IMG/VR virus record: IMGVR_UViG_3300013132_002272
Coordinates: 1 to 28,129 of that record
Direction: 5' to 3' (one strand)
DNA: 28,129 nucleotides
Origin: a virus
Shown here in pieces: positions 1 through 28,129 of this stretch. How positions within the stretch are numbered: position 1 is the stretch's first letter; each line of letters begins with the position of its first letter. Under the pieces are notes generated by a model, which worked only from the letters and a program-made list of their open reading frames with translations, ran no database searches and had not been told where the DNA came from. A program made the position numbers and the translations under genes.

Positions 1-1
1 A

Positions 2-217
2 AAACATAAACGCAATGTTAAAGGATCATCTAAAGACGATCAAGATTCTGTATTGATTCAAAGAAAACCAAAAGGATCTGCTACACTTAAAGGAACTTCA
101 AAAACATCTTGGCCTGGTAAAGGAAAAAATGTTGGAGTTGGAAAAATGAAACCAGGACGAACTGGTGAATTTGATACAAAAGTCAAAAACAAAACATTTA
201 CTTATGAAGAAAACTAA
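2..217 (+). CDS. C-terminal end of an unknown basic protein (5' partial)
   Basis: The reading frame is open from the first bases of the window to a TAA and encodes 71 residues of a longer protein whose start lies outside. The visible part is rich in Lys, Gly, Ser and Thr, has no predicted membrane segment and ends in FTYEEN. Such low-complexity basic tails occur in phage structural or DNA-binding proteins, but no family is recognised. The next gene starts inside its last codons (14-nt overlap), which supports both being real and co-translated. Function unknown. Confidence 0.6.
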   Translation, partial: KHKRNVKGSSKDDQDSVLIQRKPKGSATLKGTSKTSWPGKGKNVGVGKMKPGRTGEFDTKVKNKTFTYEEN

Positions 218-398
218 ATTTCCGTTAGAACACGTAGTCAATTATGAGACTCAAGAAGTCTGTGTGATTTGCGATAGTGCGATTACTGCGATGGGTATTC
301 CTGCAATAGTCAAGCAGTTTTATCCTGGATATAGGGGTAAAATTGTAAGCAGAGAGCACTTTGAAAAATTAAAGAATCAAATAGATCACTTATCGTGA
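204..398 (+). CDS. Small conserved-looking phage protein, unknown function
   Basis: Encodes 64 residues starting MKKTKFPLEHVV. The frame is open further upstream, but the ATG at 204 is preferred because it overlaps the previous stop by 14 nt, as is usual here. It contains one CVIC pair and a C-terminal half like IVSREHFEKLKNQ. One CxxC alone is not enough for a zinc site unless it dimerises. It ends 6 nt before the stop of the convergent minus-strand gene at 405-545. No family recognised. Confidence 0.6.
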   Translation: MKKTKFPLEHVVNYETQEVCVICDSAITAMGIPAIVKQFYPGYRGKIVSREHFEKLKNQIDHLS

Positions 399-404
399 AA
401 CTCT

Positions 405-545
405 TTATACTGCCCCCATTCTTTGGGACTGTACCGCAGCACCCTGGACGGTCAGTTGTACGGAATCAGTAATTTTAGATGTGATCTCAACGGCACTTAC
501 AGGAATAGCGAAGAATAACGAAAAGGCTAAAAGAAGTCTTTTCAT
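405..545 (-). CDS. 46-residue exported peptide, minus strand
   Basis: Read on the minus strand, an ATG at 545 opens a 46-residue frame ending in TAA at 405. The N-terminus MKRLLLAFSLFFAIPVSA is a textbook signal peptide (KR, hydrophobic core, AxA-like cleavage near residue 18), followed by about 28 residues that read VEITSKITDSVQLTV. The mature part is far too short for a folded enzyme, so it may be the remnant of a longer secreted protein or a periplasmic peptide. It is the only minus-strand gene supported in the window. A late-type box GATAAATA lies 25 nt upstream on the same strand, so expression is probably late. It converges on the gene ending at 398. Confidence 0.6.
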   Translation of the reverse strand: MKRLLLAFSLFFAIPVSAVEITSKITDSVQLTVQGAAVQSQRMGAV

Positions 546-569
546 TTTTCCGTGAGTGAACACTGCAAG

Positions 570-577
570 TATTTATC
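570..577 (-). promoter_or_regulatory. Late-type promoter box for the minus-strand peptide gene
   Basis: On the minus strand the sequence reads GATAAATA, matching the NATAAATA late box of T4-like cyanophages, 25 nt before the ATG of the exported peptide. A CCACTT/AAGTGG hairpin with a 4-nt loop (582-597) lies just behind it. Confidence 0.5.
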
Positions 578-601
578 TGTACCACTTTTAGAAGTGGACT
601 C

Positions 602-630
602 TTGACAAAATCTAAATAAAAACTTATGAT
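602..630 (+). promoter_or_regulatory. Early sigma70-type promoter, overlapped by a late box
   Basis: TTGACA at 602-607 and TATGAT at 625-630 are separated by exactly 17 nt. A late-type TCTAAATA box (611-618) sits inside the spacer, so the same stretch could fire early and late. It points toward the lysozyme gene at 760. The expected transcription start falls at the 5' arm of the hairpin at 637-660. Confidence 0.7.
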
Positions 631-635
631 GGTAG

Positions 636-660
636 GACCCGCTCAAAAGGTGGGTTTTTC
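636..660 (+). terminator. Hairpin plus T-tract at the transcription start region
   Basis: ACCCGCT pairs with AGGTGGGT (with G-U pairs) and is followed by TTTTT. It resembles a short intrinsic terminator but lies only a few nt downstream of the promoter at 602-630, so it would form the very 5' end of that transcript or act as an attenuator. Confidence 0.45.
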
Positions 661-700
661 GTTATGAGTCTTTGACTTTGATTTAGAGCCGTGGAGATTG

Positions 701-716
701 CCCCTTGAGAAAGGGG
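701..716 (+). other. Leader hairpin with GNRA tetraloop
   Basis: CCCCTT and AAGGGG form a perfect 6-bp stem closed by GAGA, a GNRA tetraloop, in the leader of the lysozyme gene. No T-tract follows, so it is not a terminator; it may stabilise the mRNA. Confidence 0.45.
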
Positions 717-759
717 AAGTGCGCTTTCTCTATACGGATGTCGAGTTCAATTAAATTTA

Positions 760-1392
760 GTGCAAAATTTCTTTACAGTAACCCTGCCCCTTTTGGCAAC
801 GGTTACAACCAATGCGGCAACACTGCCCCTGTTTCCTTCTTTGACGGCACCTCCAGTGCCCTTCTCTATCATCAAGGAGTTTGAAACACCGACAGCGACC
901 AAAGAGGTTGCTCCCGAAAAACCTAAAGAGACAAGGTTAATTTGTAAAGGGTGTAATGAACATGAGAATGCTACCCTGGCATACTTCCAGGATCGTGGTA
1001 TTAGAGACAGAAACGCCCTTGCTACCATCATGGGCAACATTAGACAGGAATCTACATTCGTGCCTAATATTTGCGAAGGTGGTAGTAAAAGGTCCTATTC
1101 ATCCTGTTGGGGTGGATATGGACTGATTCAATGGACATCTGCCAATCGTTATTATGGATTGGGTGATTTTGCTAAAAAGTATGGTGGTTCTCCATCATCA
1201 CTTGATACGCAACTTCGTTATCTTACAAACGAAGTCCAGTGGCAAAAGATTGAGGAGAAGATGAAAACTCCTGGAAAATCAATTTATCGCTACATGGACT
1301 ATGCGTATGATTGGATTGGTTGGGGGCATCATGGTGCTCGCACTTCGTATGCTCATGATTATGCGTCCAAACTGATCACGGTAGAAGTTTGA
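760..1392 (+). CDS. Exported peptidoglycan hydrolase, phage tail lysozyme type
   Basis: Encodes 210 residues. The core from about residue 85 to 200 (ALATIMGNIRQESTF ... GLIQWTSANR ... WQKIEEKM) matches the phage tail lysozyme fold (Phage_lysozyme2): small soluble glycosidases that cut the glycan strands of peptidoglycan. Glu97 in IRQES is the expected catalytic acid. Residues 1-20 form a hydrophobic, signal-peptide-like segment ending in NAA, followed by a Pro-rich linker (21-57), so the enzyme is probably exported or membrane-anchored and could serve as the lysis enzyme. No ATG is available in frame after the upstream stop; GTG at 760 is the only reasonable start, without a clear ribosome binding site. 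Driven by the promoter at 602-630. Confidence 0.75.
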   Translation: MQNFFTVTLPLLATVTTNAATLPLFPSLTAPPVPFSIIKEFETPTATKEVAPEKPKETRLICKGCNEHENATLAYFQDRGIRDRNALATIMGNIRQESTFVPNICEGGSKRSYSSCWGGYGLIQWTSANRYYGLGDFAKKYGGSPSSLDTQLRYLTNEVQWQKIEEKMKTPGKSIYRYMDYAYDWIGWGHHGARTSYAHDYASKLITVEV

Positions 1393-1400
1393 TACAATAG

Positions 1401-1408
1401 AATAAATA
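1401..1408 (+). promoter_or_regulatory. Late-type promoter box
   Basis: AATAAATA between the lysozyme stop and the hairpin at 1411-1432; matches the T4-type late box and points to the membrane-protein gene at 1433. Confidence 0.45.
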
Positions 1409-1410
1409 CT

Positions 1411-1432
1411 GGGGAGTGCTGCAGAACTCCCC
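1411..1432 (+). other. Strong hairpin abutting a start codon
   Basis: GGGGAGT and ACTCCCC form a perfect 7-bp stem with an 8-nt loop. The following T content is weak, so termination is uncertain. The TTG start of the next gene begins on the base right after the stem, and the only Shine-Dalgarno-like sequence (GGGGAG) is the 5' arm itself. Confidence 0.5.
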
Positions 1433-1837
1433 TTGTTCAATTTTAACTTTGGAAAGAAAAAACCAGATATAAAGCAATATGCAATTGTAGGAATTGTATT
1501 GAGTTCTATTATTGCAACTCTTTCTCAATGCACTGGAATATCTGAAAATAATATTTGGGACTTACTTGATGAAGTGCAAAGGAGATATTTTCCAGGTACA
1601 ATACTCAATGAGTTTGTAATAAAAGATCCTGAGAAACTTGATAGAAGAATCAAACGTGATGTAGATCGTGCAATTGATGCAGTAACACCAGAGTATGATC
1701 GGATTATTGAAGAGGCAGACAAAAAGTATAAAGCAAGATATAGTGAGAAAGCACCAGACGGCAGTGAGGCACAGAGACTGCTTGGTGGAGAAATGAGAAT
1801 CTGTGCTCCGTGGGTTGACGACTGCCCTAAGGAGTGA
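1433..1837 (+). CDS. Small membrane-anchored protein, unknown function
   Basis: Encodes 134 residues from a TTG start (no ATG or GTG is in frame after the upstream stop at 1403). Residues about 13-33 (IKQYAIVGIVLSSIIATLSQ) form one membrane segment or an uncleaved signal. The rest is hydrophilic and charged (DEVQRRYFPG, DPEKLDRRIKRDVDRA), likely helical, ending in a C-terminal part with two Cys (CAPWVDDC). It follows the lysozyme gene and could be part of a lysis or envelope function, but this is only context. Its 3' end carries the -35 box of the tRNA promoter. Confidence 0.6.
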   Translation: MFNFNFGKKKPDIKQYAIVGIVLSSIIATLSQCTGISENNIWDLLDEVQRRYFPGTILNEFVIKDPEKLDRRIKRDVDRAIDAVTPEYDRIIEEADKKYKARYSEKAPDGSEAQRLLGGEMRICAPWVDDCPKE

Positions 1838-1843
1838 TACAAT
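1815..1843 (+). promoter_or_regulatory. Early promoter for the tRNA cluster
   Basis: TTGACG (1815-1820) and TACAAT (1838-1843) with a 17-nt spacer, 15 nt before the first tRNA. The -35 lies in the coding end of the preceding gene. Confidence 0.6.
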
Positions 1844-1857
1844 AACTAGGTAAACAG

Positions 1858-1930
1858 GGGCAAGTAGCATAATGGATAATGCAGCATCCTTCTAAGATGT
1901 CGATTGGGGGTTCGAGTCCCTCCTTGCCTG
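1858..1930 (+). tRNA. tRNA-Arg (anticodon TCT)
   Basis: Folds as a cloverleaf: acceptor GGGCAAG/CTTGCCT (first pair G-U), D-arm GCAT/ATGC, anticodon loop CTTCTAA reading AGA codons, T-loop TTCGAGT. CCA is not encoded. AGA decoding fits an AT-rich phage supplementing its host. Confidence 0.88.
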
Positions 1931-1934
1931 CCTT

Positions 1935-2016
1935 GTCGATGTGGCGGAATTGGTAGACGCGCTGGGTTTAGGTTCCAGTGGATTTATTCGTGGAGGTTCA
2001 AGTCCTCTCATCGACA
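1935..2016 (+). tRNA. tRNA-Leu (anticodon TAG)
   Basis: 82-nt class II tRNA: perfect acceptor GTCGATG/CATCGAC, anticodon loop TTTAGGT in stem CTGGG/TCCAG, long variable arm, T-loop TTCAAGT. Starts 4 nt after tRNA-Arg. Confidence 0.92.
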
Positions 2017-2017
2017 C

Positions 2018-2046
2018 TTGACAATCAGACCTAAATGGTTTATGAT
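2018..2046 (+). promoter_or_regulatory. Early promoter inside an inverted repeat
   Basis: TTGACA (2018-2023) and TATGAT (2041-2046) with 17-nt spacing start right behind tRNA-Leu and face the HNH gene. An 8-bp perfect inverted repeat, GACAATCA (2020-2027) and TGATTGTC (2043-2050), coincides with the two promoter boxes, which suggests an operator or a hairpin. Confidence 0.65.
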
Positions 2047-2061
2047 TGTCTTATATCAAAA

Positions 2062-2092
2062 GGTATGATATAATAAATAGTTACATCATACC
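2062..2092 (+). repeat. Second 8-bp inverted repeat before the HNH gene, with late box
   Basis: GGTATGAT (2062-2069) and ATCATACC (2085-2092) are perfect inverted copies 15 nt apart, the same arm length and spacing as the repeat over the promoter at 2020-2050. A late-type AATAAATA (2072-2079) lies in the loop. It ends 8 nt before the HNH start codon. Confidence 0.55.
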
Positions 2093-2100
2093 CAAAGATA

Positions 2101-2454
2101 ATGCCTTACAAAAACAAGGAAGATTATAAAAACTGGGAAAAGAGATATCGTAATGGGTATCGCCAAAAACCAGAAGTAAAACAAAAACTGTCTGAACAGT
2201 CAAAATTACGTAGGGAACGAAATAAAAATTTTGTTCTTGAAAAAATGACTCCTTGTATTGTGTGTGGTGAGAGTGATCCTATTGTTATTGACTTTCACCA
2301 CCTTGATGAAAGTCAAAAAGATAAAGGAATATCTCAAATGATGCAAAGTAATTATTCTTTGCAAAAAATTCAAGAAGAACTTAACAAATGTGTTTGTTTA
2401 TGTTCTAATTGTCATAGAAGAGTTCACGCTGGAACTCTTACTTTGCGGGTGTAG
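2101..2454 (+). CDS. HNH endonuclease, homing type
   Basis: Encodes 117 residues. A basic N-terminal helix region (1-45) is followed by an HNH fold: CIVC (52-55), DFHH (64-67) carrying the catalytic His, and CSNCHRRVH (101-109), giving a two-CxxC zinc site and the metal-binding His. Such free-standing HNH nucleases cut DNA at or near their own insertion site and spread between phages. It lies between tRNA-Leu and tRNA-Gly, and its last codons and stop run 10 nt into the 5' acceptor strand of tRNA-Gly, as expected for an element inserted tightly in a tRNA array. Own promoter upstream. Confidence 0.8.
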   Translation: MPYKNKEDYKNWEKRYRNGYRQKPEVKQKLSEQSKLRRERNKNFVLEKMTPCIVCGESDPIVIDFHHLDESQKDKGISQMMQSNYSLQKIQEELNKCVCLCSNCHRRVHAGTLTLRV

Positions 2455-2515
2455 TTTAGAGGTAAAATATCTGCCTTCCAAGCAGAGGTCACGAGTTCGA
2501 TTCTCGTCACCCGCT
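2445..2515 (+). tRNA. tRNA-Gly (anticodon TCC)
   Basis: Acceptor GCGGGTG/CACCCGC is perfect, anticodon loop CTTCCAA in stem TCTGC/GCAGA, T-loop TTCGATT. Its first 10 nt are also the end of the HNH reading frame. CCA not encoded. Confidence 0.9.
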
Positions 2516-2516
2516 C

Positions 2517-2606
2517 TTGCTATTTGCGCTGGAAAGATAAACCAGAATGCCGGTAGCAAATTTGGAGAAGTGATCCTGCGGTTCCGTCCAAGAGATCTCC
2601 TTCTCC
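2517..2606 (+). other. Structured spacer with two consecutive stem-loops between tRNAs
   Basis: The 95-nt gap between tRNA-Gly and tRNA-Asn contains no gene but two foldable units. First, TTGCTA (2517-2522) pairs with TAGCAA (2554-2559) and CTGG (2529-2532) with CCAG (2542-2545). Second, GGAGAAG (2564-2570) pairs with CTTCTCC (2600-2606), extended inside by GATC/GATC. It is not a tRNA. It could be a processing signal, a small RNA, or the remains of a lost tRNA. Confidence 0.45.
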
Positions 2607-2610
2607 TCAT

Positions 2611-2683
2611 TCTCCTATAGCTCAATTGGCAGAGTATTTGACTGTTAATCAAAGTGTTCCTGGTTCGAGTCCAGGTGGGAGAG
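2611..2683 (+). tRNA. tRNA-Asn (anticodon GTT)
   Basis: Acceptor TCTCCTA/TGGGAGA, anticodon loop CTGTTAA in stem TTTGA/TCAAA, T-arm CCTGG/CCAGG. CCA is encoded directly behind (2684-2686). Confidence 0.9.
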
Positions 2684-2686
2684 CCA

Positions 2687-2758
2687 GGGCGATTAACTCA
2701 GCGGTAGAGTGCCTCCTTTACACGGAGTATGTCGGCGGTTCGATCCCGTCATCGCCCA
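2687..2758 (+). tRNA. tRNA-Val (anticodon TAC)
   Basis: Perfect acceptor GGGCGAT/ATCGCCC, anticodon loop TTTACAC, T-loop TTCGATC. Starts on the base after the encoded CCA of tRNA-Asn, so the two must be cut from one precursor. Confidence 0.88.
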
Positions 2759-2761
2759 CTT

Positions 2762-2769
2762 GATAAATA
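2762..2769 (+). promoter_or_regulatory. Late-type promoter box before the Dps-like gene
   Basis: GATAAATA, 18 nt upstream of the start codon of the Dps-like gene; matches the late box consensus. Confidence 0.5.
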
Positions 2770-2787
2770 AAACAAAAACTTAAAATA

Positions 2788-3225
2788 ATGGAAAGCTTAT
2801 ACAGAGTTCTTCATAAATCACAAACAAGTTTATTTTGTTTGATGCAAAAAACTTGGGTATATCATTGGAATGTAGTCGGATCAGATTTCTTTCAATTGCA
2901 TGAGGCATTTGGTGAACAATATACTACAATGATTGCTGAAGTTGATAGGTTGACAGAACACATGAGATATCTTAAAATGAAAGCAGTGGCACCTATTTCA
3001 TTAGTAATTGAAACCTCAGAAATTCCAGAAGCACTTCCTGGTGCTACTGATAAAACAATGGTTGCACAATTGTATAAAGATAATCAAAAACTTATTGAAA
3101 TTTTTTCTGAGGCAGTAGAAGAAGTAGAAAGTGCTAAGCAACGTGCTACTTCTAATTTACTGCAAGATTTGATAGAATCTCATGGTAAAAATGTTTGGAT
3201 GCTCAGATCATTTTTGAAAGAATGA
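2788..3225 (+). CDS. Dps-like ferritin (DNA protection during starvation family)
   Basis: Encodes 145 residues, near the usual length of a minimal Dps subunit. Dps proteins form 12-subunit shells that oxidise and store iron and shield DNA. The ferroxidase pattern is visible at family spacing: His26 (YHWNVVG), His38 (QLHEAFG), Asp53 and Glu57 (AEVDRLTEH). The expected Asp four residues after His38 is Gly42, so one iron ligand is missing and activity may be altered. No long basic N-terminal tail is present, so DNA binding is uncertain. It follows tRNA-Val with a late box in between and overlaps the next gene by ATGA. Confidence 0.8.
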   Translation: MESLYRVLHKSQTSLFCLMQKTWVYHWNVVGSDFFQLHEAFGEQYTTMIAEVDRLTEHMRYLKMKAVAPISLVIETSEIPEALPGATDKTMVAQLYKDNQKLIEIFSEAVEEVESAKQRATSNLLQDLIESHGKNVWMLRSFLKE

Positions 3226-3422
3226 AAGACAAAAAATTTAAGAAACTTATTCAAAAACCCTTGAGGTTTCATCATCAGGATATACATGAAGAACTTGACG
3301 AAATTAAAGGAATGCTAAAAGATGTTATCAGTCAGATGCAAAGTTTGCAACAAAGAATTGAACAGCACGAACAAGACACAGTGCTGTGGATGTCCCAACA
3401 TGACAACTGTGAGGGAGGATAA
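3222..3422 (+). CDS. Small coiled-coil protein, unknown function
   Basis: Encodes 66 residues. The start at 3222 forms an ATGA overlap with the stop of the Dps-like gene; the frame is open farther upstream but only inside that gene. A basic start (MKDKKFKKLIQK) leads to a heptad-like helix, EELDEIKGMLKDVISQMQ (about 27-44) and LQQRIEQHEQ, suggesting a dimeric coiled coil. Its last 101 nt are also the first 101 nt of the zinc-ribbon gene in another frame. Confidence 0.55.
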   Translation: MKDKKFKKLIQKPLRFHHQDIHEELDEIKGMLKDVISQMQSLQQRIEQHEQDTVLWMSQHDNCEGG

Positions 3423-3570
3423 AATCTCTGCAGTTGATTTAAGTAAAGTTGTGTTGCTGAATTCCGAAAAGAAGTTAAATAATTCTGGGGTTCTGACAAG
3501 TCAGGACTTAGAATTCCAAGAGAACCGACGCAAACGTAAAGTTAGGAAAATCCATTTTGAGGAACGATGA
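3322..3570 (+). CDS. Small zinc-ribbon-like protein
   Basis: Encodes 82 residues. The N-terminus has CKVC (6-9) and CCGC (21-24), four cysteines at the spacing of a small treble-clef or zinc-ribbon knuckle, followed by TTVREDKISAVDLSKVV and a basic tail (NRRKRKVRKIHFEE). This could be a DNA- or RNA-binding or adaptor protein; no precise family is claimed. It overlaps the previous gene by 101 nt in a different frame and the next by ATGA. Confidence 0.65.
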   Translation: MLSVRCKVCNKELNSTNKTQCCGCPNMTTVREDKISAVDLSKVVLLNSEKKLNNSGVLTSQDLEFQENRRKRKVRKIHFEER

Positions 3571-3794
3571 TCAACCTTCACCAAAGATTCAATCATTATC
3601 TGAATACAGATAAAATCATAAATGAACAGGACGTAAATGAAAAACTGATCAGTTATGGATGGTTGGATAATGGAAAAGATCTCACAGGATACTACCTCTT
3701 GACAGAGAACTTTGAATTGGTTTATGATATGCAAGGCAACTTCAAGCAAAAGGTTCCAATCAAATCTTATGCTTGTGTCAAAACAAAAAGGTAA
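3567..3794 (+). CDS. Small phage protein, unknown function
   Basis: Encodes 75 residues, MINLHQRFNHYLNTDKI and on, with no cysteine cluster or membrane segment; aromatic residues (GWLDNGKDLTGYYLL) suggest a small globular fold. It starts in an ATGA overlap with the zinc-ribbon gene and ends one nt before tRNA-Ser. A promoter-like sequence lies within its 3' half (3699-3728). Confidence 0.6.
   Translation: MINLHQRFNHYLNTDKIINEQDVNEKLISYGWLDNGKDLTGYYLLTENFELVYDMQGNFKQKVPIKSYACVKTKR
3699..3728 (+). promoter_or_regulatory. Possible internal promoter for tRNA-Ser and tRNA-Pro
   Basis: TTGACA (3699-3704) and TATGAT (3723-3728) with an 18-nt spacer, inside the preceding coding region and 67 nt before tRNA-Ser. 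Confidence 0.4.
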
Positions 3795-3795
3795 T

Positions 3796-3880
3796 GGAAA
3801 GGTGGTCGAGTGGTTTATGGCAACGGTCTTGAAAACCGTCGATGTGTAAGCATCCGTGGGTTCAAATCCTACCCTTTCCG
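3796..3880 (+). tRNA. tRNA-Ser (anticodon TGA)
   Basis: 85-nt class II tRNA: acceptor GGAAAGG/CCTTTCC, anticodon loop CTTGAAA in stem ACGGT/ACCGT, long variable arm, T-loop TTCAAAT. CCA is encoded at 3881-3883. Confidence 0.9.
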
Positions 3881-3883
3881 CCA

Positions 3884-3955
3884 CGGGGCATAGTTCAGCG
3901 GTAGAATGCTGGTTTTGGGAACCAGAGGTCGCAGGTTCGATCCCTGCTGCCCCGA
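3884..3955 (+). tRNA. tRNA-Pro (anticodon TGG)
   Basis: Perfect acceptor CGGGGCA/TGCCCCG, anticodon loop TTTGGGA in stem CTGGT/ACCAG, T-loop TTCGATC. Begins on the base after the CCA of tRNA-Ser. Confidence 0.92.
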
Positions 3956-3981
3956 TATATACTTACAAATAAATTGATTCA

Positions 3982-4158
3982 ATGTCAAATCACATTACAG
4001 TTGAAGAATTCAGATCTAATTATGATCACTATGTTAAAAGAATGGAAGCAGGAGAAGTGTTTTCTTTTACAGATTTAGAAGAAAATGCTAGACTATTGTA
4101 CGAACCATTAGAAGATAACAGAGGAATACCGATAGACATACAAGAACTCAAGTTCTAG
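3982..4158 (+). CDS. Small Phd/YefM-like protein (putative antitoxin-type fold)
   Basis: Encodes 58 residues. The N-terminal half, ITVEEFRSNYDHYVKRMEAG followed by EVFSFTD, has the layout of the Phd/YefM antitoxin DNA-binding domain (strand, EFR helix, long helix ending in EAGE, strand). The C-terminal half is acidic, as in antitoxins that wrap their toxin. No toxin gene is adjacent: tRNA-Pro is 26 nt upstream and tRNA-Met 18 nt downstream. It could be an orphan antitoxin that neutralises a host toxin, a transcriptional repressor, or an unrelated protein with chance similarity. Confidence 0.55.
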   Translation: MSNHITVEEFRSNYDHYVKRMEAGEVFSFTDLEENARLLYEPLEDNRGIPIDIQELKF

Positions 4159-4176
4159 TGCTGCAATAACTTTGTT

Positions 4177-4249
4177 GCTGGTTTAGCTATCTGGTGAAAG
4201 CACCCGACTCATAATCGGATACAGGCGAGTTCGATCCTCGCAATCAGCA
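4177..4249 (+). tRNA. tRNA with anticodon CAT (Met, or Ile if lysidine-modified)
   Basis: Acceptor GCTGGTT/AATCAGC (one G-U), anticodon loop CTCATAA, T-arm GCGAG/CTCGC with loop TTCGATC. Elongator Met and AUA-reading Ile tRNAs share this anticodon; sequence alone does not settle it. Outermost anticodon-stem pair is a C-A mismatch. Confidence 0.85.
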
Positions 4250-4250
4250 T

Positions 4251-4284
4251 TGGGGTTGACAACGACCCCAAGTTCTCCTAAAAT
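4251..4284 (+). promoter_or_regulatory. Early promoter with -35 in a hairpin
   Basis: TTGACA (4256-4261) and TAAAAT (4279-4284) with a 17-nt spacer. TGGGGT/ACCCCA (4251-4256, 4265-4270) forms a hairpin over the -35, but no T-tract follows. It drives the three small genes from 4306. Confidence 0.7.
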
Positions 4285-4305
4285 GCTTAGGTACACAAAA
4301 GTCCA

Positions 4306-4515
4306 ATGTCTATTTCAGAAAAGTTTCAAAAGTATCTTCCTATTCTTGAGGAAACTGTTGAAGGATCTGTCTTTCTTGACCTCAAAAATCCCAAACTTTA
4401 CAAAAAAATCATCCGCTATTATGCTGCTGAGGGAGTAAAGTTTTATGATGATCCTATTGAAGATTATGCTACCGTGGTAAACTGTCTTACAAATGATCTG
4501 AAGAAGGTTGCCTGA
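4306..4515 (+). CDS. Small phage protein, unknown function
   Basis: Encodes 69 residues (MSISEKFQKYLPILEETVEG and on), acidic, predicted helical and soluble, no cysteine pair beyond one Cys, no known motif. First gene after the early promoter at 4251-4284, so probably expressed early. Overlaps the next gene by one nt of its TGA (TGATG). Confidence 0.6.
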   Translation: MSISEKFQKYLPILEETVEGSVFLDLKNPKLYKKIIRYYAAEGVKFYDDPIEDYATVVNCLTNDLKKVA

Positions 4516-4748
4516 TGAAACCTAATGTTCTTATGGAGCGGCATCCTTACCGCTATGTGAGCGTGGGAACTCTTGAAAATGGGTTCCTTGATTATCGGAT
4601 TCAAAAATTTAATGATTGGTCGAAACGTTATTCTGACATGTATCTCTGTGACAATCAGATGCAAATCTTGACTGCCATGGAAGACTTTGAATACACAAAA
4701 TGGTTAGACCCAGATCCTGAGGTTGGTGCCTACAGGCATTGGAACTAA
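4515..4748 (+). CDS. Small phage protein, unknown function
   Basis: Encodes 77 residues rich in Tyr and Trp (RHPYRYVSVGTLENGFLDYR, WLDPDPEVGAYRHWN). Soluble, no recognisable motif. It starts at the last base of the previous stop, so translation is probably coupled. Confidence 0.6.
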   Translation: MKPNVLMERHPYRYVSVGTLENGFLDYRIQKFNDWSKRYSDMYLCDNQMQILTAMEDFEYTKWLDPDPEVGAYRHWN

Positions 4749-4754
4749 TAAATA
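4747..4754 (+). promoter_or_regulatory. Late-type promoter box
   Basis: AATAAATA across the stop of the preceding gene and 23 nt before the ATG at 4778; supports that ATG as start. Confidence 0.45.
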
Positions 4755-4777
4755 ACACAGAAGATTTTATTTTACCA

Positions 4778-4969
4778 ATGGCAACGTCAAAGTCAACGAG
4801 TGGATCTTTTATGTCTCAATATGATAAAGAAGTAGAGAAAAGACTTCAAGCACTAGAAGAAAAAACACATACTCCTTGTGGTGGTGCAGGCGCTCCTCTT
4901 CCTGTAGATCTTGCCACTAAGATTGAAGAACTGTGGGGATGGTATCAATCTGTAAAATCAAGAGTTTGA
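4778..4969 (+). CDS. Small phage protein with short coiled coil
   Basis: Encodes 63 residues, starting MATSKSTSGSFMSQYDKEVE. The helix KEVEKRLQALEEK (about 17-29) looks like a coiled coil, followed by a Gly/Pro turn and IEELWGWYQSVKSRV. The frame is open upstream from a TTG at 4739, but the late box at 4747-4754 makes the ATG at 4778 the better start. Function unknown; last gene before the glycan cassette. Confidence 0.6.
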   Translation: MATSKSTSGSFMSQYDKEVEKRLQALEEKTHTPCGGAGAPLPVDLATKIEELWGWYQSVKSRV

Positions 4970-4972
4970 TTT

Positions 4973-4993
4973 CTTATTTTTTTACAAAATAAG
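4973..4993 (+). repeat. AT-rich inverted repeat at the left edge of the glycan cassette
   Basis: CTTATTTT (4973-4980) and AAAATAAG (4986-4993) form a perfect 8-bp stem with a 5-nt loop, 4 nt behind the preceding stop. It may be a weak bidirectional terminator. Its right arm is part of ACAAAATAAGT (4984-4994), which recurs at the right edge of the cassette (19836-19846). Confidence 0.45.
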
Positions 4994-5023
4994 TGGCGAG
5001 CATATTAATTTCTTGAGTATAAG

Positions 5024-5923
5024 ATGCAAAAAGTACATTGTATTGTAATGACGCGCAATGATGATCTAATCATTGAGCATTGGATCAAAAAACACATCAA
5101 CGTCTTTGATACTATCTCAGTTGTTGATGGATCTGATAGTGACTTTACAGAACAACTCTGTAAGCAATACAACATTCTCTATACCAAAGACCCAACCGAT
5201 AAGCCGTTTCACGAACAATATCTTCGTGAGGCGGCTTTTAATAATTTGAAACCACATATTCAAGTAGGTGAATGGGTTGGGTGTTTTATGGCAGACGAGT
5301 GGGTATATCATGACCCACGCAAGATTGTTGAAGGTGTTGAACCATGGGCAGATGTTATTTCATGGAATCAACTCAACGTTCTTCCTCATCCATCAGAGAA
5401 GGAAGAGTATTTCAATAGCATAAAAGAGGGAAGATATAATCCCACAAAAGTCTTCAAACATTACTGGTTCAGGGACAATACCAAGACCTGCTTTGAACCA
5501 AGAATGTTCAAGTACACTGGTAATGAATTTTGGACTCATCAGATTCCTAGCGAGAATCCAGTAGCAGGTAGGATTGAACCAGTATCTCATAATACTAAAT
5601 CATCTGTCATACCAACCTATTTTCACTACAAAGTATTTGATTTAGATCCTGCAAAGTATAAGAACGATGGTTTTGCACACTTTGAGAAGAGTAATCTAAA
5701 CACTGGTATTGGATACGGTAAAGGTCAAAGCACAAGAACGATTGAAACTATCGATGACCTTTTCTTTGATGGAGATAATATCTACTGCAATATGGGCACA
5801 GCAGATGATGGCACTGACTATGTTCATGGATATTGTGATAGAATTGGTGATGATGGTTTGATTCCAGAACAAACAAATTATAATCGTCTAGGGAACAGTA
5901 AGGATGTGAGACTAATTCTATGA
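5024..5923 (+). CDS. Glycosyltransferase family 2-like protein
   Basis: Encodes 299 residues. The start [19 protein letters not shown] (residues 3-21), then VVDGSDSD, is the N-terminus of GT-A transferases of the Glyco_tranf_2_4 type (LKNE-like). MADEW (89-93) stands where the DxD/DE metal site is expected. The remainder has features of the same group ([18 protein letters not shown]). It should move a sugar from a nucleotide donor onto a glycan in the cytoplasm. First gene of the 17-gene cassette; overlaps gmd by ATGA. Donor and acceptor unknown. Confidence 0.7.
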
Positions 5924-6990
5924 AGAGAGCATTGATTACAGGAGTAACCGGACAAGATGGATCTTATCTTGTCGAACTCCTCCTATCGAAAGGATATGAA
6001 GTTCATGGTATCAAGAGAAGGAGTTCTTCTTTCAATACTGATAGAGTCAATCATATCTTCAATACAAATAAAAACTTCACCATGCACTATGGTGATCTAA
6101 CAGATTCGACTAATCTCATCCGAATCATTCAAATGGTTCAACCTGATGAGATCTATAATCTTGGCGCACAGAGTCACGTAAAGGTTTCATTTGAGACTCC
6201 AGAGTACACTGCAAACAGTGATGCTCTGGGGACTCTTCGTATTCTTGAAGCAATTCGTATTCTTGGACTGACTGATAAGGTTCGTTTTTATCAAGCATCT
6301 ACATCTGAGATGTATGGTTTGGTGCAGGAGAATCCTCAGTCTGAGACCACACCTTTCTACCCTCGTTCACCATACGGTGTTGCTAAACTATATGCACATT
6401 GGATCACAAAGAACTATCGTGAATCTTATGGGATGTATGCCTGCTCTGGTATTCTTTTCAATCATGAATCACCTCGTCGTGGTGAGACCTTTGTAACCCG
6501 TAAGATTACCCGTGATCTTGCTCGTGTAAAACTTGGATTGCTCAAGACTCTAAAACTTGGCAATCTCGATGCTAAGCGTGATTGGGGACATGCAAAAGAT
6601 TATGTTCGTGCCATGTGGTTGATGCTTCAACAGGAACACCCAGATGATTATGTAATCTCAACAATGAAACAGATTACTGTTCGTGAGTTCTGTGAGAAGA
6701 CTGGTAAAATCCTTGGTATGAATATTGAGTGGCAAGGTGAAGGCATTAGTGAAGTTGGAATTGATACTATCACTGGCAATACAGTCATCACCATTAGTCC
6801 AAGATACTTCCGTGATGCTGAAGTGGAAACTTTGCTTGGAGACTCTACCAAGGCACGTAGGGAACTTGATTGGGAACCTGAAATCTCTATTGATGAAATG
6901 ATTCAGGAGATGGTTGATAAAGATATTGAATTTGCTCAGAGAGATGAACATCTTGCTGCAGGAGGATTCAGTAAGTATGCATACGAATGA
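5920..6990 (+). CDS. gmd: GDP-mannose 4,6-dehydratase
   Basis: Encodes 356 residues, the normal length. It converts GDP-D-mannose to GDP-4-keto-6-deoxy-D-mannose, the entry point to GDP-fucose, GDP-colitose and relatives. The NADP-binding motif [11 protein letters not shown] (7-17) and [10 protein letters not shown] are the Gmd signatures; the active site Thr128, Glu130 (STSEMYG), Tyr152 and Lys156 (SPYGVAK) is intact. The following Fcl/ColC-type gene starts inside its last codons (14-nt overlap), and ColD comes next, so the product can go down two branches. GDP-mannose itself must come from the host, since no manC or manB homologue is in the window. Confidence 0.95.
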
Positions 6991-7906
6991 TAAGATCTAT
7001 GTCGCAGGGCATAATGGATTAGTTGGTTCTGCAATTGTAAGAACTCTAAGAGAGCAAGGTTATAAAAATACAATTTGCAGATCTAGAAAAGAACTAGATC
7101 TTATTAATGAATCTGCTGTTGCAGATTTTTTTCGTAAAGAAAAACCAGATTATGTTTTTCTAGCAGCTGCTAGGTGTGGTGGTATCAAAGATAATATCAA
7201 CTATCCAGTTCAATTTCTTGAAGACAATCTAAAAATTCAGAACAATATCATTCACCACTCTCATGTAGCAAATGTCAAGAAACTAATGTTCTTGGGTTCT
7301 GCATGTATCTACCCTAAAGAATGTCAACAACCTATCAAAGAAGAGTATCTTCTTTCTGGTTACCTTGAACCAACCAATGAAGCGTATTCTTTGGCAAAGA
7401 TTGCTGGTATCAAACTATGCCAAGCATACCGTAAACAACATGGATGCAACTTTATTTCAGTTCAACCATCCAATGTTTATGGACCTAAGGATAATTACGA
7501 TCCAGAATCAAGTCATGTAATTGCAGGTCTTATTCATAGATTTCATGTTGCTAAAAATAAGAAGCAAAAAGAAGTAGTTTGTTGGGGATCTGGTTCTGCA
7601 CGAAGAGAGTTTATCTTTGTTGAAGATCTTGCCGATGCTCTTATTTTCTTGATGAAAAATTATGATGATGGAGATATTATCAACGTTGGTGTTGGACGTG
7701 ATATTTCTATTAAAGAACTTGTCGGACACATTGTAGATGTGGTAGAATATCATGGAGAAATATCTTGGGATCTTAGTAAACCAGAAGGTATGAAACAACG
7801 TCTATTAGATACAACTAAACTAAAAAATCTTGGATGGGAACCTAAAACATCTCTTGATGAGGGTCTCAGACTTGCATATGAATATTTTAAACTGGAGGTA
7901 AAATAA
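6977..7906 (+). CDS. fcl: GDP-L-fucose synthase / ColC-type 3,5-epimerase-4-reductase
   Basis: Encodes 309 residues. [11 protein letters not shown] (10-20) is the NADP site of this short-chain dehydrogenase, and the catalytic set of GDP-fucose synthase is present: Cys110 (GSACIYP), Tyr137 and Lys141 (YSLAK), His180 (SSHVIAG), plus the [12 protein letters not shown] signature. Fcl turns GDP-4-keto-6-deoxymannose into GDP-L-fucose. ColC, its close relative, does the same epimerisation/reduction on the 3-deoxy product of ColD to give GDP-L-colitose. Because colD follows directly (TAATG overlap), the true substrate could be either. The start at 6977 is preferred over upstream in-frame starts inside gmd. 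Confidence 0.9.
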
Positions 7907-9072
7907 TGTATTGGCCTTTGATGGAAGACACAATCACTCTAAGTGATCGTCTGAAGATGGCATATTTTCTGCTTACTAGCAGTAGACTTACCAATGGTCC
8001 AAAGGTTTGTGAGTTTGAATCTGCCTGGTCTGAATGGTTAGGAGTCAAATATTCTTTGTATGTTTCTAGCGGAAGCACTGCAAACTCTCTGCTAATCGCT
8101 GCAGTAAAAGAACATTATGGTTTGAATGATGGTGACAAGGTTCTTGTACCAGCGACTACCTGGATGACAAATGTTGCACCTGTCATTCAAGCAGGATTGC
8201 AACCAATCTTTTGTGATATCAATCTTGGAAATTTTTCTTTTGATGAAGATGAATTGAAGTATGTTGCAACTCAACATCCTGATATCAAAGTTGTGTTTAT
8301 TACACACCTTATTGGTCTCTCATCGAATGTTGAAAAGATTCGTGAAATTTTTCCTAATGCTTTGATCTTGGAAGATGTATGCGAATCTCATGGTGTCTGC
8401 GGACCTGATGGTGAAAAGAGAGGTACAAAGTCTACTGGTTCGACTTTTAGTTTCTACTTTGGGCACCATATGACTACTATTGAAGGCGGTGTTGTCTGTA
8501 CAAATAACACAGAACTTTATGAACTGATGCGCCTAAAGCGTAGTCATGGTATGGCAAGAGAAGCATCTCCATACATGTTCAAAAAGTATGCAGATAAAAA
8601 TCCAGACATTGATAAAATGTTCTTGTTTATGACTGATGGATATAATTTCCGCAATCATGAAGTCTGTGCTGTGCTTGGTTTATCTCAACTAAAAAGACTT
8701 GATACGAATATTGAAATTCGTCGTAGAAACTACAAAAGATTTCACCGTGGTTTAGTGCATACCTCTGGATATAGAGTTCCACAGTATCAACCAGGAAACA
8801 GTAGTTTTTCTTTTCCAATCATCTCATACAATGAGAATACCATCAAAATTCTGAAAGATACTCTTACTGAAAATGAAATTGAGTATCGACCAATCATTAG
8901 CGGTAACCTTCTTCGTCATCCCGCATTTCAAAAATACAAACTGTGTTCTCAAAGAGAGAATCCGAATGTAGAAATTCTTCATAAGAATGGATTGTACGTT
9001 GGAAATAGTCAGTTTGTCACTGAAAAGAAAGTAGATAGACTTCTTCAAATTCTAGATCAAGTTTCATCATGA
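7906..9072 (+). CDS. colD: GDP-4-keto-6-deoxy-D-mannose 3-dehydratase (ColD type, PLP)
   Basis: Encodes 388 residues of the DegT/DnrJ/EryC1 aminotransferase fold. In ordinary members the PLP is held by a Lys in a motif like SxxxxKxxxxGEGG. Here the segment reads STFSFYFGHHMTTIEGG (179-195) and the position is His188. A His at this place defines the 3-dehydratases (ColD, and RfbH/E1 in the CDP series), which remove the C3 hydroxyl instead of transaminating; E. coli ColD is also recalled as about 388 residues with an active-site His188. PLP-binding SSGSTAN (54-60) and LEDVCESHG (155-163) are present. With Gmd and the Fcl/ColC-type enzyme it completes a route to a GDP-3,6-dideoxyhexose. A good ribosome site (GGAGG) precedes the start. 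Confidence 0.88.
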   Translation: MYWPLMEDTITLSDRLKMAYFLLTSSRLTNGPKVCEFESAWSEWLGVKYSLYVSSGSTANSLLIAAVKEHYGLNDGDKVLVPATTWMTNVAPVIQAGLQPIFCDINLGNFSFDEDELKYVATQHPDIKVVFITHLIGLSSNVEKIREIFPNALILEDVCESHGVCGPDGEKRGTKSTGSTFSFYFGHHMTTIEGGVVCTNNTELYELMRLKRSHGMAREASPYMFKKYADKNPDIDKMFLFMTDGYNFRNHEVCAVLGLSQLKRLDTNIEIRRRNYKRFHRGLVHTSGYRVPQYQPGNSSFSFPIISYNENTIKILKDTLTENEIEYRPIISGNLLRHPAFQKYKLCSQRENPNVEILHKNGLYVGNSQFVTEKKVDRLLQILDQVSS

Positions 9073-9482
9073 AAAAAGTACCAACAGTTTATCTTGCCGG
9101 ACCAATAGAAGGTTGTACCGAAGATGAAATTACTCTTTGGAGAAATGAAGCATCGGATCTTTTATCTGATGGAATTAGATCAATATCTCCTACGCGGATG
9201 GAGTTAGTAAATCCATCTGCAGTTATCACACAAAATTACATGGATATCAAAACATGTGATGTTGTTCTCGCATACCTTCCTAAGTGTATTAGTGATCGTA
9301 GATGTTCCTATGGCACTATATGTGAATTAGCATGGGCATATGCTGATCAAGCACCTGTTGTGATCGTTTCTGACGATCCATATATCCATGAGCATCCCGT
9401 TTTGAAAATGATCGGAGTTCACTTTGATTATCTTGAGGATGCTGTCACGTATATAAATCAATTACTTGGTGATTATGTTTGA
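9069..9482 (+). CDS. Nucleoside 2-deoxyribosyltransferase-like protein
   Basis: Encodes 137 residues. YLAGPIEG (8-15), a conserved W24R, DVVLAYL (64-70) and GTICELAWA (82-90) are the motifs of the nucleoside 2-deoxyribosyltransferase superfamily, with Glu86 as the expected nucleophile. These enzymes swap bases between deoxynucleosides or cleave nucleoside monophosphates. Its place between colD (ATGA overlap) and a fucosyltransferase (8-nt overlap) is odd for nucleotide salvage; it could instead recycle the GMP/GDP moiety released by glycosyltransferases, or act on an unknown sugar nucleotide. Function in this context is inference. Confidence 0.75.
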   Translation: MKKVPTVYLAGPIEGCTEDEITLWRNEASDLLSDGIRSISPTRMELVNPSAVITQNYMDIKTCDVVLAYLPKCISDRRCSYGTICELAWAYADQAPVVIVSDDPYIHEHPVLKMIGVHFDYLEDAVTYINQLLGDYV

Positions 9483-10242
9483 TGTAAAAACTACTGGCAC
9501 TCTATCTTCAGAGGGTCAATATAAAAAAAAGGTTCATATTGCTTACGATCAGATTGCTTTTGATTCTGACTGTGATGTAAATGTACTGGTTCAAATTGAA
9601 CCACCATCAATTCTTGATATTGCAAATCAAATTAGAAGTAACGCCGATAAGTTTGACTTAATTCTTACGTGGCGAGATGATCTTTTGGATCTTCTCAATG
9701 CTCAAAAGTTTTTATTTGGCACCTGTTGGATTGATTTTGATTCCTTTGAACTAAAAAAGAAAAACGTTATTTCCTTTATTACTAGTGATAAAGGATGGGC
9801 ACCAGGTCATCAACTTCGACAGCAAATTTGGGAAGGACTTGAAGATGCTGAAGATCTGAATGGCATGACAATCACCAAACACAAATCACCACCGCGAGTA
9901 CCGAATAAGAACTTCCTCTTTGAGTCCGCTAAATATCATATAGTTGTAGAGAACGAACAACGAAACAATTGGATAACAGAAAAACTTATTGATTGTTTCG
10001 CTTCTAGAACTATTCCAATTTACTGGGGTGCTCCAAACATCGGGGAATATTTCAACACCGATGGTATGATCATTTTCAATACGATTGAAGAACTTAAAGA
10101 TATACTTGATAATATAACTCAGAAGTTTTACTTTGATCATACAGAAATTATTACTGAAAACTATGAAAGGTCCAAGCAATACTGGGACTTTCATGCTAGA
10201 ATTAGAACAACCATTGAAGATTTTATAGAAAACAATGACTAA
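9475..10242 (+). CDS. Glycosyltransferase family 10 (alpha-1,3/4-fucosyltransferase type)
   Basis: Encodes 255 residues, a short bacterial-size GT10. The donor-binding hallmark of the family is clear from residue 147 to 189: FLFESAKYHIVVEN, then WITEKLIDCF and TIPIYWGAPNI. GT10 enzymes use GDP-L-fucose; enzymes of this type may accept related GDP-L-sugars, so GDP-colitose or GDP-L-galactose made by the neighbouring genes are plausible donors. The ATG at 9475 is chosen over the TTG/GTG just upstream. Overlaps both neighbours by 8 nt. Confidence 0.82.
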   Translation: MFDVKTTGTLSSEGQYKKKVHIAYDQIAFDSDCDVNVLVQIEPPSILDIANQIRSNADKFDLILTWRDDLLDLLNAQKFLFGTCWIDFDSFELKKKNVISFITSDKGWAPGHQLRQQIWEGLEDAEDLNGMTITKHKSPPRVPNKNFLFESAKYHIVVENEQRNNWITEKLIDCFASRTIPIYWGAPNIGEYFNTDGMIIFNTIEELKDILDNITQKFYFDHTEIITENYERSKQYWDFHARIRTTIEDFIENND

Positions 10243-11299
10243 AACTGCACTTGTCCTTGGCGCTGGTGGTTTCATCGGTAGTCATATGGTCCGCCGACTA
10301 AAATCAGAAGGATATTGGGTACGTGGTGTTGATATCAAACGTCCTGAGTATTCTGAAACTGCTGCTGATGAATTTGTTCTTGGTGATCTTACAGATCAAA
10401 AGTTTGCCGAGAGAGTAATTCGTTTTTCTGGACAGCAAGGTAACTTTTATCACCAGGTTCCCGAATCAATGCAGGAACCTTTTGATGAAATTTATCAGTA
10501 TGCTGCTGACATGGGTGGCGCTGGATATATTTTCAGTGGTGATAATGATGCAGAGGTCATGTACAACTCTGCTATGATCAACCTCAATATTCTACGAGCA
10601 CAACTTAAGTTTGCTAAGAAGAAAGAACTGTGTAATCCACCTCGCACAGAAAACTATAGAAAAACCAAGATCTTCTACTCATCTTCTGCTTGCATGTATC
10701 CTGAGTATGCACAGATGGATGTAGAGAACCCTGGATTGAAAGAATCTGATGCTTATCCTGCGGGACCTGACTCTGAATATGGGTGGGAAAAACTGTTCTC
10801 TGAGCGTCTGTATCTAACCTACAATCGCAACCATAACATCCCTGTTCGCATCGCCCGCTTCCATAACATCTATGGTCCTGACAGCACCTGGGAAGGCGGT
10901 AAAGAGAAGTCTCCTGCTGCCATGTGCCGCAAGGTTGCCTATGCAGATGATGGTGGCACTATTGAAGTCTGGGGTGATGGAGAACAGACTCGTTCATTCC
11001 TTTATATCGATGAGTGTATTGAAGCAACTCGCCGCCTGATGGAATCAGATTTCCTTGGTCCTGTAAACATTGGTTCCGAGGAGATGGTGAGCATCAACCG
11101 TCTCGTTGAAACTGTTGCCAAGGTAGCAGGTAAAACTATCAACATCGAACATATTGATGGACCTCTTGGTGTGCGTGGTCGTAACTCTAACAATGATCTC
11201 ATCCGTGAGAAACTTCAGTGGGATTACAGCATGACTCTTGAAGAAGGTATTGCTAAAACTTACGCATGGATCTCTGAACAAATTGCTGCTAAACAATGA
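10235..11299 (+). CDS. GDP-mannose 3,5-epimerase (GME type)
   Basis: Encodes 354 residues, close to plant GME. It should convert GDP-D-mannose to GDP-L-galactose (and some GDP-L-gulose). Signatures: GAGGFIGSHM (9-18), ADMGGAGYI (91-99), SSACMYPE (150-157) with catalytic Cys153, Tyr182/Lys186 (YGWEKL), FHNIYGP (209-215), EGGKEKSPA with Lys225, and the C-terminal GVRGRNSNNDLI. The similarity to the vitamin C pathway enzyme of plants is striking. As it acts on GDP-mannose directly, it competes with Gmd for the same pool and supplies a second GDP-L-sugar to the transferases alongside. Confidence 0.9.
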   Translation: MTKTALVLGAGGFIGSHMVRRLKSEGYWVRGVDIKRPEYSETAADEFVLGDLTDQKFAERVIRFSGQQGNFYHQVPESMQEPFDEIYQYAADMGGAGYIFSGDNDAEVMYNSAMINLNILRAQLKFAKKKELCNPPRTENYRKTKIFYSSSACMYPEYAQMDVENPGLKESDAYPAGPDSEYGWEKLFSERLYLTYNRNHNIPVRIARFHNIYGPDSTWEGGKEKSPAAMCRKVAYADDGGTIEVWGDGEQTRSFLYIDECIEATRRLMESDFLGPVNIGSEEMVSINRLVETVAKVAGKTINIEHIDGPLGVRGRNSNNDLIREKLQWDYSMTLEEGIAKTYAWISEQIAAKQ

Positions 11300-12159
11300 A
11301 GACCGTAACTATTCTTGGGTCGAGTGGGCAGATTGGTGCCTACTTGACCACATATCTTCGTGACAAAGGTTACAAAGTATATGAATTTGATGTTGTTAGA
11401 TCGCCACTTGAAGATCTAACTTACTTTCCAAACAGTCTTTTAGAAGCAAAGATTCGTGATAGTGACTTTGTTTTCTTCCTTGCATTTGATGTTGGCGGAT
11501 CCAGATATCTTGCTAAGTATCAACACACGTTTGATTTCATCAACAACAATACTAGGTTGATGGCACAAACTTTTGCTCTTCTTGAAAAGTATAAGAAGCA
11601 ATTTGTGTTTGCATCATCGCAAATGAGTAATATGAGTTACTCTCCGTATGGTGTTCTGAAGCGTGTTGGTGAACTGTATACTAAGTCTCTGAAAGGACTA
11701 ACCGTAAAGTTCTGGAATGTGTATGGCATTGAACATGATGAAGAGAAGTCCCATGTGATTACTGACTTCATCCGCAAAGGATTTGAAGTTGAGAATGGTG
11801 GCACAGTCAACATGCTGACTGATGGTACTGAAGAACGTCAGTTCCTCTACGCTGAAGATTGTTGTGAAGCACTGGAAACTGTGATGAATTGCTTTACAGA
11901 TTTCAAGGTTGATGATCCACTTCACATCACATCGTTTAGAACTACAACGATCAAAGAGATTGCTGGCATTATCACTGGTCTTTTTAATATCGACGGCAAA
12001 CAAATTATCTTCAAAGCTGCTGAAGCAAAAGATACCGTACAGCAAAATAAAAAGAACGAAGCAGATACTTATATCACTGGATGGTGGCTTCCCCAAACTA
12101 GCATTCAAGATGGTATAATGAAAGTATTCAAAGACATGAAAAGGGAGTACACCAAATGA
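11296..12159 (+). CDS. NAD-dependent epimerase/dehydratase, specificity unknown
   Basis: Encodes 287 residues of the extended short-chain dehydrogenase family. GSSGQIG (8-14) is the dinucleotide loop; Ser107/Ser108 (FASSQ) and Tyr118/Lys122 (SPYGVLK) form the active site, and FWNVYG and ERQFLYAEDC are typical of sugar-nucleotide epimerases. It follows the GME-type gene with an ATGA overlap and precedes a GT11 gene (ATGA), so a GDP- or UDP-hexose substrate is likely, but nothing visible fixes which. Confidence 0.75.
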   Translation: MKTVTILGSSGQIGAYLTTYLRDKGYKVYEFDVVRSPLEDLTYFPNSLLEAKIRDSDFVFFLAFDVGGSRYLAKYQHTFDFINNNTRLMAQTFALLEKYKKQFVFASSQMSNMSYSPYGVLKRVGELYTKSLKGLTVKFWNVYGIEHDEEKSHVITDFIRKGFEVENGGTVNMLTDGTEERQFLYAEDCCEALETVMNCFTDFKVDDPLHITSFRTTTIKEIAGIITGLFNIDGKQIIFKAAEAKDTVQQNKKNEADTYITGWWLPQTSIQDGIMKVFKDMKREYTK

Positions 12160-13016
12160 GCATTGGATATAATGGTCTTGGGAACAACGGTCGCCTAGGA
12201 AATCAAATGTTTCAGTATGCTGCTCTTCGCGGCATTGCTGCTCATCGTGGATTTGATTTTATGTTTCCTCCTCCGTATGACAGTGTTGATAACTATGGTC
12301 TTCATGATTGTTTCAAACTGACAAACGTGAGTGATAGGAATATTGGATTTCATCCTTCTCAGCAATATGTTCAAGAGGGTCAGTTTCATTTCAATCAAGA
12401 CATTTATGATGGATGTCCTGATAACGTGAATCTGTATGGTTTCTATCAAACCATGAAGTATTTTGAAGAGATTGAGAATGATATTCGTCAAGATTTTGAA
12501 TTCAAGAAAGGAATTCTTGAACCATGTCAAGAGATGATGGAGTCATTTGATACTCGTCCTATCATGCTCCACGTTCGTCGTGGCGATCCTAATCTTGCTG
12601 ACAAACGTGGATTCAAGTGGGCATATGTAAACCTGCAAGATCAGCATCCTGTTCAGACTCTGGAATATTATGAAGAGGCACTCAAGCAGTTTCCTGAGGA
12701 TGTACCTGTGATTGTGTTCTCAGACTCGATTGAGTGGTGTAAGGAACAAGAGTTCTTTGCTGCTGATCGTTTCAACTTCTCTGAGTCCACTGACAAGCAT
12801 GAGGATGGTGCTCTGGTTCCTTTTGTGGACCTGTGCCTGATGATTCTGTGTGATGGTGGTATCACTGCTAATAGTTCTCTTTCATGGTGGGGAGCATTCC
12901 TGCAGAAAGATCGCACTCGTACTCTGGTATCTCCTGTCAAATGGTTCGGTCCTGCTTATGATTGTCATGATACCAAGGACCTAATCCCTGAAAATCGTAA
13001 TTGGATTCGTCTATGA
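12156..13016 (+). CDS. Glycosyltransferase family 11 (alpha-1,2-fucosyltransferase type)
   Basis: Encodes 286 residues, normal for bacterial GT11. GRLGNQMFQYAAL (12-24) is the N-terminal motif, HVRRGD (139-144) the donor-binding motif shared with other fucosyltransferases, and ITANSSLSWWGAFL followed by WFGP the C-terminal signature. GT11 enzymes add L-fucose, and in some O-antigen clusters colitose, to glycans. It sits among genes that make GDP-L-sugars. Overlaps both neighbours by ATGA. Confidence 0.9.
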   Translation: MSIGYNGLGNNGRLGNQMFQYAALRGIAAHRGFDFMFPPPYDSVDNYGLHDCFKLTNVSDRNIGFHPSQQYVQEGQFHFNQDIYDGCPDNVNLYGFYQTMKYFEEIENDIRQDFEFKKGILEPCQEMMESFDTRPIMLHVRRGDPNLADKRGFKWAYVNLQDQHPVQTLEYYEEALKQFPEDVPVIVFSDSIEWCKEQEFFAADRFNFSESTDKHEDGALVPFVDLCLMILCDGGITANSSLSWWGAFLQKDRTRTLVSPVKWFGPAYDCHDTKDLIPENRNWIRL

Positions 13017-13786
13017 AAGTATTAATTATTGGATATGGATTCGTTGGATCTGCAGTAGGTTCTATCTTTTCAGAAGAGGAACAAGTCATTATTGATCCAA
13101 AAATTAATGATGACAAAATTTCAAATCATAAATTAGAAAAGTTTGATGCAGTTTTTGTTTCTGTAGATACTCCAAAGGCAGAAGGATTCAAACTACTGGA
13201 TTCAGTTTTGAACGAATTGAATGATAATATGATTCCAGGAACTCCAGTTTGTTGCAAATCAACTGCCACCCCTCAATTTTATTACGATGTGTGCGAGAAA
13301 TATCAGAACATTGAAATTTTGCATAGTCCTGAATACCTGAACAAATCTAATCCAATTAAGATGTTTCAGGAGCAGAAGTTCTTCATAATTGGCGGAAATA
13401 ATGCTGCTGCTAATACAGTCGCAGAAATTTTTAGATCAAGACTAAAGCATGTTCAAGACATTCGTATTACAGATATTAGAACTGCTGCCATGGTAAAATA
13501 TGGAGAAAATGCTTTTCTTGCTTTGAGAGTTACTTTCTTCAATGAAATGTATCTTGCACATAAGAATCAAGGATGCGAATCTGCCTATTCAGAATTTGCA
13601 GAGATGCTTGGTCTTGATGAAAGAATCGGACAATCACATTCCAGAGTTCCTGGTGACGATGGAAAGTTTGGATGGAGTAGTCACTGTTTAGATAAAGATA
13701 ACTATGAGTTGGAAAAGTTTAGTCAAAGTCCCTTGATTAAATTCATGAGGGAACTAAATGAAATTCATCGTTCTAGAGAAAAATGA
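13013..13786 (+). CDS. Short nucleotide-sugar 6-dehydrogenase (UDP-glucose/GDP-mannose dehydrogenase family)
   Basis: Encodes 257 residues. GYGFVGSAVG (7-16) is the NAD site; VSVDTP (49-54), KSTATP (82-87), HSPEYLNKSN (104-113), VKYGENAFLA (161-170, with Lys162 and Asn166) and FGWSSHCLDKDN (219-230) follow the order of UDP-glucose/GDP-mannose dehydrogenases, with Cys225 as the catalytic thiol. Full enzymes have about 400 residues or more; the C-terminal sugar-nucleotide-binding domain is absent. It may pair with itself differently, oxidise another substrate, or be a degraded copy, although the frame is clean. If active it yields a uronic acid. ATGA overlap with GT11. Confidence 0.75.
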   Translation: MKVLIIGYGFVGSAVGSIFSEEEQVIIDPKINDDKISNHKLEKFDAVFVSVDTPKAEGFKLLDSVLNELNDNMIPGTPVCCKSTATPQFYYDVCEKYQNIEILHSPEYLNKSNPIKMFQEQKFFIIGGNNAAANTVAEIFRSRLKHVQDIRITDIRTAAMVKYGENAFLALRVTFFNEMYLAHKNQGCESAYSEFAEMLGLDERIGQSHSRVPGDDGKFGWSSHCLDKDNYELEKFSQSPLIKFMRELNEIHRSREK

Positions 13787-14472
13787 AAATTGCAATTGTA
13801 ACGGCTTCAATTGGTGCTGGTCTACCAATTGAATCTCTGAATCCAATTGAAGGAGCAGACTATCATGCTTTTGTAGATTTTGATTCTGACTTAGAACGTC
13901 CTAAAGAAAGCATGTGGCAATTCCATAATGTTCCAAAATGGACAATTGATAAAAGATATACTGATAGAAGACACGCAAAGATATTTAAAATTCTTCCACA
14001 TCTATTTGTGCCTGGATATGATTATTATATCTGGATTGATTCTACACATATGGTTGTAATGAATCCAATTGATATAATCAACATGTATTTGAAGGATAGT
14101 GATATCGCACTATTCAAACATCCAGAAAGAAATTGTGTCTATCAGGAAGCAGAAGTTATTAAGTCAGTGAATTTTGATCAACTTTCTTTTGTGGATTTTC
14201 AGATGATTTTTTATGAGTCAATGTCGTATCCAAAAGAAAACGGTCTTTACGAATTGCCGTGTAGGATTCAAAGAAATACTTCGCAAATTCAAGCACTTAT
14301 GCTAACATGGTGGGAGTTGATTTGTAAGTATTCATCTAGAGATCAACTTAGTCTTCCCTTTGCATTGCATATGCATGGCATTACTCCATCAATCATGCCT
14401 GGAAATGCAAACGGGATAATGAGAAACACTATTTTTCCACAGGTAACAACATCAAATCATTCTAGAATATAG
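13783..14472 (+). CDS. DUF616-type glycosyltransferase-like protein
   Basis: Encodes 229 residues. RRHAKIFKILPHLF (62-75), YYIWIDST (81-88) and FKHPERNCVYQEA (111-123) are the conserved blocks of the DUF616/TOD1 group, GT-A-like proteins found in plants and bacterial glycan clusters. The WID motif stands at the expected metal/donor position. It overlaps the dehydrogenase by ATGA and its stop touches the start of the next gene. Donor sugar unknown. Confidence 0.75.
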   Translation: MKIAIVTASIGAGLPIESLNPIEGADYHAFVDFDSDLERPKESMWQFHNVPKWTIDKRYTDRRHAKIFKILPHLFVPGYDYYIWIDSTHMVVMNPIDIINMYLKDSDIALFKHPERNCVYQEAEVIKSVNFDQLSFVDFQMIFYESMSYPKENGLYELPCRIQRNTSQIQALMLTWWELICKYSSRDQLSLPFALHMHGITPSIMPGNANGIMRNTIFPQVTTSNHSRI

Positions 14473-15804
14473 ATGTGTAGTTTTATTTTTTCCAGTAAAG
14501 AACCTAATGCTGACTCCAATCGTCTGATGGTGCATCGTGGTCCTGATAACACCACGCTCACTGAGATTGGAGATTTTTATTTTATGCATAATCTTCTCAG
14601 TATTACTGGTGAGTTTACTCCTCAACCTTTTATTGATGAAGAACGTGAAGTGGTTGTAGTATACAATGGTGAGATTTATAATGCTGAAGGATATAAGAGT
14701 GATGGTCACATAATCATCCCTCGGTATTTTCAGTATGGATTCCGTATGCCAAATGCATTGGATGGTGAGTTTGCCATCTGTTTAGTTGACTATCGCAATC
14801 AAAAGATTCTTCTTTCCACTGATGTATTTGCCACTAAACCTTTGTGGTGGTGTGTGGAAGATAGTGAGATTGGTGTTGCCTCATATGAGTCCGCATTGCT
14901 TGAACTTGGATTCAAGAATCCCAAAAAAGTTCCTGCCAACACCAGGATTCTGATTAGCATGGACCCCCATAATAAAGAGTATATTATTGAAGATAAAGGT
15001 TCCCTCTTTCAATTTAACATTGATCAACATAAAGATTCATTTGCTGATTGGAATATTGCTTTTGAGAATGCAATCAAAAAACGCACTCAAAACTGTAGAG
15101 AAAAAATCTTTATTGGATTATCCAGTGGATATGATAGTGGAGCAATTGCATGTGAACTTCGTAGACAGAACGTTGTACACACAGCATATTCACTAACAGG
15201 AACTGAGAATATGAATGTCATGGAACGTCGGCATGATATGTTCAATGATAATTCAGTTCATAAAATCTATACTCTACCTGAGAGTCTTAGAGGTTCAGTT
15301 GTAGACTATATTCGTGACAAAGTTGAACCGTTTAAAAATACAATTCACTCTACCTCAAGTGACTACAATGAATATGGAATGGATATCGCTGATGATCATG
15401 GTGCTGGTTCTCTCGTTTTTATATGTGACAAAGCCATTAAAGATGGAAACAAAGTCTACCTCTCTGGATCAGGAGCGGACGAAATCTTTTCTGACTATGG
15501 TTTCCAAGGAGTAAAAAAGTATCAGCACAGTAACTTTGGTGGTCTATTTCCAGATGATCTTTCTACAGTATTCCCATGGGCATCTTTCTATGGAAGTTCT
15601 CAGGAGACATACATTGCAAAAGAAGAACATGTTGCTGGATCCTTTGGCATAGAGACAAGGTATCCTTATCTGGATAAATATGTCGTTCAGGAGTTCTTAA
15701 ATCTTACTGCTGAACTCAAAAATTCAAAATACAAATCAGTTCTTTATAATTATCTGACACAAAATAATTACCCTTTCTGTGAAAACGAAAAAATTGGTTT
15801 CTGA
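14473..15804 (+). CDS. Asparagine synthase-type glutamine amidotransferase
   Basis: Encodes 443 residues, against about 550-620 for many family members. Cys2 is the glutaminase nucleophile; HRGPD (21-25), YNGEIYN (64-70) and DGEFA (98-102) complete the class II amidotransferase domain, and LSSGYDSG (216-223) is the ATP-pyrophosphatase loop. In O-antigen clusters such proteins can amidate the carboxyl group of uronic acids rather than make free asparagine. With the sugar dehydrogenase two genes upstream, formation of a uronamide is a reasonable inference. The compact size suggests loss of peripheral segments. Starts on the base after the previous TAG. Confidence 0.82.
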   Translation: MCSFIFSSKEPNADSNRLMVHRGPDNTTLTEIGDFYFMHNLLSITGEFTPQPFIDEEREVVVVYNGEIYNAEGYKSDGHIIIPRYFQYGFRMPNALDGEFAICLVDYRNQKILLSTDVFATKPLWWCVEDSEIGVASYESALLELGFKNPKKVPANTRILISMDPHNKEYIIEDKGSLFQFNIDQHKDSFADWNIAFENAIKKRTQNCREKIFIGLSSGYDSGAIACELRRQNVVHTAYSLTGTENMNVMERRHDMFNDNSVHKIYTLPESLRGSVVDYIRDKVEPFKNTIHSTSSDYNEYGMDIADDHGAGSLVFICDKAIKDGNKVYLSGSGADEIFSDYGFQGVKKYQHSNFGGLFPDDLSTVFPWASFYGSSQETYIAKEEHVAGSFGIETRYPYLDKYVVQEFLNLTAELKNSKYKSVLYNYLTQNNYPFCENEKIGF

Positions 15805-15805
15805 T

Positions 15806-16606
15806 ATGACTGTAACAATTGGAAAAGGTATTCGTGCTGGCAAATATGGTGGATGGAATTTCTCTACGGAAGAGAATTTTCAATTCAGCAACTTAGGAAC
15901 AAACATTTATGAACTTGCAAGAGTTGTAGATCAATGTGGTGAGAACAACGTCTTTGTTGATCTTGGAGTTGACTATGGAGTTTCTTCTCTTACTATGACT
16001 TATGATGCTGTAGAGAGAAACAATACAGTTTATGGTATTGATGTTCAATTCAAACGTCTTGGATTTGATCTTTGGCAGTATCCAAACTATAATTTGATTC
16101 AAGGGGATAGTTCTAGTGTCGGAAAACACTGGGATACTAATGAATATGGAACAGTCAAACTATTATTTGTAGATTCCATTCACGTCGCATGTCAAGTTCT
16201 ATCAGAACTTTATCACTGGTGGGACCATATTGAAGAAGGTGGTTACATCGTCTTTCATGATACGAATTGGCCAGTAGGAATGCATGATCTAACATGGCAC
16301 TCCGAAGTTCAGGAGAAAGGTCTCAAATGGGATCGTCCAGAGGTTGCTGTAGGAAGATTCTTTGCAATTCAATCCTTGTTTGAACAGCATGGTAATGAAG
16401 GATTCACTTATGAAGATAGTCATATTCATGTTCGTCATCGCCCAGAATCTTGGGGCATGACTACAGTTTATATTAAGAATAAAGATAGAGATTTTAGGAA
16501 AAACATTGGAAATTGGGATGAAGTGTTTCAAGATAGAAACACTGTTGTTGGATACTTCCAGAAAGAACCAGAAGCATTTTTACTTGAAGACATCAGAGAA
16601 GAATGA
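15806..16606 (+). CDS. SAM-dependent methyltransferase (Methyltransf_24-like)
   Basis: Encodes 266 residues. FVDLGVDYGVSS (50-61) is motif I for S-adenosylmethionine, VYGIDV (75-80) motif II, LFVDSIHVACQV (120-131) and GGYIVFHDTNWP (145-156) match the Methyltransf_24 family, often sugar O-methyltransferases in glycan clusters. It probably caps or decorates a sugar. ATG at 15806, one nt after the previous stop, is chosen over an in-frame GTG upstream. Overlaps the next gene by ATGA. Confidence 0.78.
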   Translation: MTVTIGKGIRAGKYGGWNFSTEENFQFSNLGTNIYELARVVDQCGENNVFVDLGVDYGVSSLTMTYDAVERNNTVYGIDVQFKRLGFDLWQYPNYNLIQGDSSSVGKHWDTNEYGTVKLLFVDSIHVACQVLSELYHWWDHIEEGGYIVFHDTNWPVGMHDLTWHSEVQEKGLKWDRPEVAVGRFFAIQSLFEQHGNEGFTYEDSHIHVRHRPESWGMTTVYIKNKDRDFRKNIGNWDEVFQDRNTVVGYFQKEPEAFLLEDIREE

Positions 16607-17478
16607 AACCGATCCGACATTTTCATGTATGCTGTGACGGAAGTTTCGGCAATAGATATAGTGGTTTGATCGGAGGTCTCACACTAGCAAGACTGTGTGG
16701 ACTTCCTGCTACCATAAGTTGGCCTAGCACAAACATGTGTCGTGCTCTTTGGAAGGATCTTTTTCAACCATTAGATATTGATGTTGTTGAATGGAGGTTG
16801 AAGGAGTTTTATCCTCATGCTGACAAGTATGATTTTGTATCGGTCAATGATCAACATATGCAATTCTTTGGCAAGGGTGCAGTCGATCCCGCAAACTTGT
16901 CACCACAGCAGTTCATAGATCTGATCAACAGCAGTAATAAAAATATTTTTTATTACACACCACTTCTTTATGATTGGATTCCCCAAGAAGAAATAAACAA
17001 AACTATCAGAGCATTGCAGTTCAGTGATCATATTATGAGAGAAGTTTCTAACTTCCTCAAACAAAATCAATTGACTGGTGGATACTATGGTATTCATTTG
17101 CGTATGACAGATTTTGTTAATATTGAATCATTTGACGTTGATCATTGGATTCACGTTGTAAATAGAGCAGCAGATCAAAAGTTTTTTGTTTGTTCCGATG
17201 ATCCAGAAACTGAAGCGCGTTTTAATGAACTCACCAATGCGTTTTCTTATCTCAAAAAGTATAAGACCGAAAAGTTTATACCAGAAGGAGATTGGCATCA
17301 TCCGTACACTGATGAAGATGGAAGATACTCTGTCTTCAATGTTGAACGAGGGACCGAACACGTCAAAGAAGCGGTAGTTGATTTTCTACTTCTTGCTATG
17401 TCAAAACCATTTGATACTGGTAAGCAAAGTACATTCTTGAAAATGGCAAAGCGAGTTGGAGATGCATTCAATGGATAA
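16603..17478 (+). CDS. Fucosyltransferase-like GT-B protein (O-FucT/NodZ superfamily type)
   Basis: Encodes 291 residues. CDGSFGNRYSGLIGGLTLA (11-29) resembles the N-terminal loop of the alpha-1,2/1,6/O-fucosyltransferase superfamily, GIHLRMTDF (163-171) is the HxRxxD donor motif and FFVCSDDPETE (194-204) the following conserved block. Donors in this superfamily are GDP-L-fucose-like. It is thus the third fucosyltransferase-type gene of the cassette beside GT10 and GT11, matching the supply of several GDP-L-sugars. Overlaps the next gene by 8 nt. Confidence 0.72.
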   Translation: MKPIRHFHVCCDGSFGNRYSGLIGGLTLARLCGLPATISWPSTNMCRALWKDLFQPLDIDVVEWRLKEFYPHADKYDFVSVNDQHMQFFGKGAVDPANLSPQQFIDLINSSNKNIFYYTPLLYDWIPQEEINKTIRALQFSDHIMREVSNFLKQNQLTGGYYGIHLRMTDFVNIESFDVDHWIHVVNRAADQKFFVCSDDPETEARFNELTNAFSYLKKYKTEKFIPEGDWHHPYTDEDGRYSVFNVERGTEHVKEAVVDFLLLAMSKPFDTGKQSTFLKMAKRVGDAFNG

Positions 17479-18211
17479 GATTTCTATTGCGATTCCTGCT
17501 TATGAAATGAAAGGATATGGTCGAGCATATTTGCTCCAACTATTTTCAAGCATTGGAAGGCAGTCATATAAAAATATTGAAGTTCTTGTATCCGATCATT
17601 CAAAAAATGATGAGATCCTTGATCTTTGTGAGACATACTCTGATAGATTTCCTATAGTATATGTAAGGAACTTATATGATCATGGAAATGGTCCTGCTAA
17701 CACCAACACTGCAATTCGTCATTGCACTGGAGATCTAATCAAGATCATGTTTCAAGATGATGTGTTTACTGATCCCTTTGCTTTACTGAGAATTAGAGAA
17801 AGGTTCTTAGATACAAATGCATCATGGGTTGTTACTGGTTTTTCGCATACCAGAGACGGTTGTGATTTCTACAGACCAATGGTTCCACGTTGGTCTGAAC
17901 ATCTTCTAGAAGGACAGAACTTTATGGGTGGTCCTTCTATTGTTACGATGAGAAAAGAATGTATTGAATACTTTGATCCTAATTGCAAGATGCTAATGGA
18001 TACAGAATTCTATCATCGCATGAGATACTATCATGGTATGCCATCTATCATAGAGAACATACTTGTAGCAAGTAGAGAAGGTGATCATCGTATCTCTGCA
18101 AACCTAGATTTAGATATTGTTTGTCAACATCCGGATGGATCTTGGGAAGCAAACAGTCAAGAACTAGAGTATGTGACAAACAAGCATAAGGAGACTAGAG
18201 AATATGCATGA
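17471..18211 (+). CDS. Glycosyltransferase family 2
   Basis: Encodes 246 residues. KISIAIPAYEMKG (3-15), IEVLVSDHSKND (36-47) and FQDDV (94-98), the metal-binding DxD equivalent, define a GT2 inverting transferase; YDPN-like and DTEFYHRM blocks follow. Start at 17471 is supported by a GGAG 9 nt upstream. Overlaps the previous gene and the next by 8 nt. Donor unknown. Confidence 0.85.
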   Translation: MDKISIAIPAYEMKGYGRAYLLQLFSSIGRQSYKNIEVLVSDHSKNDEILDLCETYSDRFPIVYVRNLYDHGNGPANTNTAIRHCTGDLIKIMFQDDVFTDPFALLRIRERFLDTNASWVVTGFSHTRDGCDFYRPMVPRWSEHLLEGQNFMGGPSIVTMRKECIEYFDPNCKMLMDTEFYHRMRYYHGMPSIIENILVASREGDHRISANLDLDIVCQHPDGSWEANSQELEYVTNKHKETREYA

Positions 18212-19028
18212 CCTAACCAATGCGACTTTCATTATGCCTCTCCGAATTGAGAGTCAGGATCGCCTTCGCAACATTGTGATTAGTCTTGCTTATCTATTGA
18301 AAAATTTCAAAACAAATGTTATTATTCAAGAAGTTGATGAAGAATCAAAGTTTCAAAAGTATGCTGCTCCTCAACTAGAACATCTGATTGAGGATCTTTC
18401 TACAGTCACTTTGTTCTACGAAGAAAGTAAAGATCCTATCTTTCATAGAACAAGAGTTCTCAATGATATGTTGATGGAATCTAAGACTGATGTTGTAGTA
18501 AACTATGATACTGATGTAATTTTCCCTGCGGATAGTTACTTCAAGGCATATCACATGATCCTCAATCAAGGATATGATCTGGTTTATCCTTATGGACAGG
18601 GTGAATATCAGTACAAAGTAAATGTTGATCAAGATCTAATCAATAGTCTAGTCAACTCAAACTTCTCTGAAGAATCTTTTGAAAATCATCCAAATAAGGA
18701 GCAATCAACATCTGATTATGGATGGGCTCAATTTTTCAAACGCCAGTCATACATTGACGGTGGTATGGAGAATGAGCATTTTGTTTCTTATGGGTATGAA
18801 GATAACGAACGTCCAGTTCGATTTGAAAAACTGGGATACAAAGTTGGTAGAGTGAGGAATACAATCTATCACATGGAACATGCCAGAACTATGAACTCTT
18901 GGTTTACCAACCCACACATAGAGAACAATAAAATTCTCTATGAGAAAATAAAAGACATGTCAACTGAGGAATTAAAAAACTATTATGAAACTATCGATTA
19001 TGTGAGGAAAAGAAATGGACAAGAATAA
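18204..19028 (+). CDS. GT-A glycosyltransferase, galactosyltransferase (GT7-C)-like
   Basis: Encodes 274 residues. NATFIMPLRIESQDRLRN (6-23) and NYDTDVIFP (100-108, with the DxD) are GT-A features. GGMENEHFVSYGYED (186-200) strongly resembles the C-terminal acceptor block of beta-1,4-galactosyltransferase type proteins (GG-NE-F-G-ED), with MEHAR (224-228) as likely metal ligand region. Probably adds galactose or N-acetylgalactosamine; this is inference. Overlaps the GT25 gene by 14 nt. Confidence 0.75.
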   Translation: MHDLTNATFIMPLRIESQDRLRNIVISLAYLLKNFKTNVIIQEVDEESKFQKYAAPQLEHLIEDLSTVTLFYEESKDPIFHRTRVLNDMLMESKTDVVVNYDTDVIFPADSYFKAYHMILNQGYDLVYPYGQGEYQYKVNVDQDLINSLVNSNFSEESFENHPNKEQSTSDYGWAQFFKRQSYIDGGMENEHFVSYGYEDNERPVRFEKLGYKVGRVRNTIYHMEHARTMNSWFTNPHIENNKILYEKIKDMSTEELKNYYETIDYVRKRNGQE

Positions 19029-19836
19029 ATCAGCATACAAACTGAAAGGGATTCCCCCCGTTCTTTGGATCAATCTTGACTCTGATACTCAGCGGCGTCA
19101 GCACATGGAGAATCAATTTAAGTATTGGGAAATTGAAAATCACACAAGAATCTCTGGTATTGATGCACGTCAGGATGATCCAAGCACTCATCTAAGTGGT
19201 ACAGTTCCACATACAATGATTCCAAATGAGATCGGATGTTGTATGTCTCATCTCAAAGCGATCAAATACTTCATTGAAGAAATGACTGAAGATGAAGTTA
19301 TGATCATGGAGGATGATGCTTGTTTTGAACCAGTAAGATACTGGCCTTTTAGTTACAGAGATGCATCAGCATTGTTTCCATACAATTATGATGCAATGCA
19401 ACTGACCACGATCAACCCCGCTGTGGTCTATGTGACTTTACATAATCGTTTCATCAATGATTTCTCCGCTGCTGTATATGTGTTGAAGCGTTCTCATGCA
19501 CAGAAAATTTATAACCTTCATGTTCGTGGTAACAAATTCAAACTAGATCAAGATGTAAGACCTCGTGCTACATCAGAGGATGTGATCTTTGAGAGTGGAA
19601 AGGTTTACTGTATTCCTTTATTCCTTTATCGTTTGGATCTTGGATCGTCAATTCACCCAGAACATATTGACATCTTCCACAAGAACAGTTATAGTGGTAT
19701 TTTCAATTTCTGGATAGAGTCCAACAAAATTGATGACTGGAAGGCTCTGTTTAATTGGAATGCATATCTAGGAAGACTTCCTCCTGGATATGATGAGAAT
19801 GGGAAAATTGAAGGGCATCCTGCACATCAATCATAA
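19015..19836 (+). CDS. Glycosyltransferase family 25 (LOS biosynthesis type)
   Basis: Encodes 273 residues. WINLDSDTQRRQHM (18-31), RISGIDA (45-51), IGCCMSHLKAI (73-83) and MIMEDDA (96-102) are the successive motifs of GT25, a family best known for galactosyl transfer in lipooligosaccharide. It is the last gene of the cassette, followed by a composite terminator/promoter at 19861. Its stop codon overlaps the ACAAAATAAGT repeat that also borders the left end of the cassette. Confidence 0.88.
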   Translation: MDKNKSAYKLKGIPPVLWINLDSDTQRRQHMENQFKYWEIENHTRISGIDARQDDPSTHLSGTVPHTMIPNEIGCCMSHLKAIKYFIEEMTEDEVMIMEDDACFEPVRYWPFSYRDASALFPYNYDAMQLTTINPAVVYVTLHNRFINDFSAAVYVLKRSHAQKIYNLHVRGNKFKLDQDVRPRATSEDVIFESGKVYCIPLFLYRLDLGSSIHPEHIDIFHKNSYSGIFNFWIESNKIDDWKALFNWNAYLGRLPPGYDENGKIEGHPAHQS

Positions 19837-19860
19837 CAAAATAAGTATCAGATAATACTA

Positions 19861-19897
19861 AGGGGTGCTTGACACTCCTTTCTTTTTGCTATATAAT
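19861..19897 (+). promoter_or_regulatory. Composite terminator and early promoter before hli
   Basis: AGGGGTG/CACTCCT (one G-U) forms a hairpin with a 5-nt loop, followed by TTCTTTTT: an intrinsic terminator for the glycan cassette. The same bases carry TTGACA (19869-19874) and, exactly 17 nt later, TATAAT (19892-19897), a perfect consensus promoter for the photosynthesis block. Confidence 0.85.
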
Positions 19898-19924
19898 TGT
19901 GTAATAGTTCTTTACAAAACTACA

Positions 19925-20134
19925 ATGACTGTAACAACTAATGAGCGTGGTCAACAGAATATGTGGGCAACAGAGCCTACGATGTACGTATCGCAATCAG
20001 ATGCTGAACGTTATGCACTAGAAACACATGCAGAAAGAGCGGAGAAAACCAATGGACGCTGGGCTATGGTCGGTATTATTGCTGGGTTTATTTCTTATGC
20101 TCTCACTGACAAGTTTTTCTTCGGAATCTTCTGA
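19925..20134 (+). CDS. hli: High-light-inducible protein (Hlip)
   Basis: Encodes 69 residues. The C-terminal membrane helix carries the chlorophyll-binding signature EKTNGRWAMVG (40-50) and ends in GIF. Hlips are one-helix relatives of LHC antenna proteins that bind chlorophyll and protect photosystem II under light stress; phage copies support host photosynthesis during infection. The N-terminal 35 residues are an uncommon hydrophilic extension. ATG at 19925 sits about 20 nt behind the expected transcription start. Overlaps the next tiny gene by one nt. Confidence 0.92.
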   Translation: MTVTTNERGQQNMWATEPTMYVSQSDAERYALETHAERAEKTNGRWAMVGIIAGFISYALTDKFFFGIF

Positions 20135-20220
20135 TGACTCAAACACTCTGGACAATCACAACAGTTGCTTTTTTTGTGATTCTAGGTTATGCTGTAGAGC
20201 AACTTTCCGAAACTTACTAA
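20134..20220 (+). CDS. 28-residue single-pass membrane peptide between two hli genes
   Basis: The start overlaps the last base of the hli stop (TGATG) and the frame runs to TAA at 20220. The peptide starts MTQTLWTITTVAFFVILGY and consists of a short polar N-terminus, one membrane helix (about 5-20) and an acidic tail (VEQLSETY). Size, topology and position in a photosynthesis operon resemble the very small subunits of photosystems or the cytochrome b6f complex (PsbX/PsbT/PetL/PsaM class), but it matches none that I can recall. Tight coupling to both hli genes argues for a real gene. Confidence 0.6.
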   Translation: MTQTLWTITTVAFFVILGYAVEQLSETY

Positions 20221-20231
20221 GGAGAAAAACA

Positions 20232-20339
20232 ATGAACGAACGCGCAGAACGTATTAATGGTTGGGCAGCAATGATTGGTATTATTGCTGCTATGGGAGCA
20301 TATGCGGTAACAGGCCAAATCATCCCCGGTATCTTTTGA
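20232..20339 (+). CDS. hli: Short high-light-inducible protein
   Basis: Encodes 35 residues, MNERAERINGWAAMIG followed by IIAAMGAYAVTGQIIPGIF, the minimal Hlip. The usual Arg of ExxNGRxAM is Trp here (NGWAAM), a variant I have seen as common among cyanobacterial and phage Hlips. TGQIIPGIF is the phage/multicopy-Hlip C-terminal signature. The start is set by AGGAGA 8 nt upstream. The longer open frame upstream is not used. Confidence 0.9.
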   Translation: MNERAERINGWAAMIGIIAAMGAYAVTGQIIPGIF

Positions 20340-20380
20340 TACCTAAGTTTTTAATTGACACTTTCAAAACTGCCCACTCC

Positions 20381-20420
20381 CCCTCTTGACAGAGGGATTT
20401 TTTTTGTGCTATAATAAATA
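20381..20420 (+). promoter_or_regulatory. Composite terminator, early promoter and late box before psbA
   Basis: CCCTCT/AGAGGG with a 4-nt loop and eight T form a terminator behind hli. TTGACA (20386-20391) spans stem and loop; TATAAT (20410-20415) follows after 18 nt and is itself fused to a late box, ATAATAAATA (20411-20420). psbA could thus be transcribed throughout infection. Confidence 0.8.
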
Positions 20421-20428
20421 GATAAACA

Positions 20429-20533
20429 AATGTTACGGAATTCTCATAATTCGTAACATTACTACACCCGCTAACCGAGACCTATGGGTGTATAAATCAC
20501 GTCTCTCATACCCACAGTGGAGGGTGCTGTGGG
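20429..20533 (+). promoter_or_regulatory. Structured psbA leader with three hairpins
   Basis: Between promoter and psbA lie about 160 nt without a gene. Three stem-loops follow each other: AATGTTACG(G)AATT with AATTCGTAACATT (20429-20460, 13 bp with one bulged G), TACACCC/GGGTGTA (20463-20492, 16-nt loop) and CCCACAG/CTGTGGG (20511-20533, 9-nt loop). TATAAATC just after the second is a second late-box candidate. The leader may control stability or translation of the psbA mRNA. Confidence 0.6.
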
Positions 20534-20582
20534 ATATACTTATAACTGTTCGTTCCCCCGAACTTTTACTTACCCCTTTCAA

Positions 20583-21662
20583 ATGACTGCTTCAATCGCT
20601 CAACAAAAACAACCGAATACTTGGGACCAGTTTTGTAACTGGGTTACTTCAACGAACAACCGCCTCTATGTTGGTTGGTTCGGTACTCTGATGATTCCTA
20701 CGCTTCTCGCCGCAACAATTTGCTTCATCGTTGCATTTATCGCTGCTCCACCCGTGGACATCGATGGTATCCGTGAACCAGTCGCTGGTTCTCTTCTATA
20801 CGGAAACAACATCATCTCTGGTGCTGTTGTGCCTAGTTCCAATGCTATTGGACTTCACTTCTATCCCATCTGGGAAGCTGCTTCTCTGGATGAGTGGCTA
20901 TATAATGGCGGACCATTCCAACTGGTCATCTTCCACTTCCTGATTGGTATCTATGCTTACATGGGTCGTGAATGGGAACTCTCTTACCGACTTGGTATGC
21001 GTCCTTGGATTTGTGTTGCCTACAGCGCACCCGTTGCTGCTGCTTCTGCAGTGTTCCTCGTGTATCCCTTTGGACAAGGTTCCTTCTCTGACGCCATGCC
21101 TCTTGGAATTTCAGGCACATTTAACTACATGCTTGTTTTCCAGGCAGAACATAATATCCTCATGCACCCTTTCCACATGCTTGGGGTGTCTGGTGTATTC
21201 GGTGGTTCTTTGTTCTCTGCTATGCATGGATCTTTGGTCACAAGTTCCCTCGTGCGTGAAACCACAGAGAATGAGTCACAAAACTATGGATACAAGTTCG
21301 GTCAAGAAGAAGAAACCTACAACATTGTAGCTGCTCATGGTTACTTTGGTCGTCTAATCTTCCAATATGCATCGTTCAATAACTCACGTTCACTGCACTT
21401 CTTCCTGGCTGCATGGCCTGTGGTTGGCATCTGGTTCACTGCTCTTGGTGTGTCCACGATGGCATTCAACCTCAACGGTTTCAACTTCAACCAGTCACTG
21501 ATTGATAGTCAGAACCGGGTCATTCCTACCTGGGCTGACATCCTCAACCGTGCTGGTCTTGGTTTAGAGGTAATGCACGAAAGGAACGCACACAATTTCC
21601 CTCTAGACCTTGCTGCTGCTACTACAACTTCTGTTGCTCTGACTGCACCTGCAATCGGTTGA
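20583..21662 (+). CDS. psbA: Photosystem II D1 protein
   Basis: Encodes 359 residues. D1 holds P680, pheophytin, QB and most ligands of the water-oxidising Mn cluster in the thylakoid; it is damaged by light, and phage copies keep photosynthesis running during infection. Visible landmarks: five membrane helices, [17 protein letters not shown], Glu130 in [13 protein letters not shown] (the E130 form associated with high light), [13 protein letters not shown], and the C-terminal LDLA before the [15 protein letters not shown] extension, which CtpA removes after Ala344. No intron or frameshift. The ATG at 20583 gives the standard N-terminus; the open frame up to 20517 is leader. Confidence 0.98.
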
Positions 21663-21688
21663 CACATTAGGTTATAACCTGATAAACT

Positions 21689-21711
21689 AGGAGGGGCAAC
21701 CCTCCTTTTTT
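21689..21711 (+). terminator. Intrinsic terminator behind psbA
   Basis: AGGAGGG and CCCTCCT form a perfect 7-bp stem with GCAA tetraloop, followed by TTTTT. Confidence 0.92.
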
Positions 21712-21781
21712 AATGATTAGTTCGGAGACCCCATATAAATTGGCAGAGATTATCAGAGATACTTGGCCTCAACTATTCACA

Positions 21782-21788
21782 CTAAATA
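21782..21788 (+). promoter_or_regulatory. Late-type promoter box before glutaredoxin
   Basis: CTAAATA, 23 nt before the ATG of glutaredoxin. It supports the shorter start of that gene. Confidence 0.4.
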
Positions 21789-21811
21789 AAATTCAAAACA
21801 CTGAAAACAAC

Positions 21812-22060
21812 ATGACATTCACTGTTTATTCAAAAGACAGATGCCCATACTGTCAAAAAATTGAAACGCTTCTTGAATTTGCTGACGTGAAATACGTTGT
21901 CTACAAGTTAGATAAAGACTTTACAAAAGAAGCTTTCTATCAAGAGTATGGTGTCGGAGCTACTTTTCCTCAAGTAACCTTTGGTGATAAACACATCGGA
22001 GGATGTTCCGATACAGTCACGTTCCTAAGGGAACAAAAGCACCTGCCAAAACCAGAGTAA
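21812..22060 (+). CDS. Glutaredoxin
   Basis: Encodes 82 residues. CPYC (11-14) is the dithiol active site, TFPQVTF the cis-Pro loop and GGCSD the glutathione-binding end: a normal class I glutaredoxin. It reduces disulfides, for example in ribonucleotide reductase, with glutathione. The frame is open from 21713 and could add 33 residues, but those resemble no glutaredoxin and a late box lies among them, so the ATG at 21812 is preferred. Overlaps the next gene by one nt (TAATG). Confidence 0.92.
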   Translation: MTFTVYSKDRCPYCQKIETLLEFADVKYVVYKLDKDFTKEAFYQEYGVGATFPQVTFGDKHIGGCSDTVTFLREQKHLPKPE

Positions 22061-22404
22061 TGAACGATCTTTTATACGTTGTTGAGACTGCAATTGATTA
22101 TGCCTTCATGAAGGATCAATTTATCTTGAATATGTATGAGTATGCAAAATCATCCAAGATGACAAAAGACCAGATGACAACATTCATCAAAAGTTCTGTT
22201 GCTTTGGAATTGAATAGTTTGATAGTAGATTTAGATGAATATTTGAGAGGTGGCGCTGATGAGACTCACAAGCAATTGCGTGAGGGATATGGACACATAC
22301 CTAAACCACGCGCCCGCAAGATCAGAAATTATCTGTATGGTATATTAGAGGATGCGTGTCGCTATGAGCAGGACAAAAGACCAGGGCGGAAGAAGAAGAT
22401 CTAA
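22060..22404 (+). CDS. Conserved-type cyanophage protein, unknown function
   Basis: Encodes 114 residues, helical and charged (MNDLLYVVETAIDYAFMKDQ, then KMTKDQMTTFIKSSVALELN), with a basic tail, RPGRKKKI. No membrane segment and no catalytic motif. It starts on the last base of the glutaredoxin stop. Proteins of this kind recur in T4-like cyanophages next to glutaredoxin, from memory; function unknown. Confidence 0.65.
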   Translation: MNDLLYVVETAIDYAFMKDQFILNMYEYAKSSKMTKDQMTTFIKSSVALELNSLIVDLDEYLRGGADETHKQLREGYGHIPKPRARKIRNYLYGILEDACRYEQDKRPGRKKKI

Positions 22405-22409
22405 CCCGC

Positions 22410-22418
22410 AAATAAATA
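22410..22418 (+). promoter_or_regulatory. Late-type promoter box
   Basis: AAATAAATA just after the preceding stop and 14 nt before the ATG at 22433; it supports that start. Confidence 0.4.
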
Positions 22419-22432
22419 AAGGTGTGGAGTTG

Positions 22433-22573
22433 ATGCTCCGAAACAAAAACAAAAATAGGAGAGAACCAAAAACATTCCAAATTCGTTTTGGTAAGATGGT
22501 TTCTCTCCTGAGAAGAGAGATTCACATCTTCTTAGAATTTTCCTTTGATATAAGGAAACGAAATTCAAACTAG
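22433..22573 (+). CDS. Small basic protein, unknown function
   Basis: Encodes 46 residues, MLRNKNKNRREPKTFQIRFG followed by a KMVSLLRREIHIFLEFSFDIRK segment, strongly basic with an amphipathic helix. A GGAG 7 nt upstream and a late box support the ATG at 22433; an in-frame ATG at 22364, inside the previous gene, would add 23 residues. May bind nucleic acid or membrane; function unknown. Confidence 0.55.
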   Translation: MLRNKNKNRREPKTFQIRFGKMVSLLRREIHIFLEFSFDIRKRNSN

Positions 22574-22583
22574 GAGTAGGAAG

Positions 22584-22823
22584 ATGTTAGCAGTCACTTT
22601 GACAATAAGCACATTAGTCAGTATAATGTTCTTATTCATTGGTGTTATCCTTGGATGGTTAGCCAAAGAACATGTTATCAAAACAACACCGCATCATCCA
22701 GATACACTAAACTTACATCCCGAATTCTTTGATGAAGATGGGAATGTAATTCCAGACCAAATTTTTGCTTTGAGATTTGAAAATGCCGAAGACTACTACG
22801 ACAACAACGACGAAGACGACTAG
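22584..22823 (+). CDS. Small membrane protein with acidic tail
   Basis: Encodes 79 residues. Residues 3-27 form one membrane helix (TISTLVSIMFLFIGVILGWL), followed by a soluble part (HPEFFDEDGNVIPDQIF) and a very acidic end, DYYDNNDEDD. A strong ribosome site (AGGAGTAGGA) precedes the ATG. The last 41 nt are shared in another frame with the next gene. Function unknown. Confidence 0.65.
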   Translation: MLAVTLTISTLVSIMFLFIGVILGWLAKEHVIKTTPHHPDTLNLHPEFFDEDGNVIPDQIFALRFENAEDYYDNNDEDD

Positions 22824-23307
22824 ACCTAGAGCAACTAAAGTTGTTACAGAAACTACCAGCAAAGGACTTCCTCCGAATCCATTTCAGAGTGAAATTCTAG
22901 AAGAGGTTTCTAAAGCTAGAACTCGTCCGAAAAAAGTTGAACTATTGAGACAGTACAGGAACGATGCTCTTGTGTCTCTACTCATTTGGAACTTCGATGA
23001 GAGCGTAGTCTCCATGCTCCCTGAAGGCACCGTTCCTTACAAACCCAATGAAGCACCTAAGGGAACTGAACACACGTCTTTGAGGTCAGAACAGAGGAGT
23101 TTCTACAACTTTGTGAAGGGTGGTAACGATGCTCTATCCAAGACTCGACGTGAAACAATCTTCATTCAAATTCTAGAAGGTCTTCACCCTGAGGAAGCGG
23201 ATCTTCTTGTTCTTGTGAAAGACAAGAGACTGATTGATAAGTATAGTATCAATCGTAGTTTGATTGAAGAAGCTTACCCTGATATCAAGTGGGGTGGTCG
23301 CTCTTGA
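22783..23307 (+). CDS. Conserved T4-like cyanophage protein (DUF6433-like)
   Basis: Encodes 174 residues. After a Thr-rich start (about ten Thr within 4-20) comes a well-ordered domain: LPPNPFQSEILEEVSKARTR, RNDALVSLLIWNFDESV, LPEGTVPYKPNEAP, RETIFIQILEGLHPEEADLL and a WGGRS end. I recognise this as a common protein of T4-like marine phages, filed as DUF6433 from memory; its function is not known to me. ATG at 22783 is preferred over the TTG 6 nt upstream. It overlaps the membrane gene by 41 nt and the next by TTGA. Confidence 0.7.
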   Translation: MPKTTTTTTTKTTRPRATKVVTETTSKGLPPNPFQSEILEEVSKARTRPKKVELLRQYRNDALVSLLIWNFDESVVSMLPEGTVPYKPNEAPKGTEHTSLRSEQRSFYNFVKGGNDALSKTRRETIFIQILEGLHPEEADLLVLVKDKRLIDKYSINRSLIEEAYPDIKWGGRS

Positions 23308-23570
23308 GTTTTAAGATTCTTCATCAAAACTGTGATCCAAAATTGGCAAATGATAGGTCGTTATCTTATACGACCTATCTTGTGACATATGAAATTGATG
23401 GAGCGATTGCTTATGACATTGTAATTACAGATAAAAAAGTAGACATCTTTGATTATTACTGGGATAAGTACAGAGAAGGTTTGAAGAAATTTAGACAGAC
23501 AGAAGGAAGAACAAATCCAAAACTTTGGGATATCAATCCTTCTGCAAAGAAAAAAGGGAAAAAACAATGA
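23304..23570 (+). CDS. Small phage protein, unknown function
   Basis: Encodes 88 residues from a TTG that overlaps the previous stop as TTGA, the counterpart of the ATGA overlaps elsewhere; a GTG 15 nt upstream is possible. The protein alternates strands and helices (TTYLVTYEIDGAIAYDIVIT, DYYWDKYREGLKKF) and ends in a Lys-rich tail (KKKGKKQ). No known family. Confidence 0.6.
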   Translation: MSFKILHQNCDPKLANDRSLSYTTYLVTYEIDGAIAYDIVITDKKVDIFDYYWDKYREGLKKFRQTEGRTNPKLWDINPSAKKKGKKQ

Positions 23571-23746
23571 CAGGTTTCAATAATAAACCAAAGGTAACTT
23601 TAGATCTTGATAGCATCAATGATGTTGTAAAGGAGTATAAACAAATAAAGAAATATATAAAATCAAATCTGTTTCAGATCAAAGTGATGGATGGAACAGA
23701 AAGAAAAGTCAAGAATCTTCTTGAGAAGTATGGAGATTCTGAATAA
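23567..23746 (+). CDS. Small phage protein, unknown function
   Basis: Encodes 59 residues, helical: MTGFNNKPKVTLDLDSINDV then VKEYKQIKKYIKSNLFQI and VKNLLEKYGDSE. ATGA overlap with the previous gene. No motif recognised. End of this small-gene run; a new early promoter follows. Confidence 0.6.
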   Translation: MTGFNNKPKVTLDLDSINDVVKEYKQIKKYIKSNLFQIKVMDGTERKVKNLLEKYGDSE

Positions 23747-23779
23747 AAAATAAAATTGTATCACATTTTACAAACTCTC

Positions 23780-23808
23780 TTGACTATATACGATACAAGG
23801 TCTATACT
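23780..23808 (+). promoter_or_regulatory. Early promoter
   Basis: TTGACT (23780-23785) and TATACT (23803-23808), 17-nt spacing, 70 nt before the next ATG. Confidence 0.7.
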
Positions 23809-23821
23809 GACCTTACGTTCA

Positions 23822-23843
23822 TTCGCTATTCGGAAATAGCGAA
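23822..23843 (+). other. Leader hairpin with CGGA loop
   Basis: TTCGCTATT and AATAGCGAA form a perfect 9-bp stem with a 4-nt CGGA loop, near the 5' end of the transcript from the promoter at 23780-23808. No T-tract follows. Downstream, AAGCCGACT ... GGAACG (23851-23866) recurs at 24021-24038. Confidence 0.6.
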
Positions 23844-23878
23844 CGGAAGTAAGCCGACTCGGAACGGATCGTTCATCT

Positions 23879-24031
23879 ATGGAACCAGTCATTCTAACTT
23901 GTCTACAAGCACAATTGATTATTGGAAGGGTCTATAAGCAAGACATTCCAAGACAAGCCAAGAACGATTTAGTTTGGGAGATCAAACAGATCTCACCAAA
24001 AACTTGTCCCATAGACGCAAAAGCCGACTGA
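23879..24031 (+). CDS. 50-residue protein, unknown function
   Basis: An ATG at 23879 opens a 50-residue frame to TGA: MEPVILTCLQAQLIIGRVYK, then QDIPRQAKNDLVWEIKQISP and a KTCPIDAKAD end. It fills an otherwise empty 320-nt gap directly behind an early promoter and leader hairpin. The start could include a short hydrophobic helix; two Cys are present. No clear ribosome site is seen. Confidence 0.55.
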   Translation: MEPVILTCLQAQLIIGRVYKQDIPRQAKNDLVWEIKQISPKTCPIDAKAD

Positions 24032-24070
24032 AGGAACGCTCTTTAACCTCAAAACCTAAGGAGAAACCTA

Positions 24071-24211
24071 ATGTCGAAAGTCGTATACCGTGGTGTTGAA
24101 TACGATACCGAAAAGCGTATCGCCTATCAACAGCAAATGCAACAACAACCTCAACAATACAATGAGTCCTATCGTGGTATCAAGTTTGTAAAAGAGGGGA
24201 CCAAGGGATGA
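24071..24211 (+). CDS. YRG-repeat protein 1 (DUF4278-like)
   Basis: Encodes 46 residues. Two copies of a short motif, YRGVEYD (6-12) and YRGIKF (34-39), flank a Gln-rich linker. YRGxxY(D) is the core of DUF4278, small proteins widespread in cyanobacteria and of unknown role. AAGGAG 7 nt upstream is a strong ribosome site. Overlaps its relative downstream by ATGA. Confidence 0.7.
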   Translation: MSKVVYRGVEYDTEKRIAYQQQMQQQPQQYNESYRGIKFVKEGTKG

Positions 24212-24369
24212 CAGCAACCTATCGTGGGTGTAAGTATGATACTGACACTGCAAAACTAGAATATCGTAAATGGTATTCGCAAACACATGCACCATCTCAT
24301 CCACAAAATAAGTATCGTGGTCTTTCTTATCGTCCATGTAATAACTGGAACTGGGAGGAAGTAAAATGA
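24208..24369 (+). CDS. YRG-repeat protein 2 (DUF4278-like)
   Basis: Encodes 53 residues with YRGCKYD (5-11), YRGLSYRP (36-43) and a Trp-rich end (NNWNWEEVK). It is evidently a diverged tandem copy of the gene before it. ATGA overlaps at both ends show an operon. Function unknown. Confidence 0.7.
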   Translation: MTATYRGCKYDTDTAKLEYRKWYSQTHAPSHPQNKYRGLSYRPCNNWNWEEVK

Positions 24370-24452
24370 ACTGGCTAAACGTTATCCGTAAACAAATTCA
24401 AAAGCAAAAAAAACTACAAGAAGCGCAATATCATATGGCGACTCTTGGATAA
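24366..24452 (+). CDS. 28-residue basic peptide
   Basis: Starts in an ATGA overlap and encodes MNWLNVIRKQIQKQKKLQEA plus YHMATLG-type end, a basic amphipathic helix. Last gene before a strong terminator, which supports its being part of the operon; function unknown. Confidence 0.5.
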   Translation: MNWLNVIRKQIQKQKKLQEAQYHMATLG

Positions 24453-24458
24453 AACGAA

Positions 24459-24479
24459 GGGGGCATATGCCCCTTTTTT
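24459..24479 (+). terminator. Intrinsic terminator
   Basis: GGGGC-ATAT-GCCCC palindrome followed by TTTTTT ends the YRG operon. Confidence 0.92.
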
Positions 24480-24561
24480 AATAGGCATAAATTTTTATTG
24501 CGTAATATCAGAAAATCAACACAATTGTCCTACATAGTAGTAGAATCAAGAGGTGATTTAG

Positions 24562-24645
24562 ATGAAAGAAAACTTCTTTATCATGTTGTACTTTGTGCGT
24601 GGAGGTTATGATGCACAATATACTTTCTCAAAATCAACTAGATGA
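24562..24645 (+). CDS. Possible 27-residue leader peptide
   Basis: AGAGGTGA 5 nt before an ATG opens a frame of 27 residues, MKENFFIMLYFVRGGYDAQY plus a short end, overlapping the next gene by 35 nt. The good ribosome site argues for translation; it could serve only to couple translation of the next gene. Confidence 0.35.
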   Translation: MKENFFIMLYFVRGGYDAQYTFSKSTR

Positions 24646-24784
24646 GTGGAGACATTTTGAAAAGATCCTTGATAGATTGGATTACGAATCAGACAGGATC
24701 AATGATTATTATGAATGTCTAATCGAATGTAACGACAATCAATCAGTTTGTAAAAAAATATGTAAACAAATATTGACAGAATAG
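24611..24784 (+). CDS. Small acidic protein, unknown function
   Basis: Encodes 57 residues (MHNILSQNQLDEWRHFEKIL and on), helical and acidic, with three Cys near the end (YYECLIEC, VCKKIC: CxxxC-like spacing). GGAGG lies 5 nt before the ATG at 24611; the ATG at 24608 is equally in frame. Followed by a terminator. Confidence 0.6.
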   Translation: MHNILSQNQLDEWRHFEKILDRLDYESDRINDYYECLIECNDNQSVCKKICKQILTE

Positions 24785-24793
24785 TTATGTGAC

Positions 24794-24828
24794 GAGGGGT
24801 TGACAACCCCTCTTTTTTTGTGTAGACT
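24794..24828 (+). promoter_or_regulatory. Composite terminator and early promoter
   Basis: GAGGGGT/ACCCCTC with loop TGACA and seven T is an intrinsic terminator; TTGACA (24800-24805) lies in its loop and TAGACT (24823-24828) follows after 17 nt. Same construction as at 19861 and 20381. Confidence 0.8.
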
Positions 24829-24849
24829 AGCTTTGTCCGGGTTCAAAAA

Positions 24850-25017
24850 ATGGATCAAAAAAAATTAAAACTTATCATTAGAAACCTAGAGTTACTAATT
24901 GAAGCATTGAAGTCTGAAGTTTATTCAGATGCAAATCGATACATAGAAAATGTACAAAGTAATTTGATTAGTGATTACGATGAAGTCTTTGATGACGACG
25001 ATGGATATCCAGACTAA
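24850..25017 (+). CDS. Small acidic protein, unknown function
   Basis: Encodes 55 residues: a helical first half, MDQKKLKLIIRNLELLIEAL, and a strongly acidic end, SDYDEVFDDDDGYPD. First gene behind the composite promoter, so probably early. The next gene starts 2 nt after its stop. Acidic tails of this kind occur in DNA-mimic and adaptor proteins, but this is not evidence of function. Confidence 0.6.
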   Translation: MDQKKLKLIIRNLELLIEALKSEVYSDANRYIENVQSNLISDYDEVFDDDDGYPD

Positions 25018-25018
25018 A

Positions 25019-25219
25019 ATGTATGAAGATCTAACTGCATTTGAACGTGCCCTAGCTAGGTTTGGTGATAAGGTTGCTCTTATCGCTGGACTTGAAGTTT
25101 CAAATAAGATGACTCCCGAAGATGCTTATCAAGAAATTAAAAAACATTATAAAGAACTCAAAAGACTCCGAAAGAACGAACGAGAGTTTTGGAATGAACA
25201 AGACGAGGATGTGTTCTAA
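25019..25219 (+). CDS. Small helical protein, unknown function
   Basis: Encodes 66 residues, MYEDLTAFERALARFGDKVA, then MTPEDAYQEIKKHYKELKRL, all helical and charged. In-frame starts further upstream lie inside the previous gene and are rejected. Overlaps the following zinc-ribbon gene by 26 nt. Confidence 0.65.
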   Translation: MYEDLTAFERALARFGDKVALIAGLEVSNKMTPEDAYQEIKKHYKELKRLRKNEREFWNEQDEDVF

Positions 25220-25379
25220 GTGTGGAGAAACGTTTCCACTTGATCAAAACCACTTTCAGGTGGTAAAATACTTCAAAGAGAAGTATTCTTTTTACTGCAA
25301 TACTTGCAACACTCAATCTCGTAAAGTAAAAACTCATGAGTCAAAAAGTAAAACTGATTCAGGCAACACCGAATCCTGA
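25194..25379 (+). CDS. Small zinc-ribbon protein
   Basis: Encodes 61 residues. CSKC (7-10) and CNTC (35-38, in FYCNTCNTQSRKV) form a four-cysteine zinc ribbon, as in small phage DNA- or RNA-binding adaptors. A Ser/Lys-rich tail follows. It overlaps the previous gene by 26 nt and thyX by 44 nt in other frames. The ATG at 25209 is an alternative start. Confidence 0.6.
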   Translation: MNKTRMCSKCGETFPLDQNHFQVVKYFKEKYSFYCNTCNTQSRKVKTHESKSKTDSGNTES

Positions 25380-25977
25380 ACAGAACATGGCTTACATTGC
25401 CCGTGTAAGCAACCCTAAGAATCAAGACAATGAAAGTTTTGAAGGTCTACTCAAGTATTGTATTCATCATCAGCACTGGTCTGTATTTGAACAAGCATAC
25501 ATGACACTTGAGATCAATACCAATCGTGGTATCGCAGCTCAAATTCTTCGTCACCGTTCTTTCACGTTTCAAGAGTTTTCTCAACGATATGCTGACACAA
25601 ATCTTCTAGCAGAAGACATTCCCATTCCAGAACTTCGTCGTCAAGACACTAAGAATCGCCAGAACTCCATCGATGATCTTGATGAGGAAAGAGTTTTTGT
25701 GATGAACAAAATGATTCAAGATCTTTTCCGTGATGCTCAAGACGTATACAACTATCTTTTAGGACAAGGGGTTGCTAAGGAGTGTGCAAGGTTCGTTCTG
25801 CCGCTTGCTACGCCCACCAGGATCTACATGACTGGCTCGTGCAGGTCATGGATACATTACATCAATCTGAGGTCTTCTAACGGCACACAGAAGGAGCACA
25901 TGGAGATTGCAGAGGACTGTAAGAAGGTCTTTGCTGAGCAGTATCCTACTGTTGCCAAGGCACTTGGGTGGGTATAA
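25336..25977 (+). CDS. thyX: FAD-dependent thymidylate synthase ThyX
   Basis: Encodes 213 residues. RHRSFTFQEFSQR (72-84) is the ThyX motif RHRxxSxxxxSxR (with Thr/Phe variation in the middle), binding FAD and dUMP. ThyX makes dTMP from dUMP with methylene-THF and NADPH, supplying thymidine for phage DNA. Other conserved parts are visible: ARVSNPKNQD, TGSCRSWIHYINLR and HMEIAE. Frame intact. Its stop lies inside a perfect late box (25973-25980). Confidence 0.96.
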   Translation: MSQKVKLIQATPNPEQNMAYIARVSNPKNQDNESFEGLLKYCIHHQHWSVFEQAYMTLEINTNRGIAAQILRHRSFTFQEFSQRYADTNLLAEDIPIPELRRQDTKNRQNSIDDLDEERVFVMNKMIQDLFRDAQDVYNYLLGQGVAKECARFVLPLATPTRIYMTGSCRSWIHYINLRSSNGTQKEHMEIAEDCKKVFAEQYPTVAKALGWV

Positions 25978-25980
25978 ATA
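25973..25980 (+). promoter_or_regulatory. Perfect T4-type late promoter box
   Basis: TATAAATA across the thyX stop, 24 nt before the TTG start at 26005; identical to the T4 late consensus. Confidence 0.55.
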
Positions 25981-26004
25981 TTCTATATTGAGGAGGTGGA
26001 AATT

Positions 26005-26256
26005 TTGGCATTTTATCCTGTTATCAACAAAGAAACTGGTGAACAAAAAGAAGTGATGCTCAGTGTTCACGACTGGGACCAGTGGAAATTAAACAATCCA
26101 GGTTGGGAGAGAGACTGGTCTGATCCCTCCACATGTCCTGGAAACGGAGAAGTTGGTGAGTGGAAAGACAAGCTCATCAAATCCAAACCAGGATGGAATG
26201 AAGTGCTTGAAAAAGCACAGAAAGCACCCTCTGCAACTCAAAAATTCAAGATCTAA
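26005..26256 (+). CDS. Conserved-type cyanophage protein, unknown function
   Basis: Encodes 83 residues: MAFYPVINKETGEQKEVMLS, HDWDQWKLNNPGWERDWSD, CPGNGEVGEWKDKL. The AGGAGG at 25991-25996 points to the TTG at 26005 (8-nt spacing); the in-frame GTG at 25996 would overlap that site. The N-terminus resembles a small zinc-ribbon regulator that has lost its cysteines, but this is weak. Sits 3 nt before phoH. Confidence 0.65.
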   Translation: MAFYPVINKETGEQKEVMLSVHDWDQWKLNNPGWERDWSDPSTCPGNGEVGEWKDKLIKSKPGWNEVLEKAQKAPSATQKFKI

Positions 26257-26259
26257 CTT

Positions 26260-27015
26260 ATGGCACGAAGAAGAAAGACTGAAGATCCAATCGGTGTTGG
26301 ATTTACTGCAAAGCAAATGAGACGTAAGAAACCAATCAACACAGATCTCCTTGTTGATATTGAACCTCTTACGGACAATCAAAAAAATTTCTTTGATGCC
26401 TATGATAATGACAAACACATCTTTGCTTATGGATGTGCTGGCACAGGTAAAACATTCATCGCACTTTACAAAGCACTCAGGGATGTTTTAGATGAAAGGT
26501 CTCCTTACGAAAAAATCTATATCGTTAGGTCTCTTGTTGCTACTCGTGAAATTGGTTTCCTTCCTGGTGATCATGAGGATAAGTCCTCACTTTATCAAAT
26601 TCCTTACAAGAATATGGTAAAATATATGTTTGAGTTACCAGCAGAATCAGACTTTGAAATGCTGTATGGTAATCTCAAAACTCAAGGAACGATTAGTTTC
26701 TGGAGCACATCTTTTATTCGTGGAACTACACTTGATAATGCAGTCATCATCATTGATGAGTGTCAGAATCTAAACTTCCATGAACTTGACTCTATCATCA
26801 CCCGCGTTGGTGAAAATTCTAAGATTATGTTCTGCGGTGATGGTGTTCAATCTGACTTGACAAAAACATATGAAAGGAATGGTATCTCTGATTTCACTCG
26901 CATTCTTGCGAAGATGGAATCATTCTCTCTGATTGAATTCGGTATTGAAGATATTGTTCGTTCTGGTCTAGTCAAGGAATACATCCTAGCAAAGAACGCA
27001 ATTGGTTTAGTATGA
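26260..27015 (+). CDS. phoH: PhoH-like ATPase
   Basis: Encodes 251 residues. GCAGTGKT (58-65) is Walker A, VIIIDECQN (162-170) Walker B, with IVRSLVATREIGFLPGD (88-104) typical of PhoH. PhoH is an RNA/ATP-binding P-loop protein very common in marine phages; its exact role is unsettled (linked to phosphate stress or RNA metabolism). Overlaps the nuclease gene by ATGA. Confidence 0.95.
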   Translation: MARRRKTEDPIGVGFTAKQMRRKKPINTDLLVDIEPLTDNQKNFFDAYDNDKHIFAYGCAGTGKTFIALYKALRDVLDERSPYEKIYIVRSLVATREIGFLPGDHEDKSSLYQIPYKNMVKYMFELPAESDFEMLYGNLKTQGTISFWSTSFIRGTTLDNAVIIIDECQNLNFHELDSIITRVGENSKIMFCGDGVQSDLTKTYERNGISDFTRILAKMESFSLIEFGIEDIVRSGLVKEYILAKNAIGLV

Positions 27016-27695
27016 CCTTTACTCATTATAATTATCTTGGTGACCTTGAACTTGATAAAAAAGAAACACCAGGGTGCCGACTCTACCAGTTACCAAATGG
27101 AGAGTGGGTTCCCTCTATTACTTCTATCACTTCTTTCTATAACCGCCAAATTTTTGTTGAGTGGAGAAAGCGAATTGGAGAGGAGGAAGCGAATCGAATT
27201 ACAAAAAAGGCAACCTCGCGTGGTACAGATTTCCATGAGGTTGCACAAGCATATCTAGAGAACAAAGAATTGAACTGGGATGATTATCAACCCCTGACAA
27301 AATTCATGTTCTTTCATGCCAAACCTTTTCTAGATAAGATAAATAATATTCACGCAATTGAACGCACTCTTTACTCAGAATATCTGGGTCTTGCAGGTAG
27401 AGTAGACTGCATTGCTGAATATGATGGCGAATTAGCAATCATTGATTTCAAAACCTCAGATAAAATCAAACCTGAGAAATGGTTAGAGCATTACTTTGTT
27501 CAAGAAACAGCGTATGCCTGCATGTATTATGAACTCACAGGCATTCCAGTCACCAAACTTATCACATTGATGGTAACTCCTGGTGGTGAGGTAAAAGTAT
27601 TTGACAAACGAAACAAAAACGAGTATATTAAGTTATTAGTACGCTACATTAAAGAATTTGTCACAAACAATTTATCTAACACCGATGTCAAATGA
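27012..27695 (+). CDS. PD-(D/E)XK nuclease (RecB/MGME1-like exonuclease)
   Basis: Encodes 227 residues. The core reads GRVDCIAEYDGELAIIDFKT (129-148) with Asp132, Asp145 and Lys147 as metal and catalytic residues, and QETAY (165-168 region) as the QxxxY motif; RGTDFHE (70-76) precedes. This is the layout of RecB-type single-strand DNA exonucleases such as MGME1. It probably trims DNA ends in replication or recombination, or degrades host DNA. Overlaps the gp33-like gene by 11 nt. Confidence 0.82.
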   Translation: MTFTHYNYLGDLELDKKETPGCRLYQLPNGEWVPSITSITSFYNRQIFVEWRKRIGEEEANRITKKATSRGTDFHEVAQAYLENKELNWDDYQPLTKFMFFHAKPFLDKINNIHAIERTLYSEYLGLAGRVDCIAEYDGELAIIDFKTSDKIKPEKWLEHYFVQETAYACMYYELTGIPVTKLITLMVTPGGEVKVFDKRNKNEYIKLLVRYIKEFVTNNLSNTDVK

Positions 27696-27942
27696 ACTAG
27701 ACGAAGCATTCAATAAAAAGTTTTTGGGTCCCGCAAAGTTCGCACAAGAAATTGAACGTATTGTTCTAGAAAATAATGACCTAAACTACATTGATGCTAT
27801 CGTAGTTTTTTGTGAACAAAATAGTATTGATCTTGAGTCTGTTCCCAAACTTATTTCCAAACCATTGAAGGAAAAGTTGAAGTACAATGCTATGGAACTC
27901 AATTTCCTCAAGAGAAGTTCCAGAGCAAAACTGCCTCTTTGA
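27685..27942 (+). CDS. gp33-like late transcription co-activator
   Basis: Encodes 85 residues. LNYIDAIVVFCEQNSIDLES (33-52), followed by a PKLISKPLKEKLKYNAMELN helix pair and a C-terminal SSRAKLPL, matches the T4 gp33 family: the small protein that links the host RNA polymerase flap to the gp45 sliding clamp so that late promoters fire. The late boxes in this window are its expected targets together with gp55. Order before the gp59-like gene is the same as in T4. Identification rests on recalled pattern and gene order. Confidence 0.75.
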   Translation: MSNELDEAFNKKFLGPAKFAQEIERIVLENNDLNYIDAIVVFCEQNSIDLESVPKLISKPLKEKLKYNAMELNFLKRSSRAKLPL

Positions 27943-27955
27943 TTCTATTTTTGTC

Positions 27956-27982
27956 GAAAAAATCTCCGGCAAAAATTTTTTC
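27956..27982 (+). terminator. AT-rich inverted repeat, possible weak terminator
   Basis: GAAAAAAT and ATTTTTTC are perfect 8-bp arms with an 11-nt loop between the gp33- and gp59-like genes. A stem of A-T pairs ending in T is at most a weak terminator. Confidence 0.35.
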
Positions 27983-27998
27983 TCATTAGTTTTTTAGA

Positions 27999-28129
27999 AT
28001 GATGCCTTTTGAATGCTATAAGACTTATCTTGCGATGAAGCAACACTTCACGAAGGATAGTTATGACTATCTGAAATATTGTGGTAGATCTAAAGCATCA
28101 CTTCAATCCTTTTATAAAAGAAAAGATCG
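27999..28129 (+). CDS. gp59-like helicase loader (3' partial)
   Basis: The last 131 nt open a frame that runs out of the window: MMPFECYKTYLAMKQHFTKD, then SYDYLKYCGRSKASLQSFYK. FECYKTYLAMKQHF and the Y..LKY..R...SLQSFYKRKD pattern match the N-terminus of T4-like gp59, the loader of gp41 helicase at forks coated by gp32. Either ATG of the ATGATG may be the start. Confidence 0.75.
   Translation, partial: MMPFECYKTYLAMKQHFTKDSYDYLKYCGRSKASLQSFYKRKD

Follow-up and report, generated by a model that had tools for sequence, protein, structure and literature searches.

Psb34 (Ssl1498/Tsl0063) and Psb35 are small host proteins with a single membrane helix, and both are tied to HliA/B-type high-light-inducible proteins (Hlips). 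Psb34 shares its N-terminus with HliA/B, and the two are thought to be competitors for the CP47/D1/PsbH/PsbL site; Psb35 stabilises Hlips (PMC9458560). The phage peptide described here is likewise a small, one-helix membrane protein tied to an HliA/B-type protein, with the link being genetic: an hli gene lies upstream in 154 of 156 loci. Unlike Psb34, the phage peptide does not have the N-terminal arm that is common to HliA/B, and a PDB search that included the Psb34 entries returned no sequence similarity between the two. The best reading would be one of analogy to Psb34 and Psb35, and probably not of homology, with Psb35 being likened by description.

A second group for comparison is formed by the smallest subunits of the photosynthetic complexes, that is, PetN, PsaM, PsbX and PsbT (about 28–40 residues; cytochrome b6f, PSI and PSII). 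These are like the phage peptide in length and in having a single helix. The phage family differs in that it shows no profile similarity to them and in that no chromosomal host gene was found for it. Third are the cyanophage Hlips themselves (phrog_178), adjacent small membrane proteins that belong to the same cassette and are probably linked to the peptide by translation. They differ in having an NGRxAM-type chlorophyll-binding motif, which is absent from 79 of 79 distinct peptides; a scan of family members gave no match to phrog_178. Finally, the peptide resembles the conserved, overlooked microproteins of predicted phage and microbiome small-protein catalogues (PMC11364881, PMC11323111).

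The 28-codon gene and its neighbours

The window, meaning the whole stretch of DNA analysed, is a virus record of 28,129 nucleotides (28 kb) whose closest relatives are the T4-like cyanophages. The features surrounding the peptide gene are collected in Table 1. The gene comprises 28 codons followed by a TAA stop at 20218–20220, and the A of its ATG is also the final letter of the hli03 TGA (20132–20134), so that the two genes overlap by 1 nt in the sequence TGATG. The ATG of the second hli follows 11 nt past the peptide stop. A preliminary description had placed the gene at 20134–20220, with a start that shares the final base of the first hli stop and an 11-nt gap before the second hli, and all of this was found to be exact.

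Table 1. Features surrounding the peptide gene in the window
Feature	Position	Strand	Basis
Terminator-like hairpin, TTGACA in loop region, 17 nt, TATAAT	19860..19897	+	Sequence scan
hli03, 69-aa high-light-inducible protein	19925..20134	+	phrog_178, E 1.4e-31
Peptide gene, MTQTLWTITTVAFFVILGYAVEQLSETY	20134..20220	+	tblastn, IMG/VR scan, pN/pS; TGATG overlap with hli03
GGAGAA, Shine-Dalgarno-like site of second hli	20221..20226	+	Sequence
Second short hli, 35 aa, without N-terminal extension	20232..20339	+	phrog_178, E 1.2e-18
Second terminator hairpin, TTGACA inside, 18 nt, TATAAT	20381..20415	+	Scan; second 12/12 promoter
PhotoRC-II RNA motif (cis-regulatory), psbA leader	20454..20547	+	Rfam RF01717, 82.6 bits
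psbA (photosystem II D1)	20583..21662	+	84–92% identity to cyanobacterial PsbA

Upstream of hli03, a sigma-70 promoter at 19869–19897 has 12 of 12 consensus bases and overlaps the terminator-like hairpin. As judged from its letters, this element is predicted to be an early promoter with stem-loop (a PeSL-type cassette) that drives hli03. The second hairpin and promoter would mark the place where the hli03–peptide–hli unit ends and the psbA unit begins. The unit is thus bracketed by two 12/12 sigma-70 promoters, each with its TTGACA box within a terminator hairpin. PeSLs have been reported as mediators of module shuffling in T4-like phages (cited in PMC4503421).

The same surroundings recur in other loci. 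The two loci with no hli upstream lie too near the ends of their contigs, and the 80 loci from the IMG/VR scan were fetched with the peptide, not hli, as the query. The TGATG overlap with the preceding stop is present in 114 of the 156. The first recognised gene after the peptide is a short hli (102 loci) or petF (44 loci); psbA is also found downstream. Fusion with an hli stop takes two forms, since in two loci (L065 and L068) it is the stop of the short hli, and not that of hli03, to which the peptide start is joined. In loci with hli some 190–680 nt away, the peptide usually adjoins petF, and the order hli–(x)–peptide–petF is seen in RN05-S, S-H68, S-RSM4, S-SZBM1, S-T4 and S-SKS1. In approximately 25 loci (for example, L002 1495–1500, L018 2714–2719 and L023 3262–3267), TTGACA abuts the peptide ATG and the DNA further upstream differs, a border that looks like a possible recombination junction. 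One contig (L101, NHGE01000071.1) is binned as Euryarchaeota archaeon TMED129; it carries a cyanobacterial or cyanophage-type psbA and is probably mis-binned.

The gene has been passed over in annotation, as the preliminary description had anticipated for genes of this size. It falls in an unannotated gap in nine phage regions (S-SM2, S-PM2, RN05-S, S-RSM4, S-SZBM1, S-T4, SynMITS9220M01, S-SKS1 and S-H68), and among the tblastn matches listed there was no clearly corresponding CDS. Annotators skipped it because it has only 28 codons. In S-RIM4 (MK493321.1; L004 2550–2699), a CDS annotated as the second hli begins inside the peptide gene and covers part of it, which is probably a wrong choice of start. 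The literature, of which a part was covered, yielded no description of the 28-codon ORF, and a prior listing in phage small-gene catalogues is possible.

Conservation, selection and distribution

Small size and hydrophobicity are weak evidence for a gene, as 17 of the 153 ATG-initiated ORFs of 24–40 residues in the window are equally hydrophobic. The reality of the gene is accepted because of its conservation, which is decisive where length and hydrophobicity are not. Using tblastn, the window peptide matches 143 cyanophage records and a sister sequence matches 152; almost all of these matches span the whole 28 residues, at 46–82% identity. This conservation of the frame in related phages is the outcome that the preliminary description had proposed to look for. 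A profile-guided scan identified at least 516 IMG/VR contigs with a homologue, and across the 156 analysed loci the product rarely departs from a length of 28 residues.

Selection was examined using 99 distinct DNA versions, which encode 79 distinct peptides. Residues M1, L17 and T27 are invariant among these peptides; T7, T9, F13, L24, E26 and Y28 are nearly so, and the C-terminal end reads (S/A)ETY. Family members have one hydrophobic stretch, with a KD mean over 19 residues of 1.45–2.31. The Trp near the N-terminus, previously singled out as a resemblance to photosynthetic subunits, is present in the window peptide but is not a family trait, since residue 6 is Phe in 54 and Trp in 24 of the 79 peptides. 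Diversity at codon positions 1, 2 and 3 is 0.29, 0.13 and 0.50, and pN/pS is 0.22 in frame, whereas the two shifted frames give 1.17 and 1.98. In 48 disjoint pairs, which on a tree are not fully independent, there are 287 synonymous and 167 non-synonymous changes (pN/pS 0.19, binomial p ~3e-68). The reading frame is under strong purifying selection. A helical periodicity of conservation was not significant (p 0.79). It is nearly certain that the 28-codon ORF is a genuine gene; its product is a predicted single-helix membrane protein peculiar to cyanobacterial phages.

Homologues occur in viruses of both ocean and lake cyanobacteria. A profile search of 20 whole phage records found the gene in S-PM2, S-SM2, S-RSM4 and S-SZBM1. 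It was not found in the Synechococcus phages Syn9, Syn19, Syn1, Syn33, S-SM1, S-SSM5, S-SSM7 and S-ShM2, although these carry hli03 and psbA, and all eight phages from Prochlorococcus hosts likewise gave no match. As many phages with hli03 and psbA do not have the peptide gene, it is accessory, seen to date in phages of the Synechococcus type, and it is therefore not required for Hli function generally. In P-HM1 (L273 1501–1811) and P-SSM2 (L274 1471–1803), the slot after hli03 is filled by another hli, a second hli03 copy.

In 786 cyanobacterial genomes (400 Cyanobiaceae and 386 phylum-wide), there was only one convincing match, with an E value of 2.5e-10. It lies in a Cyanobiaceae genome (G239:C1:724627-724771; L168 1501–1647) and is a 48-residue version consisting of MSQFIFTTTTITFIVLLAFAVEQLGETF plus a 20-residue charged tail; no relatives of this long form were found in the phage collections. 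The surrounding region is low in GC and has genes for a RecE-like exonuclease, a DNA ligase, a helicase-primase and a NinI-type phosphatase and, for these reasons, it is read as a probable prophage. No hli is present within the 36 kb fetched around this homologue. Weak matches (E ~0.01) in Prochlorococcus-like genomes were dismissed as short and partial, with several being antisense to larger genes. The absence from hosts does not result from poor sensitivity towards short proteins, because the identical method readily finds PetN, PsaM, PsbX and PsbT in 7–8 genomes of a 12-genome subset, at E values of 1e-8 to 1e-22.

What the peptide may do

The gene directly adjoins the end of a gene for photoprotection and, for this reason, a photosynthesis-related role is proposed. 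Judging from this arrangement, the peptide probably helps the virus to manage the photosynthetic machinery of the host. The specific proposal, to which we assign a probability of about 0.45, is that the peptide is a phage-specific, one-helix protein whose translation keeps pace with that of an HliA/B-type Hlip and which works together with that Hlip at photosystem II. That it would be a photosynthesis helper had been suggested previously; the photosynthetic context (hli03, small hli, petF and psbA) holds in essentially every locus, and the role itself is read from that context. Counted in favour of a role with Hli at PSII are the purifying selection, the upstream hli, the TGATG overlap, and the psbA, petF and short hli surroundings. 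Counted against it are the accessory distribution, the prophage homologue with no hli, and the lack of helical periodicity.

The proposed mechanism is as follows. Ribosomes finishing Hli would re-initiate on the peptide start, and Hli and peptide would therefore be made together. The peptide would then insert into the thylakoid membrane and bind beside the phage Hli, the PSII assembly intermediate bound by HliA/B-type proteins (CP47/PsbH region), or both. There, it could stabilise Hli binding or set its timing while D1 from the phage psbA is assembled during infection. Psb34 and Psb35 adjust the binding of Hlips at CP47, and the peptide would act in a similar way. By this analogy, a small helix co-made with an HliA/B-type protein would most simply be a partner or placement factor for that protein. 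The N-terminal stretch of hli03, TTNERGQQNMWATEPTMYVSQ, can be aligned with the PSII-binding N-terminus of Psb34, TTDEGGRLNNFAIEPKVYQAQ (7dxa_B; Tsl0063), in a weak match (E 1.4) that is colinear from residue 2.

A different photosynthetic role is unlikely but has some evidence in its favour. Here, the peptide would act in electron transport around PSI and ferredoxin, as a small membrane subunit, either docking the ferredoxin that the phage encodes (petF) or altering PSI, NDH-1 or cytochrome b6f. The 44 loci with petF as the next recognised gene point this way, as does the position of the peptide, which usually adjoins petF where another gene splits it from hli; this may speak for ferredoxin and PSI over PSII. 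However, a short hli takes the place of petF in 102 loci, the start–stop fusion is with hli, and there is no similarity to PetN, PsaM, PsbX or PsbT.

Small one-helix phage proteins often serve in exclusion, inhibition or lysis timing, and the peptide could in principle be one of these, acting in superinfection exclusion, the inhibition of a host membrane protein or the timing of lysis. Its place in the hli cassette would then be a matter of convenience, with translation coupling and early promoters at hand. The prophage homologue without hli fits such a non-photosynthetic role, as do the promoter/stem-loop elements at the cassette ends, a type known for module shuffling. What argues against it is that, across diverse contigs and phages, the gene almost invariably keeps company with hli, and we regard such a role as improbable.

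It is more improbable still that the peptide is a diverged photosystem or b6f small subunit captured from a host. Its size, one helix and photosynthetic neighbours are in keeping with such an origin, and one family member has a sub-threshold match to PetN. Family members gave no significant match in Pfam, PHROGs, NCBIfam or the PDB; among the 39 members scanned, the best single-member E values were 0.013 (SecE), 0.041 (a PHROG) and 0.065 (PetN), with none from the PDB. Profiles of PetN, PsaM, PsbX and PsbT were built from cyanobacterial genomes and compared to the family using hhalign, which returned probabilities of 1.9%, 0.1%, 0.2% and 5.0%, respectively. As positive controls, the prophage homologue scored 97.9%, and two subsets of the family scored 99.3% against each other. 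Direct profile comparison thus speaks against these subunits as the identity of the peptide, and the 786 genomes gave no convincing host homologue outside the probable prophage, while the same four subunits are detected in most of the 12-genome subset. The preliminary description had likened the peptide to the smallest subunits of the photosystems or of cytochrome b6f, and a relationship of this kind is unsupported: because the profile–profile comparison fails, the resemblance is one of size and layout only.

The two remaining explanations deny a role to the product. A cis-acting leader or coupling ORF, in which translation matters for the next gene and the product does not, would suit the tight spacing between two genes; it is strongly disfavoured, since the amino acids are conserved (pN/pS 0.19) even though the downstream gene varies among short hli, petF and others. 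A chance ORF with no function, common as ORFs this small are by chance, is ruled out by conservation, invariant length and the selection seen in the 48 pairs.

A possibly phage-born companion of hli

To our knowledge, the photosynthesis genes of cyanophages (psbA, hli, petE and petF) are well catalogued and are regarded as host genes taken up by phages. The peptide gene is a widespread companion that directly follows hli03 and for which no counterpart was detected in hosts. It is carried by S-PM2, a much-used model phage, where it starts at 124556 of NC_006820. What phage Hlips do is still open (PMC2984593), and the peptide could help to explain their function. A doubtful, more far-reaching proposal is that the peptide is a photosystem-associated subunit, either invented by phages or kept by them with no detectable host ancestor, which is made with the phage Hli and remodels PSII during infection. 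If this is true, the photosynthesis genes of phages would include phage-born parts in addition to captured host genes.
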